This document shows positions 1-64,000 of a stretch of 64,000 nt of DNA, one piece after another (within the stretch, counting starts at the first letter, position 1; each line of letters begins with the position of its first letter). The notes under the pieces are model-generated. The model was not told the DNA's origin. It made no database searches and saw nothing but the letters and a program-made list of their open reading frames with translations. Position numbers and translations under genes: made by a program. This stretch comes from Bacteroidota bacterium (lineage in GTDB: Bacteria; Bacteroidota; Bacteroidia; Flavobacteriales_D; Crocinitomicaceae), in assembly GCA_016192075.1 (NCBI GenBank), contig JACPUU010000007.1, positions 124,001 through 188,000 of the forward strand, read 5' to 3'.

Positions 1-819
1 AACAAAACAAATTCCACCCTTATCAGTGCGCTGGTGCGGGACCCGCAAAACGCAAAAGCGCTTGAACTGAAAGCAAAAGGCGTTGAAACCCGCACAGGTG
101 ATTACAACGATTTTACCTCGCTGGTAAATGCGTTTAAGGGAATTGATAAATTGTATTTTGTTTCAGGCAGTGACATTCAAAACCGGTACAAACAACACGA
201 AAATGTGGTTAAGGCCGCTAAAGAAGCAGGCGTAAAACAGGTTGTCTACACCAGCTTTTCGCGCAAAAATGAAACGGAAACATCCCCCATAGCCATGGTG
301 GCTGATTCGCATATCCGCACTGAAAATCTGCTGAAAGCATCAGGACTGAACTACACCATTCTGAAACACGGAATTTACATGGATATGCTGCCGCTCTTTT
401 TAGGAGATCAGGTTGTAAAATCAGGTGTTGCCTATTTCCCTGCCGGGGATGGAAAAGTTTCATTTACGCTGCGCAATGATATGGCTGAAGCTGCCGCCGT
501 TATTCTGACAACCGAAGGTCATGCAAATAAAATCTACGACATGACAAATACCCAAACCGTTTCATTTTCTGAAATAGCCGCTGCAATTTCCAACGCATCC
601 GGAACTGCTGTAACGTATGTCTCACCTGCTCCGGAAGAATACATTCAAACACTTTCATCAGCCGGTGTTCCCATGGAATATGTGGGCATGTTTGCCGGAT
701 TTGCCGAAGCCTTTAAACAAGGTGAATTTGACCAGGTCAGTGACTTTATGGAATCATTGATTGGCCGGAAACCGACCAGCGTCAGCCAGTTTCTGTCACA
801 GGTTTACACGCGGAATTAA
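1..819 (+). CDS. NmrA-like NAD(P)-dependent oxidoreductase (QorB/YtfG-like), 5' end missing
   Basis: The reading frame is open from base 1, so the gene begins before the window; a GTG at 34 is only an internal codon. What is visible starts inside the Rossmann fold: the second beta-alpha unit with a VRDP motif after a basic loop, then a GDYND segment, and VVYTSFS as the expected strand before the catalytic region. The arrangement matches NmrA/QorB-type atypical short-chain reductases, which bind NAD(P)H and reduce quinones or act as redox sensors. The N-terminal GxxGxxG nucleotide loop lies outside the window, so cofactor preference cannot be judged. No signal peptide is expected in what remains; cytoplasmic. 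A terminator follows directly. Family placement is fairly sure; substrate is unknown. Confidence 0.8.
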   Translation, partial: NKTNSTLISALVRDPQNAKALELKAKGVETRTGDYNDFTSLVNAFKGIDKLYFVSGSDIQNRYKQHENVVKAAKEAGVKQVVYTSFSRKNETETSPIAMVADSHIRTENLLKASGLNYTILKHGIYMDMLPLFLGDQVVKSGVAYFPAGDGKVSFTLRNDMAEAAAVILTTEGHANKIYDMTNTQTVSFSEIAAAISNASGTAVTYVSPAPEEYIQTLSSAGVPMEYVGMFAGFAEAFKQGEFDQVSDFMESLIGRKPTSVSQFLSQVYTRN

Positions 820-844
820 TTACTGCAGCAAATCATTCTGCTAC

Positions 845-880
845 TGCCGGAAGTTGTTATTCAGCTTCCGGCATTTTTTT
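845..880 (+). terminator. Rho-independent terminator after the NmrA-like gene
   Basis: Perfect 9-bp inverted repeat TGCCGGAAG / CTTCCGGCA (845-853 and 865-873) with an 11-nt loop, followed at once by seven T (874-880). It ends the gene that stops at 819. Confidence 0.85.
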
Positions 881-932
881 GTACAGCAAAGTAGTCACGC
901 CATGCAAATTTCAAGCCCTGTTTGTTTTTTTA

Positions 933-962
933 TTGCGCCGCCCGTTAAGTTTTGTATCTTTA
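933..962 (+). promoter_or_regulatory. Bacteroidota-type promoter for the 1012 gene
   Basis: TTG at 933-935 and TATCTTTA at 955-962 fit the -33 / -7 (TAnnTTTG) pattern of Bacteroidota with a 19-nt spacer. Transcription would begin near 966-969, on the edge of the palindrome at 968-979. Confidence 0.5.
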
Positions 963-967
963 AAAAT

Positions 968-979
968 GCGTTTAAACGC
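968..979. promoter_or_regulatory. Palindrome GCGTTTAAACGC, copy 1 (candidate operator)
   Basis: Perfect 12-bp palindrome just downstream of the -7 element of the 1012 promoter, where a bound protein would block initiation. A second copy with a 15-bp identical core (ATGCGTTTAAACGCC) lies upstream of the bestrophin-like gene at 2867. Function is inferred only. Confidence 0.4.
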
Positions 980-1011
980 CGGATAAGACAAACCCTCAAA
1001 AACCAAAATTT

Positions 1012-1425
1012 ATGAACCCCATTCTCAGAAACATTTTAGCCGTAGTACTTGGCCTGATTGTTGGCAGTACCGTAAATATGGCTATCATTATGGCCAGCAG
1101 TTCCATTATTCCACCGCCTGAAGGTGTTGATGTTACCACCATGGAAGGACTAAAAGCATCCATGCACCTGTTTGAACCCAAACATTTTCTGATGCCCTTT
1201 CTGGCGCATGCACTTGGAACGCTGATTGGCGCAATGCTGGCTGCCCTGATAGCTGCCAGTCATAAAAAGCGTTTTGCCTTTGCCATAGGAATTGTTTTCC
1301 TGGCTGGCGGAATTGCGAATGTGTTTATGCTGCCGTCACCAACCTGGTTTGCCGTTACAGATATTGCACTGGCGTATATTCCTATGGCCTGGATTGCTTC
1401 AAAACTGGTGGTAAAAAAGGGCTGA
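1012..1425 (+). CDS. Small integral membrane protein, unknown function
   Basis: A 137-residue protein with four likely membrane segments (about 5-27, 62-82, 90-107 and 113-131), short loops, and a KK-rich C-terminus that would sit in the cytoplasm. I do not recognise a named family with certainty; similar short four-helix proteins are widespread in Bacteroidota as hypothetical proteins. It has its own promoter with a palindrome at the likely transcription start, and the next gene, an MFS transporter, follows in the same direction after about 105 nt. No catalytic motif is visible. Confidence 0.7.
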   Translation: MNPILRNILAVVLGLIVGSTVNMAIIMASSSIIPPPEGVDVTTMEGLKASMHLFEPKHFLMPFLAHALGTLIGAMLAALIAASHKKRFAFAIGIVFLAGGIANVFMLPSPTWFAVTDIALAYIPMAWIASKLVVKKG

Positions 1426-1531
1426 TACGTTTCACCTGTCGTTGATTTTTCCGATCAGCCTGCTGGCGGATAAATCTGAATCAGCCAAACGCATTACGGG
1501 ATAAAAAAGAGAAATACCAACACCTTACATT

Positions 1532-2704
1532 TTGAAATACATCACCCGCACTGTTTGGATTTTATCTGCCGTGAGCCTGCTCACAGATACGGCCAGTGAA
1601 ATGCTGTATCCGATTATGCCCATCTATTTAAAGACAATTGGTTTTTCGGTTGTGCTGATTGGTATACTGGAAGGTGTGGCAGAAGCAACAGCAGGTCTCA
1701 GCAAAGGTTATTTCGGCAAACGTTCAGACAGTTCAGGCAGGCGGGTACCGTTTGTTCAGCTGGGATATGCATTCAGTGCCGTTTCAAAACCCCTGATGGC
1801 CATTTTTACTTTTCCGCTCTGGATCTTTTTTGCACGCACCATTGATCGTTTTGGAAAAGGAATACGGACTGGTGCCCGCGATGCTATTCTTTCGGACGAA
1901 GCAACACCTGCCACCAAAGGAAAAATATTTGGTTTTCACCGCTCCATGGATACGTTTGGTGCTGTTTTGGGACCTTCACTGGCGCTGCTCTATTTGTATT
2001 TTTTTCCGGAAGATTACAAGACGCTTTTTTTTATTGCTTTTATTCCGGGCCTGCTTGCAGTTGCCGCCTCCTTTTTCTTAAAAGAAAAAAAGACAACCGA
2101 ACCAAAACCAAAAGTCAAGACCTCTTTTTTTTCGTTTTTGAAATACTGGAAAAAAAGTCCGCCTGCTTACCGGAAACTGGTCATTGGCCTTTTAATTTTC
2201 ACCCTGTTTAACAGTTCTGATGTATTTCTGCTGCTCAAGGCAAGAGAGGCCGGGTTGGATGATTCGATGGTCATTGGTGTTTATATCTTTTACAACCTGG
2301 TCTATGCCTTGTTTGCTTTCCCGCTTGGTATTCTCGCTGACAAAGTTGGTTTAAAAACCGTTTTTACCGGCGGCATTTTTCTGTTTGCCCTGGTATACCT
2401 GGGTATGGCGTTTAATACCAACCTGTATGTTTTTTTCGGGTTATTTTTACTTTATGGTATTTACGCCGCCGCAACTGAAGGAATTGCCAAAGCCTGGATT
2501 TCGAATATCACCGACAAAAAAGATACCGCCACAGCTATTGGAACATTTTCGGGTTTCCAGAGTATTTGCACCATGCTGGCCAGTTCGCTTACCGGACTCA
2601 TCTGGTTTCAGTTTGACGGCGCAACGGCTTTTATACTGACAGCGTCTGTAACCGCACTGGTGCTGCTTTACTTTATGACCATTCCTAAACCGGTAACGCC
2701 ATAA
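1532..2704 (+). CDS. MFS transporter
   Basis: A 390-residue major facilitator with about 12 hydrophobic segments in two halves, split by a charged loop near residues 185-205. The loop after helix 2 carries GKRSDSSGRR (about 62-71) in the place of MFS motif A, and the loop after helix 4 carries DRFGKGIRTGARDA (105-118), typical of a Bacteroidota MFS subgroup whose substrates are unknown. The protein must start at a TTG at 1532; no ATG precedes the first helix and the sequence from residue 1 aligns with an N-terminal helix containing the conserved LLTDTASEM. It acts in the inner membrane by proton or ion coupled transport. Substrate cannot be read from sequence or neighbours. Confidence 0.85.
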   Translation: MKYITRTVWILSAVSLLTDTASEMLYPIMPIYLKTIGFSVVLIGILEGVAEATAGLSKGYFGKRSDSSGRRVPFVQLGYAFSAVSKPLMAIFTFPLWIFFARTIDRFGKGIRTGARDAILSDEATPATKGKIFGFHRSMDTFGAVLGPSLALLYLYFFPEDYKTLFFIAFIPGLLAVAASFFLKEKKTTEPKPKVKTSFFSFLKYWKKSPPAYRKLVIGLLIFTLFNSSDVFLLLKAREAGLDDSMVIGVYIFYNLVYALFAFPLGILADKVGLKTVFTGGIFLFALVYLGMAFNTNLYVFFGLFLLYGIYAAATEGIAKAWISNITDKKDTATAIGTFSGFQSICTMLASSLTGLIWFQFDGATAFILTASVTALVLLYFMTIPKPVTP

Positions 2705-2866
2705 TAACGCATACATTCAGTAAACGGCCAGACAACAGATTCCAATACTTTCCTTTTTTTGCGGCAGTGTTATTTTTGAAAGTCCTGTTTTCCTGATTTT
2801 GACAAATGCTCCCTGAAATGAGGATATAAAAAGGCCAATGAAAGTTCCCTTTAAATTCATAACGAT

Positions 2867-2878
2867 GCGTTTAAACGC
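2867..2878. promoter_or_regulatory. Palindrome GCGTTTAAACGC, copy 2 (candidate operator)
   Basis: Identical to the 12-bp palindrome at 968. Here it sits where the -33 region of the bestrophin promoter should be, with TACTTTTA (2889-2896) as a probable -7 element and the ATG at 2902. Binding would be expected to block RNA polymerase. Confidence 0.4.
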
Positions 2879-2888
2879 CAAAATTCTG

Positions 2889-2896
2889 TACTTTTA
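2889..2896 (+). promoter_or_regulatory. Probable -7 element of the bestrophin-like gene
   Basis: TACTTTTA matches TAnnTTTG except at the last base and ends only 5 nt before the ATG at 2902, so the transcript would be leaderless or nearly so. Confidence 0.4.
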
Positions 2897-2901
2897 GTAA
2901 A

Positions 2902-3804
2902 ATGATAAAAACAGAAAAACAAGGTTTCATTCAGCTGTTTAAAATAGCAGCCCCGTTTATAATCTTCAGCGCAACCTATACTTCGCTTACGTTTGTACTG
3001 GAAGAAATCATCGGCGATCATATTTATAAAATATCCGGCCAGATAGGTTCTGTGTTTGGTCTGGCAGTTGCATTCTTTTTGGGATTCAGAATGAATTCTG
3101 CTTACGACAGGTGGTGGGAAGCGCGAAAAATTTTCGGTGAACTGACAAATAATTCAAACAGTTTTATAGCCAAACTATATACATACTACAGTAATCCGGA
3201 AAACTTCAACAGCGGTGCCAAATCTCAAACAAACACAAGAGTTCTGGAGTTGCTGAGCCTGACAGCAATCTATATCAGGCAACTTAAAAATGAAATGCAT
3301 CAAAATTTCAGGCCTTCATTAAATCAGGAAGCAAATGAATTGTATTCAAAATACAATATCAATCCCGGTCATAAAATATCGAATGAAATTTTACTGGCTG
3401 TGGCCCGAAGCATTGAAGCTGATTTTGCCAGGGAGAGCAATATGGAAAAGGCAGACCTGATGCAGCACATCAACCGGTTTTATGAAATTCAGGGAAAAGC
3501 CGAACGGATACGGAACACACACTTTCTGATGATTTACTCGGCATTTACAAAAATTATTGTGGGGTTTTATGTGTTACTGATTCCACTGTTTATCGGTGAT
3601 ATTGACCTTGGCGGTGAAGAGAGTGGTTTTGAGTTCCTGGCGGTTCCGATAATGGTTCTGATCAGTACCGCTTTCCTGACCATTAACAAACTGGCTAATT
3701 TATATGGCGAACCCTTTTCAGAAAACATAACCTCAGTTTCTATAGACGAGATTTGCAAAAGAATTGAGCAAAATTGTAACGAGGTGAAAACCAAAATAAA
3801 ATAG
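2902..3804 (+). CDS. Bestrophin-like (UPF0187/YneE family) anion channel
   Basis: A 300-residue member of the bacterial bestrophin family, pentameric inner-membrane channels; bacterial homologues have been shown to conduct ions with gating at the hydrophobic neck. The signature FRMNSAYDRWWEARKIFGEL is at residues 62-81, just after the second membrane helix. Membrane helices are seen near 13-32, 47-62, 212-235 and 245-265, with the long cytoplasmic helical region between. Length is normal for the family (about 290-305). It is transcribed alone; the tetR gene that follows has its own promoter. A 12-bp palindrome upstream is shared with the gene at 1012. Ion selectivity cannot be inferred. Confidence 0.9.
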   Translation: MIKTEKQGFIQLFKIAAPFIIFSATYTSLTFVLEEIIGDHIYKISGQIGSVFGLAVAFFLGFRMNSAYDRWWEARKIFGELTNNSNSFIAKLYTYYSNPENFNSGAKSQTNTRVLELLSLTAIYIRQLKNEMHQNFRPSLNQEANELYSKYNINPGHKISNEILLAVARSIEADFARESNMEKADLMQHINRFYEIQGKAERIRNTHFLMIYSAFTKIIVGFYVLLIPLFIGDIDLGGEESGFEFLAVPIMVLISTAFLTINKLANLYGEPFSENITSVSIDEICKRIEQNCNEVKTKIK

Positions 3805-3898
3805 GTGCTATCCGGAAACTGCAAGCGTTAATTTTGGAAAAGTTACACCGGGTGAACTCTTTTTTTTCCCAACGAGCATAAAATATTACCTGAACTTC

Positions 3899-3929
3899 TT
3901 GCCTATCTACTACTAGGTAGTTATCTTTG
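3899..3929 (+). promoter_or_regulatory. Promoter of tetR-fabF with operator-like repeat between its elements
   Basis: TTG (3899-3901), a 20-nt spacer and a perfect TATCTTTG (3922-3929) form a strong Bacteroidota promoter. The spacer contains CTACTACTAGGTAG (3907-3920), in which CTAC and GTAG form a short inverted repeat around TAG (3910-3920). Its place inside the promoter of a TetR gene suggests autoregulation. The ATG follows 8 nt after the -7 element. Confidence 0.65.
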
Positions 3930-3937
3930 TACATATC

Positions 3938-4495
3938 ATGACCACGAAAGAGCAAATACTCAGAATCGGTGATGAACTGATCCGTGACAAAGGCATCAAT
4001 GCCTTTAGTTTCACAGATATTTCCGGGAAACTGGGTATTAAAAATGCCTCGGTGCATTATCACTTTGCAACCAAAGACGCACTTGTACTGGCCGTTATTA
4101 ACAGGCACATTGAGAAAGTAACACAGCTGAGAGAAAGAAACGCAGCCAAAGATCCCACCTTTCAGTTACAGGCATTTATTTCTACCTACGCCGTCGTAAA
4201 AAAAGAAAACAAAATATGCCTGGTGGGTTCACTGGCATCAGACTTAAATACGGTGAACAAAACCATCCGGAAAAAACTCACAGAACTGGCTGATCTTATT
4301 TTAGACTGGGTAACTGAAATACTGGAAACAGGCAAATCAACCGGTGTTTTTCATTTCAACACAAAAACCCGCACCAAAGCACTTCTGGTAATTACAGCAA
4401 TGCTTGCATCGGTACAATTAAGCAGGCTAACCGGCGATACCGATTTTAAACGAATTAAAGAATCAATTATTCAAGAACTTACAACAACGCTATGA
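3938..4495 (+). CDS. TetR/AcrR-family transcriptional regulator
   Basis: A 185-residue regulator with the TetR N-terminal helix-turn-helix at about residues 25-46; the recognition helix region reads KNASVHYHFATKDALV, with the hallmark YYHF-like YHF. The C-terminal half is the helical ligand-binding and dimer domain and is too divergent to name a ligand. Known TetR proteins repress by binding inverted repeats and release on ligand binding. The stop overlaps the ATG of the FabF gene by 4 nt, so the two are translationally coupled, and an operator-like repeat lies in the shared promoter. That context suggests the pair is self-regulated and that the ligand could be related to fatty-acid or polyketide-like metabolism (inference). 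Confidence 0.9.
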   Translation: MTTKEQILRIGDELIRDKGINAFSFTDISGKLGIKNASVHYHFATKDALVLAVINRHIEKVTQLRERNAAKDPTFQLQAFISTYAVVKKENKICLVGSLASDLNTVNKTIRKKLTELADLILDWVTEILETGKSTGVFHFNTKTRTKALLVITAMLASVQLSRLTGDTDFKRIKESIIQELTTTL

Positions 4496-5742
4496 GACGA
4501 GTAGTAGTAACGGGATTAGGTTCCCTCACCCCTATTGGTAACAACACCAATGATTTTTGGAATGCATTGATAACCGGAAAAAGCGGCGCAGCACCTATTA
4601 CTAAATTTGACACCAGTAAATTCAAAACCAAATTTGCCTGTGAACTGAAAAATTTTGATCCGCTGAATTACATGGATAAATCAGAAGCAAAACGGTATGA
4701 TTTGTTTACCCAATATGCCCTTATTTCGGTGGCAGAAGCAGTGAGTCATGCAAACATTGATTTTGAAAAACTCAACCGCAATAAAATTGGTGTTATCTGG
4801 GGTTCAGGAAATGGTGGTATTGGTACATTTCAGGAACAAATGATGGAATTTGCCAAAGGAGATGGTACTCCCCGTTTCAGCCCGTTCTTTATTCCGCGCA
4901 TGATTGTAGACATTGCCGCCGGTGTTATCTCCATGAAATACGGTTTGCGCGGTGTCAATTTTGCAACCGTATCAGCATGCGCTACATCCAACACAGCATT
5001 GATTGAAGCGTTCAACTACATTAAATGGAATAAAGCAGACATGGTTATTACAGGCGGTTCTGAGGCTCCGATTATAGAAAGTTCTGTTGGCGGTTTCAGT
5101 TCGTCCAAAGCCTTATCAACCAACAATGATAACCCGGCACAGGCATCACGCCCTTTTGATGTAAACCGGGATGGTTTTGTAATGGGTGAAGGAGCAGGAG
5201 CCGTTGTTCTGGAAGAACTGGAGCATGCCCGGAAACGGGGTGCAAAAATTATTGCCGAAGTAGTTGGAGGCGGTATGGCCGCCGATGCCTATCACCTGAC
5301 AGGGACGCATCCTGAAGGTGAAGGTGCTTACTTAGGAATGCTGGCCGCCCTGGAAGAAGCCAACCTGAAACCGGCTGACATTGACTACCTGAATACCCAT
5401 GCCACCTCAACACCGCAGGGAGATATCAGTGAACTCAAAGCAGCCGAACGTGTTTTTGGCAGAAATTCAACCCTTAACATCAGTGCAACCAAATCCATGA
5501 CCGGGCATTTGCTGGGTGCCGCCGGGGCAATTGAAGCCATTGCCTGTATCAAAGCCATTGAAAATAACATCGTACCACCTACCATTAACTCGGTTGATAT
5601 TGAACCGGAGTTTAAAGATTTGTTTAACCTGACACTGGGAAAAGCACAACAAAAAGAAATCAGGTATGCAATGAGTAACACCTTTGGTTTTGGCGGACAC
5701 ATTGCAACCACTATTTTCAAAAAATTTACAGATACGATTTAA
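4492..5742 (+). CDS. fabF: Beta-ketoacyl-[acyl-carrier-protein] synthase II (FabF-type)
   Basis: A 416-residue condensing enzyme that elongates acyl chains by decarboxylative condensation with malonyl-ACP. The thiolase-fold catalytic residues are all in place: Cys163 in SACATSN, His303 in NTHATSTPQGD, Lys334 and His339 in ATKSMTGHLLGA; the glycine-rich SNTFGFGGHI motif closes the C-terminus. Length is that of E. coli FabF. It overlaps the tetR gene by 4 nt and is not next to acpP, fabG or other core fatty-acid genes, so it may be a second, regulated FabF copy rather than the housekeeping enzyme. A copy in an aryl-polyene or flexirubin-type cluster would be flanked by ACP and ketoreductase genes, which are absent here. 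Confidence 0.92.
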   Translation: MRRVVVTGLGSLTPIGNNTNDFWNALITGKSGAAPITKFDTSKFKTKFACELKNFDPLNYMDKSEAKRYDLFTQYALISVAEAVSHANIDFEKLNRNKIGVIWGSGNGGIGTFQEQMMEFAKGDGTPRFSPFFIPRMIVDIAAGVISMKYGLRGVNFATVSACATSNTALIEAFNYIKWNKADMVITGGSEAPIIESSVGGFSSSKALSTNNDNPAQASRPFDVNRDGFVMGEGAGAVVLEELEHARKRGAKIIAEVVGGGMAADAYHLTGTHPEGEGAYLGMLAALEEANLKPADIDYLNTHATSTPQGDISELKAAERVFGRNSTLNISATKSMTGHLLGAAGAIEAIACIKAIENNIVPPTINSVDIEPEFKDLFNLTLGKAQQKEIRYAMSNTFGFGGHIATTIFKKFTDTI

Positions 5743-5769
5743 CGCCGGACCTTAAAATCAACCACCTGG

Positions 5770-6054
5770 ATGCACGAAATTCCGCGCGATATTCTTCAAA
5801 AAATACAGCAACTTTTTCCGGTACCGGATGAACAGCAACAGGTTGTTGCATTGATAAGTGGATTGTGGACCCAATCACTGAATGTCGGCCCGGCACAGCT
5901 GGCAAGGGCCATTCTTACCTTGTCTGAAAATGATCTGGCCGAATTAAAATCACTGTTCGGACAACAGTTTTTGGGTGATCCGCGTGACGTTATCCTGATG
6001 GCCGAAAGTAAAGCAGGTAACCCGGGAACTTACTTTTTGACGGCGTTTGATTAA
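5770..6054 (+). CDS. Hypothetical protein downstream of FabF
   Basis: A 94-residue soluble protein that I do not recognise. It is rich in helix-favouring segments, has no signal peptide or membrane helix, and contains a loop GDPRDV near residue 76. It starts 27 nt after fabF and ends before the strong bidirectional terminator at 6176, so it is most likely the last gene of the tetR-fabF unit. Codon use looks like its neighbours, and the frame is clean over its length, which supports a real gene. Its function is unknown; a role as a small helper of the upstream ketosynthase is only a guess from position. Confidence 0.6.
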   Translation: MHEIPRDILQKIQQLFPVPDEQQQVVALISGLWTQSLNVGPAQLARAILTLSENDLAELKSLFGQQFLGDPRDVILMAESKAGNPGTYFLTAFD

Positions 6055-6175
6055 GGTTATCTTTCTGAGCGAAGTGTAACGGAGCGAAGAAACCCTCCCG
6101 CGTCAACATCTGGTAAGTTCCGTTTTTAAACAGTCTCTAAACTTTTTCCTTCGTGTTTCCTTCTAAATCAGGGTA

Positions 6176-6213
6176 AAAAAAAAGGGGCGGAAAATTTTCC
6201 GCCCCTTTTTTTT
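6176..6213. terminator. Bidirectional terminator between fabF unit and csp gene
   Basis: A perfect palindrome of AAAAGGGGCGGAAAA against its complement, centred at 6194/6195, with nine A before (6175-6183) and eight T after (6206-6213). It can terminate the rightward tetR-fabF unit and the leftward cold-shock gene that ends at 6229. Confidence 0.9.
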
Positions 6214-6228
6214 GGATATTTAAACTAC

Positions 6229-6417
6229 TTATGCTTTTTTGACATTTACGGCGTTTTCACCTTTTTTGCCCATCTGGATTTCAAATGTTACTTCATCGTT
6301 TTCGCGAACCGGTTCAATTAAACCTGTTGCATGTACAAAAACTTCCTGCCCGTTTTCAGCTTTGATAAAACCGAAACCTTTGGCTTCGTTAAAAAATTTT
6401 ACTGTTCCTTTATTCAT
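6229..6417 (-). CDS. Cold-shock protein, CspA family
   Basis: A 62-residue single cold-shock domain (OB fold) that binds single-stranded nucleic acid and melts RNA structure. RNP1 is KGFGFI (residues 13-18) and RNP2 is VFVHA (26-30). The start chosen is the ATG at 6417 (MNKGTVKFF), where all family members begin; an upstream in-frame ATG at 6537 would add 40 residues with no domain resemblance and lies in the leader. The mRNA leader from the probable promoter at 6593-6600 is about 170 nt and carries a stable hairpin at 6481-6504, as expected for a temperature-regulated csp gene, although the protein could also be a constitutive paralogue. Confidence 0.93.
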   Translation of the reverse strand: MNKGTVKFFNEAKGFGFIKAENGQEVFVHATGLIEPVRENDEVTFEIQMGKKGENAVNVKKA

Positions 6418-6480
6418 TGTGTTTGTTTTGTGCTCTTCCATTTTGGTTGAGCGATTAAAATTTATGCTATTCCTTAATTT

Positions 6481-6504
6481 CACCTGAATAATATTTTTCA
6501 GGTG
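6481..6504 (-). promoter_or_regulatory. Hairpin in the cold-shock mRNA leader
   Basis: CACCTGAA (6481-6488) and TTCAGGTG (6497-6504) form a perfect 8-bp stem with an 8-nt AT-rich loop, 63 nt before the csp start. On the leftward strand no T-run follows, so it is a leader structure rather than a terminator of csp. Read rightwards it is followed by TTTTTT, but no rightward gene needs it. A role in thermosensing is inference. Confidence 0.5.
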
Positions 6505-6576
6505 TTTTTTACCTCCGCAGAAAATGTAAGTAATCAAAAATGTAACAAGGAATTACAAAACAGATTGCGCTACAAT

Positions 6577-6600
6577 CTTCTTAAGAAGCAGGCAAAGATA
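6577..6600 (-). promoter_or_regulatory. csp promoter and palindrome at the transcript start
   Basis: CAAAGATA at 6593-6600 is TATCTTTG on the minus strand, a perfect -7 element. Directly downstream lies the 12-bp palindrome CTTCTTAAGAAG (6577-6588), which would span the first bases of the transcript. No clear -33 TTG is seen. Confidence 0.5.
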
Positions 6601-6713
6601 CATATAATAATCTGATAAAGAGGTTTTTTAACGTTAATATAAAAAAAAGGCGGCTGTTTTTAAGCGGGAAGAAGCGTTTGGACACACCATGTAAAAACAG
6701 CGGGATATTTCAT

Positions 6714-6721
6714 TAATTTTG
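6714..6721 (+). promoter_or_regulatory. -7 element for the collagen-like lipoprotein gene
   Basis: TAATTTTG, a perfect TAnnTTTG match, ends 6 nt before the ATG at 6728. Its position rules out the in-frame TTG at 6719 as the start and predicts a leaderless or nearly leaderless mRNA. Confidence 0.55.
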
Positions 6722-6727
6722 AAGTTT

Positions 6728-7753
6728 ATGGGCCATTTTAAGTTCATCCGGTTTGCTGTCATTTGCTTTGCAGTTGTTGTGCTGGCGGGCTGTTCGGTCT
6801 TTAAATCATCCAAAAAACCAACAGAAATTCAGTTGCGGTATGATAAATCGGCAACCATAAATTACGGGTACCAGTTTAACCTGGAAACCTACCTGATTTA
6901 TTCGAATGGAAAAGAAAAACTGATAACCGGTAAAGAAGAACTGCAAGTACAGGTAACGGGCGCTTCGTATTCAAACCGCGGGGTGGTTGAAATTGCAAAC
7001 TACCCTACGCAGCTTACCTGCAACTGCATTACTGTTCAGGCCAGGTATCAGAAAGAAACCGTTCAATTGCAGGCATCCCTTAAAATACCGTTTAATTACA
7101 AGGGAGATATTCAACTGAATTTTACCGGTGCGCCGGGTTCCAAAGGCAGCAAGGGAGTTAATGGCGGCACGGCCCTTTTGTTCAGGGATGGCAAAGACGG
7201 TGATATTGGCAGCAACGGTAGTGATGGTGGTGCGGGAGACAACCTGACCGTTCATGTCTGGAAAGACAGTGTTGATTTTTATTTCATCCGCGTGACCAAC
7301 CTGACCACATCACGCCACTACATCTACAAGGTCAAAAATACCGGTTACGGAATTCACCTGAACGTTTCCGGCGGTACCGGAGGACAGGGCGGAGAAGGTG
7401 GAGATGGGGGCGGCGGCAAAGACGGTTCGTCCGCTGACAACAAAGTAAAAGCGCCGGGTGACGGTGGAAATGGAGGTACCGGTGGAAATGGCGGCACAGG
7501 CGGAAATGGTGGCAGCGTTTACGTTTTTATACACCCCAATGCTTCAGAAATGCAACCTCATTTTTATGCTCTTTTTTATGGCGGCTCAGGCGGTGCCGCG
7601 GGTGAAGGTGGAAAAGGCGGCAAAGCCGGTACACCCATAACGGGACAGGCAGCAGCATCTGACGGAACATCCGGTGCGGCGGGTTATTCCGGCTATTCAG
7701 GTGCCGCCGGATCATTCCAATTACTGATTGAAGAATTTGACATTGAATATTAA
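6728..7753 (+). CDS. Lipoprotein with collagen-like Gly-rich repeats
   Basis: A 341-residue protein with a lipoprotein signal (lipobox VLAGC, Cys22), so anchored in the outer or inner membrane. Residues about 25-130 look like a beta-rich domain; then come three glycine-rich stretches separated by short beta-strand segments: GAPGSKGSKG and GSNGSDGGAG (about 135-170), GGTGGQGGEGGDGGG through GGNGGTGGNGG (about 210-260), and GGSGGAAGEGGKGGKAG to GAAGYSGYSGAAG (about 285-330). The Gly-X-Y spacing is collagen-like in the first part and GGX-like in the rest. Bacterial collagen-like proteins form extended surface structures. No hydroxylase or partner gene is adjacent. It precedes the M61 peptidase by only 14 nt and may be co-transcribed. 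Confidence 0.8.
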   Translation: MGHFKFIRFAVICFAVVVLAGCSVFKSSKKPTEIQLRYDKSATINYGYQFNLETYLIYSNGKEKLITGKEELQVQVTGASYSNRGVVEIANYPTQLTCNCITVQARYQKETVQLQASLKIPFNYKGDIQLNFTGAPGSKGSKGVNGGTALLFRDGKDGDIGSNGSDGGAGDNLTVHVWKDSVDFYFIRVTNLTTSRHYIYKVKNTGYGIHLNVSGGTGGQGGEGGDGGGGKDGSSADNKVKAPGDGGNGGTGGNGGTGGNGGSVYVFIHPNASEMQPHFYALFYGGSGGAAGEGGKGGKAGTPITGQAAASDGTSGAAGYSGYSGAAGSFQLLIEEFDIEY

Positions 7754-7767
7754 AATCCATTTTGAAA

Positions 7768-9498
7768 ATGAACTATAAAATTACCTATCACAAACCCAAC
7801 AACCAGTATATTTTAATTGAAGCAGAAATTGATGTCAAAGGAAAAAAGACGTTGGAAATATGTCTGCCGGCATGGAGACCCGGACGTTATGAGTTAGGTA
7901 ATTTTGCAAAAAACATCCACGGGTTTTCGGTCTTTGATGAAAAAGGAAAAAAAGTTCATTTTGAAAAAACCACCAAAGACACCTGGCTGGTTGAATTAAC
8001 TAAAACGGCTGCTATTAAAGTACGCTACAGCTATTTTGCGGCTGACCTCAATGCCGGCTCTACGTTTATGAATGATCAGCAGTTGTATGTTAACCCGGTC
8101 AACTGCCTGGTTTACGTAAAAGATCAACTGGATAAAGCCTGCAAACTTACACTGGACATTCCTGAAAATTTTAAACTGGCCTGCGGTGCCCGGCATAAAA
8201 ATAACGTGATCACCACGGCTTCTTTTCATGAACTGGCTGACTCGCCGTTTATAGCCAGTGCATCATTGCAAACCAAATCATACACCACCAAAGGCATTTT
8301 ATTTCACCTGTGGTTTCAGGGCGAATGCAAACCCGCCTGGGAAAAAATTCTGCCTGATTTTCAAAAATTCACCAATTCACAGATTGATAAATACGGCGCT
8401 TTTCCAACCAGCGAATATCACTTTCTGTTTCAGATACTCCCCTATCCCGCCTATCACGGTGTTGAACATTTAACCAGCACCGTACTGGCCCTTGGACCCG
8501 GTTATGAAATCATGAAAGACGGGTACGATGATTTGCTGGGTGTTTGCTCACACGAACTCTACCATGCCTGGAATATCAAATCCATTCGTCCGGCTGAAAT
8601 GTTTCCGTATGATTACTCCAAAGAAAATTATTCGCGCCTGGGATATGTTTGTGAAGGTGTTACCACGTATATGGGAGATCTTTTTCTGGCAGAGGCAGGT
8701 GTACGTGATTTTACCTGGTATAAAAAAGAACTGGAGAAACTGCTGCAAAAACACTTTGACAATTTTGGCCGGTTCAATTATTCGGTAGCTGAATCTGGTT
8801 TTGACACCTGGCTGGATGGGTATGTACCGGGCGCACCTAACCGCAAAGTGAGTATTTACAATGAAGGCTCACTGCTCGCTTTTGTAACAGATATGAAAAT
8901 ACGCAAGGCAAGCAATAACAAAAATTCACTGCATGATGTAATGCGCGTTTTGTATGAACGGTATGCCTTAAAAAAGAAAGGATATACAGAAGCCGATTAT
9001 CAAAAAGTAGTTGAAGAATTTACCGGAGCAAAAGCAGGTGATCTGTTCAAAAACTATTTCTACGGTGTCCATTCGTTTGAATCAATTTTAGTAGAAGCAT
9101 TTGAAACAACAGGGCTCACACTTAAAATGGCACCCAACCCACTCTACTCACAAGCTATACTGGGTGTAAAAACAGTGCTGACCGGTGACAAAACCATTGT
9201 CAAACAAATTTCACCGGGCAGTACCGCCGACCTGGGAAAAGTCATACTCGAAGATGAAATTATTGCCGTGAATGGTTACCGCGTAACCGGAAACCTGGAC
9301 AAATGGGTAGAATATTACAAAGATTCACAAATTGAATTAACGGTGAGCCGTGCCGGCCGCATTCTCACCCTCCTCTGCCCGCACACCAATAAAAGTTACT
9401 TTCCGGTATATGCCGTTATCAAAGTAAAAGCACCGTCAAATCTTGAGAAACGTATTTTCAAAAAATGGTGCGGTGCTGATTGGGATAAAACAAATTAG
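7768..9498 (+). CDS. M61-family glycyl aminopeptidase with PDZ domain
   Basis: A 576-residue zinc metalloprotease of family M61. The first 160 residues are the beta-sandwich Peptidase_M61_N domain; the catalytic domain has GVEHLTS (about 231-237) and the zinc motif HELYHAWN (262-269) with the following KSIRP; the third ligand Glu is expected in the EGVTTYMGD region. A PDZ domain follows at about 465-540 (GSTADLGKVILEDEIIAVNG). Known M61 enzymes release N-terminal Gly or Ala. No signal peptide is seen, so it is probably cytoplasmic. An in-frame TTG at 7762 is two codons upstream; ATG at 7768 is preferred. Length matches the family. Confidence 0.92.
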   Translation: MNYKITYHKPNNQYILIEAEIDVKGKKTLEICLPAWRPGRYELGNFAKNIHGFSVFDEKGKKVHFEKTTKDTWLVELTKTAAIKVRYSYFAADLNAGSTFMNDQQLYVNPVNCLVYVKDQLDKACKLTLDIPENFKLACGARHKNNVITTASFHELADSPFIASASLQTKSYTTKGILFHLWFQGECKPAWEKILPDFQKFTNSQIDKYGAFPTSEYHFLFQILPYPAYHGVEHLTSTVLALGPGYEIMKDGYDDLLGVCSHELYHAWNIKSIRPAEMFPYDYSKENYSRLGYVCEGVTTYMGDLFLAEAGVRDFTWYKKELEKLLQKHFDNFGRFNYSVAESGFDTWLDGYVPGAPNRKVSIYNEGSLLAFVTDMKIRKASNNKNSLHDVMRVLYERYALKKKGYTEADYQKVVEEFTGAKAGDLFKNYFYGVHSFESILVEAFETTGLTLKMAPNPLYSQAILGVKTVLTGDKTIVKQISPGSTADLGKVILEDEIIAVNGYRVTGNLDKWVEYYKDSQIELTVSRAGRILTLLCPHTNKSYFPVYAVIKVKAPSNLEKRIFKKWCGADWDKTN

Positions 9499-9555
9499 AA
9501 CAACCGTAAAACAACAGTGCCATTGCATAAGTGATCTAAAACAGAAGCGGGAATT

Positions 9556-10068
9556 ATGCTTGAAAAAATCCAAAAAATAAATCTTCTGCAGCGCATCTGG
9601 GTCTTTATTATTGGCACCACCCGGCCCAATATGCTGACACAGGTATCTGTTATCATTGGATTTTGCGTCTGGTTGTATTTTTTTTCATGGCACTTGTTGA
9701 GTTTCATTACGCTGTCGTTGATGGGAACGCTGGATAAAACCGGTGAAATTAATGCTGCTTTTAACCGCATTGGAAGCCACTATCAGCTGCTGCTGCCTGG
9801 CAACATAACCACCTACCTTTGGATTCATGCCCTGGTGCAGCTGATTGTTTTTGGTGTTTCACTCACGGGACTTATCCTGATCTGGCGTCAGAAAAAAATT
9901 GGATTTCTGCTCTACATTTTTTCAAATGCAGCAACCTGGGTTGTTACGTTTTTATTGTTGGGAATGGCCTATATGTGGAATGAAATATCCCGGGTTGATT
10001 TTTTACTGATGCTGCTGGTCACCGTTTATTTTGGCCTGGGATACTGGATTTTTTACCGGAACAAATAA
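9556..10068 (+). CDS. Membrane protein, unknown function
   Basis: A 170-residue protein with four hydrophobic segments (about 28-60, 85-112, 120-142 and 147-165) after a basic N-terminus. No family recognised. It lies 57 nt after the M61 gene in the same direction and ends one base before the convergent ridA gene, with no terminator between them. Function unknown. Confidence 0.7.
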   Translation: MLEKIQKINLLQRIWVFIIGTTRPNMLTQVSVIIGFCVWLYFFSWHLLSFITLSLMGTLDKTGEINAAFNRIGSHYQLLLPGNITTYLWIHALVQLIVFGVSLTGLILIWRQKKIGFLLYIFSNAATWVVTFLLLGMAYMWNEISRVDFLLMLLVTVYFGLGYWIFYRNK

Positions 10069-10069
10069 C

Positions 10070-10450
10070 TCAGGCTTTTACAGCAATCATTGAAATTTCT
10101 ACGTTGGCACCTTTTGGTAATTTGGCTACCTCAACTGTTTCGCGCGCCGGAAAATCAGCCGAAAAATAAGAGGCATAAACTTCATTCACAACCTGAAAAT
10201 CATTCATGCTTTGCAGAAAAATTCCGGTTTTAACAACATCTGAAAAATCCATGCCGGCCTCATTCAAAAGTGCTTTCAGATTTTTCATAACCTGGTGCGT
10301 TTCCTGCTGCACGGAGTCTGTTACCAGTTCTCCCGTTGCCGGATTAATGGCAATCTGGCCTGAGGTATATAAAAATCCATTGACTAAAACAGCCTGGCTG
10401 TAAGGACCGATGGCACCGGGTGCATTTTTGGTAGAAATAATTTTTTTCAT
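10070..10450 (-). CDS. ridA: RidA-family enamine/imine deaminase
   Basis: A 126-residue RidA (YjgF/YER057c/UK114) protein. RidA trimers hydrolyse reactive 2-aminoacrylate and related enamines left by PLP enzymes. The N-terminal APGAIGPYSQAV, the YTSGQIAI strand and the C-terminal FPARETVEVAKLPKGA with the substrate-binding Arg are all present, with the closing EISMIAV. The gene is convergent with the 9556 membrane protein (stops 1 nt apart) and divergent from the trpG-like gene, with mirrored -7 elements between them. Cytoplasmic; full length. Confidence 0.95.
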   Translation of the reverse strand: MKKIISTKNAPGAIGPYSQAVLVNGFLYTSGQIAINPATGELVTDSVQQETHQVMKNLKALLNEAGMDFSDVVKTGIFLQSMNDFQVVNEVYASYFSADFPARETVEVAKLPKGANVEISMIAVKA

Positions 10451-10511
10451 AAGGGTGTGATGCAGCTTGATTCAATTTAAACAGTTCCGGATTGCTACCG
10501 CGAACGAAGTA

Positions 10512-10546
10512 TAAAGGTATACAAAGTCAAAAATTGGATACCTTTG
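10512..10546. promoter_or_regulatory. Mirrored divergent promoters of ridA and trpG-like genes
   Basis: TAAAGGTA (10512-10519) is TACCTTTA on the minus strand, a -7 element for ridA, and TACCTTTG (10539-10546) is the -7 element for the rightward gene. The two form an 8-bp inverted repeat (AAAGGTAT / ATACCTTT). Confidence 0.5.
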
Positions 10547-10583
10547 TTTGATTAATTTATACTGAATCAAAAGTACAAAGAAA

Positions 10584-11162
10584 TTGAAAATACTCTTAAT
10601 TGATAATTACGACTCGTTCACATACAACCTGGTACATTACCTCGAAGGTGCCGGCGCAGCAGTAACCATATGGCGCAATGATGAAATTCAGTTTGATCAG
10701 CTTGGCGTATTTGACAAATTTGTCATTTCACCAGGCCCTGGCTTGCCACGTGAAGCCGGACAGTTAAATCAATTTCTGAAATCAGTTGCACCTGAAAAAC
10801 CAGTGCTGGGGGTGTGTCTTGGTTTTCAGGCCCTGGTGGAATTGTATGACGGTGAAATTTACAACCAACAACAGGTCAAACACGGCGTTGCCGAAAGATG
10901 CAGACTTGTTGCTGACTCCGATTTGTTCAGGGGTATTGCGCCGGAATTTAACGTGGGACTTTACCACTCCTGGGCAGCGGATCCTGAAAAATTTCCACCG
11001 GTGTTAAAAATTACTGCGCAGTCAGAACACGATGTGATTATGGCATTTGAACATGTGACATTGCCGGTTTACGGTGTTCAGTTTCACCCGGAATCTATAC
11101 TGACAGAATCTGGAAATCAGCTGATCCGGAATTTTGTATCCGGTTCACTCAAAGAGAACTGA
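10584..11162 (+). CDS. TrpG/PabA-type glutamine amidotransferase subunit
   Basis: A 192-residue class I glutamine amidotransferase that supplies ammonia to anthranilate synthase (TrpE) or aminodeoxychorismate synthase (PabB). The catalytic triad is complete: Cys78 in GVCLGFQAL, His168 and Glu170 in QFHPESI; the oxyanion region SPGPGLP and N-terminal IDNYDSFTYNL are typical. The start is TTG at 10584; no ATG lies nearby and the frame matches the family N-terminus from the second codon. No trp or pab partner gene is adjacent, so the assignment between trpG and pabA is open; a single amphibolic subunit is common. It is followed by a gene-free repeat region. Confidence 0.92.
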   Translation: MKILLIDNYDSFTYNLVHYLEGAGAAVTIWRNDEIQFDQLGVFDKFVISPGPGLPREAGQLNQFLKSVAPEKPVLGVCLGFQALVELYDGEIYNQQQVKHGVAERCRLVADSDLFRGIAPEFNVGLYHSWAADPEKFPPVLKITAQSEHDVIMAFEHVTLPVYGVQFHPESILTESGNQLIRNFVSGSLKEN

Positions 11163-11764
11163 TCTTAGTAACTGTTGGAATTTTTTTTAACCTTCAAAAG
11201 AAGAGGTCTATTCTCCCGCGGAGATTCACGGAGAAGGCACTGAAATCCGCCGAGCAAGCTGGTAAAAGTTACCTGAAAAAGTAAAGATAACACTGCGACC
11301 CTTTGCGTAAACCTCTGCAAATTCTCTGCGTTAAGAAATGAAATCATTTTGAATAAAAGTTAAGGAGTACCTAATGCTCTGGGATTTTTTAACCGCGGAG
11401 ATTCACAGAGAAGACACTGGGTTACCAAAAAAAGGCAAAGACACCTCTGCGGTCCTTCGCGAAAAACCTCTGCAAATTCTCTGCGGTTAAGGAATAAAAT
11501 CATGTTGAACAAAAGTTAAGGAGTACCTAATGCCCTGGATTTTTTTTAACCGCGGAGATTCACAGAGAAGGCGCTGAAATCCGCAGAGCAAATCTGTAGA
11601 AAGAATGATAAAGTTGTGCTTCTATCTTAGTACTTTGCCAGTAAATGAGCTCCCAAATTCGAGTCTTATTCTGTGGGAAATCAAAAGGATGGACACCGTA
11701 AAAACTAACTGTAGTACTACTTTTCGAAATAAAATTTCTACGCGTTACTTAGAAAAAGAGTGTC
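11163..11764. other. Gene-free region filled by repeats
   Basis: This 602-nt stretch between trpG-like and lytic transglycosylase genes has no convincing coding frame. Most of it is the repeat array described at 11213-11591; the last 170 nt show nothing recognisable. Confidence 0.7.
11213..11591. repeat. MITE/REP-like repeat array, about 155-bp period
   Basis: Three copies of a unit beginning with (AAC)CGCGGAGATTCACRGAGAAG are seen at about 11215, 11391 and 11548. Copies 1 and 2 end with ACCTCTGCAAATTCTCTGCG (11311 and 11466), which is an imperfect inverted copy of the left end, so each unit can fold with about 22-nt arms. The middle unit (11389-11490) is complete, bounded by TTAACCGC and GCGGTTAA; the third is only a left half. 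A spacer of about 60 bp containing AAAAGTTAAGGAGTACCTAATG (positions 11355 and 11511 start it) is duplicated with it. No transposase is present. Confidence 0.75.
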
Positions 11765-12727
11765 TTATTTCACGTTGCAATCTGTTATTTCATCACACTT
11801 AACCTGAATCAGGTTGTCAAGTACCAGCAGTGATGCCAAAGCCAGCTGCGAATAATTCTGCGATGAATTTTTGAAGTTGCCGTACTCCGATTTCCAGATG
11901 GTTGTGATTAACGGAATACCACCCTGTGTTGGTTTTACTACATTGGTGAGCACACCATCAACATTACCGGCACCGGCATGATATACATGCAATACGGTAA
12001 GACGGAACCATAAACTATACTCATCTTCTTCGCTGACCATAATTCCGAATTTGCCTAAAATACGTTTGGCTTCAGGTACACATGCCGTGCGGATTAAATG
12101 TGAGGATGCATAAGCCGACCTGTCAAAATCTTTTCGTTCATCCACGTATTTATCTACACGAAGTCCCCTGTTTACGGCTACGGTTTTCATCAGCTGAAAC
12201 GGACCAACGGCACCGGCATTTGATTTCCCATGCAAACTGCCCGGACTTTCAATCATCAGAATGGCTTGTGCATACCAGGGGTCCGTATTGTTTTTTGCAA
12301 AGGCATCTATTCCTTTACCAATATTGGGAAGCACCAGGTCAAACCGGTAAAAATCGCTTTTTCCGGTAGTCATAAAAATACGGGTATCTGCCGGTAAACT
12401 GTATTTGTCACGCAATTGCTGACGGTAAGCTTCTTTTTCTTCATCTGTTTTACGCTCCCATTGAGAAACAGATGCTTTTTCCAGAATCTGCCGCGTACTG
12501 GCAACGTTGAGCAGGCATGAGTCCGGCGAAAGGTTCATGATGGTTTTCCAGAAATTAGGCTGGGCCAATGTATCCCATTTCTCAGCAAAAAGCTCAGGCG
12601 TTTTAACAAAACGAAGAACACTGGTGTCATTCGCAATCTTCACCTCAATCAGGTGATCTTCATACGTATTCTGTGCAATGAGCGGTGCTGCAAAGAAAAG
12701 GGCGGCAATCAAAACTAGTTTTTGCAT
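11765..12727 (-). CDS. Exported lytic transglycosylase-like (SLT domain) protein
   Basis: A 320-residue protein with a signal peptide (residues 1-19, cleavage after LIAQ) and a goose-lysozyme-like SLT domain in the C-terminal half. The catalytic Glu is probably Glu160 in AILMIESPG, followed by AGAVGPFQLM (171-180) and the AYHAG-like VYHAGAGNVDGVL near residue 250, all typical of MltD/Slt-type lytic transglycosylases that cleave the glycan strand of peptidoglycan. No LysM repeats are present. Transcribed alone from the minus strand; a TACGTTTA about 20 nt upstream of the ATG is a possible -7 element. Periplasmic. Confidence 0.85.
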   Translation of the reverse strand: MQKLVLIAALFFAAPLIAQNTYEDHLIEVKIANDTSVLRFVKTPELFAEKWDTLAQPNFWKTIMNLSPDSCLLNVASTRQILEKASVSQWERKTDEEKEAYRQQLRDKYSLPADTRIFMTTGKSDFYRFDLVLPNIGKGIDAFAKNNTDPWYAQAILMIESPGSLHGKSNAGAVGPFQLMKTVAVNRGLRVDKYVDERKDFDRSAYASSHLIRTACVPEAKRILGKFGIMVSEEDEYSLWFRLTVLHVYHAGAGNVDGVLTNVVKPTQGGIPLITTIWKSEYGNFKNSSQNYSQLALASLLVLDNLIQVKCDEITDCNVK

Positions 12728-12848
12728 ACAAATCGAATCTGCCAGTTTAAACGTACAGATGCTTTAAAGTTACAGAATCAAATTCAGGATTCAAAGCTAC
12801 CTGGCTTATTTTATGAGTCAAAAAATGTTAAAAGCAATTCAGATTTAA

Positions 12849-12880
12849 TAAAAAAAGGCCACCCAAAAACCGGGCAGCCC
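12849..12880 (-). terminator. Terminator of the Omp28-like gene
   Basis: Read leftwards, GGCTGCCC and GGGTGGCC form an 8-bp stem allowing two G-U pairs, with a short loop and a run of seven T. It lies about 75 nt after the stop at 12956. Confidence 0.7.
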
Positions 12881-12955
12881 TTAATCAAGCACTAACTAAA
12901 CATCTCCACCGCACCGTGCGAAAGTAAGAGCGATGGAGAATAACCAACTAAAAAT

Positions 12956-14992
12956 TTATTCTACCACCAGGCGGGTATTTTTTTGCTGTTCACCCACGTT
13001 TACCTGGATCAGGTAAACACCTGAATTCATAAGCGCTGTATTTACCGGCAATACAATTTCACCCTCCAGTTCACCGTAATTTTTTTCAGTGATCAAACGG
13101 CCGTTAATATCAAAAATGCGCACAATCACGGTTTCGTTTTCTACCTGTCCAACAGCAATGCTGGCATAATCAGCAGCCGGGTTCGGATAAATACGCAGCG
13201 TATTGTCTGCGGCCAGTTCATCCATTCCAACTTCGGTCTCAGCATCATTAAATCCGTTGGCAACAGCATCTGACAGTGTTGCAAAACCGGCATTGTCAAT
13301 ATCACCTGAAGGATCAAGCAGCAGCGCAACAATGTTGAGTTGGTTGGTATCCCAGGTTGAAGGTACATCAATGTTAAAATTGATTGTGTGTATTTCACCT
13401 GCCGCTACAGACGATGGAAAAGAATTGGGCTGTCCGGCAAAACCCGGTAAAATAATCCGGGCTACGTGATCGTAAACCATTTGCGCAGCAGGCACGGGAT
13501 TTGGCAATAATTCATAGCCGCCCATTTCACCGCTGCCACCACCGGCATAGGCATTGGATTGTGACCAGCCTGATCCGGTACCGGTAACATCATCTTCCGT
13601 TACAACACAAGCCAGGCGGTAATTGCCTGAAATGGCCGATTGAAAATCAGCACTCACTTCAACTTCCAGCAAACCGGTGGTTGAGTTATACTGTGCACCT
13701 ATTTCTAAAAATGCTTTTGGAGCTACTACAATGCGATCCAGGAAATCAGCCTCAATCGCTGAAGGATCAACTCCCGGCAAACGATCAACCAGCACCGTAG
13801 GATATCCGGTAATCAGTGCACCAATGGCTGCATCGTAAGCATCATTGGTCATTGGATCACCATTGTGAACGGCTATCGGGGCAAAGAAACCCGGGTATTT
13901 CTGGGTCATCATGTCCATGTAAACCGCTCCGCGCGGGCACCATTGGCACCAGGTTCCGGTACCTTCTTCTGCAACCACAACTTTACCGGTTGCAGGAACA
14001 ACCGGATCAATCATAACCGTTTTCACATCATCGGTTGCATCACCGTCTGAACCGCCGCTGTTAATATTTGAAATGGTTGCAACCACCGGCAATGAACCAG
14101 CTACCAGGCTTATGGTATTGGTAAACGATACATCGTATGTTTCAAGTGATGCAATAGTCACCCCCGTAACATTTTCTACAATCTGGTTACCGTTGTAATC
14201 AATGGTTATGTCAAAAGAGTTGATGTCAGTAGTACCCAGGTTACGAATGGTAACACCCGGCTGAACATTGATACCGGCAACTCCGGTCACATTGTTGATT
14301 GCAGTAACCGCCCCGTTTAAAGCAGGTAATGCATAGGCTGTGTGGTTAAATGTAAAATCATCCAGGTAAAATCCGCTGAGATTATTACCGCCATTGGCTG
14401 AATTAACCGGGAAAATATCAATTGAAGCCAACTGGTTGTTGGTGTTTTGTAAAACACCCTGTGAAACGCCATCAATCAACAATTCCCATTCGTTTGAATT
14501 CAGGTTGATATCCAGTGTTAGTGTAAACCAGGTAGCAGTTGGATAGGTGGTTTGAATAAAATTTCCGCTGCCGTCGTCCAGAATCAGATCACCTGTTTGA
14601 ACCATCTGGCAGTTTAATGACCAAACCTGGCCCAATGTGGTATTGCCCTGAAAATTAAAATAGGCTCCTTTGCCGCTGACAACAAAAATTTTGGTTTCAA
14701 ACAGAAACTGCCCGGTATTGTATGCACCGCCAAAAGGTACAACTACATCCTGGGGGCCGCCGCCGGAAGTACTTCCAACAAAATAGATAGAATTTGAACC
14801 GCTGAATGCATTTGCAGCAGTCACCTGCACATCTTCTGCACCACCTGTCGTTCCGCTCCAGGTTGTCCAGCCACCTGAGTTATTTCCCATATAACTTCCC
14901 ACGGTATAGCCGTCAAAGTTTTCGTTCATGGTTTGTGCAATCGAACCGGCACTAAAAGATCCGATAAGGCCAAAGAGATAAATTTTTTTCAT
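12956..14992 (-). CDS. Omp28-like thioredoxin-fold protein with T9SS sorting domain
   Basis: A 678-residue secreted protein: signal peptide 1-20, a concanavalin-like N-terminal domain (about 25-220) with beta-rich and Asn/Gly-rich sequence, a short CARDB-like segment (about 240-330), and an Omp28-related thioredoxin-fold domain with a TGTWCQWCPRG motif (CxxC at 349-352). The last 75 residues are a type A T9SS sorting domain (RIYPNPAADYASI, then IFDINGRLI and SGVYLIQVNVG). T9SS cargo crosses the outer membrane and stays on the surface or is released. The CxxC suggests a disulfide or redox role outside the cell; this is inference. Probable -7 element TATCTTTA on the minus strand at 15016-15023. 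Transcribed alone. Confidence 0.88.
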   Translation of the reverse strand: MKKIYLFGLIGSFSAGSIAQTMNENFDGYTVGSYMGNNSGGWTTWSGTTGGAEDVQVTAANAFSGSNSIYFVGSTSGGGPQDVVVPFGGAYNTGQFLFETKIFVVSGKGAYFNFQGNTTLGQVWSLNCQMVQTGDLILDDGSGNFIQTTYPTATWFTLTLDINLNSNEWELLIDGVSQGVLQNTNNQLASIDIFPVNSANGGNNLSGFYLDDFTFNHTAYALPALNGAVTAINNVTGVAGINVQPGVTIRNLGTTDINSFDITIDYNGNQIVENVTGVTIASLETYDVSFTNTISLVAGSLPVVATISNINSGGSDGDATDDVKTVMIDPVVPATGKVVVAEEGTGTWCQWCPRGAVYMDMMTQKYPGFFAPIAVHNGDPMTNDAYDAAIGALITGYPTVLVDRLPGVDPSAIEADFLDRIVVAPKAFLEIGAQYNSTTGLLEVEVSADFQSAISGNYRLACVVTEDDVTGTGSGWSQSNAYAGGGSGEMGGYELLPNPVPAAQMVYDHVARIILPGFAGQPNSFPSSVAAGEIHTINFNIDVPSTWDTNQLNIVALLLDPSGDIDNAGFATLSDAVANGFNDAETEVGMDELAADNTLRIYPNPAADYASIAVGQVENETVIVRIFDINGRLITEKNYGELEGEIVLPVNTALMNSGVYLIQVNVGEQQKNTRLVVE

Positions 14993-15072
14993 GGAGTTAG
15001 TTTTTAAACCGGTAGTAAAGATAAAGAAATCAACTCCTCAGACGGCTGTCAGATTCCGCTAAAATTGAATTC

Positions 15073-15819
15073 CTACCGTTTCAGGAACTGGGTGAGTTTG
15101 GACAGCGGTTTGCGAATAAACGTAAAGACACCGGGCTTCAGATTATTCATTTTCCAGGCCAGCCGGTCTTCTTTGTTTGCGCGGATACGGTTTTTTACCG
15201 ATGCATTACTTTTTCCACCGGCCCGCATGTGAATGGTAACTTCAGGCAGGTAGTCAATTTTTATTTTATGACCGTGAATAAAACGCAGCATCAATTCATA
15301 ATCAGCAGCAGACTTTAGTTTGTCTGTAAACACACCGTATTTTTCATACACCGTTTTTCGTACAAAAAAAGTGGGGTGTGGCGGCATCCAGCCTTTTAGA
15401 AAATCACCTTCTTTATACAAACCCGATTTCCAGGTGCGCACAATGCGGGTGGTATCATTGGGTGAAACATAAACCAGGTCAGCATAAACGCCTTCAATTT
15501 CCGGCTGAAAAAGAGAGGCAATTTTTGAAAGTACATGCTCACCGGCATAAAAATCATCTGAATTAAGTATGCCTATTACATCTCCGGTAGCTAACCTGAT
15601 GCCTTTATTCATAGCATCGTAAAGGCCTTTGTCTTTTTCAGAAATAAATTTCGAAATACGGTTTCCGTAAGATTGAACAATGGCTACCGTATCATCTTTT
15701 GACTGACCGTCTATGATTATAAACTCCACATCTTTGTAACTCTGATTGAGTACAGATTCAATGGTGTCCCGAATGGTTGAAGCTGAATTATAGGAAACGG
15801 TAATTACAGATAGTTTCAT
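15073..15819 (-). CDS. Glycosyltransferase family 2
   Basis: A 248-residue GT2 (GT-A fold) enzyme. The start MKLSVITVSYNSASTIRDTI, IIIDGQSKDDT with the nucleotide-binding Asp, KGLYDAMNKGI and the metal-binding NSDD (in the DxD place) are all typical of WcaA-like enzymes that transfer sugars to growing polysaccharide repeat units at the inner membrane. It is the last of five minus-strand genes, 9 nt after the acetyltransferase, and belongs to a polysaccharide assembly operon. The acceptor and sugar donor are unknown. Confidence 0.9.
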   Translation of the reverse strand: MKLSVITVSYNSASTIRDTIESVLNQSYKDVEFIIIDGQSKDDTVAIVQSYGNRISKFISEKDKGLYDAMNKGIRLATGDVIGILNSDDFYAGEHVLSKIASLFQPEIEGVYADLVYVSPNDTTRIVRTWKSGLYKEGDFLKGWMPPHPTFFVRKTVYEKYGVFTDKLKSAADYELMLRFIHGHKIKIDYLPEVTIHMRAGGKSNASVKNRIRANKEDRLAWKMNNLKPGVFTFIRKPLSKLTQFLKR

Positions 15820-15828
15820 GACGCCGGA

Positions 15829-16380
15829 TCATTTAGCCTGAATTTCACGGGAACGAATTTTGACAGCCGGGTTTCCCTGGTAAATAGCATACGCCTCCAG
15901 GTTTGTAGTAGCAACCGAACCTGCTGTGAGAATGGCATGCGAGTAACAGGTGATCCTGGGGGTGACAATTGCTTTAGCACCAATCCACACACCTTCTTCA
16001 AGCCGTATATCGCCTACAATCAAATCAAATTTTTCTCTTTTATAATTGTGATTGCCACACAGTAAAAGTGCCCCCTGTGAAATGCAGGCATGTGCTCCAA
16101 TGGTTACTTTACCCAGGTTATCGATCCACACATTTTCACCTATCCAGGCGTAATCTCCTATTTCAAGTTTCCACGGATATTTTACGTTTACAGAAGGTTT
16201 TATGACAACTCCTTTCCCGATTTTTGCGCCAAACAAACGAAGCACTGTTTTCTTAAGTCCGCTGAAAGGGTTCCACGGATTTAGCAGAAAAAACACATTA
16301 AAAAAGTACCACACAGCCCTTTTAACAGGATTTCCGGGATTATACCAGGCGTTGTCGTATTTGGATAAATCAGTTTTCAT
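15829..16380 (-). CDS. Left-handed beta-helix acetyltransferase, WcaF-like
   Basis: A 183-residue hexapeptide-repeat acyltransferase resembling WcaF/colanic acid acetyltransferases. It has an N-terminal YDNAWYNPG segment, a hydrophobic helix (about 22-40), then repeats such as IGKGVVIKPSVNVKYPW and the loop with NHNYKREKFDLI containing the catalytic His (CGNHNY). Such enzymes transfer acetyl from acetyl-CoA to a sugar hydroxyl of exopolysaccharide. It overlaps the upstream GT4 gene by 4 nt, so translation is coupled. Confidence 0.9.
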   Translation of the reverse strand: MKTDLSKYDNAWYNPGNPVKRAVWYFFNVFFLLNPWNPFSGLKKTVLRLFGAKIGKGVVIKPSVNVKYPWKLEIGDYAWIGENVWIDNLGKVTIGAHACISQGALLLCGNHNYKREKFDLIVGDIRLEEGVWIGAKAIVTPRITCYSHAILTAGSVATTNLEAYAIYQGNPAVKIRSREIQAK

Positions 16381-17528
16381 TGCTCAAATAACTGCCGGTT
16401 TGCATTCAAAACACTTTCGTCACAAATGCGTTCTGAAAAGTAATGATAACTTGTGCGCACCATGGTAAGATACGTTGAAAAATCAATATCAATAGCCTCT
16501 TGCATAGCATTTATAAGGTTCTGCGGATCTGAAATATCGACATCCCAGCCCAGGTCTTTTACCCGCAGATTTTTCCACGGTGTATTTTTACTGATAATAA
16601 CCGGACACCCGTTGGCCCATGCTTCGACAATAGCGTGACCGTAATTTTCATGTTTCGTAGGCAATACCATGTAATCAGCATTCATCAAAACATCGGGTAC
16701 TTCAGACGGATTTAAAACACCTTTGTATTCTACCTTAATGTTACCGTACGTTTTTATTTCGTCTTTAAACGAATCAAAATATTCCCGGTTTTCAATGTTC
16801 CCATAAATATCAAAGGTAACAGGCATGGTGCTTTTTACCTGGGCCACGCTGCGGATGGCAAGATCCAGGTTTTTATTACCCGCAATACGCCCCAGGAAAA
16901 CAAAACGACAGGTGCCTGTTTTTTTCCGGTTCAGAATTTCATCCAGCGCTTTTGTTTGTGTGATGGGAATATTCTGTGCGACAAAAATACGTGCCCTTTT
17001 TCCAAACACTTTTCGTATTTGCTCTTCTTCGTTTGAAGTAGAAGCATGCCAGGTTACCCGGCGGTAGAAAAAGGAAATTTTTGCCAGAAAAAGAAAGAGG
17101 CCTTTTTTGCCTTTTTTAATTTCAAGGGCACCCTGTGCCAGCATTCCTCTTGGAGCCAGAATCACTTTCATGCGTTTACGGTTGGCCAAAAAAAGCGGAG
17201 CAATGGTAAACAATCTTGAAAAAAGGGAATTCAGGTACAACACATCTGGATTTATTTCCAGAATATTTCCACGGACAGATGCTGTTGTAAGTGCCTGTTT
17301 GTTCATGTATTTAACCAAAACACCGTCGCGGTCATGCCACTGATTTTGCTCAACACCCGGGTAAGGAGTTGTTTCACCTAAATCATAAACACTGGTGAGA
17401 ATGTAAATTTCGTAATCATGTTTCAGTGCGTTTACCATATTGGCAACAGAGCGTATTGGTCCACCGGCTTTGAATCCCGGTTCATACCAATCAATACAAA
17501 CCAATATCCGCTTTTTTCTATCTGACAT
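16377..17528 (-). CDS. Glycosyltransferase family 4
   Basis: A 383-residue GT-B-fold retaining glycosyltransferase. The N-terminal acceptor domain has the GGPIRSVANMVNAL glycine-rich helix; the C-terminal GT1 domain has FVFLGRIAGNKNLDLAI, ending with the KHENYGHAIVEAWANGCPVI motif, in which the Ex7E-type glutamates that bind the nucleotide sugar appear (E near H-EN and E in IVEA). It overlaps the asparagine synthase gene by 11 nt and the acetyltransferase by 4 nt. Role: addition of one sugar in the operon's polysaccharide; donor unknown. Confidence 0.9.
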   Translation of the reverse strand: MSDRKKRILVCIDWYEPGFKAGGPIRSVANMVNALKHDYEIYILTSVYDLGETTPYPGVEQNQWHDRDGVLVKYMNKQALTTASVRGNILEINPDVLYLNSLFSRLFTIAPLFLANRKRMKVILAPRGMLAQGALEIKKGKKGLFLFLAKISFFYRRVTWHASTSNEEEQIRKVFGKRARIFVAQNIPITQTKALDEILNRKKTGTCRFVFLGRIAGNKNLDLAIRSVAQVKSTMPVTFDIYGNIENREYFDSFKDEIKTYGNIKVEYKGVLNPSEVPDVLMNADYMVLPTKHENYGHAIVEAWANGCPVIISKNTPWKNLRVKDLGWDVDISDPQNLINAMQEAIDIDFSTYLTMVRTSYHYFSERICDESVLNANRQLFEQ

Positions 17529-19392
17529 TATTTTCTTTCATCCAATTTGACAATACAACCAATGGCCAAATGCGTGACCAGGTTATGTTTTTATCACCGG
17601 CAAAAAATGCATGTCCTATTTTTCCAAGTTCGTCTGCCTGAAAATAGCCGGTATCTTTAAGTGTATTTATATGCGTTTCACAAAATTGCCTTAACTCATT
17701 TTTCATCCACACTTCATAGGGCAGTACAAAACCCATTTTCGGACGGTTATAAATTTCTTCAGGCAATAAATCAGCAAACGAATCAACTAATAATTTTTTG
17801 GGGCTGACCGGATTTTTGAAACGATCATCAATGGTTAATACCAGTTCAACCAGCTCATGATCCAGGAACGGGACTCTCACCTCAAGCCCATGTGCCATTG
17901 ACATCTGATCAGCGTCACGCAGCAGCACATTCTGCATATAGGTTGACATTTCTGCAATGGATATTTTGCTCAGCAGCGGCAATGAATATCCGGCTTTTTT
18001 GTAGCCCACCTGCTCACGCGTTATTTCAAAAACACGGTTAGGGCTAAGTTTTGGAAAATTCACCAGCCTGATGATTTGCTGATCCATAAACACCTGCCGG
18101 TAATACTGGTAAATATCTTCTACATCAAATTCTTCAAGAGACATTAAGGCACTTATTTTTGACGAAGCTACGGTGCCATTTACTTTATTATACAAACGGG
18201 CAAAAGGTCTTCTGGCGTAAGCCGGAAAACTGCGCAGCCATTTTTTTTGCTGAAGTGCCGGCAGCTGCTTAAAAATAGAATAGCCGCCAAAAAGTTCATC
18301 TCCGCCCAGGCCTGACAAAGCCATTTTTACCCCTGCTTCACGCGTCTTTTTTGAAACCACATAGGTATTGAGGCCATCACCGCCGGGATGATCCATAAAC
18401 GAAAGCGCTTCAGGAATCAGGTCTCTGAAATCTGTCACACTCAGTTCCAGTTCGTGATGATTGGTTTTATATTTTTCAGCAATCAGCCGCGCGTATTTTT
18501 TTTCAGAAAACTGATCTTCTTTGAAAACCACTGAAAAGGTATCTGCTTTCTGATCACGGACACGTGACATCAGCGCAACCAGCAATGAACTGTCAATGCC
18601 GCCTGATAGAAAAGCACCAAACGGAACATCAGCCACCAGCTGCATTTCTACGGATCTTGACAACTGATCACAGACTGCCTTTTGTGCCTGTTCCATTGAA
18701 CCGGGCCGTGTTGCTTTTGCCTGCGTCAATGACCAGTATTCTTTAAACACCGCACCATCATCTTCATTCACTTTCAGAAAATGGCCCGGCATCAGAACGT
18801 GAATATCTTCCACAATCGTTCCGGGAGCATGAACTGTCTGATAACGCAGGTAATCAACCAGGCCTGATTTTGAAATATGCCACGCAGAACGTTTTGTAGA
18901 CAGTATTGATTTAAGCGATGATGAAAAAACCAACACGTCATTTGACAAAAAATAATACAGTGGTTTTACCCCCAGCCGGTCACGCCCGATAAAAAGTTCC
19001 TGCCGGGTTTTATTCCAGACTGCAAATGCAAAAATGCCGTTAAATGCCCTGAGTGCGTGTTCACCCCATTTTTGAAAAGCAGCCAGCACAACTTCTGTGT
19101 CAGAATTGGTTTTGAACGGATAATCTGCCAGTTGTTCTTTGAGTGATTTATAATTGTAAAGTTCGCCGTTGAAAACAATAACCAGGTTTCCGTCAGCAGA
19201 TTTCAGGGGTTGATTGGCTGCTTCACTGATATCAATGATGGAGAGCCGGCGATGCCCCAGTTGAATAACCGGTTCTTCATACACGCCTTCTGCATCCGGT
19301 CCGCGATGCGCCAGCATTTTATTCATCAGCTCCAGTTCACCGGGTCGTTTATCGGACTTGGAAAAATGAAAAATTCCGTTAATGCCGCACAT
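17518..19392 (-). CDS. asnB: Asparagine synthase (glutamine-hydrolysing), AsnB type
   Basis: A 624-residue two-domain amidotransferase. The N-terminal Ntn glutaminase begins with the catalytic Cys2 (MCGINGIF) and carries LAHRGPDAEG and GHRRLSIID; the C-terminal synthetase domain has the ATP-pyrophosphatase loop LSGGIDSSLLVAL (near residue 265) and SGLGGDELFGGY. Known reaction: aspartate or a related carboxylate, Gln and ATP to amide. Inside polysaccharide loci such AsnB homologues are often thought to amidate uronic acids (WbpS-like), which fits its position between two sugar genes, but housekeeping asparagine synthesis is equally possible. It overlaps the epimerase start by one base. Confidence 0.9.
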   Translation of the reverse strand: MCGINGIFHFSKSDKRPGELELMNKMLAHRGPDAEGVYEEPVIQLGHRRLSIIDISEAANQPLKSADGNLVIVFNGELYNYKSLKEQLADYPFKTNSDTEVVLAAFQKWGEHALRAFNGIFAFAVWNKTRQELFIGRDRLGVKPLYYFLSNDVLVFSSSLKSILSTKRSAWHISKSGLVDYLRYQTVHAPGTIVEDIHVLMPGHFLKVNEDDGAVFKEYWSLTQAKATRPGSMEQAQKAVCDQLSRSVEMQLVADVPFGAFLSGGIDSSLLVALMSRVRDQKADTFSVVFKEDQFSEKKYARLIAEKYKTNHHELELSVTDFRDLIPEALSFMDHPGGDGLNTYVVSKKTREAGVKMALSGLGGDELFGGYSIFKQLPALQQKKWLRSFPAYARRPFARLYNKVNGTVASSKISALMSLEEFDVEDIYQYYRQVFMDQQIIRLVNFPKLSPNRVFEITREQVGYKKAGYSLPLLSKISIAEMSTYMQNVLLRDADQMSMAHGLEVRVPFLDHELVELVLTIDDRFKNPVSPKKLLVDSFADLLPEEIYNRPKMGFVLPYEVWMKNELRQFCETHINTLKDTGYFQADELGKIGHAFFAGDKNITWSRIWPLVVLSNWMKENNVR

Positions 19393-20339
19393 TAGTCAAG
19401 ATGCATTTGTTTTCTGAAATCGGGGTGTGTAATCATCCGCCGGATTCCCTCTTCAATTGAAATCAAATCGCGTTGTAAAATCATTCGCATTTTTGAGTTA
19501 TCAGGCTGCCGGCGGGTCATGTCACCGTCTTTGAGCGGTGGCAGAAAAACAATTTTTGATTTGCTTTCAGTAAGCCGTATGATAATTTTGGCCAGATCCA
19601 GAATGGTTACAATTACATCTCCCCCTATGTTCACCACATCGTTAATAAACAAATTCTGATTCAATGCGGTTACGGTAGCCTCAATATTGTCTTCAACATA
19701 ACAAAATGTGCGTGACTGGCTGCCATCGCCGTAAATGGTTATGTCTTCATTTTTCAATGCCCGGGCCAGGAATTTACTCATCACAAAATCAGTTGTCTGA
19801 TTGGGTCCATAGGTATTGAAAAAACGAAAAACCGTATAGTTGAGATTATACTCCTGATAATAGGAGCGGCAAAAGGCTTCACCCACATTCTTAACTACGG
19901 CATAAGGCACCCTGGAATTAAGCGGCGTGGTTTCTTCATTTTGAGGAATGCTTACCGGTTCACCGTATACTTCACTGGAACTGGAGAAAAAAAAGCGTTT
20001 TACACCGGTGTTCTTGGAAAGCGTAAGCATGTTGCGAATGCCCTCAATATCTTCAAGCACCATAATTGGATTTTCCTGTGTCCGTTTTACACCAACCACT
20101 GCCGCATAATGAAAAACAAAATCAAAGCGGTTTGATATCATTATTTCAGACATTTCCTGCCGGTTGTTTGAATCTGCTTTAATAAAACGCAAATTGGCGT
20201 CCGACAGGTTCAGTTTGGAAATACTGCCGGTTGACAGGTTATCAACTACGGTTACCTCTGTATCTCTTGTTTCAAGGAGCTTTGCTGTAAGTGCACTTCC
20301 AATATTTCCGGCCCCTCCTGTAACTAAAATTTTTCTCAT
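19392..20339 (-). CDS. NAD-dependent nucleotide-sugar epimerase/dehydratase
   Basis: A 315-residue extended SDR. The N-terminal TGGAGNIGSALTAKL binds NAD; SSSSEVYGE supplies the catalytic Ser/Thr and PYAVVK the Tyr-Lys pair (about residues 145-149); RFFNTYGPNQ is typical of GalE/UDP-glucuronate decarboxylase-like enzymes. It prepares a nucleotide sugar for the polysaccharide operon and is its first gene. A TAGCTTTA on the minus strand (20390-20397) is a possible -7 element. The exact sugar product cannot be told from sequence. Confidence 0.9.
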   Translation of the reverse strand: MRKILVTGGAGNIGSALTAKLLETRDTEVTVVDNLSTGSISKLNLSDANLRFIKADSNNRQEMSEIMISNRFDFVFHYAAVVGVKRTQENPIMVLEDIEGIRNMLTLSKNTGVKRFFFSSSSEVYGEPVSIPQNEETTPLNSRVPYAVVKNVGEAFCRSYYQEYNLNYTVFRFFNTYGPNQTTDFVMSKFLARALKNEDITIYGDGSQSRTFCYVEDNIEATVTALNQNLFINDVVNIGGDVIVTILDLAKIIIRLTESKSKIVFLPPLKDGDMTRRQPDNSKMRMILQRDLISIEEGIRRMITHPDFRKQMHLD

Positions 20340-20652
20340 AGGTTCTATTCATTCCCGGCGCATAAAACGCCCCTTAAGCCTTTAATACGTAAAGCTAAGC
20401 AGAATGATACCAATAATTCACAATTAAAAAAAGAACTTTTGATTTTTGACTCAAAACTTGCTTGTTTTAGGCAAAATCCGTACTTTTAGATCATTGAATA
20501 AATCGTTTTAAATAGGCTAGATTGAGCAACTAACCGTTTGAGTAGCGAACCTTTTACGGGTTATGTCTGCCCGGACAGAACGATTTTTTTTGAATTAAAC
20601 AAAAAATAAACAGAATAGTTATTTTTGCCATACCCAAAACAAACCCACTACA
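20340..20652. promoter_or_regulatory. Divergent intergenic region, polysaccharide operon / ROK kinase
   Basis: The 313-nt region separates leftward and rightward units. It holds a minus-strand -7 candidate TAGCTTTA (20390-20397), a plus-strand TATTTTTG (20620-20627) 25 nt before the ROK start, and an imperfect hairpin TCTGCCCGGACAGA (20566-20579) followed by T8, which is too weak to call a terminator. No coding frame is seen. Confidence 0.4.
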
Positions 20653-21606
20653 ATGAGCACTTTTCTGGGAATAGACATCGGAGGGACTAACATTGCTTAC
20701 GGTATCGTAAATGATGATTTTGGTTTCAGATACCAATCGTCTCTCAAAACAAAATCAGTTGAGACAGCTGATGCATTGGCTGATCTCATTTTCAATGACA
20801 TCAGGGATAATTACAAAGGATCTATAGACGGCATTGGCATTGGCGCGCCAAGCGTTAATTGCCTGACACAGCAAATTGAATTTGCACCCAATCTTCAAAA
20901 ATGGGGTGACATTATTCCCTTAAAAACCATTTTTGAAGAACGTTTTAAGCGGGAAGTAACACTGGTGAATGATGCAAACGCCGCAGCCATTGGTGAAAAA
21001 CACTTTGGTGATGCCGGTGATCTGCAAAATTTTGCCGTTATTACATTGGGTACAGGTATAGGCATGGGCATATTCGTCGACGGACGCCTTTATACCGGAG
21101 ACAATGGAATGGCCGGCGAACTTGGCCATATTGTGGTGCGGTTTGACGGGCGTGAGTGTAAATGCGGTAATTCAGGCTGCCTGGAAACATACATTGGTAA
21201 AAAAGGCATTATTCGCACAGCAAAAGAAAAACTGGAGTTCAGCAGCGGCGGATCTATATTGCATGAAATTTCTCCAAGCGCCATAACCCCGCTTGAAATT
21301 TTCAAAGCCGCCAAAAAAGAAGACCCGGTTGCACTGGAGGTTGTTGATCTTGTTGCGCGTGACCTGGGTTATTCCATTGCACTGCTGGTTAATTTGTTTG
21401 ATTTTCAAAATGTATACCTTGCCGGCGGAGTTGCAAAAAGCGGAAACATGCTGCGCAAAAAAACCGAAAAATACATGAAGCAATACACGCTGCCCAACAC
21501 GCGTGATAAAGTAAAACTGAAGATTTCAGAAATCAATGATAAACACGGATCTGTTTTGGGTGCTGCTGCGGCCATTCGTGAAAAAATGTCTTTTGCCTTA
21601 AAATAA
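20653..21606 (+). CDS. ROK-family sugar kinase (glucokinase-like)
   Basis: A 317-residue ROK protein lacking a DNA-binding domain, so a kinase rather than a regulator. ATP-binding GIDIGGTNIAYGI at residues 6-18, catalytic Asp107 in LVNDANAA, and the ROK zinc site GELGHI (His159) with CKCGNSGC (Cys169, 171, 176) followed by the LE of the substrate-contacting GCLE. These enzymes phosphorylate glucose, mannose or N-acyl hexosamines with ATP. It sits 10 nt before a GH92 alpha-mannosidase, so mannose or a mannose-containing glycan is a reasonable substrate guess. Cytoplasmic. Confidence 0.93.
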   Translation: MSTFLGIDIGGTNIAYGIVNDDFGFRYQSSLKTKSVETADALADLIFNDIRDNYKGSIDGIGIGAPSVNCLTQQIEFAPNLQKWGDIIPLKTIFEERFKREVTLVNDANAAAIGEKHFGDAGDLQNFAVITLGTGIGMGIFVDGRLYTGDNGMAGELGHIVVRFDGRECKCGNSGCLETYIGKKGIIRTAKEKLEFSSGGSILHEISPSAITPLEIFKAAKKEDPVALEVVDLVARDLGYSIALLVNLFDFQNVYLAGGVAKSGNMLRKKTEKYMKQYTLPNTRDKVKLKISEINDKHGSVLGAAAAIREKMSFALK

Positions 21607-21616
21607 TAACCCGTTC

Positions 21617-24520
21617 ATGAAAAGAGGTACCAGCCTGCTCGTCACTGTTTTTCTTTTCAGCAAACTGGCCGTTGCCCAATCCCTTTCAGGCAGTGTAAAT
21701 CCATTTATCGGAACAGGAGGACACGGACACACCTACCCCGGTGTAAGTGCTCCATTTGGCATGATTCAGCTTTCACCCGATACCCGCACCGAAGGCTGGG
21801 ACGGATGTGGCGGATACCATTATTCAGATTCTGTCATCTACGGGTTCACCCATACACACCTCAGCGGAACCGGTGTTTCAGATTACGGTGATTTATTAAT
21901 TATGCCGTTTACCGGTGATGATAAATGGGAAAATGCCGGTGAATCTGCTACATCAGATGCAGGCGGCTATGGTTCTAAATTCAGTCACTCGCTCGAATCA
22001 GCACATGCCGGATACTATGCTGTTCACCTCGCTGACTATGACATCCATGCAGAACTTACCACCACAACACGCTGCGGTTTTCACAAATACACCTATCCGC
22101 AAGGTGAGAACCGGAAAATTATTATTGACCTTGAACACCGTGATAAACTGCTTGACTCTGACCTCATGTTTCTGAATGACTCAACCCTTGTTGGCAAACG
22201 AATTTCAGAAGCCTGGGCTGAAAACCAACACTTTTACTTCACCCTGAAATTTTCTGAACCACCGCTTGAACGCCGGTTTAAAAAAGATAAAAACGGCAAA
22301 GCCACCAAACTCATTCTTGATTTTGGAAATGCATCGTCATCGCTTTTTATAAAAGCAGGTATTTCATTTGTAGATATTAACGGTGCAAAAAAAAACCTGG
22401 CTATTGAAATGCCTCACTGGAATTTTGACGCTTACCTGCAGGCCAATGAAACCAGTTGGAACGATGAGTTGGGAAAAATAACCGTTACTGGTGCCAATGC
22501 TGACGAAACGGCCATTTTCTATACGGCCCTGTATCATTCATTTCTGAATCCAAACACCTTTTCAGACTGTGACGGAAGATACCGCGGAATGGACGATGAA
22601 ATTCACGCCAACGACCGGCACCCGGTCTACACCGTTTTTTCACTGTGGGACACCTTTCGCTCTACCCACCCGCTTTTTACACTGACCCAGCAAAAACGAA
22701 CCGAAGATATCATTACCACCTTTTTAAATGATTTTCTGCAGGGTGGAAAATTACCGGTTTGGGAACTGGCTGCCAATGAAACCAATTGCATGATTGGGTA
22801 TCACGCTGTTTCAGTTATTGCAGATGCGTATGTAAAAGGAATCCGGGGCTTTAATCACAAACTGGCGTTGCAGGCCATGGTTCACAGTGCCATGCAAAAC
22901 AACCTGGGTCTGGCCGATTACCGAAAACAGGGATACATCTCGTCAGAAAATGAATCTGAATCGGTTTCCAAAACACTCGAATATGCTTACGACGACTGGT
23001 GCATTGCCGTTTTTGCAGATTCACTCGGATACGACTCCCTGGCATCCGTCTTTTACGAGCGGTCACAATTCTATAAAAATCTCTACAACCCCGCTTCTAC
23101 TTTTATGCAGCCTCGTTTTAACGGCGGCTGGAAAAATAATTTCAGGCCTGATGAAGTCACTTTTGATTACACCGAAGCTAATTCCTGGCAATACTCCATG
23201 TTTGTTCCGCACGATGTACACGGGCTGATGGAACTGATGGGCGGAAGGCAGCAGCTTGAAAACTGGCTGGATGATTTATTCACCGCTTCATCTGAAACAA
23301 CAGGCAGAGAACAGGCCGATATTACCGGGCTCATTGGTCAGTATGCACATGGAAATGAACCCAGCCACCACATGGCTTACCTTTATAATTTTACCAGCAA
23401 TCCCTGGAAAGGGCAAAAGTATATCAACCAGATTTTAACGACCCTTTATTTCAATGATCCAGATGGCTTAAGCGGCAATGAAGACTGCGGTCAAATGTCA
23501 TCGTGGTATGTGCTGAGCGCCATGGGCATTTATTCTTTTGCACCGGGGAGTGACCTGTACCTGCTGGGCACCCCGCTTCATGAAAAATTTGTGCTCACCC
23601 TTGAAAACGGAAATTCATTTACCATTGAAGCACTGAACCACGGCGGTGCAAATATTTACACCAAACGCGTGTTGTTAAATGGTCAGGTGCTGGACCGCAA
23701 TTACATTCACCATCGTGAAATTATGGCCGGCGGAACACTGACGTTTGAAATGACCGCTGCTGAAGAACCTTATTTTGGAAATCCGCCTTTTTTAAAAGTC
23801 AAAGAAAATCCACTCACCCCGTCACCCTATTTTGAAGATGCCTCCATGTCTTTTTACGGCAAGAAAAAAGTGGTGATTAAAAATGCTGCTGCATACACCA
23901 CCATTCATTATACGACAGACGGGTCAATACCAACACAAAATTCACCGGTGTATTCAAAGCCGGTAAAAATTAAAAAATCTACCACCGTTCAGGCAAAAGC
24001 GTTCGGTAAATTTAATCCCAGTTACCTGGTTATTTCTACTTACAGCAAAATGAATGCGAGCTGGAAACTAACCTATCAAACGCCTTACGACAACCAATAT
24101 TCCGGCGGTGGAGAACGCGCGCTGATTGATGGTATTTATGGCAGCTCTGATTTTAGAACCGGCGCATGGCAGGGTTATTCAGGAACCGACCTTGATCTTT
24201 GCATTGATTTCAGAAAAAAAAGAGAAATACACAAAATTTCTGTCAGCGTTTTACAAGACATCAAATCCTGGATCTGGTACCCGGGTGAAGTACATTTTAT
24301 GATTTCAAAAAATGGCAGGGAATGGTTTACTGCCGGTATTGTAAAAAATGAATTTCCGGCAGATAAATATGGTGCGTTCACGCAAAAAATCTCCCTGAAA
24401 AAAGATATAACCACCCGGTATCTTCGAATTGTTTGCAAAAATGCAGGACCCGTTCCGGCGTGGCATCCGGGAGCCGGAAACAAATCATGGCTGTTTGCAG
24501 ATGAAGTCAGCGTTGAATAA
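21617..24520 (+). CDS. GH92 alpha-mannosidase with chitobiase-like and discoidin-like C-terminal domains
   Basis: A 967-residue exported glycoside hydrolase: signal peptide 1-20, then GH92 N-terminal beta-sandwich with NPFIGTGGHGHTYPGVSAPF (29-48) and the helical catalytic domain ending in GNEDCGQMSSWYVLSAMG (near 620-637), where the catalytic acid/base Glu and base Asp regions lie. GH92 enzymes are calcium-dependent exo-alpha-mannosidases acting on N-glycan-like or yeast mannans. Residues about 750-815 resemble the chitobiase/FN3-type FN3_7 domain (HYTTDGSIPTQNSPVYS), and 820-967 an F5/8 type C carbohydrate-binding domain. No T9SS sorting domain, so periplasmic or type II-like export. Paired with the upstream ROK kinase; no SusCD pair is adjacent. 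Confidence 0.92.
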   Translation: MKRGTSLLVTVFLFSKLAVAQSLSGSVNPFIGTGGHGHTYPGVSAPFGMIQLSPDTRTEGWDGCGGYHYSDSVIYGFTHTHLSGTGVSDYGDLLIMPFTGDDKWENAGESATSDAGGYGSKFSHSLESAHAGYYAVHLADYDIHAELTTTTRCGFHKYTYPQGENRKIIIDLEHRDKLLDSDLMFLNDSTLVGKRISEAWAENQHFYFTLKFSEPPLERRFKKDKNGKATKLILDFGNASSSLFIKAGISFVDINGAKKNLAIEMPHWNFDAYLQANETSWNDELGKITVTGANADETAIFYTALYHSFLNPNTFSDCDGRYRGMDDEIHANDRHPVYTVFSLWDTFRSTHPLFTLTQQKRTEDIITTFLNDFLQGGKLPVWELAANETNCMIGYHAVSVIADAYVKGIRGFNHKLALQAMVHSAMQNNLGLADYRKQGYISSENESESVSKTLEYAYDDWCIAVFADSLGYDSLASVFYERSQFYKNLYNPASTFMQPRFNGGWKNNFRPDEVTFDYTEANSWQYSMFVPHDVHGLMELMGGRQQLENWLDDLFTASSETTGREQADITGLIGQYAHGNEPSHHMAYLYNFTSNPWKGQKYINQILTTLYFNDPDGLSGNEDCGQMSSWYVLSAMGIYSFAPGSDLYLLGTPLHEKFVLTLENGNSFTIEALNHGGANIYTKRVLLNGQVLDRNYIHHREIMAGGTLTFEMTAAEEPYFGNPPFLKVKENPLTPSPYFEDASMSFYGKKKVVIKNAAAYTTIHYTTDGSIPTQNSPVYSKPVKIKKSTTVQAKAFGKFNPSYLVISTYSKMNASWKLTYQTPYDNQYSGGGERALIDGIYGSSDFRTGAWQGYSGTDLDLCIDFRKKREIHKISVSVLQDIKSWIWYPGEVHFMISKNGREWFTAGIVKNEFPADKYGAFTQKISLKKDITTRYLRIVCKNAGPVPAWHPGAGNKSWLFADEVSVE

Positions 24521-24604
24521 TGAATTACGACGCCTTTAGTTTTTTCCCGACATTTATCAGGTAAACTGCTGACCTAAGTTCCTTTTGCCGGTTTTGTGTT
24601 TACT

Positions 24605-24612
24605 TAGCTTTG
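24605..24612 (+). promoter_or_regulatory. -7 element for the exporter operon
   Basis: TAGCTTTG is a perfect TAnnTTTG match and ends 7 nt before the ATG at 24620. TTTG at 24584-24587 is a possible -33 element with a slightly short spacer of 17 nt. Confidence 0.5.
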
Positions 24613-24619
24613 CAGGAAT

Positions 24620-25699
24620 ATGTCTCAGAACCATTTTATACTCATTACACTCCTTTTTATTTCGTGCGGAAGTAAAAAGGAAACCACTACCCCGGTTTTT
24701 CAAAATATAACAGAGTCCATTTATGCATCAGGCATTGTAAAAAGTAAAGGACAATATGAGGTTTACCCCAATGTTTCAGGAATCATTGATGCCATTTATG
24801 TGCATGAAGGCGATTCTGTTAAAACCGGTGATCCCATTCTCAAAATTTACAACCAGGTGCAGGAACTGAATAAGGAGAATGCTGAACTTTCAGCGGCTTA
24901 TTCAGATTATACCTCAAACATTGGAAAATTAAACGATGCCAAACTGGCCATTGACCTGGCCCGGAACAAAATGGAAAATGATTCCCTGCTTTATGTACGG
25001 CAGCAAAATCTGAAAGATCAGGAACTGGGATCACAAATAGAATTTGAACAAAGCCAGCTGAACTATCACAATTCCAAAAATGCATTCTATTCAGCCCAGG
25101 TTCGCTACAATGATTTGAAAAGACAGATTGATTTTAACGATGCCCAGTCTAAAAAGAATGTACAGATTTCATCAGCCATAACCACTGACCTCACAGTGTA
25201 CAGCAAAATAAACGGCGTCATCTATGACCTGAACAAAGTGGTTGGCGAAATGGTTAATACACAAACCGTGCTTGCCGTAATTGGTGATGCAACTGTATTT
25301 GAACTGGAAATGGAGGTAGCTGAAAATGATATTCTGAAAGTAAAAACCGGGCAGCAGGTTTTTGTAACGCTGGACAGCTACCGCGATCAGTCTTTTGAAG
25401 GAATTATTACCGGAATTGACCCCATGATGAACCAGGGAACAAAAACATTTACCGTAAAAGCATCCTTTGTAAAGCAACCTGAAATTCTTTTTCCCAATAT
25501 GAATTTTGAAGCCAACATTATTATTCAAACCAAAGAAAAGGCACTTTTGATTCCACGCAATTACCTGGTGAATGATTCACTGGTGATACAGTCAAATGGT
25601 GATACCACTGTCGTAAAAACAGGACTCAGGGATTTTAAAATGGTTGAAATTCTCTCAGGAATTTCAGAGAATGATGCGCTTTTAAAACCAGGCAAATGA
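24620..25699 (+). CDS. HlyD/RND-type periplasmic adaptor lipoprotein (MacA-like)
   Basis: A 359-residue membrane-fusion protein with a lipoprotein signal (lipobox FISC, Cys16). The first lipoyl half (GIIDAIYVHEGDSVKTGDPIL, split here as VHEGDSVKTGDPIL at about 56-70) is followed by a helical hairpin (about 85-175) rich in coiled-coil heptads, the second lipoyl half and a beta-barrel domain (GQQVFVTLDSYRDQSFEGII). It should connect the ABC permease in the inner membrane to an outer-membrane channel. Overlaps the permease gene by 4 nt. No TolC-like gene is nearby. Confidence 0.9.
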   Translation: MSQNHFILITLLFISCGSKKETTTPVFQNITESIYASGIVKSKGQYEVYPNVSGIIDAIYVHEGDSVKTGDPILKIYNQVQELNKENAELSAAYSDYTSNIGKLNDAKLAIDLARNKMENDSLLYVRQQNLKDQELGSQIEFEQSQLNYHNSKNAFYSAQVRYNDLKRQIDFNDAQSKKNVQISSAITTDLTVYSKINGVIYDLNKVVGEMVNTQTVLAVIGDATVFELEMEVAENDILKVKTGQQVFVTLDSYRDQSFEGIITGIDPMMNQGTKTFTVKASFVKQPEILFPNMNFEANIIIQTKEKALLIPRNYLVNDSLVIQSNGDTTVVKTGLRDFKMVEILSGISENDALLKPGK

Positions 25700-26955
25700 A
25701 TCTGAAATTACTCTTTGGTGTAGCCCGGTCGCTTTTGTTTGCGCGTTGGAAACAAACGCTGGTTGCTGCTTTTGGAGTCACCTTCAGTATTACCATGTTT
25801 ATAGGTTTGCTGAGTTTTATGTCCGGGTTGAACAACCTGCTTGACAACCTTATCATTAACCGGACACCCCATATACGGCTTTACAAAGAGCTTCTTCCGT
25901 CAGACACACAACCGGTTGATTTATCAGCCAGTTACAACGATCATTATAATTTTGTACGCTCGGTGCGGCCCAAAAATGATCGTCCCGAAATTCAGAACAG
26001 TTTTGCTGTACTGAATGCGCTTGCTGCTGACAAACGCGTTTTAGGAGCCGCCCCCAAAGTTACCACCCAGGTATTCTACAATGTGGGACAGGTAAACCTT
26101 ACAGGACTTATTAACGGTATTGATGTGGATGCTGAAAACCGGTTATTTGCTTTCAGCGAATATGTCACTTCAGGAAATTTTATGGACCTGAAAAACATTC
26201 CCAACAGCATCATACTTGGAAAAGCCGGCGCCGAAAAAATGATGGCAGAAATTGGTGATGTTATCCAGGTAACTACACCGTCGGGTGACCGCGTTCCGCT
26301 AAAAGTGGTGGGTTATTTTGAATCAGGAATTCAGGAGCTGGACAAGGTACAGAGTTACGCATCCATTTCAACCTGCCAGCGACTGCTGGGAGAAAGCTCA
26401 GCTTACATTACCGATATACAGATCAAACTGCACGACATTAACCTGGCGCCTGAACTGGCCAAAGAATATCATACCTTATTTGGAGCAGAAGCCGTTGACA
26501 TTCAAACCGCCAACGCACAATTTGAAACAGGCAGTTCAATCCGTACCCTGATTTCATACGCAGTAGGCATTACACTGCTCATTGTGGCCGGCTTTGGCAT
26601 TTACAACATTCTCAACATGATGATTTATGAAAAAATGGATTCCATTGCCATTTTGAAAGCCACCGGTTTCTCAGGGTCAGACGTTAACCGCATTTTTATT
26701 CTCATTGCGCTGAGCATTGGTATTTTTGGCGGACTGCTCGGGCTCCTGTTCGGGTTTGGTCTTTCTGCACTGATAGACAATATTCCGTTTGATACAGCCG
26801 CCCTTCCAAACATCACCACCTACCCTATTTCATACAATCCCAAATACTACCTTATCGGTGGTGTTTTTTCAATTATTACCACTTACCTGGCCGGCTATTT
26901 TCCTTCACGCAAAGCAAGTAAAATAGATCCTGTCATTATAATTCGCGGAAAATAA
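25696..26955 (+). CDS. ABC transporter permease, MacB/LolC type
   Basis: A 419-residue permease of the MacB/FtsX-like superfamily: a first transmembrane helix at about 22-44, a large periplasmic MacB_PCD domain (about 45-275), and three C-terminal helices (about 280-305, 330-358, 384-405) in the FtsX domain ending PSRKASKIDPVIIIRGK. Such permeases do not make a channel for solutes but drive substrates or lipoproteins across the periplasm by mechanotransmission. The one-gene permease, an adaptor before it and an ATPase after it give the MacAB layout; a lipoprotein-releasing role is less likely because an adaptor is present. Confidence 0.9.
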   Translation: MNLKLLFGVARSLLFARWKQTLVAAFGVTFSITMFIGLLSFMSGLNNLLDNLIINRTPHIRLYKELLPSDTQPVDLSASYNDHYNFVRSVRPKNDRPEIQNSFAVLNALAADKRVLGAAPKVTTQVFYNVGQVNLTGLINGIDVDAENRLFAFSEYVTSGNFMDLKNIPNSIILGKAGAEKMMAEIGDVIQVTTPSGDRVPLKVVGYFESGIQELDKVQSYASISTCQRLLGESSAYITDIQIKLHDINLAPELAKEYHTLFGAEAVDIQTANAQFETGSSIRTLISYAVGITLLIVAGFGIYNILNMMIYEKMDSIAILKATGFSGSDVNRIFILIALSIGIFGGLLGLLFGFGLSALIDNIPFDTAALPNITTYPISYNPKYYLIGGVFSIITTYLAGYFPSRKASKIDPVIIIRGK

Positions 26956-27641
26956 TGACGAAAATATTAGAGGCCCATAAAATCACCAAGTTCTTTCATG
27001 ATCCTGTTAAAATACAGGTTCTGCGCGACGTATCGTTTTCAGTAGAAAAAGGTGAATTTGCTTCAATTATTGGAAAATCAGGCTGCGGCAAATCTACCTT
27101 GCTCTACATACTTTCAACCATGGATACCGATTATGACGGCGACCTGTACATTGATGGAGTCATGATGCGTAACAAAAAAGAAAAGGACCTGGCGCGGGTG
27201 CGGAATGAAAAGATTGGTTTTGTTTTTCAGTTCCATTACCTGCTCAATGAATTTTCAGTTGTTCGCAATGTTATGCTGCCGGGTATTAAACTTGGAAAAT
27301 ACAGTGAAGAAGAGACCGAACACCGCGCCATGGAAAAACTGAAAGTACTTGGCATTGCCGGTGAAGCGCTGAAAAAACCAAACCAGCTTTCAGGCGGACA
27401 AAAACAACGCGTCGCTATTGCCCGTGCGCTCATCAATGATCCGGTAATTATTATGGGAGATGAACCTACCGGAAACCTGGACAAAAAAAACAGTGAAATT
27501 GTATTTGACATTTTCAAAGAACTTTCTGAAGTCTATAACCAGTCCCTGCTTATTGTAACACACGATACTGAATTTGCGGCCCGTACCAACCGGGTTATTG
27601 AAATGGAAGACGGGGCTATTATACGAATGCAGGCCCGGTGA
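26955..27641 (+). CDS. ABC transporter ATP-binding protein, MacB/LolD type
   Basis: A 228-residue ATPase: Walker [10 protein letters not shown] (40-48), Q-loop Gln92, signature LSGGQKQR (145-152), Walker B VIIMGDEP (164-171) and the switch His in IVTHD. Start overlaps the permease stop by one base. It powers the exporter formed with the two preceding genes. Substrate unknown; macrolides, peptides or siderophores are handled by known MacAB-type systems. Confidence 0.93.
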
Positions 27642-27747
27642 ATCAGTCCTGCCACACCAATTCAAAACCATGCCTGACCCAATTAACTGAATAATTACCT
27701 ATTTTTACGACATTTGCCCGATTGTTCATTCGAACATTTATAGAAAA

Positions 27748-28077
27748 ATGACTCTGGATAAATTTCTACCGGCCTCTTTTGACTGGAGTACCGTGCCCAT
27801 TGAAAAGGCACCGGGCATGCGGGGTATGTCACTAACCAAAAAGAAAACAATTGCCAATGTAACGGTACGCAGGGTTGAATATACGGCTGAATATGTGGAA
27901 GATCACTGGTGTGACAAAGGGCACGTTATCTTTGTGCTCGAAGGTCAGTTGATTATTGAACACAAGGGCGGTACCATTCACTCACTTCATGCAGGCATGG
28001 TTTATATGGTAGGTGATGATTCAAGAGCACATAAGGCAAAGTCAAAAAACGGCGCTGTTGTTTTTATTGTTGATTAA
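27748..28077 (+). CDS. Small DHCW-like cupin-fold protein
   Basis: A 109-residue single-domain cupin. The sequence DHWCDKGHVIFVLEGQL (about 52-68) resembles the family named after its DHCW motif, here in the order DHWC, and the second cupin motif is MVYMVGDDSRAHKA near the C-terminus. Metal-binding His residues are in the DHWC and RAH segments. Enzymatic activity unknown; small cupins act as isomerases, dioxygenases or sugar-binding modules. Located between the exporter operon and a VOC gene with its own likely promoter (TATTTTTA near 27699). Confidence 0.8.
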   Translation: MTLDKFLPASFDWSTVPIEKAPGMRGMSLTKKKTIANVTVRRVEYTAEYVEDHWCDKGHVIFVLEGQLIIEHKGGTIHSLHAGMVYMVGDDSRAHKAKSKNGAVVFIVD

Positions 28078-28113
28078 CAACAGTCCTGCAAAAAAATTAT
28101 AACTTCTTCTGAC

Positions 28114-28512
28114 ATGAAACCAGTTTTCCAACACACCCTATTTATCATTTACGTGGCTGATCAAAACATAAGCCGTAATTTTTACACGGCCCTGCTTCAG
28201 ACAAGCCCTACCCTGGATGTGCCGGGAATGACTGAATTCACCCTTTCTGATACCTGCAAACTGGGCCTTATGCCCAACCGCGGAATTGCCAAAATTCTGG
28301 GCAGTCACTTACCCCACCCGGATACCGGAACCGGAATACCGCGCTGCGAAATATACCTGACTGTTGCCGATATACAGGCTGTTTTTGAACATGCCGTTGC
28401 ATGCGGTGCAAAAATTATATCAGCACCTGAAAACCGTGATTGGGGTCATTGTGTCTGTTACCTGACTGACCCAGACGGACACGTCATTGCCTTTGCCCGG
28501 GAAATTCAATAG
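28114..28512 (+). CDS. VOC-family (glyoxalase-like) protein
   Basis: A 132-residue vicinal-oxygen-chelate protein with two beta-alpha-beta-beta-beta modules: LFIIYVADQNISRNFYTALL and, in the second half, IYLTVADIQAVFEHAVACGA, then NRDWGHCVCYLTDPDGHVIAFARE. The metal positions (one His or Glu per module) can be read as Gln-like in the first and Glu in the last, so activity is uncertain. Relatives include glyoxalase I, fosfomycin-resistance thiol transferases and bleomycin-binding proteins. It follows the cupin by 37 nt and precedes the P-type ATPase. Confidence 0.85.
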   Translation: MKPVFQHTLFIIYVADQNISRNFYTALLQTSPTLDVPGMTEFTLSDTCKLGLMPNRGIAKILGSHLPHPDTGTGIPRCEIYLTVADIQAVFEHAVACGAKIISAPENRDWGHCVCYLTDPDGHVIAFAREIQ

Positions 28513-28541
28513 CTTTCGTATCTTTAACCAAAGCGTATACC

Positions 28542-31028
28542 ATGCATCAAGGTCTGAACAGTACTGAAGCTGAAGCAAAACTTGCAACCCATGGATACAA
28601 TGAACTTCCGGCTTCAGGTCCTCGCAACATCTGGCAGGTAGCATTTCAGGTAGTAAAGGAGCCTATGTTTATACTGCTGATCAGTTGCGGTTCACTTTAC
28701 ATGGTATTAGGTAATTACCAGGAGGGCATTGTTCTTTTATCTACCATTTTCATCATTATTATCATTACGTTTTTGCAGTACAACAAAACGGAAAAAGCCC
28801 TGGATGCTTTAAAAAAACTTTCTTCACCCCGTGTGCTGGTAATCAGGGACGGGCAGCAGGTGCGCATCCCGGGGCGTAATGTGGTACCGGGTGATCTGCT
28901 CATTTTAAGTGAAGGTGACCGCATTCCGGCAGATGCTGAAATTATTGAGTCGGTGAATCTGTCAGTCGATGAGTCCTTGCTCACCGGAGAATCATTACCC
29001 GTTTTCAAAGAGGCAGAAAAAGTAAACCGGATTTTCAGCGGTACGCTGGTAGTTCAAGGCACCGGTCTGGCAAAAGTACTCACCACCGGCGTTAATGCCC
29101 AGTTGGGAAAAATTGCTGTTTCACTCAAAGGGGTTGAAGAAGATCAGACCAGGCTGCAGGTTGAAATGAAATTATTTATTCGTCGTATTGCCATTAGCAG
29201 CATCCTTATTTGCATTGGTATTGTACTTGCATTTTATTTCACGCGCGGAAATTTTCTGCAATCGGTTTTAAACGGACTGTCTGCTGCCATGGCTATTCTG
29301 CCGGAAGAGTTTCCGGTGGTGTTGACCGTATTCCTGGCGCTGGGAGCCTGGCGCTTATCCAGGCAGCAGGTGCTTACCCGCAAACCATCCGCTATTGAAT
29401 CACTTGGGTCAGCCACGGTTTTATGCAGCGATAAAACCGGCACCATTACACAAAACAAAATGGAAGTGGCTGCACTCTATAACGGGAAAACAACCTTGGA
29501 AAAAACGGCATTTTCAAAAGACCAGACAGCTGTGAGTGATCTGATTTTGTTTGCGCGTTCAGCCTCCCGGTCTGATGCAACAGATCCCATGGAAAAAGCA
29601 ATTCAGGCACTTGGACCAGACCATCTGAAAACCGGAAAACTGATTCGCGAATACGCATTGCACAAAGATCTTTTAGCCATGACGCGTGTGGTTGAAACAG
29701 ATGCACCAGCCGATCGTATCATTGCCTGCAAAGGCGCTCCGGAAACAATTCTGAACCTTTGTAATTTAAACGATCACGAAGTCCAAACGCACCTTGATGC
29801 AATCAGGCAACTTGCTGAAAAGGGATACCGTATTCTGGGCGTAGCATCGGGTTCATGGAACGGGCATGCGTTACCTGAAGACCAGACTGATTTTGCGTTC
29901 ACGTTTTTGGGATTTCTGGCGTTGGAAGATCCTATCAGGCCTGAAGTACCAAGCGCAATTCGTGAGTGCCGTGAAGCCGGTATAAAAGTAATTATGATTA
30001 CCGGTGATTATCCGGCAACCGCACGTACTATTGCCATACAGGCCGGGTTTCCGGATACGCTGCAGGTAATGACCGGTGCTGACCTCAATGAACTGAACGA
30101 TACTGAATTAATTGCCCGCATTGAAAAAATTGACGTGTTTGCGCGCGTGATACCCGATCAAAAACTGCGCATTGTTCAGGCACTTAAAGCCAACGGTGAA
30201 ATTGTTGCCATGACCGGTGACGGCGTAAACGATGCTCCTGCACTAAAAGCGGCGAACATTGGTATTGCCATGGGAAACAAAGGAACCGATGTTGCCCGTG
30301 AAGCTTCTTCACTGGTGCTGCTGGACGATAATTTTGCATCCATTGTTGCGGCCATTCGTTCAGGCCGTAAAATTTTTGATAACCTGCAAAAAGCCATGTC
30401 GTATATTCTGGCTATTCACATTCCAATTATTGGCATGACGCTGATTCCGGCATTTATACCTTCACTGCCTGTTTTACTTTTGCCATTGCACATTGTTTTT
30501 ATGGAGTTGATTATTGATCCGGTTTGCTCTGTTGCATTTGAATCTGAGCAGGAAGAGCGGGGAATTATGCAGCGTCCGCCCCGCAATCCCAATCACCATT
30601 TTTTTGGTATGCGGCAAATATCCGGCAGCCTTTTTCAGGGATTTTTAATATTTGCCATGGTGATGGCCGTTTATTTTTTGTCTATTCACGAAGGACATAC
30701 AGAAGGCGAAGTAAGAGCCATTGCTTTTTCATCTCTGATCATTGGCAACGTTTTTCTGATTCTGACCAATCTTTCAAAAACACGCAGTTTTTTGGCCGTT
30801 ATTCGTGAAAGAAACCGGCCTGCCATGCTGATTCTCACAGCTGCCTCTGTCCTGCTCATTCTTACCATTACAATTCCAGCGCTGCTGCACCTGTTTAATT
30901 TTGAGTATCCCGGGTTCAGCCATTTTATTCCGGCAGTAACGGGTGCATTACTTGTTCTCACCATTGTGGAATTAATTAAATTCAACCGGAACCGTAAAAT
31001 TCAGAAACGCATTTCTTTAAAACCGTAA
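28542..31028 (+). CDS. Cation-translocating P-type ATPase (P2A-like)
   Basis: An 828-residue P-type ATPase with no metal-binding N-terminal domain. The A domain has SLLTGESLP (about 147-155), the phosphorylation site is CSDKTGTITQN (Asp near 297), the P domain has TGDGVNDAPALKAA, and about ten membrane helices are present. The helix-4 metal-binding motif is PEEFP instead of the PEGLP of Ca2+ pumps, a variant common in bacterial pumps whose ion is not settled (Ca2+ or Mn2+ are the usual guesses). Transport is out of the cytoplasm. Length is shorter than eukaryotic SERCA. A TATCTTTA (28519-28526) just upstream is a good -7 element. Confidence 0.92.
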   Translation: MHQGLNSTEAEAKLATHGYNELPASGPRNIWQVAFQVVKEPMFILLISCGSLYMVLGNYQEGIVLLSTIFIIIIITFLQYNKTEKALDALKKLSSPRVLVIRDGQQVRIPGRNVVPGDLLILSEGDRIPADAEIIESVNLSVDESLLTGESLPVFKEAEKVNRIFSGTLVVQGTGLAKVLTTGVNAQLGKIAVSLKGVEEDQTRLQVEMKLFIRRIAISSILICIGIVLAFYFTRGNFLQSVLNGLSAAMAILPEEFPVVLTVFLALGAWRLSRQQVLTRKPSAIESLGSATVLCSDKTGTITQNKMEVAALYNGKTTLEKTAFSKDQTAVSDLILFARSASRSDATDPMEKAIQALGPDHLKTGKLIREYALHKDLLAMTRVVETDAPADRIIACKGAPETILNLCNLNDHEVQTHLDAIRQLAEKGYRILGVASGSWNGHALPEDQTDFAFTFLGFLALEDPIRPEVPSAIRECREAGIKVIMITGDYPATARTIAIQAGFPDTLQVMTGADLNELNDTELIARIEKIDVFARVIPDQKLRIVQALKANGEIVAMTGDGVNDAPALKAANIGIAMGNKGTDVAREASSLVLLDDNFASIVAAIRSGRKIFDNLQKAMSYILAIHIPIIGMTLIPAFIPSLPVLLLPLHIVFMELIIDPVCSVAFESEQEERGIMQRPPRNPNHHFFGMRQISGSLFQGFLIFAMVMAVYFLSIHEGHTEGEVRAIAFSSLIIGNVFLILTNLSKTRSFLAVIRERNRPAMLILTAASVLLILTITIPALLHLFNFEYPGFSHFIPAVTGALLVLTIVELIKFNRNRKIQKRISLKP

Positions 31029-31033
31029 CTTCC

Positions 31034-32311
31034 ATGAGCACTACTCCAATTTCTGCCAGCCAGGCCATTCAGCAGCTAAAAAACGGAAGCCGCATTTTTA
31101 TTCACGGAAGTGCGGCCACTCCGGCACACCTGCTAAAATTACTTTTTGCACGAACCGGTGATCTCAAAAATGTCGAGCTGGTTAGCATCACAACCCTGGG
31201 CAAAGACATTTTCAACGTACCTGATTTTGGCCGGAGCTTTTTTATGAACTCGTTCTTTGTTTCAGACAATGTACGGGCGTTGATCAATGGAAATGACGGC
31301 GAATACGTACCGGTTTTTCTGAGCGAAATTCACCAGCTTTTTGAACGCAACATTCTGCCGCTGGATGTTGCGCTGATTCATGTATCACCGCCTGACAAAC
31401 ACGGTTATTGCTCCCTGGGCACTTCGGTTGATATTGCCCGGTCGGCCGTTAAACACGCCAAACTGATTATTGCCCAGGTTAATAAACAAATGCCGCGTAC
31501 ACATGGTGATGGTGTTATTCACCGGAACGAAATTCATGCCCTGGTAGAAATTGACGAGGCGCTGCCCGAAGTATCTTATTCCCTGAAAGCAACAGAAGAC
31601 ACTGCCCGAATCGGAAAATTCTGTGCTGAATTAATTGAAGACCGCTCTTGTCTGCAAATGGGAATCGGGGCCATTCCCGATGCTGTTTTGTCAAGCCTTG
31701 GCAACCACAAAGACCTGGGAGTACATACCGAGATGTTTTCAGACGGCATTATTCCGCTGGTTGAAAAAGGCATTATTACCAATGCATACAAACACAAACA
31801 CCCCGGTGAAATTGTTACCGGCTTTGTATCAGGAACACGAAAACTGTATGATTTTGTAGATGACAATCCTGCGGTGCGGTTTCTGGATATTGCGTATGTC
31901 AATGATCCGCATGTGATCAAGGCAAATCCAAAAACTGTTGCCATTAATTCAGCTATTGAAATTGATTTAACCGGGCAGGTTTGTGCTGACTCTATTGGAA
32001 CCTGCCAGTATTCAGGCGTTGGCGGGCAAATGGATTTTATGCGTGGTGCAGCACTTTCACAGGGAGGCAAACCCATTATTGCACTCAATTCCGTTTCTAA
32101 AAACGGAGAATCCAAAATTGTTCCGTTTCTCAAACCGGGAGCCGGAGTGGTAACGACCCGTGCGCATGTTCACTATGTTGTTACTGAATTTGGAATAGCT
32201 GATTTATTTGGAAAAAATCTGAAACAGCGGGCAGAAGCACTCATTCGTATTGCGCACCCGAATCATCGTGACTGGCTGATACAGGAAACACATAAACGAT
32301 TTGGAAAATAA
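31034..32311 (+). CDS. Acetyl-CoA hydrolase/transferase family CoA-transferase
   Basis: A 425-residue class I-like CoA-transferase of the Cat1 / 4-hydroxybutyrate CoA-transferase family. Two Rossmann-like halves: the first has RIFIHGSAATPAHLL and HGDGVIHRNEI, the second the GVHTEMFSDGIIPLVEKG segment, where the Glu that forms the enzyme-CoA thioester in the family is expected, then GIADLFGKNLKQRAEALI near the end. Acts on acetyl-CoA plus a short carboxylic acid; substrate undetermined. It starts 5 nt after the P-type ATPase stop and is probably co-transcribed. Confidence 0.9.
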   Translation: MSTTPISASQAIQQLKNGSRIFIHGSAATPAHLLKLLFARTGDLKNVELVSITTLGKDIFNVPDFGRSFFMNSFFVSDNVRALINGNDGEYVPVFLSEIHQLFERNILPLDVALIHVSPPDKHGYCSLGTSVDIARSAVKHAKLIIAQVNKQMPRTHGDGVIHRNEIHALVEIDEALPEVSYSLKATEDTARIGKFCAELIEDRSCLQMGIGAIPDAVLSSLGNHKDLGVHTEMFSDGIIPLVEKGIITNAYKHKHPGEIVTGFVSGTRKLYDFVDDNPAVRFLDIAYVNDPHVIKANPKTVAINSAIEIDLTGQVCADSIGTCQYSGVGGQMDFMRGAALSQGGKPIIALNSVSKNGESKIVPFLKPGAGVVTTRAHVHYVVTEFGIADLFGKNLKQRAEALIRIAHPNHRDWLIQETHKRFGK

Positions 32312-32423
32312 AAAACACGAACAGAGAACGAGAAAAGAGGTAAAGGTGCGCTGAAAAACTTAATTTTATCAGGTAAGCCAGACTGTCTGACGTTCTTACT
32401 ATCAAACCAAAATTATACCCTTT

Positions 32424-32882
32424 ATGAAATCAAAAGCCAGCCTGTTTGAACGCCTTTCCGGTTTTGTAACCCGGCGTGTCGGAAGCACCAGTGCCTTTAT
32501 GGTAGCCCTTGTTATTGTTATTGCCTGGCTGCTGACAGGTCCGTTCTTTGATTACTCTGACACCTGGCAACTGGTGATAAATACCGGTACTACCATCATT
32601 ACCTTTTTAATGGTTTTTCTGATTCAGCGCAGTCAGAACAAAGAATCACTGGCCATTCAGATTAAGCTGAATGAACTTATTGCTTCAAGCCAGCGTGCCA
32701 GCAACCGCCTCATTGATATTGAAGATCTGACAGAAGAAGAACTGGTAACGCTTGAAAAATACTTTTCTGAATTAGTCAGAATGAGTAAAACGGAAAAAGA
32801 CATTCATACCTCACACTCTATTGAGGAAGCTAAAACACTGGCTGAACTCAAGCGAAAAATCACTTCTGAAAGCAAAAACTGA
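32424..32882 (+). CDS. Low-affinity iron permease-like membrane protein
   Basis: A 152-residue protein of the low-affinity iron permease family (related to yeast Fet4 only in part). Two membrane helices (about 20-40 and 50-70) contain ITFLMVFLIQRSQNKESLAIQIKLNELI around 60-88 (only the start of this conserved block is quoted as FLIQRSQNKESLA). The C-terminal half is soluble and charged. Bacterial versions are short and of unproven transport activity. Inner membrane; starts 112 nt after the CoA-transferase. Confidence 0.85.
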   Translation: MKSKASLFERLSGFVTRRVGSTSAFMVALVIVIAWLLTGPFFDYSDTWQLVINTGTTIITFLMVFLIQRSQNKESLAIQIKLNELIASSQRASNRLIDIEDLTEEELVTLEKYFSELVRMSKTEKDIHTSHSIEEAKTLAELKRKITSESKN

Positions 32883-33201
32883 AAATACTACTGCTGAAGA
32901 AGATAAATACCTCCGCCATAGTCGCGCATAAACAACCAGCACCAATGACACTGGGCTTGCAAAGCTTTGCATAATACGAATTGCATTAATTCAAATGCTA
33001 AAGAAATCGTTAAAGGCAATAGAAGGAAAGTCGCGTCAGAATTTTCTGACATTCTTTTATTAGGCATTACAGAACAACTGGTTATGACAATTGTGACAAC
33101 TTTTCGACAGGCTATTCCGTCATAGTTGATGCAAGCAGATTGTCACATGGAGTTTATTATTATTCCGTTGGTGAGATCAGAGGCCAATTTTCTATTTCAA
33201 A
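32883..33201. other. Intergenic region with remnant coding sequence
   Basis: No complete gene. The 3' part (33050-33205) encodes a T9SS-like C-terminal remnant; another open but unconvincing frame crosses 32998-33124. The first 150 nt show nothing recognisable. Confidence 0.5.
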
Positions 33202-33205
33202 ATGA
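33050..33205 (+). pseudogene. Remnant of a T9SS sorting domain
   Basis: An open frame of 51 codons without a good start, preceded by an in-frame TGA at 33047. Its last 30 residues, YSVIVDASRLSHGVYYYSVG followed by a basic strand and ending FSISK, match the end of type A T9SS sorting domains and align with the C-terminus of the next protein (YSEVINISGLASGNYVLRVV). The stop overlaps the following ATG in an ATGA. The rest of the gene seems lost, so this is a decayed paralogue or the tail of a truncated neighbour. Confidence 0.6.
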
Positions 33206-33975
33206 TTCGATTTTTCTTAATACTGGTTACCATTTTTTCGATGAGTTCTGTCTCAGGACAATGCGATTTAACCTACACCTCTGTTGATCCATTATGCAAT
33301 GGTGTTTGCGACGGTCAGGCAACACTTTTTCCAACCGGATCTGCACCATTTAGCTATTCATGGTCAACAGGTGATAACACCGAAACGGTAGATAGTCTTT
33401 GTGCCGGAACATACACAGTTACTATGATTGATGATCTTGGCTGTTCTGCCTCGGTGTCAATTACCATCACCGAACCTGCTATACCTTTTACCGTTGACGC
33501 TTACCTGATAAGTAATTCTTCCGTTTCCGGACCCTGTGAAGGACAAATTGGCTGGACAACTTCAGGCGGGCAACCTGATTATACAATTAACTGGTATGAC
33601 TGTAATACAATGGATCTCTACACAAACCTGCCGTACTTTTGTGCGGGTGAATATTTCTCGGTTTTCATGGATGATTATGGTTGTATTGATACTTCTGAAT
33701 GTGTTACCGTGAATGATAATGTGATTGGGTTATCAGAGATGTTTAACTCAAATCCGATACAAGTTTATCCCAATCCTGCCTCCGAAATTATTACTTTAGA
33801 AATGGCTGGTTCCGATTTTACCGAACTGTTTATTTATGATTATGATGGGCGAGTTTTTTTGTACCAAAATAATTACAGTGAAGTAATTAATATCTCCGGA
33901 TTGGCATCCGGGAACTATGTCCTTCGGGTTGTGGCAAATTCATGCGTTCATTTGGTAAAGATTTCGAAACTTTAA
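33202..33975 (+). CDS. Small SprB-repeat protein with T9SS sorting domain
   Basis: A 257-residue secreted protein: signal peptide (1-19, ending VSGQ), one clear SprB-type repeat (about 21-93, with PLCNGVCDGQATL, SYSWSTG and CAGTYTVTMIDDLGCSAS), a second divergent repeat (about 95-170), then a type A T9SS sorting domain from about 185 (VYPNPASEIITLEM, SGLASGNYVLRVV). SprB repeats occur in gliding-motility adhesins, normally in very long proteins, so this is a mini-version with an Ig-like fold. The start is ATG at 33202, overlapping the stop of an upstream remnant. Expected to be exposed on the cell surface. Confidence 0.88.
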   Translation: MIRFFLILVTIFSMSSVSGQCDLTYTSVDPLCNGVCDGQATLFPTGSAPFSYSWSTGDNTETVDSLCAGTYTVTMIDDLGCSASVSITITEPAIPFTVDAYLISNSSVSGPCEGQIGWTTSGGQPDYTINWYDCNTMDLYTNLPYFCAGEYFSVFMDDYGCIDTSECVTVNDNVIGLSEMFNSNPIQVYPNPASEIITLEMAGSDFTELFIYDYDGRVFLYQNNYSEVINISGLASGNYVLRVVANSCVHLVKISKL

Positions 33976-34299
33976 TCTACTGTTCTGATCAACACGTTAT
34001 CATATCAAGACAATTTTCATATAATTTGTGAGATAAAACCCTCCCTGGTTGAGTTGTAAATAGCGTTCCCCTTGTCGCATCAGAGCTTGTAAAAAAGCAT
34101 TATTGGTAGATAATTTCAAACATCCCTTTATTGAGGTCGTTCACGGCAGTCTACCTTCCGACTGTTTAATACAATCTGCTGAAAGGAATTGGTAATCTGA
34201 AAAAACTCAGGTATATTGGTAGTATCAAATAGCCGGGGTAAACTGAATAGCAACAGACCAACGGCAGATAATGCAAACCAAACACGAATTTTAAACGAA
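33976..34299. other. Intergenic, nothing recognised
   Basis: About 320 nt between the SprB-repeat and HEAT-repeat genes. No hairpin with a T-run, no clear promoter element, no coding sequence. The transcript start of the HEAT gene is not evident. Confidence 0.5.
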
Positions 34300-34818
34300 A
34301 TGAATTTAGCGGATATATTTAACGATAAAACACTGAAACCAAAAGAGCGGACGGAACAACTCAGTTCATGGCTGATCAAAAATCCGAACAAAACGGATGA
34401 ATTGATTGACTTTGCCAAAACTGCTAAAGATCCGGTAAAAGCCAGTTGTATTGAGGTTGTAGAATATGCCACCAAAGAAAATCCACAAATCTGTACCACA
34501 GCCTGTTTTGATTTTGTGAGTGCAGCACTGGCCGAAAAATCGCCGGCCGTAAAACGGGAAGCCGGCCGTGTTATTGGAAACGTGGCAGCGCGTTTTCCAA
34601 AACAACTTGAAAAAGCCTTGACCAACCTGCTGAATAATTCAGAACATGAGGGAACGGTGGTTCGCTGGAGTGCTGCGTTTGCCATTGGCGAAATAATCAA
34701 ATTAAAAACACCTTTGAACAAAGACCTCATTCCGGTTGCTGAAGCCATTTGTGAGCGGGAGGAAAAAAACAGCATTCAGAAAATATACCTGGCAGCAATT
34801 AAAAAAGCTGGTAACTAA
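34300..34818 (+). CDS. HEAT-repeat protein
   Basis: A 172-residue helical-repeat protein. Repeated two-helix units can be seen: KTDELIDFAKTAKDPVKASC, KENPQICTTACFDFVSAAL, SPAVKREAGRVIGNVAARFP, GTVVRWSAAFAIGEIIKL. The pattern of paired helices with conserved Ala, Arg and Val matches HEAT/Armadillo-like repeats, which are protein-interaction scaffolds. The ATG at 34300 is chosen; an upstream TTG at 34216 would add 28 polar residues without any repeat. No signal peptide. The partner is unknown; DNA-glycosylase AlkD-like proteins share this fold but their catalytic residues are not recognisable here. Confidence 0.75.
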   Translation: MNLADIFNDKTLKPKERTEQLSSWLIKNPNKTDELIDFAKTAKDPVKASCIEVVEYATKENPQICTTACFDFVSAALAEKSPAVKREAGRVIGNVAARFPKQLEKALTNLLNNSEHEGTVVRWSAAFAIGEIIKLKTPLNKDLIPVAEAICEREEKNSIQKIYLAAIKKAGN

Positions 34819-34854
34819 AAATTGAAACCGTATTTTTTTGCAAAACCATACCTT

Positions 34855-35544
34855 ATGAAAAAGATGATTTATCCGGCGCTGATTCTTTTGAGCTGCGCCT
34901 GTGCAACAGCCCCCAAAGACAGCAGCGGAACACGTTTCCAGGTAACTGATTCACCCGCACCGGCTGATACGGTCTCCGGAGGTTTTCTCGCAGACCCCAC
35001 TAAAACAGAATCTTCAACCGGTGAAAACCTGGTTTCAGAAGAAGAAGCTACGCTGTACCATTTAATCAGTGCCTACCGATCCGAAAACAACCTGCCGGTA
35101 ATTCCACTTTCAAAATCATTAACCTTTGTTGCGCAGCAGCACTGCCTCGACCTGTATACCAACAAACCAGACATTGCAGGCCCCGGCTGTAATGCCCACA
35201 GCTGGTCTGACCAGGGAAAATGGACTGCCTGCTGCTATACGCCGGATCACAAACAGTCACAATGCATTTGGGATAAACCCAAAGAACTCACCAGTTATAC
35301 CGGTTATGGTTTTGAAATTGCGTGCGGAAGTTCTGAACCACAATATGCCGATTTTGTAATGTCAGCAACGTATGCCCTGGATTCATGGAAAGCAAGTAAG
35401 CTGCACAACAACGTTATTCTGAACAAAGAAAACTGGGACGATCAAAAGTGGGAAGCCATTGGAGTTGGTATTTACAAAGGTTTTGCCTGTGTCTGGTTTG
35501 GTACAGAAACTGACCCGGCCGGTGTAATTGATACATCAAAATAA
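34855..35544 (+). CDS. CAP-domain (SCP-like) lipoprotein
   Basis: A 229-residue lipoprotein (lipobox LLSC, Cys14, with a second Cys at 16) followed by a low-complexity linker (about 17-60) and a CAP superfamily domain (about 65-225): LYHLISAYRSENNLPVIPL, HSWSDQGKW, and WEAIGVGIYKGFACVWFG. In the CAP family, His and Glu residues line a conserved cavity; here the HSW in HSWSDQ and the E in FEIACG are candidates. Six Cys suggest disulfides outside the cytoplasm. The ATG at 34855 fits the signal peptide; an in-frame TTG 33 nt upstream would put a basic leader ahead of it. Role unknown; CAP proteins in bacteria often bind lipids or act in the envelope. Confidence 0.83.
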   Translation: MKKMIYPALILLSCACATAPKDSSGTRFQVTDSPAPADTVSGGFLADPTKTESSTGENLVSEEEATLYHLISAYRSENNLPVIPLSKSLTFVAQQHCLDLYTNKPDIAGPGCNAHSWSDQGKWTACCYTPDHKQSQCIWDKPKELTSYTGYGFEIACGSSEPQYADFVMSATYALDSWKASKLHNNVILNKENWDDQKWEAIGVGIYKGFACVWFGTETDPAGVIDTSK

Positions 35545-35612
35545 ACCCTTGAAATTACCTTAATGCAACCGGTTGTGTAACATAAGTCGCAATTCAGAAA
35601 ATCAGGTCAGTC

Positions 35613-35620
35613 TAATTTTG
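35613..35620 (+). promoter_or_regulatory. -7 element of the rhodanese gene
   Basis: TAATTTTG, a perfect TAnnTTTG match, 18 nt before the ATG at 35639. No convincing -33 TTG is seen. Confidence 0.45.
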
Positions 35621-35638
35621 TATCAAAAAAACTGACGT

Positions 35639-35920
35639 ATGAATCTTGAACGCATCATTAACCAACAGAACGCAAAAATCATTGACGTTCGAACTCCTGC
35701 TGAATTCCACGGATTTAATGCCCCCGGATCAATCAACATTCCCCTGAATGAAATACCGGACCGGGTTGAAGAACTTAAACAACTGAATGTACCAATTGTC
35801 TTATGCTGTGCATCAGGCAACCGCAGCGGACAAGCGCATCATTACCTGACACAACACGGCATTGAATGTTACAATGGCGGTTCATGGCTGGATGTCAATT
35901 TCTACCTGGCCAACAAATAA
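35639..35920 (+). CDS. Rhodanese-like sulfurtransferase, single domain
   Basis: A 93-residue cytoplasmic rhodanese. DVRTPAEFHGFNAPGSINIP is the conserved N-terminal part, and the active-site loop is CCASGNRSG with the catalytic Cys57. Six-residue active loops of this type occur in sulfurtransferases rather than Cdc25-like phosphatases. It carries sulfane sulfur as a persulfide. The acyl-CoA-dehydrogenase-like gene follows after about 65 nt. Confidence 0.92.
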   Translation: MNLERIINQQNAKIIDVRTPAEFHGFNAPGSINIPLNEIPDRVEELKQLNVPIVLCCASGNRSGQAHHYLTQHGIECYNGGSWLDVNFYLANK

Positions 35921-35984
35921 CTTAGCGCGAACAAGCAAAACAAGCTGCCGGATTTGTACCTTGCGCCCCAGTTTCAAAAAGAAA

Positions 35985-36986
35985 ATGCGCATGGTTACTC
36001 CAGACCTGTTTAATGTTCAGCTTTCCAGCTACCTCTCAAAAACACTTTCACCTGAATGGCTTGACATTGTATACCGTGAAAAATGGTTTAAACTTTTTTT
36101 ACCGCAGCGCCTGGGAGGTCTGGAACTGAGTTTGCCGGACGGACTTGAACAAATCAGGCTGGCATCATCCATTCACGGCAGCCTGGGCTGGTGTGTAAAC
36201 CTGGGTAGCGGCGCTGCTTATTTCTACCGCTTTTTCAATACTGAAACAGCAACAAAATTATTCAGCGACCCCAGGGCAGTAATTGCCGGCAGCGGTTTAG
36301 CCAATGGCAAAGCAATCCGGAAAGAAAACGGATACCTGGTTTCAGGCAGCTGGGATAAATGCAGCGGCTCAGGCTACGCAACAGCATTTACAGGCAATGC
36401 CGTTTTTGAAGACGGTAAAGTACATTCCCTGCTCTTTTTTAAAGACCAGGTTAATGTTTCAGACAACTGGAGCATGTTTGCCATGAAAGCCACTTCTTCG
36501 TTCCGGTTTGAAACAGAAAATGTATTTATTCCCGAAGAACAAATTTTTGACATTGGTCTTCTAAAAACAGAAGATGACTATGCTGTTTCAGAAATTCCGT
36601 TTGATATTTTTGCACGGTTTTGCATGATTGCATCGTTAATTGGTACGGTTGAATGTTTTGCCAGTCACCTGGAACGGGAATTTCAAACCCGTATCCGCCC
36701 GTTTGAAAAAGACGTTCAAAATCTCAAATCAAAACTTGAATCAGATAAATCATCGGTGACTCAACTGGCAGACCGTTACTGGTCACTTGCCAAAAACAAA
36801 TCCGGTTTTACAGAACATCACCTGCTTAACCTCAAAGCAGGCATTACTTCTATGAGCCGCTCATTGTATGATATGACCTGTGATCTTTTCTATAAAACAG
36901 GCATTGAACTGGCAGATGAAAATACACTGACCCACCATGCATTCAGGGATGTATTAATGGCATCGCAACATGGTATGATGAAATAA
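35985..36986 (+). CDS. Acyl-CoA dehydrogenase-like flavoprotein
   Basis: A 333-residue protein with the middle beta-barrel of acyl-CoA dehydrogenases: LGWCVNLGSGAAYF and VIAGSGLANGKAIRKENGY, then the strand GYATAFTGNAVFEDGK. The C-terminal helical part (about 215-330) keeps the fold but lacks a clear catalytic Glu. It is shorter than true dehydrogenases (about 380-400) and resembles the flavin-dependent monooxygenase/desulfurisation branch (DszC/HpaB-like). The chosen ATG at 35985 gives the expected N-terminal helix; the earlier in-frame ATG at 35862 would overlap the rhodanese gene by 59 nt and add residues without likeness. Substrate unknown. Confidence 0.78.
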   Translation: MRMVTPDLFNVQLSSYLSKTLSPEWLDIVYREKWFKLFLPQRLGGLELSLPDGLEQIRLASSIHGSLGWCVNLGSGAAYFYRFFNTETATKLFSDPRAVIAGSGLANGKAIRKENGYLVSGSWDKCSGSGYATAFTGNAVFEDGKVHSLLFFKDQVNVSDNWSMFAMKATSSFRFETENVFIPEEQIFDIGLLKTEDDYAVSEIPFDIFARFCMIASLIGTVECFASHLEREFQTRIRPFEKDVQNLKSKLESDKSSVTQLADRYWSLAKNKSGFTEHHLLNLKAGITSMSRSLYDMTCDLFYKTGIELADENTLTHHAFRDVLMASQHGMMK

Positions 36987-37253
36987 AACGCAGGGTTCCA
37001 TGAATTTTGATCATTTTACGATTCGTTTTTCAGCATACTCCCGCCATGAAATTTCTCTTTTGGGTATTTACGGCGCTACATCTGAATGGAGACGTGACTG
37101 GTTTATCGGCTTTAAGGCCTTGCTCTAAACCGGTACAGGTATGCAAACTGACAAAAGTCAACCGTACAGCAGGTAAAAAGACAGTTCCAGTCCGTTGCTG
37201 AATACCTACCTTGGCTCTGTGAATTCACGTTGAATTTACCAAAACTCAATTCT

Positions 37254-37634
37254 ATGAAGTCTTCTAAGCAACTGGGCATATTTATGGACCACTCGCATGC
37301 CAACCTGATGGAATACAAAGGCAAAATTATTGACAGCAGCTCACTGCAAAAACACGGTATTGATCACGGTGACCGCAGAAACTCTGATAAAGGGGAATAC
37401 CAGATTCAGACCAAAGAAGATACTGAACAAAAAGTGTTTTACAACAAACTGGGTGATGTGATTAAAAACTTTGATGAAGTTGTGTTATTCGGTCCTACCC
37501 AGGCTAAAGTTGAATTGCTGAATGCGCTGCGCGCAGATCATCATTTTTCACACGTAAAAATTGAAATCAAAAACTCAGACAAGCTGACTGAAAATCAACA
37601 GCACGCGTTTGTGAAAGATTACTTTGAGAAATAA
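37254..37634 (+). CDS. Small eRF1-like (baeRF/host-attachment-like) protein
   Basis: A 126-residue protein starting at ATG 37254; an upstream in-frame TTG at 37230 is less likely. The N-terminal strand FMDHSHANLMEY and the block EVVLFGPTQAKVELLNAL recall the central (domain 2-like) fold of bacterial eRF1-related proteins, in which similar sequences bind or guard stalled ribosomes. The mapped family likeness is weak, and no GGQ tripeptide is present, so peptidyl-tRNA hydrolysis is not expected. It is convergent with the PLP enzyme gene (stops 2 nt apart). Cytoplasmic. Confidence 0.6.
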   Translation: MKSSKQLGIFMDHSHANLMEYKGKIIDSSSLQKHGIDHGDRRNSDKGEYQIQTKEDTEQKVFYNKLGDVIKNFDEVVLFGPTQAKVELLNALRADHHFSHVKIEIKNSDKLTENQQHAFVKDYFEK

Positions 37635-37636
37635 GG

Positions 37637-38908
37637 CTAACCGGCTATTTCCAGCAGTCCTTCTACCAGGCTATCAAGATCGTTGGTATTGGTATAAACA
37701 TGCGGTGTTACGCGAATACCATTTACACCCTCCCAGATAATACTGACAGTGTGAATGCCTCGTTTTTCAAACAGTTTGTTTTCAATTTCGCTGGCTTGTA
37801 AGCCTTCAATGCCTACCGTTGCAATGGCGCAAGAACCTGCGCCCAGAGGTGTGTAGAATTTGATTTTGGGATGATCCTTTACTTTATTAACCCAATACTG
37901 CTGCAAAAATTTCAGCCGTTCAGATTTTCGTTTGATTCCTATTGAATTGTGAAATGAAATTGCACGACCGACTGCCATTTCTGCCGGAAACGACCGTGTA
38001 CCCAATGCTTCAAATTTTTTGATTTCAGCACTGTCTGGTTTATCGGTTGGAAAAATCGGCCAGATAGCTGCTATTTTTTCTTTTTTTATGTAAAGCATTC
38101 CCGTTCCAAAAGGTGCGCACAACCATTTATGCAGGCTGGTTCCGGCGTAATCACAATCCAGGTCTTTGAATGAAAAGTCAAGGTGAGCAAATGAATGCGC
38201 GGCATCCAACACTATTTCAATATTTTTTTCATGCGCTTTGGCCGCAATTTTTTTAGCCGGCAAAATCTGCCCGGTCCAGTTAATGATATGCGTAATGTGA
38301 ATGATTTTAGTTTTGGATGTGATTGCATCGGTAAACAATTTCACCAATGCGTCATCGTCCTCAACCCCCAGTGGAATTGAAATCCAGATCAGTTTAATAC
38401 CGTCCCTTTTTTCACGCTGCAGCCAGGCATTCCGCATATTGGGATAATCGTAATTGGTCACAATCACTTCATCTCCCTTTTCCAGATTCAATCCAAAAAT
38501 AATGGTATCCAGTGCCTCTGTTGCGTTACGCTGAATGGCAATTTCTTCAGGCAGACAACCCGCCAGGTCAGCCAGGTTCTGCCGCACGGCTTCACGCCCT
38601 TTATCCAGGATGCGCCACATGTAATAAGACGGGCCTTCATTGCACATGCGGTTGTATTGTTCAAAAACATCCTGCACCACTTTGGGCTGCGGGCTCACCC
38701 CGCCGTTGTTCAGATTGGTAATGTTACTTGACACCGTGTATGACTGCCTGATCCATTCCCAGTAATCTGCTTCTGAATCAAAATCCTGCAGTGTTTTTGG
38801 TTGCATGCCTGCTTCATTTTGCCCGGCAAACAGGCTAAAGTCCAACATAGAAACAGCGCCCAGCGAAAGCCCCGCATTGCGCATAAATTTTCGGCGTGAT
38901 GTATTCAT
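37637..38908 (-). CDS. Tat-exported aminotransferase class V-fold PLP protein
   Basis: A 423-residue fold-type I PLP enzyme of the isopenicillin-N-epimerase/cysteine-desulfurase-like group. The N-terminus is a twin-arginine signal (TSRRKFMRNAGLS, residues 2-14, then a hydrophobic stretch). The PLP lysine is in TSLHKWLCAPFGTG, near residue 270, preceded by the Asp of LDAAHSFAH and the NNGGVSPQP motif near 65. Tat export allows the cofactor to be loaded in the cytoplasm before translocation, consistent with a periplasmic enzyme. Substrate unknown. Divergent from the lipoprotein gene at 39080. Confidence 0.88.
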   Translation of the reverse strand: MNTSRRKFMRNAGLSLGAVSMLDFSLFAGQNEAGMQPKTLQDFDSEADYWEWIRQSYTVSSNITNLNNGGVSPQPKVVQDVFEQYNRMCNEGPSYYMWRILDKGREAVRQNLADLAGCLPEEIAIQRNATEALDTIIFGLNLEKGDEVIVTNYDYPNMRNAWLQREKRDGIKLIWISIPLGVEDDDALVKLFTDAITSKTKIIHITHIINWTGQILPAKKIAAKAHEKNIEIVLDAAHSFAHLDFSFKDLDCDYAGTSLHKWLCAPFGTGMLYIKKEKIAAIWPIFPTDKPDSAEIKKFEALGTRSFPAEMAVGRAISFHNSIGIKRKSERLKFLQQYWVNKVKDHPKIKFYTPLGAGSCAIATVGIEGLQASEIENKLFEKRGIHTVSIIWEGVNGIRVTPHVYTNTNDLDSLVEGLLEIAG

Positions 38909-39065
38909 AGTATTTTTTACCTGGAGGAAAGATACAGAAAAGAAATGAAGGCGAGACCGTGGTTAAAACTCATTTTCTTCTTCTACCGTGCTTTTTGATC
39001 ACGCCTGTCAAAACCGGAGATAGATGGACAGTCAGGAATATACTCACCGATTCATCTGTTTTACG

Positions 39066-39073
39066 TAATTTTG
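39066..39073 (+). promoter_or_regulatory. -7 element for the lipoprotein gene at 39080
   Basis: TAATTTTG (perfect TAnnTTTG) ends 6 nt before the ATG at 39080, the same spacing as at 6714-6728. It makes the in-frame TTG at 39071 impossible as a start and predicts a leaderless mRNA. Confidence 0.5.
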
Positions 39074-39079
39074 ATACCT

Positions 39080-39670
39080 ATGACATTTCTCCGTTACCGA
39101 TTATCTGCAGGTATGCTTTCAACGATAGGCCTCTTGGCTGTTGCATGTACCAATGAAAGTACCACATCGCAAAAAGATCCTATACTGGTTGAGACAGATA
39201 CCGTTCAGCAAACGGTTGAAGGTACTCAGCTTCATTTTCCGCTGGAACTTACCAATGAAACCATAGACCAGGTGTATGATGAAACACGTGACCAGCCTCT
39301 GAGTGCTGAACGAATCAAAAAACTCGGGCTTGAAATGATTGAAAGCACAGAGGGTGGCTGTACCTTTTATGATCTTGGAGAATTAAATTTTTCAACAACC
39401 TTTGACACACGCCTGATTCTGTGGACCAGCAGCTGGAGCCAGTGGATGATGTGGCTGGTAACCTACAACGGCGAAAACAAAATGCTTGATTTTACACTGG
39501 TACTGGCCGGCGACAACGTGGAATATTACAGTGAAACATTTTCAACCATTACCAAAGAACACATTGAAGTCACCACCATTACTTACGATTATTCCGGTGA
39601 AGAAGAAAAAAGTGAAACCGAAAAAACACACCAGACCCTGGATGAAAAAGGATTTTTTCAGTTTGAATAA
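39080..39670 (+). CDS. Hypothetical lipoprotein
   Basis: A 196-residue protein with a lipoprotein-like signal (hydrophobic 10-22, Cys23 in LLAVACTNES; the lipobox is not ideal). The mature part is acidic, with a Trp-rich stretch (LWTSSWSQWMMWLVTYNGEN, about 112-131) and a C-terminal strand SEEEK-like tail. No family recognised. Periplasmic or outer-membrane; encoded between a Tat enzyme and methionine aminopeptidase. Unknown function. Confidence 0.65.
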   Translation: MTFLRYRLSAGMLSTIGLLAVACTNESTTSQKDPILVETDTVQQTVEGTQLHFPLELTNETIDQVYDETRDQPLSAERIKKLGLEMIESTEGGCTFYDLGELNFSTTFDTRLILWTSSWSQWMMWLVTYNGENKMLDFTLVLAGDNVEYYSETFSTITKEHIEVTTITYDYSGEEEKSETEKTHQTLDEKGFFQFE

Positions 39671-39711
39671 AAACCTGAATTAACTGCTCCCATTTATTAA
39701 AGCGCAAACCA

Positions 39712-40470
39712 ATGTCTATCTCCAAAGAATCTGAACTTGCAGGCATGAAACGTGTCAGCGAGGCCGTTGCCGTTACACTGCGTGAAATGCGTAACTATGC
39801 CAAACCAGGTATGTCAGCCAAAGAACTTGATGAATTTGGCGGAAAAATGCTGCGCTCATTTGGCGCTAAATCAGCTCCGTATGTGACCTACAAATTTCCC
39901 GGGTGGACCTGTATCAGTGTTAACCACGAGGTAGCACACGGTATCCCGTACAACCATAAAATACTGCAGGAAGGTGACCTTGTTAACGTAGATGTTTCAG
40001 CTGAACTGGACGGTTTTTGGTCAGACAACGGTGGCTCATTTGTATTGGGGAAAGATATCCGGAATCATGAACACCTGGTCAACACGTCACGCATTATTCT
40101 GAACAAAGCTATCCGCCATATTCGTGACGGCGTGCGTATTTCTGCCATAGGACACCTCATTGAAACTGAAGCTAAAAAATCAGGCTACAACGTCATTAAA
40201 AACCTGACCGGTCATGGGGTTGGACGAAGCCTGCACGAAGAACCGCATCACATTCCTAATTACCATGACCATAGGAACCACGGTCGGTTCAGAAAAAATT
40301 CGGTGGTGGCCATTGAAACATTTATTTCCACCCGATCAACATTCGCCAATACCCTTTCAGACGGCTGGACCCTGGTTGGAAACCACGGCGGATTTGTAGC
40401 GCAGCACGAACATACCATTGTTATTACAGACCATGAACCCCTTATTCTGACCGCATTAAACGAAATCTGA
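39712..40470 (+). CDS. map: Methionine aminopeptidase type I
   Basis: A 252-residue pita-bread metalloprotease that removes the initiator Met. The five metal ligands can be placed: Asp in DVSAELDGFW, Asp in SDNGGS, His in TGHGVGRSLHEEPH, Glu in AIETFIS and Glu in QHEHTIVIT. The substrate-side His of NHEVAHGIP is present. It lacks the N-terminal zinc-finger extension of eukaryotic MetAP1. Not in the usual ribosomal-protein/secY operon, so it may be a second copy. Cytoplasmic. Confidence 0.95.
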   Translation: MSISKESELAGMKRVSEAVAVTLREMRNYAKPGMSAKELDEFGGKMLRSFGAKSAPYVTYKFPGWTCISVNHEVAHGIPYNHKILQEGDLVNVDVSAELDGFWSDNGGSFVLGKDIRNHEHLVNTSRIILNKAIRHIRDGVRISAIGHLIETEAKKSGYNVIKNLTGHGVGRSLHEEPHHIPNYHDHRNHGRFRKNSVVAIETFISTRSTFANTLSDGWTLVGNHGGFVAQHEHTIVITDHEPLILTALNEI

Positions 40471-40554
40471 AAATGAGCTAACCCGTATTTATGCGAATAT
40501 GAAATACAAATTCGTTAACACGAAATTATAGTACCAATAATACCTGCCGAAACT

Positions 40555-40926
40555 ATGGAACTTATTCATGGCGAAATTGCCGACTATCATTTCAGAGCCG
40601 ATGGCATCCTGGTATCGTATTCCAAAAATCCAAAACGCACCGTTGAGCTGATTGCTGGCAACGTAGCGTTGGTCAAACAAATCACGGGCAACAAACCTGT
40701 GCCGCTTTTGATTTATTTGTGTAACTCACCCATGCCTGACAAAGCAACACGCAAATACTCCACCGAACAGCTGCCGGTCATTTACACGGCAATGGCCATG
40801 GTTTCCAAACCCGGACTTTCGAGCCTGATTATGCGTGTACTTTTCAAATTGAAAAAACCACCTATTCCTATAAAATCCTTCACCAATGACATTGAAGCGC
40901 GTGAATGGCTGAGAAAGTTTGTTTAG
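40555..40926 (+). CDS. Small soluble protein, SpoIIAA/STAS-like fold possible
   Basis: A 123-residue protein. A beta-strand-rich N-terminal half (YHFRADGILVSYS, PLLIYLCNSPM) and a helix-containing end with REWLRKFV resemble the bacterial SpoIIAA-like (DUF7793-type) proteins, which I recall only as a fold. No catalytic residues are evident. It lies 84 nt after map in the same direction. Function unknown. Confidence 0.6.
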   Translation: MELIHGEIADYHFRADGILVSYSKNPKRTVELIAGNVALVKQITGNKPVPLLIYLCNSPMPDKATRKYSTEQLPVIYTAMAMVSKPGLSSLIMRVLFKLKKPPIPIKSFTNDIEAREWLRKFV

Positions 40927-41357
40927 AGTGGGGAGATTGTGATTACCCGTTGAAACAGGGTGCAATTGAACAATCTGATCTGAATCACATGAGTTCAGCT
41001 ATTAAAAACTTCAGGGCATTTAAAAATTCCGGAAGAAATAATCAGGACTATCAGATCAAACTCAGGTTAAATAGTACATCGAAAAAACAGTCCGGATTTT
41101 CCTGAAAAACAAATTTTTACTCCTCGGTATTCTATCTCTGTGAGAACTGAAGACCGAAAAACTTTTCAACATTTTCATTTTCTGATCTTTACAAATTTCA
41201 AAAAAAGGGACGCTTGTCTCAAAAATGTCCGCGTTGGGAAAGAAAACGGCACGTTGGGAAATGTTGATTACTTGATGGGTTAGGAGGACGTTGAGAGAGT
41301 TGATTATTGAGGAAATGGGGTTAGGTTTGAGGTGAACCAATTAACTATTTTAGACTT
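40927..41357. other. Intergenic region at the left edge of the AT-rich patch
   Basis: About 430 nt without a convincing gene. It contains a short direct repeat CGTTGGGAAA (near 41232 and 41252) and, just before the next ATG, TATTTTAG as a weak -7 element. Composition becomes more AT-rich from here. Confidence 0.45.
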
Positions 41358-42197
41358 ATGAAAAAAAATTTTGCCATTTTAATATTCGTATCCTCAACTA
41401 CCTTCGGACAAAGCGGATTTGTTGATGAGAAAAAATTTCAGGACTATATACCAATTTCTCCCATTGAATACAAAGGCATCATTGAAATTTATAGTAGAGA
41501 CAGTAGTGGGAAAATGCACGTTGATACCTCTTCCATCAAAGTATTATCAGCCTTTAAGGATGGAAAAGAAGAGATTTTAAAATTAATTCCACACTATGGC
41601 ATGAGCCTAACAATTAAGACAAACACAACAGAAGGCGGCCTTAAGTTTGCAACAAACGCTCTGAGCGCAAAAAAAAACAGTTATGAAATGGTTTTTGATT
41701 TTACCGCTTATTCCAGCCAGCCTATTTATGACAACAAAAAACAGATAATTGCAACTGGAAAGCTAGGGGTTACCACCAGACTAAAAGCAAATATTATTAC
41801 TAAGAGTAAAAATCTGAATCTATCCGACCTCTTCCAAATAGGAATTTACGCAAGTCAAGAAAAACTTACCGGGACGCTAAGTATTGAAATAATTGGTATC
41901 TCCTCTCCCGAAATAGTAGCGATGATTCCCGTCCCCGCAGAGTTAAATGTTACAAGCGTTCAGAGTTCTCTCCAATCTTTGGCAGCGATTAAAGCAAAAA
42001 TTTTTGATGAATCAACTCGTCTACATCCGCAAATTCTAGCCATTCGCCCCGAGACAACAACGAACACAATTCTTGAGATTCTTAACATTTATAAATCCAA
42101 TCCGAGTAGTGTTGAAGATTTAAAAATGAATATTCAACAACAGCAATTGCAGCAACAACTTTTTTTCAACAATCAACAGCAACAACAAAAGCAATAG
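41358..42197 (+). CDS. Exported protein with Gln-rich C-terminus, unknown function
   Basis: A 279-residue protein with a signal peptide (1-17, ending TFGQ), a beta-rich body, and a final 25 residues composed largely of glutamine (QQQQLQQQL, then NNQQQQQKQ). I recognise no domain. The body has alternating hydrophobic strands such as YEMVFDFTAYSS and KANIITKSKNLNLS. Codon use is AT-rich compared with the surroundings. It precedes the nucleotidyltransferase-like gene by about 155 nt, so the two may belong to one acquired patch, but a link in function is not shown. Confidence 0.6.
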   Translation: MKKNFAILIFVSSTTFGQSGFVDEKKFQDYIPISPIEYKGIIEIYSRDSSGKMHVDTSSIKVLSAFKDGKEEILKLIPHYGMSLTIKTNTTEGGLKFATNALSAKKNSYEMVFDFTAYSSQPIYDNKKQIIATGKLGVTTRLKANIITKSKNLNLSDLFQIGIYASQEKLTGTLSIEIIGISSPEIVAMIPVPAELNVTSVQSSLQSLAAIKAKIFDESTRLHPQILAIRPETTTNTILEILNIYKSNPSSVEDLKMNIQQQQLQQQLFFNNQQQQQKQ

Positions 42198-42351
42198 TGG
42201 AACCCACTCATCTTAAGTGGAAAGTTGAAACAAAAACTATAAAAAAGGGATACTCAAAAATAAAACGAATTAAATAAATGCAATTTCATTATAGATCATA
42301 AAAAAATGAATTTCTAGTTACATTGTAGTTAAACACACTAATTCACATCAA

Positions 42352-43092
42352 ATGGCAAAAAAGACCTTGCTTGCAGAAGAATACCCGACGGCTGATCAAT
42401 GGAAGAAATTGGTTAAGCAATTTTCTCCTGATGCTATTGCACATAAACTATTACTATCGAGTGTTCCATATGTATTCAGAGAGGAGCCTTTGAAATTTGC
42501 CCTGTTCAAAAAAACAATAGCTGACGCGTTTGAAGTTGCTCCAACTGATGTGTTTATTGTTGGAAGTGGGCTTGCTGGTAGAAGTCTTAAGGGTCATGAT
42601 ATCGAAAAACTATATTCTTCCGAAAGTGATATTGATACGTTGATCATTTCCGAACATTTATTTGCAAAATATGTAATGAAGTCCTTTGAATGGGTTAAGG
42701 AAGTAACATCTCCGGACTATGACGAAAATGACAACTTCAAAGTTGCTAAATTGAATGATGAACAAACAACACAAATTGGTCGGTTATCCCTGAATGCGTG
42801 TAAGGGAATATGGAGGCCTGACAGCTTACCATCAGAAGCTAAGGCTCGTGAAGAGTTTTTTGCAAAATTTTCTGATGTATCTCTGAAAACACTAGGGTTA
42901 CAGTTATCGGAAGATACCGTATCAAAAGTAAATGGGCGAATAGCTCGGTCGTTTGATGATGCAGTTAAAGACTTATCAAGTAGTTTATATAGACTAAAAA
43001 AAGAATTTGAGGATATCGAACGTAAAGCTAATACAGGAAATACAAATAATGTTAAGCCAAAATCTGTAAATAGTTCGCCACAAAACTCTTGA
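42352..43092 (+). CDS. Nucleotidyltransferase-like protein of unknown function
   Basis: A 246-residue protein with the nucleotidyltransferase signature, GSGLAGRSLKG (about 67-77) followed after an insert by SSESDIDTLIIS (about 84-95): the GS motif and the two Asp of SDID that bind metal in pol-beta-like transferases. The spacing between GS and SDID (about 22 residues) is longer than in MNT antitoxins, and resembles a family I recall as hypothetical GS-IGFSL-type proteins. The C-terminal half is helical and basic, with a flexible Asn/Lys-rich tail. A third Asp is not certain. The same frame continues after the TGA into a PD-(D/E)XK-like sequence. Possible role in defence or toxin-antitoxin action is inference. 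Confidence 0.6.
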   Translation: MAKKTLLAEEYPTADQWKKLVKQFSPDAIAHKLLLSSVPYVFREEPLKFALFKKTIADAFEVAPTDVFIVGSGLAGRSLKGHDIEKLYSSESDIDTLIISEHLFAKYVMKSFEWVKEVTSPDYDENDNFKVAKLNDEQTTQIGRLSLNACKGIWRPDSLPSEAKAREEFFAKFSDVSLKTLGLQLSEDTVSKVNGRIARSFDDAVKDLSSSLYRLKKEFEDIERKANTGNTNNVKPKSVNSSPQNS

Positions 43093-43128
43093 AAAAAGAC
43101 TGCACAACGACCTGTTCACGCTGAAGAA

Positions 43129-43407
43129 ATGATCTTTGCTAAACTCGAGTCAGAAATGGGAACGAAAATCAAACCAAATGTTGCTCTTAACTTTAGAAAT
43201 AGCATCCCTGTTATCCCTGATGGTATGGTTGAAAATGATAGGGAGATTATACTAATAGAAGTAAAACACCCTCAATTTGAACGGGTCGGTGAGAATTTCA
43301 AGAATCACATAAACACACTCATAAAGCTGTTATTGCTTTCAAATCTGAATAACTACAATGGAAAAATTTCGCGAATTATTGTTGGAATAGCTGTTCAGAA
43401 GGAATAA
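43129..43407 (+). CDS. PD-(D/E)XK nuclease-like fragment, possibly interrupted gene
   Basis: A 92-residue open frame whose central segment IPDGMVENDREIILIEVKHP has the D-x(n)-ExK spacing of PD-(D/E)XK nucleases (Asp of PDG, then E-V-K on a strand). It is too short for a complete nuclease (usually 130 or more for the core). The frame is the same as that of the preceding gene, separated by the TGA at 43090, and remains open after its own TAA (43405-43407) to about 43509, encoding RNILDKRLTKIT and further residues. So either a nonsense-interrupted larger gene or two short genes. Start ATG 43129 overlaps a short upstream frame in ATGA. Confidence 0.4.
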   Translation: MIFAKLESEMGTKIKPNVALNFRNSIPVIPDGMVENDREIILIEVKHPQFERVGENFKNHINTLIKLLLLSNLNNYNGKISRIIVGIAVQKE

Positions 43408-43751
43408 CGAAATATATTGGATAAAAGATTAACTAAAATCACCTCTGGTTTACTGATCTCAAACGAATCGAATTTAAAAATACTAGAATTACTATCAACA
43501 CCGCCATAACGAGCTTCCTTCGCTCCCAACCAAAAAAAACCAAACCCAAATCGCCACTCCTTGTGTCTATGGCCCGGTTCCACTAAAATAACTTAATCGA
43601 TTCACATTCTATTCTGCATAGGTTTTGGCAATCACTGCTGTTGCTGATTTATCCCTGTCTGTAGTTGCATCACAGAAAATTACCACCGGACTGATGCAAC
43701 CATTCCCTGCTCTTTTTCATCAACTAAAAAATACCCAAACTGAAAACGCGT
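43408..43751. other. Intergenic region with coding-like tail
   Basis: About 345 nt. The first 100 nt stay open in the frame of the nuclease-like fragment, so may be its decayed 3' end. The rest shows no promoter element of clear quality and no gene. Confidence 0.4.
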
Positions 43752-45149
43752 ATGAGCCGGTCTATCACTATCACTTTCATTTTTCTTTTAACCTTACTTG
43801 ACACAACGAAACTGCAGGCACAAAATGCCATTTTTACCGATCATGGTTTTATTCCGGTAGCAAGTATTTCAGCCTCATCAGGTGCTGCTGAATTTCAAAG
43901 TGCCATTTACAACAACGGCGATGTTTTTATTGCAACCACAGATGGAATCTGGAAAAACAACATCACTTCGCAGGTATGGAGTCCTGCCGGTTTACAGGGA
44001 ATTCAGATTGCATCTTTATTTCAGCATCCTGATTCGCCGGATAAATTTTATGCCGGTGCCTATATCAACCTGCCACCACCCTCTACCAATACCAATCCGC
44101 TTTTTATTTCAGAAGATGGCGGACTCACCTGGAACCCGGCAACAGCACCGGTGAATGAAAATTATTATGCATTTGCCGTTCGGCCCGGTAACCCTAATCA
44201 CGTGTATGCCAATGTAGAGGCGGCCAACATTGCCGTTTCAGCAGATGGCGGCGAAACCTGGGATTTTATGAATCACAATACCGGCGGATACTTTGGGTAT
44301 CAGAGTTGCATTGCTTTTACACCGCTCAACCCGAACCAGATTTACCAGGGATCAGAAAACCCGATGGATTGCGCCTGGCTTGGCAAATACGACATTGATT
44401 TAACAGACCCGTTTATACTCAGCAATTTTGAAACAGTAGTTGACGGTCAATGCGGCGGCGGCCCCTGGGAAAACCGCAGGCCCGACGAGCTGCGGACCTT
44501 TGCAAACAACAGTGACAACCTCTATGTCGGGCAGGAAGGAGCCCTGTCCAAAGTATCACCGCAAGGACTCAACCAAACTGAATTTCTTTACCTTTCAAAC
44601 GGTGAACCAGACAAACCGTACTCTTACATCTACGCCATTTGGGTAGACCCGCTGGATACCAATCACCTTATTTTTGGCGGGGCGTTAAACAACAATGCAC
44701 AACCCATGCAGCTTTACGAAACCTACACCGAAGGAGATACCTTTTACCGGTATACACAAACCTTTGACCTGACAAACCCCATGGTGCTGGAAATTGTAGA
44801 CATTGGCGGCGGTATGGTTGCCGTTGTACTGAATGACCAGAATGAAAACCGGGTGAAGCTGATTGTGATGGAACCACAACTACTTTCAAACAAGCATACT
44901 GAAAAATCAGGTATTGACATAACGGTTTTACCTGTACCCACCACAGACATACTCACCATTCAGTTTAACCGGCAGCACGTAGAAAACAGCATCGTTACCA
45001 TTACCAATTCACTTGGTCAGATTGTCTACCAGCAATTGAGCAGCTCACCGGTTGAACAAATTGATATCAGTCACCTGAGTAAAGGGATGTATAACCTGAC
45101 CGTTCAATTTGAGGATGCCATAACCACCCAAAAAATTATTCTTAACTGA
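43752..45149 (+). CDS. BNR/Asp-box repeat protein with T9SS sorting domain
   Basis: A 465-residue secreted protein: signal peptide (1-24), then several beta-propeller-like repeats with Asp-box sequences (SEDGGLTWN near 125, SADGGETWDF near 163), as in sialidase-like BNR or photosystem-stability-factor-like propellers, though the catalytic set of sialidase is not evident. A type A T9SS sorting domain closes the protein (about 393-465, ITVLPVPTTDILTIQF and LSKGMYNLTVQFE). The usual PNP of the sorting-domain motif is changed to PVPTTD. Surface or secreted. Substrate unknown. Confidence 0.85.
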   Translation: MSRSITITFIFLLTLLDTTKLQAQNAIFTDHGFIPVASISASSGAAEFQSAIYNNGDVFIATTDGIWKNNITSQVWSPAGLQGIQIASLFQHPDSPDKFYAGAYINLPPPSTNTNPLFISEDGGLTWNPATAPVNENYYAFAVRPGNPNHVYANVEAANIAVSADGGETWDFMNHNTGGYFGYQSCIAFTPLNPNQIYQGSENPMDCAWLGKYDIDLTDPFILSNFETVVDGQCGGGPWENRRPDELRTFANNSDNLYVGQEGALSKVSPQGLNQTEFLYLSNGEPDKPYSYIYAIWVDPLDTNHLIFGGALNNNAQPMQLYETYTEGDTFYRYTQTFDLTNPMVLEIVDIGGGMVAVVLNDQNENRVKLIVMEPQLLSNKHTEKSGIDITVLPVPTTDILTIQFNRQHVENSIVTITNSLGQIVYQQLSSSPVEQIDISHLSKGMYNLTVQFEDAITTQKIILN

Positions 45150-45288
45150 GTATTTTTTTCAAGACGCTGCATACAACTTGCTGTCTACATACCTGCATTC
45201 AAAAAAGCGGCATTCAGTTCTCCAAACCATGGTCCTGAAAAACTCCCGAAATTTTCCATACCTTAGTCAGCACCAAACACTTCTGCCC

Positions 45289-45681
45289 ATGGCTGAACTA
45301 AAAACAAAAAAAACAGAACTCAGCGTAGATGCTTTCTTAAAAACAATTGCAGAACCGCAAAAACAGAAGGATGCGTTTGCACTGATGACGTTGATGGAGA
45401 AAGCAACCAAAGCCAAAGCAAAAATGTGGGGCGGCGCCATTGTTGGTTTTGGTGATAAACGCCTGAAATATGAAAGCGGCCGGGAGCTGGATTGGTTTGT
45501 AATGGGCTTTTCGCCGCGCAAACAAAATTTTGCACTCTACATTCCCGGCACTGTTGGAAAACAACAGGATTTACTGAAAAAACTGGGAAAACATAAAACC
45601 GGAAAAGGCTGTTTATACATTACCAGGTTGGAAGATGTAGATTTGGCCGTGCTGAAGGATATTATTCAAAATGGTTTATAA
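45289..45681 (+). CDS. DUF1801-domain protein
   Basis: A 130-residue soluble protein of the DUF1801 (YdhG-like) family, seen from KMWGGAIVGFGDKRLKYESG and DWFVMGFSPRKQNFALYI. No enzymatic activity is known for the family; it has a mixed beta-alpha fold. The ATG at 45289 fits the family N-terminus; upstream in-frame ATGs at 45178 and 45229 would add residues without likeness. TACCTTAG about 25 nt upstream of the ATG is a weak -7 element. The methyltransferase follows 15 nt after the stop. Confidence 0.8.
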   Translation: MAELKTKKTELSVDAFLKTIAEPQKQKDAFALMTLMEKATKAKAKMWGGAIVGFGDKRLKYESGRELDWFVMGFSPRKQNFALYIPGTVGKQQDLLKKLGKHKTGKGCLYITRLEDVDLAVLKDIIQNGL

Positions 45682-45696
45682 ACCGGGACTTTTTGT

Positions 45697-46359
45697 ATGA
45701 CCGAAGATGAAATTAAATTCATTGCCGCCCAGTTACGCCAGCCTGCCGGTGAAGCAGCTGTTAACATAGGCGAAAAAATGAACGAAGGCAACCGGCTGAT
45801 GAACCTGGCAACGATTGATATGCTGCAGTTGGAATCAGGTGAACGCCTTCTTGAAATTGGCATGGGAAATGGCTTTTTTGTCAAAAATCTGTTTGACATT
45901 GAAAACACCATTCATTACGAAGGATGCGATTTTTCAGACGCCATGGTTCAGGAAGCAAACAAACTGAATAAAACGCTGATTGAAAAAGGACTGGTCCGCT
46001 TCAGGGTTGCAACGGCTGACCAGCTTCCCTTTCAGGACAATACTTTTGACAAAATTTTTTCAGTCAACACCATCTATTTCTGGGACGATGTGCCAGCCGT
46101 ATTTACTGAATTCAGCCGCGTGTTGAAAGAAGATGGACAACTGGTTCTTGCCATACGACCCAAATCCATCATGGATAATTTTCCGGTAACGCAATACGGA
46201 TTCACTACTTTTTCACTGACGGACTTGTCAGATATACTGCATGAAAATGGATTTGATCCGGTGGTTGCAATTGAACGGCAGGAACCGGACCTGGAATTTT
46301 TTGGTGAAAAACTGAAAAACGAATTTCTGATTGTGAAGGCCATTAAAAACAGGCCTTAA
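45697..46359 (+). CDS. Class I SAM-dependent methyltransferase
   Basis: A 220-residue methyltransferase with the Rossmann-like motif I LLEIGMGNGFFVKNLF (about 50-65), the acidic residue after strand 2 (YEGCDFSDAM), and post-I features ADQLPFQDNTFDKIFS typical of the UbiE/COQ5-like type. It transfers methyl from SAM to an unknown acceptor. No partner enzyme gives the substrate. Cytoplasmic. Its stop codon overlaps the stop of a possible leftward small ORF in TTAA. Confidence 0.9.
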   Translation: MTEDEIKFIAAQLRQPAGEAAVNIGEKMNEGNRLMNLATIDMLQLESGERLLEIGMGNGFFVKNLFDIENTIHYEGCDFSDAMVQEANKLNKTLIEKGLVRFRVATADQLPFQDNTFDKIFSVNTIYFWDDVPAVFTEFSRVLKEDGQLVLAIRPKSIMDNFPVTQYGFTTFSLTDLSDILHENGFDPVVAIERQEPDLEFFGEKLKNEFLIVKAIKNRP

Positions 46360-46634
46360 ATATCTGGTTTGTCGTTGGTATCTTGCACCGCGTGTAATTC
46401 TGTTTTTCTCTCCCGCTGATGGGCGCCGATTTCTTTTGCTGATGTGCCAGATTTTTTACCGTAATCGCTACCTGCGTTTTCTACGCTCCTTTCTGGATAA
46501 TCTATGGGAATCTTTTTAATCAAAATCAATTTTAAACTGTCCCGTTGGCATTCGAAATACAAGCGTTCTGAAAAAAAGAAGTTATCACACACAAAATTTA
46601 TTACAGATTTTCCCGTTCTTCTTCTATGAAACAC
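46356..46634 (-). CDS. Possible small ORF, convergent with the methyltransferase
   Basis: A 92-codon frame filling the space between the methyltransferase and the lipoprotein gene. It starts 9 nt inside the divergent lipoprotein gene and ends sharing TTAA with the methyltransferase stop. Its middle, KLILIKKIPIDYPERS, has an amphipathic pattern, and the tail is hydrophilic. No family recognised and no promoter seen. It may be spurious. Confidence 0.25.
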   Translation of the reverse strand: MFHRRRTGKSVINFVCDNFFFSERLYFECQRDSLKLILIKKIPIDYPERSVENAGSDYGKKSGTSAKEIGAHQRERKTELHAVQDTNDKPDI

Positions 46635-47462
46635 TTCTTACTTTTTCCAATCGCCTTTATTTTTCTGTCCGCCTGCCGTGAAGATGCAGCCGAACCAACA
46701 ACAAGCATTGAAGGAACCATGTACCGCGACCAGGAAGTAGTAGCGCAAATAGCTATTCAGGTAGATGCTGAAAGTAACCCGGTATCCATTGAAGGAAGCG
46801 GCGTGAGTTTTGCCGGTGAATTAAGTCAGAATGATGAAATCTGGTTTTCATTTGAAGCTCAGCAGGGTGAATTGTATAAAATATGGTGGCAGGATAGCTG
46901 GTGGGAAGAATATACAGCAGGGAGCATTTATGTCACTGCTTACAAACAGGATTTGTATTCAACCTATTTTCCCGAAGAACGTTTACTCCAGATGGGAGGA
47001 TCACCTAAATTTATTGTAGCTGATGAAACAGGCCCTGTGTACCTGAAAGTACGCGGTTATGACGGCGAAATTGAAGGCACGTTCAGCGTTAATGTATCTG
47101 CCATTCCGGTATCGCTTGCTGAAATGATGACTCCGGATTCGACTTACAACTATACCATTCCCCTGGGTGATATGATCTTACTGGCTGCAACGGTTGAAAA
47201 AGACTCTTCCTATTCATTGCTGGTTGACGGCTCTCCTTACTGCTTTCCTTACGGATCACAAACAGAAGCAAACGTGAGCATCATTCCTGAAAACAATCAC
47301 CAACCTTATTTCTATGCTGAAAATATTTTCAGCTCAGGTTTGGGAGGAACAGATACCGTACGTCAATTCACGGCCCTTGCCTCAGGTACAGTTTATATTT
47401 CACTGATGGGAGCGTATTGGTGGGAGCCACGTGACGTAACAGCAAAGTTCTGGAAAAATTAA
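46626..47462 (+). CDS. Hypothetical lipoprotein, envelope
   Basis: A 278-residue lipoprotein (lipobox FLSAC, Cys17) with a beta-rich body containing several aromatic, acidic strands such as EIWFSFEAQQGELYKIWW and KVRGYDGEIEGTFSV. The rhythm of two similar halves (about 30-165 and 170-275) suggests two beta-sandwich modules; both halves include a short GxYxxxxWW-like aromatic cluster. No family recognised. Periplasmic or surface-located. Confidence 0.7.
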   Translation: MKHFLLFPIAFIFLSACREDAAEPTTSIEGTMYRDQEVVAQIAIQVDAESNPVSIEGSGVSFAGELSQNDEIWFSFEAQQGELYKIWWQDSWWEEYTAGSIYVTAYKQDLYSTYFPEERLLQMGGSPKFIVADETGPVYLKVRGYDGEIEGTFSVNVSAIPVSLAEMMTPDSTYNYTIPLGDMILLAATVEKDSSYSLLVDGSPYCFPYGSQTEANVSIIPENNHQPYFYAENIFSSGLGGTDTVRQFTALASGTVYISLMGAYWWEPRDVTAKFWKN

Positions 47463-47678
47463 CGGCTGCAAAAATCACTGCCGTTCCGGAAGAGACAGAT
47501 GGACTTTCATGTCTCCTGACCGGTATCCATTTTGACAAAATGATGCTGATTGGTGTGAATTTGAATATGGTTCAGGAGAAACGCCCCCGATTCCGGATTG
47601 CCCTCAACCCCTGATTCTTACTCTAAAAGACCAGCTACCTGCCTTTCAGCGACTTAACATTATACCACAAAAAGGGTA

Positions 47679-47736
47679 TTGCAGAAACCGGACCCTAAAC
47701 CTAGTTTTGTCACACTATTTAAACTTAATCTAAATA
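47679..47736 (+). promoter_or_regulatory. Iron operon promoter with candidate metalloregulator site
   Basis: TTG (47679-47681), a 20-nt spacer and a perfect TAGTTTTG (47702-47709) are the -33/-7 elements. From about the transcription start lies TATTTAAACTTAATCTAAATA (47716-47736), an inverted repeat with TATTTA / TAAATA arms and several further symmetric positions, reminiscent of DtxR/Fur-type boxes. Binding would repress the four-gene iron operon. Function is inference. Confidence 0.55.
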
Positions 47737-47739
47737 ATA

Positions 47740-48882
47740 ATGCGACAAACGCTCCTTTTTCTGACCATCGGTTCACTGGCTTTTACATCCTGCAAAAAAG
47801 AAGGCTGTACAGATTCAACCGCGCTTAATTACAATTCAGAAGCCAAAAAAGACGACGGCACCTGCACCTATTTTCAGTTGAATGTTCCATCAACCTATGC
47901 TTTTACAGATGGTACAAACAATACTGTAAATTACAGCGGACAAACCGAGCGCCTGGATCAGCTTACAGAAATGACAACATATATGAAAACCGGAACTACC
48001 ACCGCACTTTCATACACTGCGTTAATGGATATGTTTGCCAATACCGGCGGTAACGGCGGTGGTAACTACACATTCACGTCTACCAAAAAACTTCAGGATA
48101 AATGCTTTGCCTCAGATACAGCTTTGTTTATTGATTACATGGACAGTCTTGCAACAGCATCAGCCAGCTTTGCCACTACAGCAGCTGACGGCCAGGCAGG
48201 TACGCTTACATCCGGCACCAGCACTTATCTTTTTGCCGGCAACGGAATTGAATACACCCAGTTGATTGAAAAAGGCCTGATGGGTGCTGTATTCATGTAT
48301 CAGACCACCAACATTTATTTTGGAACAGATAAAATGAGCGCTGACAATACAACCCCGGTTAACAGCAGCGGCGGTGAATACTATACGGCGCTTGAACATC
48401 ATTGGGACGAGGCCTTCGGCTATTTTGGTGTACCGGTAGATTTTCCAACCAACACAACCGGCATCCGTTTCTGGGGAAAATACTGCAATTCCCGTGATGC
48501 TGAACTGGGCTGCAACGCTGTTATGATGGATGGTTTCAAACGCGGCCGTGCTGCCATTTCGCAAGATGCACTTGACCTGCGCGATGCTGAAATACTGAAT
48601 ATCCGTAAAATGTGGGAGAAAATTTCTGCCGCACAGGCAGTCACTTATCTGGAAGAAGCTAAAACCAATTTTGGCGTAGATAATGCTAAATTTCTGCACG
48701 AACTTTCTGAAGCCTATGCATTTATTTTATGCCTTAAATATGTGCCGCTTGAAACTCGCGTCATTACCTATTCACAAATTGATGACCTGCTTACCAATAC
48801 CATTGGCACCAACTTCTGGGCAGTTACACAGACCGATTTAACCAATGCCATCAATACCCTGAACGGTATTTATGGATTCTAG
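47740..48882 (+). CDS. DUF4856 lipoprotein of an iron operon
   Basis: A 380-residue lipoprotein (lipobox FTSC, Cys18). The start of the mature part has the Bacteroidota module GCTDSTALNYNSEAKKDDGTC, cut here to GCTDSTALNYNSEA plus DDGTC, found at many surface-protein N-termini. The rest, from about residue 50, is the DUF4856 domain, a helical region with HHWDEAFGYFGVP that is often encoded beside imelysin and TonB receptor genes. Probable surface iron-acquisition component. Followed by the imelysin gene after 52 nt. Confidence 0.85.
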   Translation: MRQTLLFLTIGSLAFTSCKKEGCTDSTALNYNSEAKKDDGTCTYFQLNVPSTYAFTDGTNNTVNYSGQTERLDQLTEMTTYMKTGTTTALSYTALMDMFANTGGNGGGNYTFTSTKKLQDKCFASDTALFIDYMDSLATASASFATTAADGQAGTLTSGTSTYLFAGNGIEYTQLIEKGLMGAVFMYQTTNIYFGTDKMSADNTTPVNSSGGEYYTALEHHWDEAFGYFGVPVDFPTNTTGIRFWGKYCNSRDAELGCNAVMMDGFKRGRAAISQDALDLRDAEILNIRKMWEKISAAQAVTYLEEAKTNFGVDNAKFLHELSEAYAFILCLKYVPLETRVITYSQIDDLLTNTIGTNFWAVTQTDLTNAINTLNGIYGF

Positions 48883-48934
48883 TAAATACGGCTATTTTTG
48901 GAATGCCGATTTTAGGAATATGAATTAAAGACCA

Positions 48935-50014
48935 ATGAAAAAATACACAAGACAAACTTTTCTCATACTGAGTACCGCAGCACTTATTGTCAGTTGTAAA
49001 GAAGACGAGAAACCTGAATTTGACCGGAAAGCCATGTTAACCAACATGGCTTCGGCCGTTATTATACCGGCATACACCACACTCAATTCGTCACTGGGTA
49101 CGTTATACACCAAGGCAACTGATTTTACGGCCAGTCCAAACACGATAACATTGGCTGATTTGCGTGCACAGTATATCCAGACAAACAAAAATTACCAGCG
49201 TTGTGCCATGTATAATTTTGGTCCGGCCATGGATTACGGAATCAAAATTGCCTTCAATACCTTTCCATCAGATACGGCTAAAATTGAAGCCAATATTACA
49301 GCCGGCACATACACCCTGGGTGCCGTCAGCAATACCACCGCCATTGGCTTTCCGGCATTGGATTACCTGTTGTATTTTGGTACCGACACAGACATTCTGA
49401 CCAAATTCACCACAGATCCGGAAGCGGCAAACCGCAAAACCTACCTCACCGACCTGGTTTCAAAAATGAAAACCGAATTTCAACCGGTGATTGATCAGTG
49501 GAACGGTTCATACCAGACAACTTTTATCAACGCTGACGGTAACGATGTGGCAAGTTCATGCTCGTATTTATTAAACGAATTTGTGCAGGACATTGAGCTT
49601 GTCAAAAATGCAAAAATCGGAATTCCATCGGGTCAGCAGACTGGCGGCGCAACAATGCCAACATACGTTGAAGCCTACTATTCAGGCCTGTCAACAACCT
49701 TTGCCTACGAAAGTCTGCTTGGACTGGAAACCTGTTTTACCGGCGGTAGCGGAAGTGGTTTTGACGATTACATCCGCGATGTGGAAAGTGACGATGTAAC
49801 TACCTCCCTGGCAGATAACATTCTCACCCAGTTTGGTGTTTGCAAAACAAAAACAGATGCATTGGCTGATCCGCTGAGCACAACCGTAAATGCTGATTTT
49901 GCTTCTGTAAATGACTTGTACCTTGAGCTAAAAAAATTACTGGTGTATTGCAAAACTGACATGACATCCATGTTAGGCATTCTGATCACCTACCAGGACA
50001 ATGACGGCGATTAG
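48935..50014 (+). CDS. Imelysin-family lipoprotein (IrpA-like)
   Basis: A 359-residue lipoprotein (lipobox IVSC, Cys21) of the imelysin/Peptidase_M75 family: two helical bundles with the family core GFPALDYLLYFG (about 136-147), where other members have a GxHxxE-type motif; here His is replaced by Pro and Glu by Asp, so metal-peptidase activity is doubtful and iron binding more likely. It probably sits in the periplasm facing the outer membrane. Its stop overlaps the HTTM gene by 14 nt, showing operon linkage. A TATTTTTG (about 48893) may give an extra promoter. Confidence 0.88.
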   Translation: MKKYTRQTFLILSTAALIVSCKEDEKPEFDRKAMLTNMASAVIIPAYTTLNSSLGTLYTKATDFTASPNTITLADLRAQYIQTNKNYQRCAMYNFGPAMDYGIKIAFNTFPSDTAKIEANITAGTYTLGAVSNTTAIGFPALDYLLYFGTDTDILTKFTTDPEAANRKTYLTDLVSKMKTEFQPVIDQWNGSYQTTFINADGNDVASSCSYLLNEFVQDIELVKNAKIGIPSGQQTGGATMPTYVEAYYSGLSTTFAYESLLGLETCFTGGSGSGFDDYIRDVESDDVTTSLADNILTQFGVCKTKTDALADPLSTTVNADFASVNDLYLELKKLLVYCKTDMTSMLGILITYQDNDGD

Positions 50015-51389
50015 TCGCATACAGAAAACATTTTTTGACTGGCACCGTGAAGTGCCGGCAGCCAGCCTTGCCGTTTACCGGATTTTTTTTGGAGGGCTGA
50101 TGCTTTTTTCTACCGTTCGTTTTTGGTTGAATGGCTGGGTGCGCGATTTTTACATTGAACCTGAATTTCATTTTTCATACCTGGGATTTGACTGGATTCC
50201 GTACCCCAATGCGGGTGTCCTTTATTTTATGTTTGCAATCCTGGTTTTAGCATGCCTGGGTATTATTTTTGGTTTTTTCTACCGTACAGCAGCACTCACT
50301 TTTCTTGTGCTGTTTACCTATGTGGAATTGCTGGACAAAACAACCTATCTCAATCACTATTACTTTGTAAGCCTGGTTGCACTGCTGATGGTTTTTGTAC
50401 CTGCAAACCGGTATTTTTCGCTGGATGTATACTTCGGCTTTGCGCCTGCCCAAAAAACCGTTCCCAACTGGAGCATTGCATTACTCAAATTTCAAATGGG
50501 TATTGTGTATGTTTTTGCCGGCATTGCAAAACTAGAGTCTGACTGGCTGCTGGATGCACAGCCTTTAAAATTCTGGCTGCACACGGCACACCACTGGCCG
50601 CTGTTTGGTGATTTGCTGAAGCAGGACTGGATTGCTTATTTTTTCAGCTGGTTTGGCTGTATTTATGACCTGTTCATTGTCTTCTTTCTATTGAATGCAC
50701 GCACCCGCAATGTGGCTTATTTTTTTGTAATTGTTTTTCATTTTACAACCTGGATGCTGTTTCCGATTGGTGTTTTTCCATGGGTGATGATGGTGGGTAC
50801 TACTATTTTTCTCTCTGTACAATTTCATGAACGGATTCTGAAACTGCTGGGCACCCTTTTTAAAAGAAGCCGTCAGCCGGTTCCGGCAACGTATTTTGTC
50901 AGACCCAATTTCAGAAAACAGGTCAACTGGATGTTTGGTATCTTCATTGCATTCCAGGTTCTGGTACCGTTCAGATACCTGCTATACCCTGGTAATTTGT
51001 TCTGGACTGAACAGGGTTTCAGGTTCAGCTGGCGTGTCATGCTGATGGAAAAATCAGGCTATGCCGAGTTTTACCTGGTTGATCCGCAAACAAAAACAGA
51101 ATGGAATGTACCAACCAAAAAACATCTGACCCGGCTGCAGGAAAAAATGATGTGTACCCAGCCTGATATGATTCTTCAATACGCCCATTACCTGCAAACA
51201 GTTTATTCAGACACCACCCTGTACCTGGGTGATAAAACCTTCACCTTCAATGATCCGGAGGTTCATGCTGAAATATATGTTACACTGAATGGCCGGCCCT
51301 CACAACTTTATGTAGCTAAAAAGCATAATTTAGCGGCCATCCCCAACGATTTGTCAAACCGTTACTGGCTGGAGGATTTTAAGGAATGA
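50001..51389 (+). CDS. HTTM-domain membrane protein (vitamin K gamma-carboxylase-like)
   Basis: A 462-residue protein with an HTTM (vitamin K-dependent gamma-carboxylase) domain: DWHREVPAASLAVYRIFF near residue 13, then about six membrane helices to residue 330 and a periplasmic C-terminal tail to 462. The Lys that acts in the human carboxylase cannot be confirmed. In Bacteroidota it is repeatedly found between imelysin and TonB receptor genes and likely modifies or helps the iron-uptake proteins; the role is unproven. Overlaps both neighbours. Confidence 0.87.
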   Translation: MTAISRIQKTFFDWHREVPAASLAVYRIFFGGLMLFSTVRFWLNGWVRDFYIEPEFHFSYLGFDWIPYPNAGVLYFMFAILVLACLGIIFGFFYRTAALTFLVLFTYVELLDKTTYLNHYYFVSLVALLMVFVPANRYFSLDVYFGFAPAQKTVPNWSIALLKFQMGIVYVFAGIAKLESDWLLDAQPLKFWLHTAHHWPLFGDLLKQDWIAYFFSWFGCIYDLFIVFFLLNARTRNVAYFFVIVFHFTTWMLFPIGVFPWVMMVGTTIFLSVQFHERILKLLGTLFKRSRQPVPATYFVRPNFRKQVNWMFGIFIAFQVLVPFRYLLYPGNLFWTEQGFRFSWRVMLMEKSGYAEFYLVDPQTKTEWNVPTKKHLTRLQEKMMCTQPDMILQYAHYLQTVYSDTTLYLGDKTFTFNDPEVHAEIYVTLNGRPSQLYVAKKHNLAAIPNDLSNRYWLEDFKE

Positions 51390-53803
51390 AAGGCTTACTC
51401 ATCATCGTTTTTGTGCTGGCCGCTGCCGCAAATTTTGCACAGGGTACTGTATCAGGCAGACTCATTGACCGGTTGAACGGTGAACCCATTTTATTTACAC
51501 CGGTCATTCTTAAGTCAGTAAACGTTCAGACAGATTCCATGATTTTTCTGACCGATGAATACGGCCGGTTCAACTTTCAGAACCTGCAACCCGGAGACTA
51601 CCAGTTAAAATCAAAATCCATTTACTATAAAAACACCCCGGTTGACATCACTGTTAAAAGTGGAAACAATGTGTATGACCTAACGCTTGACCGCGAAGAT
51701 TGCGGCCTGGATGTGGTAGACGTTATTTATTATTCTCCGTTCGAATCAAACCGCATGAGTATTGTGGATGGCGCCACCCTCACCCACTCCAAAAAAACGC
51801 AGGAAGTGGACATTGCCAGAATTCCGGCCAACACAGCCACCAACAATGCCCGTGAACTGTACGCTACCGTTCCGGGATTAAACATTTGGGAAAGTGATGG
51901 CGGAGGTTTGCAGCTGGGCATTGGCGCCCGGGGCTTAAGTCCAAACCGCACAGAACATTTTAATACGCGGCAAAACGGGTATGATATCAGTGCTGATGCA
52001 TTGGGTTATCCTGAATCGTACTACACCCCTCCTTCTGAAGCCATTCAATCGGTACAATTTATTCGTGGTGCGGCGTCGCTGCAATTTGGTCCGCAATTTG
52101 GCGGCATGGTTAATTTCAAACTGCGTCCGGCATCTGCCAAAAATTTTGAATACCGGGGCACACATACCTACGGCGCCTATAACCTCATCAATACATTTAA
52201 TGCTGTTTCCGGAACACTCAAAAACAGGTTCTCTTACCTGGCGTATTACAATTATAAAATGGGTGATGGCTGGCGCACCAACAGTTCTTTTCAACAGCAA
52301 AGCGCTTTTGTTCAGCTCAAATACAACTTCAACGAAAACATGTTTTTAAGTGTTGAGCAAACCTACATGACCTATCTGGCACAACAGGCCGGCGGACTGA
52401 CCGATGCGCTTTTTGAATCAGACCCGCGGCAATCTATCCGCAACCGCAACTGGTTTAAGGTTGACTGGCGCATTCTGGCAGCCAATTATAACTGGAAAAT
52501 GACCAAACGCACCATGCTTGATTTTAAATTTTTTAAAGTAGATGCAAGCCGTCTGGCATTAGGCAATCTCGATAAAATTTCACGCCTTGATGACCTGGAA
52601 GAGCGCGATCTGATTGAAGGTACTTTTGCCAATTTTGGAATGGAGCTGCGCCTGCTGCAGCACTATCCCATTGGAAAAAAAATGAAGGGTATTATTACTT
52701 ACGGCGGGCGTTATTACCAGGGACAAACCACAAACAGGCAGGGACTTGCCGATTCATCTGCCAACCCGCATTTTTCTTTTTTGAATCCCGAAGAATTAGA
52801 AGGATCTGATTATACCTTTCCGTCACGTAACGTTGCCGCGTATTTTGAAAACATGGTTCAGCTTTCTGAAAAAATATGGGTATCAGCAGGGTTCCGTTAT
52901 GAATACATTGATACGCGCGCTGAGGGAACGTACCGTGAAACGGTTTATCACCCACTGACAAACGAACTCATTTTTGACTCTACCTATACCGAAACAAAAT
53001 CAAGTCAGCGGTCTGTTTTTTTAGGCGGTGTTGGTGCTACCTGGCGTATTTTAAAAGATGCTGAAATCTATTCCAACATCGCACAGAATTACCGCGGCAT
53101 TAATTTTTCTGACATCCGCGTAATCAACCCAAACATGCAGGTTGACCCAGCCATGAAAGATGAGCGCGGCTTTAATGCGGACCTTGGATTCAGGGGCCAG
53201 ACGAAAAACTGGACGTACGATTTCAGCGGATTCTTTTTATTCTACGACAACAAAATTGGTTTGATTGACAAAAAATTATCGGATTATGAATTTGTACGCT
53301 ACCGCACCAATGTTGGAAAAGCTTACAGCACCGGCGTTGAATGTTTTGCTGAACGAAAATTTAAACTGAAATCGGATCCATCCCGTTTTTTTACCGTTTT
53401 CATAAACACCGCTTTTGTTTATGCGCGTTACGGACAATTTGAAAACAATGCTTACAGCGGAAACTGGGTAGAACTGGTACCGCCGGTTACAGCCAAGCTG
53501 GGTATACGGTATCAAAACAGGCAATGGAAATTTTCATACCTGGCTTCGTATGTTCATAAACAGTATTCAGATGCTACCAATGCTGAATTTGATCCGGATG
53601 CAGTTGCCGGTATCATCCCGTCCTATTACGTGATGGATGCCAACGCGGCTTTTGAACTCAACAAACATTTTACATTCCGTGGTGGTGTCAACAACCTGAC
53701 CAACAACCATTATTTTACACGCCGTGCAACCGGGTATCCCGGACCGGGAATTATTCCGGCAGACGGTATCAGTTTTTATGTAGCGGTAAGCCTGGTTTTT
53801 TAA
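51386..53803 (+). CDS. TonB-dependent receptor (FecA-like siderophore/iron-complex type)
   Basis: An 805-residue outer-membrane receptor: signal peptide (1-18), a carboxypeptidase-regulatory-like beta domain (about 20-105), the plug domain (about 130-235, with PGLNIWESDGGGLQLGIG and the typical GGAASLQFGPQFGG-like IRGAASLQFG), and a 22-strand beta barrel ending in an aromatic residue (SLVF). It takes iron complexes using energy from TonB-ExbBD, encoded elsewhere. The last gene of the iron operon; overlaps the HTTM gene by 4 nt. Ligand not determined; ferric citrate-like compounds are common for this family. Confidence 0.93.
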   Translation: MKGLLIIVFVLAAAANFAQGTVSGRLIDRLNGEPILFTPVILKSVNVQTDSMIFLTDEYGRFNFQNLQPGDYQLKSKSIYYKNTPVDITVKSGNNVYDLTLDREDCGLDVVDVIYYSPFESNRMSIVDGATLTHSKKTQEVDIARIPANTATNNARELYATVPGLNIWESDGGGLQLGIGARGLSPNRTEHFNTRQNGYDISADALGYPESYYTPPSEAIQSVQFIRGAASLQFGPQFGGMVNFKLRPASAKNFEYRGTHTYGAYNLINTFNAVSGTLKNRFSYLAYYNYKMGDGWRTNSSFQQQSAFVQLKYNFNENMFLSVEQTYMTYLAQQAGGLTDALFESDPRQSIRNRNWFKVDWRILAANYNWKMTKRTMLDFKFFKVDASRLALGNLDKISRLDDLEERDLIEGTFANFGMELRLLQHYPIGKKMKGIITYGGRYYQGQTTNRQGLADSSANPHFSFLNPEELEGSDYTFPSRNVAAYFENMVQLSEKIWVSAGFRYEYIDTRAEGTYRETVYHPLTNELIFDSTYTETKSSQRSVFLGGVGATWRILKDAEIYSNIAQNYRGINFSDIRVINPNMQVDPAMKDERGFNADLGFRGQTKNWTYDFSGFFLFYDNKIGLIDKKLSDYEFVRYRTNVGKAYSTGVECFAERKFKLKSDPSRFFTVFINTAFVYARYGQFENNAYSGNWVELVPPVTAKLGIRYQNRQWKFSYLASYVHKQYSDATNAEFDPDAVAGIIPSYYVMDANAAFELNKHFTFRGGVNNLTNNHYFTRRATGYPGPGIIPADGISFYVAVSLVF

Positions 53804-53826
53804 ACAAAATGAACCTGTGTTAGAAG

Positions 53827-53859
53827 AAAAAAATGGCTTTTTCTAGCCATGCATTTTTT
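53827..53859. terminator. Bidirectional terminator between TonB receptor and miaE
   Basis: ATGGCT (53833-53838) and AGCCAT (53845-53850) form a 6-bp stem with a six-nt loop; seven A precede (53827-53833) and a T-rich run follows (53853-53859). It can stop both the rightward iron operon and the leftward miaE, whose stop codon lies in the hairpin. Confidence 0.75.
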
Positions 53860-54424
53860 CGGTTTTGCCATAATTGGCAATAACACGGGCCTCATGTGCC
53901 AGCCACTCTTTCCAGCGCTGATCAACATCAATTCCGTCATTGTATTTTTTGGCAAATTTTAAAAAAGTGGTATAATGACCTGCTTCACTTTCCATCAACC
54001 CTCGGTAGAATTTTGCCAGCTCTTCATCGTTGATATTATCAGATAATACTTTGAAACGTTCACAGCTGCGGGCTTCAATAACTGCGGCAAAAAGTAACCG
54101 GTCAACACGGCTCATAGCGTGACCATCTCCCCGGCGCATGAACTTAAACAATTCGCCTACATAATCGTCTTTTTCTTCACGGCCAAATGTATACCCGCGT
54201 TTCAAAATAATTTCATGCACCAGTTGAAAATGTTCCAGCTCTTCTTTGGCAATTTCCATCATAGCCGCTACAAGGTCATCAAATTCCGGATTTTGAATAA
54301 TGATGTGCAGCGCATTTGTAACCGCCTTTTGTTCACACCAGGCATGATCTGTTAAAATGACTTCAAGATTAGATTCGGCAATATTGGCCCAGCGCGGATC
54401 GGTAGGTAATTTTAGTCCCAGCAT
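53843..54424 (-). CDS. miaE: tRNA-(ms2io6A)-hydroxylase, MiaE
   Basis: A 193-residue ferritin-like diiron enzyme that hydroxylates the isopentenyl side chain of ms2i6A37 in tRNA. The metal-ligand pattern is visible: Glu of the first helix near 35, EEKELEHF-type sequence as EIAKEELEHFQLVHEI (about 60-75), ARSCERF and ESEAGHYTTF (about 165-174) with their ExxH. Found in Bacteroidota and gammaproteobacteria. Length is normal (about 190). Transcribed alone on the minus strand, 22 nt after the POT transporter's stop in the same direction. Confidence 0.92.
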   Translation of the reverse strand: MLGLKLPTDPRWANIAESNLEVILTDHAWCEQKAVTNALHIIIQNPEFDDLVAAMMEIAKEELEHFQLVHEIILKRGYTFGREEKDDYVGELFKFMRRGDGHAMSRVDRLLFAAVIEARSCERFKVLSDNINDEELAKFYRGLMESEAGHYTTFLKFAKKYNDGIDVDQRWKEWLAHEARVIANYGKTEKMHG

Positions 54425-54446
54425 GATTTAATTCAATCGTAAAACA

Positions 54447-56072
54447 TCAGAGCGCGTTATGCTCTTTAAAAATTTTATTGAGCCATTTCAACATACCAAA
54501 CATCAGTATGCCGGCGGCCAGCAGTAAAACAAAGTTTACATAGAAAAAATTGGCTTTGTCTTCATACCCGTCCCACAAACTGCTCAAAACACCTGAGAGT
54601 TTGTTACCAATTGATGTGGCCAGAAACCAGCCCCCCATCATTAATGCTGTAAGGCGCGGTGGACTTAATTTGCTCACCAGTGACAAACCCATTGGGCTTA
54701 GAAATAATTCACCAATGGTAATTACCGCATACGATGAAATAAACCACCAGGCTGATGATTTAACTCCACCATTCTGACTCGCATATACACCGGCAACCAT
54801 CACCAGGCATGATAAAGCTGAAATTACCAGTCCAAATGCAATTTTAGCCGGGGTGGTAGGTTCTTTTCCACGGCGTTTTAAGAATGCAAAAAAGGCTACA
54901 ATCAGCGGTGTAAAAGCCACTACCCAAAATGGATTGACGGACTGAAACAGATTTGTGTTAAAGGCATAGACCGCTCCACCTTCTTGTGGTTTGTCTTTTT
55001 CAGGCAGATTTTTGAAATACGACGGATACGCAAATTCTTTTAGTTTTTTGTCTTTTACCCGAAACTGGTTATCCATAATAACTACCGAATCTTTCTGATA
55101 CGAGATGGTATCAACCAGGCTCAGTGCCTCCATGGTTGGCAGCATTTCGGTGGGTATTTCACGATCAGTATACCGGTCGGCCCAGGTATTGAGTGTTGAA
55201 CCATTTTGTTTAAACACGGCCCAAAAAGCAATTACTACCGCAAAAATGGCAAGCATAGCGGCAATTGGTCTTTTCTCTTCAGCAGGAGATTTTTTCAAAA
55301 GCCGGCCATAAAAGAAAATGATGGGAATGCACCCAAACAAAAAGGCATCGGTTGTTTTGCTGCCAACAAGTGGTGTTGGAAGCAGCAACGCCAGCAAACC
55401 AAAAGCAACAGACGGTATCAGAATGTATCCGAAAATCTGGAGCAAAGGCATGTCATTGGCTGATTTTGGCTTGATGACATCTACGTGTTTGTAATGCCGT
55501 GTACCAATCCAGAAAATGGTAATACCGATAAACATACCAATTCCTGCTGCGAAAAAAGCAGCTCCCCAACCCATCAGGTTATACAATGCCGCCCCAAAGA
55601 AATTACAAACGAAAGCACCAATGTTGATACCCATGTAAAAGATATTGTACCCTTCATCTTTGAGTGATTTGTATTCGGGATCATTGTATAGATTCCCCAG
55701 AAGTGTTGAAATATTGGGTTTAAAAAAGCCGTTTCCAAGAATTACCAGGAACATGGAAATGTAAAGCATATTCAGGTCATGAATAGACATCATGCAATAG
55801 CCGAACCCCATCAGTAAACCGCCGATTGTAATGGACCGGCGATATCCCAGAACCCGGTCGGCCAGCAAGCCGCCAATAAAAGGAGTCAGGAAAACAAAGG
55901 CAATAAACGTTCCGTACAGGTCGGATGCTTCCGCTTCCGTCATATTAAATCCGTTCACGGTATCTTTCAGGTAAAGCGTAAAGATTCCGATCATCAGGTA
56001 ATACCCGAAACGTTCCCACATTTCAGAAAAAAACAGATACGGTAATCCTTTTGGATGTTTAGACCTGGCCAT
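54447..56072 (-). CDS. Peptide MFS transporter (POT/PTR family, DtpT-like)
   Basis: A 541-residue proton-dependent oligopeptide transporter with about 14 membrane helices. Conserved pieces: ERFGYYLMIGIFTLYL (the ExxERFxYY region, about 16-30), GGLLADRVLGYRRSI after helix 2, and NIFYMGINIGAFVCN (PTR2 signature FYxxINxG). An insert of soluble sequence at about 290-370 separates the halves. It imports di- and tripeptides in symport with protons. Transcribed together with miaE downstream, probably from a promoter near 56075-56110. Confidence 0.93.
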   Translation of the reverse strand: MARSKHPKGLPYLFFSEMWERFGYYLMIGIFTLYLKDTVNGFNMTEAEASDLYGTFIAFVFLTPFIGGLLADRVLGYRRSITIGGLLMGFGYCMMSIHDLNMLYISMFLVILGNGFFKPNISTLLGNLYNDPEYKSLKDEGYNIFYMGINIGAFVCNFFGAALYNLMGWGAAFFAAGIGMFIGITIFWIGTRHYKHVDVIKPKSANDMPLLQIFGYILIPSVAFGLLALLLPTPLVGSKTTDAFLFGCIPIIFFYGRLLKKSPAEEKRPIAAMLAIFAVVIAFWAVFKQNGSTLNTWADRYTDREIPTEMLPTMEALSLVDTISYQKDSVVIMDNQFRVKDKKLKEFAYPSYFKNLPEKDKPQEGGAVYAFNTNLFQSVNPFWVVAFTPLIVAFFAFLKRRGKEPTTPAKIAFGLVISALSCLVMVAGVYASQNGGVKSSAWWFISSYAVITIGELFLSPMGLSLVSKLSPPRLTALMMGGWFLATSIGNKLSGVLSSLWDGYEDKANFFYVNFVLLLAAGILMFGMLKWLNKIFKEHNAL

Positions 56073-56121
56073 AGTTTATGAGTTTGATTGCTCTCAAATA
56101 TAACTATTAATACAGGACAAT

Positions 56122-56149
56122 AAAAAAGCCCCGGTTAAAATACCGGGGC
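56122..56149 (-). terminator. Terminator of the mini-lipoprotein at 56196
   Basis: GCCCCGGT (56128-56135) and ACCGGGGC (56142-56149) make an 8-bp stem with a 6-nt loop, followed on the minus strand by TTTTTT (56122-56127 on plus are six A). It ends the mini-lipoprotein gene at 56196 before the POT promoter. Confidence 0.85.
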
Positions 56150-56195
56150 GTGCTTTTTCAATGATGCTGAAACTTATTTTTTAAAGCTATTCAGT

Positions 56196-56336
56196 TCAGT
56201 TAATCTTTTTTTGCGTGGTTTTGTATTTGGTGTAATCCGCTTTGTTGTATGCGTCACAATTGTGCCCGCCACCGCCGCAGCTTGTAATGGCAACAAATAA
56301 TACACCTGTTACAACTCCTAAAATGATCTTTTTCAT
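56196..56336 (-). CDS. Mini-lipoprotein with CDAY-KADYTKY motif, copy 1
   Basis: A 46-residue protein, below usual length cut-offs. The first 20 residues are a lipoprotein signal (basic MKK, hydrophobic core, lipobox AITSC with Cys20). The mature peptide begins GGGGHNCDAYNKADYTKYKT. It has a second Cys (27) and is Lys/Tyr-rich. A paralogue at 56542 keeps the motif CDAY-x-KADYTKY. It has its own terminator, consistent with an independent short transcript. Function unknown; the pattern of a Gly spacer, Cys, and a charged motif suggests an outer-membrane-anchored binding or structural peptide (inference). Confidence 0.8.
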   Translation of the reverse strand: MKKIILGVVTGVLFVAITSCGGGGHNCDAYNKADYTKYKTTQKKIN

Positions 56337-56496
56337 AATTGCCTTTTTTTGGTTTTTTAGTCTTTGCTTTTACTGGTTTTCTTACACAAAACAGGATGAC
56401 AGTAAACATCCGGTTTTAAGCAATTTACGAAAAAAAAGCGCACAGGTCAAGTACCCTGCTCAAAAAAACCGGAGCATTCAAACCACCTGCAAACAA

Positions 56497-56524
56497 AAAA
56501 GCCCCGGAAGAACCGGGGCTTTTG
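56497..56524. terminator. Terminator of the mini-lipoprotein at 56542 (bidirectional)
   Basis: AGCCCCGG (56500-56507) and CCGGGGCT (56513-56520) with AAAA before and TTTT after form a stem with a 5-nt loop. It lies just after the stop of the leftward gene at 56542. Confidence 0.85.
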
Positions 56525-56541
56525 AATAATGTGATCAATTA

Positions 56542-56706
56542 TTAGTTATTTTTTTTGCCAATTGTCAGCTCAATCTTTTTTGATTGTTCAGCATGGTATT
56601 TTGTATAATCTGCTTTTCTGTATGCATCACATGTGTGACCACCTCCACAACTTGTCATTCCTAATACGAATGCTCCTACGATTCCTGTTAAAACAATTTT
56701 TTTCAT
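56542..56706 (-). CDS. Mini-lipoprotein with CDAY-KADYTKY motif, copy 2
   Basis: A 54-residue paralogue of the gene at 56196. Signal 1-19 with lipobox GMTSC (Cys20), then GGGHTCDAYRKADYTKYHA, followed by a longer basic C-terminus ending GKKNN. Both copies share the Gly spacer, the second Cys, and CDAY-(N/R)-KADYTKY. The gene has its own terminator, so each copy is a separate transcription unit. It suggests recent tandem duplication. Function unknown. Promoter not identified with confidence. Confidence 0.8.
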   Translation of the reverse strand: MKKIVLTGIVGAFVLGMTSCGGGHTCDAYRKADYTKYHAEQSKKIELTIGKKNN

Positions 56707-56965
56707 TTTTTAAGGTTAATTGGTTTTTACTTTTGTTAGGCTACTTGCTTACCTCCAGTAGTCAGGGGTCAGATTTAGAACAACTCTTCGCCTGACGGAA
56801 ACGAATTTAAAGAAAAAATATGGTACAACAAGTATCCGGACCGAAAAAGGCCATTAAGGCTATCTTAATAACCATTCGTCAATCTACCTGAAACCCTTAC
56901 CAACAGAGGCTTCATTGCATTTGAAAAAAATGTTAATAAGTTGTACTGTCCAGAAACACATGCGC

Positions 56966-57919
56966 TTACAAATGATAGTGTTCGCTTATTTTATCCAGCA
57001 ATACCTTGCTCAGTTTATAATACGATTCATGTGTCCAGCCGCCTACATGCGGTGAAAGCAGCACTTTATCTGATTTCAGAATATACTCAAAAGCCTCAGG
57101 CCGCCCACCGGGGATATCAAACATATTTTCAAAAGAAGACTTCTCGTATTCCAGCACATCCAGGCAGGCGCCGGCTATTTTTCCGGCTTCAATTCCACGC
57201 ATAACCGCTGCTGTGTCTACAATTTTGCCGCGGGACAGGTTAATCAGGTAAAATGATTTTGAAAACCGGTTGATCCGTTCATCATTAACAAGCCCAATGG
57301 TCTCTGTGTTTTGTGGAATGTGAAGGCTCAAAACATCTGCCTCACGGCAAATAGTTTCCCAATCTGTTTCTTCAACCTGGCCATTGCCAAAACCGGTTTT
57401 GTATTTATCGTACACCAGCACCCGCACATCAAACCCGCGCAGCTTCTTTGCAAAAGCCTCACCATTATTGCCATACCCGATAATACCTACGGTTTTTCCA
57501 TCCAGTTCTGTTCCTTTATTTTCTTCACGCCGCCAGATACCATTTCGAACCTCTGCATCACACCGGTTCAGGTGATTCAACAGCGACAGCAGCATACCCA
57601 GCGCATGTTCGGCAACTGCGTTTCGATTGCCCTCGGGTGCATTAAACAATTGAATGCCGCGTTGATTGCAGTACGGCACCTCAATATTCTCCATTCCGGC
57701 ACCTGAACGGGCAATAAATTCAAGTGCAGTAGCTTTGGAGAGAAAATCAGCATTCATTGGAAAGCGGCTGCGAATAACAATACCCTGGTAGTGCTGAATA
57801 ATTTTCTCAACGTCCTCCTTGGGTTGGGTTGTCAAATCATCACAAATCCAACCGGCTTTTTCAAGTCCTTGTTGCAAAACCTCATGCACCGTATCTAAAA
57901 AAGCTACCTTTTTAGTCAT
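56966..57919 (-). CDS. D-isomer 2-hydroxyacid dehydrogenase
   Basis: A 317-residue NAD-dependent dehydrogenase of the SerA/PGDH-like family. NAD-binding GIIGYGNNGEAFAKKL (about 138-153), with the acidic residue ending the next strand in VLVYDKY; catalytic Arg in LINLSRGKIVD, Glu in CLDVLEYE and His in SPHVGGWTHES are all there. The ATG at 57919 is preferred over 57952 because it overlaps the upstream stop by only 8 nt and fits the family start KVAFLDTVHEVL. No ACT domain, so not the regulated serine-pathway type. Substrate unknown (phosphoglycerate, glyoxylate or other). Confidence 0.88.
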   Translation of the reverse strand: MTKKVAFLDTVHEVLQQGLEKAGWICDDLTTQPKEDVEKIIQHYQGIVIRSRFPMNADFLSKATALEFIARSGAGMENIEVPYCNQRGIQLFNAPEGNRNAVAEHALGMLLSLLNHLNRCDAEVRNGIWRREENKGTELDGKTVGIIGYGNNGEAFAKKLRGFDVRVLVYDKYKTGFGNGQVEETDWETICREADVLSLHIPQNTETIGLVNDERINRFSKSFYLINLSRGKIVDTAAVMRGIEAGKIAGACLDVLEYEKSSFENMFDIPGGRPEAFEYILKSDKVLLSPHVGGWTHESYYKLSKVLLDKISEHYHL

Positions 57920-58412
57920 CGTCTTCTTCATCTTCAGGGTGTGATTCACCATTAACCGGCAATTGACCGCTCAGGCTTTGAAGATAATTAATCAGAACTG
58001 TTTTATTGGCTTCTGTCATTTCTGCCTCAGCATGCATTTTAACGTAATTTGGATCAGGCATTTTTCCTTCTTCAATTTCTTCTACCGATTCTTCAATAAT
58101 CTCCGCTTTATCTTCGGCTGAATAAGTAGCCCACAGGGAGAAGTTTACGTGTTCACGTCCCTCTTCAATGTGATGACCTACCCACCATGAAACCGGTGCA
58201 ATTTCAGCATACCAGGGATATTTTGACTCATAGGAATGACAGTCATAGCAGGCACTTTTAAGTAATGCTGCTCCCTCAGGATCAGACGAATTTACGGCTA
58301 CAAAATCGCCTTGTTTATCATATTCCGGCACACTTTTGTCAATGCGTATAAACTGAATGACCACAAAGGCAACCAGCAACCCAATAAACAACCATTTAAA
58401 AAACTTTTTCAT
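57912..58412 (-). CDS. Haem-binding domain protein (cytochrome c-like, membrane anchored)
   Basis: A 166-residue protein with one N-terminal membrane helix (about 5-22, cytosolic Lys-rich start) and a haem-binding domain: CYDCHS (Cys55, Cys58, His59, the CxxCH haem c site), followed by a His/Glu-rich conserved segment with SWWVGHHIEEGREHVNFSLW. This domain of about 120 residues is found in Bacteroidota as a cytochrome with probable electron-transfer function. Faces the periplasm. A long acidic tail ends DDEEDDD-like. Overlaps the dehydrogenase gene by 8 nt, so probably coupled. Confidence 0.88.
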   Translation of the reverse strand: MKKFFKWLFIGLLVAFVVIQFIRIDKSVPEYDKQGDFVAVNSSDPEGAALLKSACYDCHSYESKYPWYAEIAPVSWWVGHHIEEGREHVNFSLWATYSAEDKAEIIEESVEEIEEGKMPDPNYVKMHAEAEMTEANKTVLINYLQSLSGQLPVNGESHPEDEEDDD

Positions 58413-58560
58413 ACGATCATTACGTTTAGAAATACAAAGTAAATAACATTAACCGAATTGTATACAATACAACGATCAGCGGTTTGCTTGATATAAATCA
58501 GAATGTATAACCGGAATTAAGATGCCCGGAAAAGTGGTTATTTCTCTTTGCTTTCCCTTG

Positions 58561-59913
58561 TCAGAGGTAGACGAAATAAGCAACAATAAAATAAATCGTC
58601 AGCCCGATAATGTCATTGGCCGTGGTAATAAACGGACCGGTTGCCAGGGCAGGATCTATTTTAATCCGGTTCAGAACAAGTGGTACAAAAGCACCCAGTA
58701 CTGCAGCAATAATAACTACCATAAACAGTGAAACACCAACGGTAGTTCCCAGGTTCATGTCGCCGTTAATAAAATAGAGCACGGTAAAAATAAGGGCTGA
58801 ACAAATGGCACCAACCAACAGACCAATCAATGCTTCTTTACCCAGTTGTTTGAGTATGCCATTAAATTGAAAATCTTTGGAAGCCAATCCCTGCACAATA
58901 ATAGCCGATGATTGCACCCCAATATTCCCGGCTGTTGACGCAATCAGCGGAATAAAAAAGGCCAGGCTCGGGTTAATGCTGATTTGTCCTTCATACCCTT
59001 TTATAATCTGCGAACTGGCAACTCCCCCAACCAAACCAATAATGATCCAGGGCAAACGGGAACGGGTGTGTTTTAAAACGCCTGCTGAAGACTCTACGTT
59101 TTCAGAGATACCACTGGCCATCTGGAAATCTTTCTCAGCCTCTTCACGAATTACATCTACCACGTCATCAATGGTAATACGCCCAACCAGCTTATTCTGG
59201 CGGTCAACCACAGGCAATGAAACCAAATCGTATTTTTCCATCAGGTTTACCACATCTTCACTGGAATCATGCGTTTTGGCAATGTGCAAATCTTTTTCTT
59301 TATAAATTTCCCTGATTGCTGTCTGAGGCGTGGCAAAAAGCAGTTGTTTGAGTGAAAGAATACCTTTCAGGTGCTGCTCTTCATCCACAATATAAATAGA
59401 GTATACTTTTTCAACCTGACCGGCTTGTTTACGGAGTTCAACGATGGCTTTATCCACGGGCCAGTTCCAGTTAGCACTCATAAACTCACTCTGCATCAAT
59501 CCACCCGCTGTATCTTCATCGTAATTGAGGAGTTCAGTTACTTCAGAGGCGTGCTCGCGGTCCTCCATCTGGGCAATAACCTCATCAATTTTATGCTCAG
59601 CCAGTTCACCCAAAAGATCTGCCGCATCATCTGAATCCAGGTTGTCTACCTGCTCAGCAATTTCTTCAGGAGAGAATAGTTTCAGTAACTGCTCACGAAA
59701 CTCTTCATCCAGCTCCATCAATGATTCAGCAGCTACCTCTTCATCCAGCAATTCATAAATATACTTGGCTTCCTGTGTAGAAAGATTACCCATTACATCC
59801 GCAATATCTGCAGGGTGCAACTGACTAATCTGGCTGGAAATTGAATCGTTGTTTTTTTGTTCAATGCCCAGTACCAATTGGTCAAGAAATTCTTGTGAAA
59901 GTTCAAATTTCAT
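58561..59913 (-). CDS. mgtE: Magnesium transporter MgtE
   Basis: A 450-residue Mg2+ channel. Domains in order: MgtE_N helical domain with repeated sequence such as EEIAEQVDNLDSDDAADLL (about 10-120), two CBS domains (about 130-250), then five membrane helices from about 290 with PWIIIGLVGGVASSQI and the pore segment NIGVQSSAIIVQGLA, and the last part ending FIVAYFVYL. Senses cytosolic Mg2+ through the N-terminal and CBS domains. The ATG at 59913 is supported by a perfect -7 element at 59932-59939 upstream; an earlier in-frame ATG at 59934 would lie inside that element. Confidence 0.94.
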   Translation of the reverse strand: MKFELSQEFLDQLVLGIEQKNNDSISSQISQLHPADIADVMGNLSTQEAKYIYELLDEEVAAESLMELDEEFREQLLKLFSPEEIAEQVDNLDSDDAADLLGELAEHKIDEVIAQMEDREHASEVTELLNYDEDTAGGLMQSEFMSANWNWPVDKAIVELRKQAGQVEKVYSIYIVDEEQHLKGILSLKQLLFATPQTAIREIYKEKDLHIAKTHDSSEDVVNLMEKYDLVSLPVVDRQNKLVGRITIDDVVDVIREEAEKDFQMASGISENVESSAGVLKHTRSRLPWIIIGLVGGVASSQIIKGYEGQISINPSLAFFIPLIASTAGNIGVQSSAIIVQGLASKDFQFNGILKQLGKEALIGLLVGAICSALIFTVLYFINGDMNLGTTVGVSLFMVVIIAAVLGAFVPLVLNRIKIDPALATGPFITTANDIIGLTIYFIVAYFVYL

Positions 59914-59931
59914 TGCCTTGGTAATTTGCCG

Positions 59932-59939
59932 CAAAGATA
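59932..59939 (-). promoter_or_regulatory. -7 element of mgtE
   Basis: CAAAGATA is TATCTTTG on the minus strand, a perfect match, 18 nt before the ATG at 59913. It decides between the two start codons of mgtE. Confidence 0.6.
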
Positions 59940-60058
59940 GGCAGAGTTTTGGGAGATGTTATAAAACGCGGCAAAATCTTACTGTATTGCTGCCGTGTTG
60001 GGTTAAAAAATGATGCTGCTGAAATTGCCTTTATGAAATTGAATCATTGGCAAATAGC

Positions 60059-60066
60059 TATATTTG
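60059..60066 (+). promoter_or_regulatory. -7 element of the propeller-phosphatase gene
   Basis: TATATTTG, a perfect TAnnTTTG, ends 10 nt before the ATG at 60077; TTG at 60039-60041 could serve as the -33 element with a 17-nt spacer. Confidence 0.5.
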
Positions 60067-60076
60067 AACACTCAAA

Positions 60077-63000
60077 ATGAAAGTCGGCCTATCCCTTGTT
60101 TTCATCGCACTTCTGCAATTTAGTGCACTTGCGCAGCGTTTGCCTGATCCGGTATTTCATACCCTGGAAGCAGAGATGCTTGGTGTTAATACGGCGCGGT
60201 ATCAGACCTGGGACAGCCGCGGCAGACTTTGGGTATTGACCGATAAAGGACTGCTTTGTTATGACGGTTACCGGTCAACACTGATTGAATCTGAAAAGGG
60301 GTCTATTAATAGTCCGCTTGCAACCAACCTGCGGTCATTGATTAAAGTGGCCGAAGATGAATTCTGGATCACCTACAGTGATCAAAACGCCATCAGTAAA
60401 TTCAACCCGGTTGCAAACCGTTACCAGCATTTTTATCCGGATAGCTTAAATGAACATGCGCTCCCGGATGTTCCGCTGGCTAAAATTCTCTATGAAAATG
60501 ATTCTATCCGCTGGCTGGCAACGTGGGGCGCCGGCCTTTGCAGACTCAATGTTCAAACAGGCTATGTTACCCGTTATGCCAACGATAATGATGTAATTTC
60601 AGCAGGTGAACCGCCCACCAACATGGTGAAAGAAATTGTAAAACTGGATGCGGATAAATACCTGGTTGGTTTTTTTCAGGAATCAACCTACACAACCCCT
60701 TATTATTTTGAACCATCAACCGGAATGTTCTCCAAAATGGAACTGGCCCCGTTTCTTGAAAAGCACGATGAACGCATGGCGTACCTGATTGAAAAAGCGC
60801 TGACCATGATCAACTTCATCTACCATGATCCGCGCGGCAATTTGTGGTTTGGAACATACATAGGCCTTGTTTATTTAGATGTCAGCAACCAAACCATAAC
60901 CCGTATTTCAGGTAAAGAGAATGACCTTCACCGGCAAAACCTTGAAAATACGCGCAGTTATGTACTTGATCAAAACGGACTGATTTGGGCTGGTACACCC
61001 AACCAGGGTATACTGCTGGTTGATCCGTTAACGGCTGAAGTCAAATACATACGCCATAATGTAACGGTTGAAAGCAGTCTTTCAGATGATCGTTTAACCA
61101 CTGTCAGTACTGATCCGCTTGGCAATATCTGGATAGCGACCGATGCCGGAACCTTTAGCATTTGCAGTCCGCTGACACAAAATTTTGATATTCATCCCTG
61201 GTCAGGTATGCACCTGGATTTTTCAGACCGCAGTTCACAGCAGATACCGGTAAACCAGATTCTGGTGCAGGATAACGGAAAAATAGTCATCTCAAATGCA
61301 AACGGACTGATTGAATACAATTCACTGACAGCTGAAACCACCACGTTTATTAACCCCAAACAGGATGCCTGGATCAGGGACTTTCATAACCTGGGAATTC
61401 TGCATTTCAGAAAAGTAGGAGACGATTTATTTTTTATAGTTCATAATGAGAATAAGCAAAACATTGTTTACCGCTATAACCTGGAAACAAAAAAGGCAGC
61501 GCCTGTTATAAAAGAGTATCACCTGAACAGGCTTTTGTTCAGACATGCCGACAGCCTTGCACCGGTTTTGTTTTTTTTATCAAAAGAAGGATCCGGATTA
61601 TATACCTATAACAATGAAACAAACCGGATTGATTCCATCAGCAGTATTCCTGACAGTTTAATTATTGCAGAGAATTTTACCCTGATGCTGAACAGCGGAA
61701 AATGGATGGTTCCGTTCATCGAAGGTCACTTTGGAATTTTTGATCCGCAAACCCATCAGACGGATGTATACCATCATCACGCAACAACTCATTTTTTTCC
61801 GGATAGTACGATTAATTGTGCTTACAAAGAAACTTCCGGAATTGTATGGATTGGAACACAAACAGCCATTTACCGCTTTGATGAAACCAATGGTGAGATA
61901 CTGCGCTACAATGAACAGATTGGACTGGGTGAAAAAGAAAAAATCAATGTCATTACACAGGACAGGAATGGAACATTCTGGATATGCCTGGCAAAAGACA
62001 TGGTTCAGTGGAACCCTGAGACCGGTCATTTTTTTCGTTTCAATAAATCACATGGTTTAAATCCCGGTACATTCTTACCGGCCGTTGCCCAAAAAGATGC
62101 TGCCGGCACTATTTACGTAGCATGTTATAATGGAATACTGGTTTTCAACCCTGATAAAATTCAGATTCCGGCCAATAAACTTCAGCTCTACCTGGCCTCT
62201 GCCCGGCTTTATGAAACAGTGCTTGACACAAGTCTTTTACTGAGCGGACAGCAACATTTTGCCAACGATGAAAACTACTTTACGTTTGAGTTTCATACCA
62301 ACGAAATTTTTACACTTACCCCCAGCCGTTTTTATTTCAGGCTTGCGGGTCGTGATGAAGAGTGGCAGGACAACGGCATATCAAACCGCATTCGACTGGC
62401 TGATCTCGGCCCCGGATCATATACCCTGGAGGTTAAATCAATCAACACGTTTGGTCATGAATCCAATACACTTAAAATTCCTTTTACTATAGCGCAGCCT
62501 TTCTGGTTTACCTGGTGGTTTATACTGATGACAGCCGGCTTATTGGGGTTGATTGTATGGCTCTACATCCGTTACCGTGAAAAAGCGCTGCGCAAACGAA
62601 GCATTGAACTTGAAAAAACAGTGACTGAACGCACCGCTGAAGTGGTCGCAGAAAAAAAAGAAGCTGATAAACAGCGTCAGGAAGCTGAACATCAAAAAGA
62701 AATTGTTGAAGAAAAACAAAAAGAAATATCAGACAGCATCAACTACGCAAAACGCATTCAAAATGCTATACTTCCATCAGAGCGCTATTTTAAAACACAC
62801 CTGCCTGATAGTTTTATTCTCTACCTGCCCAAAGATATTGTAGCCGGCGATTTTTATTTCATGGAAAATGTTGGTGATACAATTATACTGGCCGTTGCAG
62901 ATTGTACCGGGCATGGTGTACCGGGTGCTATGGTCAGTGTACTTTGCCACAATGCGCTCATACGGTCTGTCAAAGAATTTGGCCTGACATTGCCCAATGA

Positions 63001-63481
63001 AATACTGGATAAAACACGTGAACTGGTACTGGAAACTTTTGCCAAAAGTGAAGACCAGGTGAATGACGGAATGGATATTGCCTTGTGCGTTCTTGATAAA
63101 AAAACACGCAAACTCTTTTTTGCCGGGGCAAATAATGGGCTGTTCCTGATTCGGAAAGAAGAGCTCATTGAATATAAACCAGACAAGCAGCCTATTGGTA
63201 AATTTATACATGCCAAACCCTTTACCCGGCAGGAAATACAATTGCTGCCCGGAGACAGGGTCTACCTCTATTCTGACGGGTATGCTGACCAGTTTGGCGG
63301 AGAAGCAGGAAAACCAGGTGGTAAAAAATTCAAATACTCCAGGCTAAAAACCCTGATCCATAAAATTCACACCCAAAAGGCTGATCAACAGCATGACCTG
63401 CTTTTAGAAACACTTGTGCAGTGGCGGGGTGAGATTGAACAGGTAGATGATATTTGCATTATCGGTTTTTCGGCATCGTAA
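60077..63481 (+). CDS. Two-component-regulator-propeller protein with SpoIIE phosphatase domain
   Basis: A 1134-residue sensor-effector protein: signal peptide (1-19), two seven-bladed-type propeller blocks with repeats such as DSRGRLWVLTDKGL, PRGNLWFGTYIGL and NGLIWAGTPNQGI (about 25-720), a Y_Y_Y domain (about 740-805), one membrane helix (about 810-832), a coiled coil of alternating Glu/Lys (about 840-900), then a PP2C-like SpoIIE domain from about 905 (AGDFYFM, CTGHGVPGAMVS, YSDGYADQFG, with the metal-binding Asp residues). Propeller hybrid sensors in Bacteroidota usually bear histidine kinases; here the output is a Ser/Thr phosphatase. Likely target is a STAS-type anti-sigma antagonist. 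Transcribed alone. Confidence 0.9.
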   Translation: MKVGLSLVFIALLQFSALAQRLPDPVFHTLEAEMLGVNTARYQTWDSRGRLWVLTDKGLLCYDGYRSTLIESEKGSINSPLATNLRSLIKVAEDEFWITYSDQNAISKFNPVANRYQHFYPDSLNEHALPDVPLAKILYENDSIRWLATWGAGLCRLNVQTGYVTRYANDNDVISAGEPPTNMVKEIVKLDADKYLVGFFQESTYTTPYYFEPSTGMFSKMELAPFLEKHDERMAYLIEKALTMINFIYHDPRGNLWFGTYIGLVYLDVSNQTITRISGKENDLHRQNLENTRSYVLDQNGLIWAGTPNQGILLVDPLTAEVKYIRHNVTVESSLSDDRLTTVSTDPLGNIWIATDAGTFSICSPLTQNFDIHPWSGMHLDFSDRSSQQIPVNQILVQDNGKIVISNANGLIEYNSLTAETTTFINPKQDAWIRDFHNLGILHFRKVGDDLFFIVHNENKQNIVYRYNLETKKAAPVIKEYHLNRLLFRHADSLAPVLFFLSKEGSGLYTYNNETNRIDSISSIPDSLIIAENFTLMLNSGKWMVPFIEGHFGIFDPQTHQTDVYHHHATTHFFPDSTINCAYKETSGIVWIGTQTAIYRFDETNGEILRYNEQIGLGEKEKINVITQDRNGTFWICLAKDMVQWNPETGHFFRFNKSHGLNPGTFLPAVAQKDAAGTIYVACYNGILVFNPDKIQIPANKLQLYLASARLYETVLDTSLLLSGQQHFANDENYFTFEFHTNEIFTLTPSRFYFRLAGRDEEWQDNGISNRIRLADLGPGSYTLEVKSINTFGHESNTLKIPFTIAQPFWFTWWFILMTAGLLGLIVWLYIRYREKALRKRSIELEKTVTERTAEVVAEKKEADKQRQEAEHQKEIVEEKQKEISDSINYAKRIQNAILPSERYFKTHLPDSFILYLPKDIVAGDFYFMENVGDTIILAVADCTGHGVPGAMVSVLCHNALIRSVKEFGLTLPNEILDKTRELVLETFAKSEDQVNDGMDIALCVLDKKTRKLFFAGANNGLFLIRKEELIEYKPDKQPIGKFIHAKPFTRQEIQLLPGDRVYLYSDGYADQFGGEAGKPGGKKFKYSRLKTLIHKIHTQKADQQHDLLLETLVQWRGEIEQVDDICIIGFSAS

Positions 63482-63750
63482 TATGTCTGGTATGTTCTGC
63501 CAAAATCATCAATCGGTTAATTTTAACTGTTGATCGATACTTCCGTTAAACTTATCTCAAGTTTCTGATATTCCGGCTATTTATAGCATCCTGAGCGGTT
63601 TTTTTTCGTAACATTAGACTGAACCGATACCAGTAAGCATTATCAACACACAGATTACCAGAAGGTTGAATATTACCTGGGAATAGATTAGTAAGGCAAC
63701 CTTAACAAATGATTAACGTTTTAGCTATTGACTTATTTAAATAAGCGCTT
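63482..63750. promoter_or_regulatory. Intergenic region with palindrome before the last gene
   Basis: The region contains no gene. A perfect 14-bp palindrome CTTATTTAAATAAG (63732-63745) sits 5 nt before the ATG at 63751, followed by AAGCGCTT (63743-63750), also palindromic. Either could be an operator or a site that hides the start codon. Confidence 0.4.
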
Positions 63751-64000
63751 ATGAAAATACAAATTACCCGGCTGTTTATTCTTCCACTTTTTTTAATGCT
63801 CTCACTGGTTGTCAAAGCCCAAACCAGTGACTGGACTCCTGTCTTTTTAACACCCAGCGGAAACCACGTTGTTAAAGGGGTTGAAGCCTATTTTCAACAG
63901 GCTACCTGTGAAAGTAACGGAGTTGTTTTCATCAAATTTGTGAATACCAATGATTATGCGGTAAGCCTGGAATGGTACAATGCTGTTTTTACGCAGGAAC
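63751..64000 (+). CDS. Exported protein, 3' end missing
   Basis: The last 83 codons of the window encode the N-terminus of an exported protein: signal peptide of about 22 residues (MKIQITRLFILPLFLMLSLV ending VKAQ), then a beta-strand pattern TSDWTPVFLTPSGNHVVKG. The frame is open to the end of the window. No family can be called from this part. Confidence 0.7.
   Translation, partial: MKIQITRLFILPLFLMLSLVVKAQTSDWTPVFLTPSGNHVVKGVEAYFQQATCESNGVVFIKFVNTNDYAVSLEWYNAVFTQE

Follow-up and report, generated by a model that had tools for sequence, protein, structure and literature searches.

A clade-specific tandem array of mini-lipoprotein genes within a class-wide set sharing a C-x-A-Y core

The two genes and their transcription signals

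The window, i.e. the whole 64,000-nt stretch of DNA that was analysed, contains two small open reading frames in tandem on the minus strand. The upstream copy (gene 2, 54 aa, 56542..56706) encodes a signal peptide followed by CGGGHTCDAYRKADYTKY and a tail, and the downstream copy (gene 1, 46 aa, 56196..56336) encodes a signal peptide followed by CGGGGHNCDAYNKADYTKY and a short tail. A gene for a D-2-hydroxyacid dehydrogenase (Pfam PF02826 and PF00389; 56966..57952, minus strand) lies upstream of the pair. The lipoboxes read ITSC and MTSC, and N-terminal basic residues, a hydrophobic core and a lipobox ending in Cys were recognized by eye in both proteins and in their aligned relatives. Each protein continues with a Gly-rich spacer, a second Cys and the sequence CDAY-(N/R)-KADYTKY. 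Over 44 residues the two proteins share 59% identity (E 1e-17), with conservation centred on the motif; the signal peptides have 8 of 19 residues in common (counted by eye) and the tails are divergent. A preliminary description of the locus had claimed tandem genes of 46 and 54 codons, with these elements in each copy and with signals and tails that diverge around a conserved motif, and our analysis bears out each of these points.

The same description had proposed that genes of this kind are missed by annotation, and the lipoprotein genes indeed carried no name in any library searched. Neither window protein matched a Pfam or NCBIfam model above the cut-off, and PHROG returned weak matches to families without an assigned function. 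An Rfam scan of positions 55900-57100 identified no RNA element, and a PDB search identified no solved relative (best E 0.07). AlphaFold placed a helix at residues 27-53 in the tail of the gene 2 protein with low confidence (mean pLDDT 69, pTM 0.26); the two models obtained (pTM 0.23 and 0.26) indicated neither a fold nor a partner. When a degenerate DNA version of the motif was searched across the organism's own genome, just the two window sites matched, and none of four other CDAY-coding DNA matches fell within a small lipoprotein.

Each gene is followed by an intrinsic terminator on the same strand, consisting of an 11-bp stem and a T-run for gene 2 (56497..56523) and an 8-bp stem and a T-run for gene 1 (56128..56149). 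One stem arm plus the T-run is identical at 15 of 16 nt between the two. Six terminator-like sites were found between 55600 and 57300, compared to 1.7 expected from shuffled sequences. Across the window's clade (see below), a terminator lies within 90 nt of 20 of the 22 distinct genes, window pair included, compared to 1.6 expected from mononucleotide shuffles, which preserve base composition alone.

Promoter-like sites were placed by eye 5' of both copies. The gene 2 site (56802..56831, minus strand) consists of TTG (56829-56831), 19 nt and TAAATTCG (56802-56809), and the gene 1 site (56420..56450, minus strand), a weaker match, consists of TTG (56448-56450), 20 nt and TAAATTGC (56420-56427). 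The most enriched element 5' of the clade genes was TAnnTTCG, present in 14 of 22 compared to 0.7 in shuffles that preserve base composition alone, although this pattern was chosen post hoc out of many enumerated. TAnnTTTG, the usual Bacteroidota promoter element, was fixed beforehand; measured against the same type of shuffle it was not enriched in the clade (2/22, 2.0 expected) and was enriched in relatives outside it (78/140, 12.6 expected), where TTG most often stands 19 nt before it. The preliminary description had assigned each copy its own strong terminator and independent control. A hairpin and T-run do lie 3' of each gene, and with its promoter-like site, weaker for the downstream copy, each copy resembles a transcription unit of its own.

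Conservation, the dN/dS ratios given below and the terminators rule out that these are non-coding or chance reading frames. We conclude that both are real, conserved and separately terminated mini-lipoprotein genes.

The window's clade and the wider family

A search with a single protein matched 18 of 200 genomes of the same family, own genome included. The window's clade accounts for 14 of these (again including its own), and the other four matches belong to other lineages and were weak (E about 4e-4 to 9e-4). Clade genomes carry one to three copies in a row, with two or three in 6 of the 14 and three in two of these. The 13 named loci come mostly from Crocinitomix or other Crocinitomicaceae; a cultured carrier is Crocinitomix catalasitica ATCC 23190 (L040). 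The position of the array is conserved, as a 2-hydroxyacid dehydrogenase gene adjoins it in 12 of 14 genomes and clpB in 11 of 14. In the window, the place usually taken by clpB, downstream of the array, is occupied by a gene for a PTR2/POT-family peptide transporter (54447-56072). A tree of the 22 clade copies gave good support to 1 of 19 branches. A second copy with a GGQ insert holds the same array position in three genomes (G004, G025 and G041). The second copy at another locus (L016, 86 aa) has a greatly lengthened Lys/Glu-rich tail, indicating that tails are free to change while the core stays. Absence of the motif from related genomes had been named in advance as a result that would speak against the preliminary description; instead, the motif was found in related genomes.

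We then consider the wider distribution. A profile built from the clade matched 186 of 399 genomes of the order. Among 50 order loci outside the clade that were found by profile, 49 encode a lipobox Cys followed by C-x-A-Y and one (L095) does not; a further locus, L078, was dropped when its sequence was not extracted. At E 0.003 a broader profile found matches in 232 of 345 class genomes, covering 119 of 178 genera, which is an upper figure because the profiles include the signal peptide and give false matches. At E 1e-5 or better the class count was 153 of 345, a set of loci that were not all read individually. The motif was present in all 30 of the best class-wide loci and in 39 of 40 class regions that we chose, a set that overlaps with the 30. 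A profile of 30 class-wide sequences (A4), free of clade rows, recovered gene 2 in the window's genome at E 1.7e-6 and gene 1 at E 3.0e-5; this recovery serves as a consistency check, since clade rows had been part of the profile through which these sequences were first identified.

The clade-free profile also showed the limit of such searches: it matched 76 of 296 genomes of the phylum, and 30 of the loci, which were read, comprised 17 with CxAY (one being the window's), two with CPTY and 11 that matched through the signal peptide only. The motif was absent from the three loci read from outside the class (L239, L241 and L247) and from four loci of family f6 (L240, L242, L248 and L249). The narrow clade profile matched 7 of 395 phylum genomes, with CxAY in two of the seven loci beyond the window pair. 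Profiles restricted to the mature part of three lineages matched one another pairwise with 93-96% probability (E 3e-7 to 1e-8), although these profiles are very short and start at the lipobox Cys by construction. Such matches are suggestive of shared ancestry, the alternative being convergence on a short motif. Profile A1 comprised 21 of 24 proteins and profile A4 comprised 30 of 49; two spurious reading frames, in L188 and L211, had been removed. A third mini-lipoprotein lineage exists within the window's family, of CDAYS or CxAYG-Y type and in several cases ending in ENGTI or similar, close to an accA-like gene that was named by eye (L063, L065, L072, L081, L083, L107 and L111).

Both window proteins contain the lipobox Cys, short spacer and C-x-A-[YF] by which we define the CxAY family. 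From these data we conclude that the window pair is a tandem array specific to its clade and belongs to a set of mini-lipoproteins that spans the class, the core of which is the lipobox Cys and a nearby C-x-A-Y. What was first seen as a local tandem pair is thereby widened to a family distributed across the class, for which a locus recurs. The preliminary reading of the pair is thus supported in part, its observation being confirmed. The motif is conserved as proposed, but the full CDAY-x-KADYTKY and the Gly-rich spacer are confined to the window's clade, the wider core being C-x(usually 4-7)-C-x-A-Y. Similarly, the duplication is real but is not needed for function, as two copies were present in 10 of the 40 class regions, one copy in 29 and none in one.

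The family members scanned beyond the window pair gave weak matches alone in Pfam and NCBIfam. Two NCBIfam models of short lipoproteins were considered as possible homes for the family. The PG1828 family lipoprotein (NF050142) is also short, and its model scored E 0.01 or lower with 11 of 30 class-wide members (best 1.5e-5) and E 0.1 or lower with 10 of 27 members. However, the mature part of PG1828-type proteins at eight loci (L119-L125 and L128) is repetitive, without a second Cys or CxAY, and membership was rejected: gene 2 of the window scored 12.8 bits compared to a cut-off of 50 and gene 1 was unlisted at E up to 1. Matches to the LptM model were weak, with E 0.1 or lower for 10 of the 27 members (best 0.0027) and 0.006 for one of the 30. 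Alignment with E. coli LptM was limited to the signal peptide and Cys region (25% probability), and LptM membership was rejected when the mature profile A6 gave an hhalign probability of 0.1% with this protein. A search of open-licence papers identified no description of the family, the motif itself returning unrelated titles alone, and the accessible part of PMC12045153 contains no description of it. The family and its locus therefore appear to be undescribed, whereas small outer-membrane lipoproteins as a kind are already known.

The mature peptide and the recurrent locus

For a description of the mature peptide we used 163 distinct sequences, one of 164 genes having been dropped for want of a mature start. 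These were collected with the pattern C-x-A-[YF], which is therefore constant among them by construction; the fair figure for its conservation is the 49 of 50 profile-found loci. The mature part is 16-67 residues long, with a median of 26. The spacer between the two Cys residues is 4-7 residues in 155 of 163 sequences and includes a His in 107, while a further Cys follows in just two. A-Y is most often preceded by D (79 sequences) or P (67 sequences). Mean net charge is about +1. The consensus of the 30 class-wide sequences reads CKSHExCPAYGK, and the exceptions to the motif are CEAF (L133 and L135), CDAF (G022) and CPTY. All invariant columns other than the Met/Lys start belong to the mature part, and the sequence outside the core is variable. 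This arrangement suggests that an envelope signal can be conserved even when reduced to a few residues beside the lipid.

Of 66 close ungapped pairs drawn from the wider family, 59 were unsaturated, with a median dN/dS of 0.11 and values below 1 in 58 of 59. The pairs are not independent, as sequences recur among them; the clade contributed two (0.04 and 0.21), and the window genes, whose genus was represented by its own genome alone, contributed none. We conclude that mini-lipoprotein genes are under purifying selection across the wider family. An envelope peptide under such selection that was matched in 153 (E 1e-5) to 232 (E 0.003) of 345 sampled class genomes, and that is nameless in the libraries searched, represents a gap in knowledge of the outer membrane of this class.

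The signal for surface exposure of Bacteroidota lipoproteins (LES) is an acidic pair soon after the Cys, of the C-X-K-(D/E)2-X, SDDFE or SDDDD type, in the available text of PMC5080379. None of the 163 mature sequences contains such an acidic signal, taken as at least two D/E residues at +2 to +6, from which we infer that the peptides probably face the periplasm; surface exposure is disfavoured. Their location in the outer membrane is presumed.

Outside the clade many of the genes have a recurrent setting: they are divergent from ung and from a gene for an Omp85-family protein with a POTRA domain, are sometimes directly 5' of a gene for BrxC, a monothiol bacilliredoxin (named via PF11009 on one representative), and have osmC and lipA nearby. 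The neighbour counts that follow come from 40 class regions and 35 order regions that we chose and are thus not a random sample, and each neighbour cluster was named from one representative. Among the 40 class regions, ung was present in 30, always upstream and on the opposite strand, lipA in 26 and an OsmC-like gene in 24. The Omp85-family gene was present in 16 class regions, and in 13 of these ung stands between it and the mini-lipoprotein gene. BrxC lies 3' on the same strand in 11 of the 40, with gaps of -4 to 17 bp in 10 and of 136 bp in one. Homology links the Omp85 proteins of the order and class sets (35 of 35, E 1e-10). When 61 loci were compared, the Omp85-family gene accompanied 35 of 48 non-clade loci and none of 13 clade loci, and direct inspection of six non-clade genomes placed the mini-lipoprotein beside the Omp85 gene in all six, two of which were the loci reading CEAF. 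This recurrent place near genes for Omp85-family proteins, bacilliredoxin and ung opens the way to a direct test of function.

Among 53 genomes in which both genes were located, Omp85 lies within 3 kb of the mini-lipoprotein, always divergently, in 23 and is not close in 30. For BrxC the corresponding figure, within 1 kb and on the same strand, was 13 of 27. Co-occurrence of BrxC was no higher than background (27 of 55 genomes with a located mini-lipoprotein compared to 60 of 109 in the sample). Omp85 was present in 53 of the same 55 genomes compared to 90 of 109, a difference that we do not use as evidence because it is confounded by relatedness and because the 55 are the better matches. The closest Omp85 homologue in each of the 14 clade genomes is only distantly related (28-32% identity), and its 1.5-kb flanks contain no CxAY gene; in the window's own genome BrxC lies on another contig. 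The window's clade has left the ung/Omp85 locus. As the clade's gene persists without these neighbours, any inference drawn from the neighbours is weakened.

Possible functions

The mechanism that we consider most likely, if only tentatively, is that the peptide docks on a barrel as an assembly or thiol accessory. From established knowledge, Lsp would cleave the signal peptide and the Cys would be acylated; a peptide with a median of 26 residues would then likely reach the outer membrane and remain on its periplasmic side. The C-x-A-Y motif, only a few residues from the lipid, could dock on a beta-barrel of the outer membrane, at its periplasmic face or lateral gate; the leading candidate for this partner is the Omp85-family protein whose gene, in much of the class, is divergent from that of the mini-lipoprotein. 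The peptide would thereby act as a small assembly or thiol-maturation accessory of the barrel, as LptM does for LptD. Extra copies in the clade may increase the dose or provide variants for different clients, each with its promoter and terminator. The partial text of PMC10567701 describes LptM (YifL) of E. coli as a tiny lipoprotein of the outer membrane that binds a barrel there and helps this barrel to mature; the comparison is one of analogy, with no link of the mini-lipoproteins to LptD shown here. The accessory lipoproteins of the Bacteroidota BAM complex provide a second precedent, in that they serve an Omp85-family protein, whereas the mini-lipoprotein is linked to an Omp85 gene by genomic position alone and in part of the class (PMC12611786, in the part of the text available, which names no such mini-lipoprotein). 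A broader form of the docking mechanism, which we hold loosely and regard as doubtful, is that these roughly 26-residue peptides serve an Omp85-type translocase throughout the class as a conserved accessory, with the acylated Cys as anchor and C-x-A-Y docking at the barrel or its thiols, and that the gene in the window's clade relocated and was amplified into arrays of independently transcribed copies. The family would have escaped annotation because its genes have only about 40 codons. Several points argue against docking on the barrel: the window's clade is unlinked to Omp85 at all 13 loci compared and its genomes carry a remote homologue, the two genes are not close in 30 of 53 genomes, the models show no fold or partner, and the mature part does not align with LptM. 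Divergent genes also need not have a common function, and ung stands between them in 13 of 16 regions.

We rate a thiol or redox role about equally with docking, i.e. as a possibility that is less than probable. The second Cys would form an intermolecular disulfide, giving a dimer or a heterodimer of paralogues, or would buffer oxidants or metal at the membrane, as part of a thiol-stress module with BrxC and OsmC. The same-strand BrxC gene 3' in 11 class regions and within 1 kb in 13 of 27 genomes, the OsmC-like gene in 24 class regions, and the frequent His between two Cys residues that a third seldom follows (2 of 163) are all consistent with this role. However, BrxC is a cytoplasmic protein and the lipoprotein is not cytoplasmic, the presence of BrxC was no greater than its rate in the sample, the window's genome carries BrxC on a separate contig, and the promoter type seen here resembles the standard one. 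A structural role comes next and seems somewhat unlikely. As a bulk lipoprotein, a short acylated peptide could fill or stiffen the outer membrane's inner leaflet, and C-x-A-Y would then serve not for binding but for sorting, second acylation or retention; this would suit the terminator and promoter-like site of each copy, the tandem amplification, the slight positive charge, the helical tail in the low-confidence models and the variable sequence outside the core. On the other side, a mature part with a median of 26 and a minimum of 16 residues seems too short for the cell wall, unlike Braun's lipoprotein, and the sequences read have no common C-terminal Lys.

Two further proposals are much less probable. 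Entericidins EcnA and EcnB are small lipoproteins encoded by two tandem genes, and the side-by-side paralogues of the window could likewise be a toxin and antidote pair; weak matches were obtained to the entericidin B model (E 0.033) and to the entericidin A model (E 0.081), each for 1 of 27 members. We regard this as very unlikely: many relatives are single copy (29 of the 40 class regions), two clade genomes have three copies, and both window copies contain the same motif. Membership in the entericidin family was rejected, as the window proteins were unlisted at E up to 1 and the best match in the family was the E 0.033 above. That the released signal peptide acts as a pheromone, or in some other role, is the least probable proposal, with hardly any weight in our view. 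The precursors are very short and gave weak matches to the NprX and AimP models, but the invariant columns lie in the mature part, Met/Lys start aside, and the named recurrent neighbours include no pheromone receptor.

Other proteins recur at these loci. An unnamed protein of about 250 aa, by eye an outer-membrane barrel (cluster c2, L181-L220, e.g. L182:4620-5402), is encoded in 24 of the 40 class regions; Pfam gave no match for its representative. Another protein, of about 160 aa and resembling a lipoprotein, with no Pfam match above the cut-off and a weak match to CpXC, is encoded together with the Omp85 gene and an ABC-transporter ATPase, which we take to be LptB, in nine loci (L064, L068, L071, L073, L075, L087, L088, L106 and L110).
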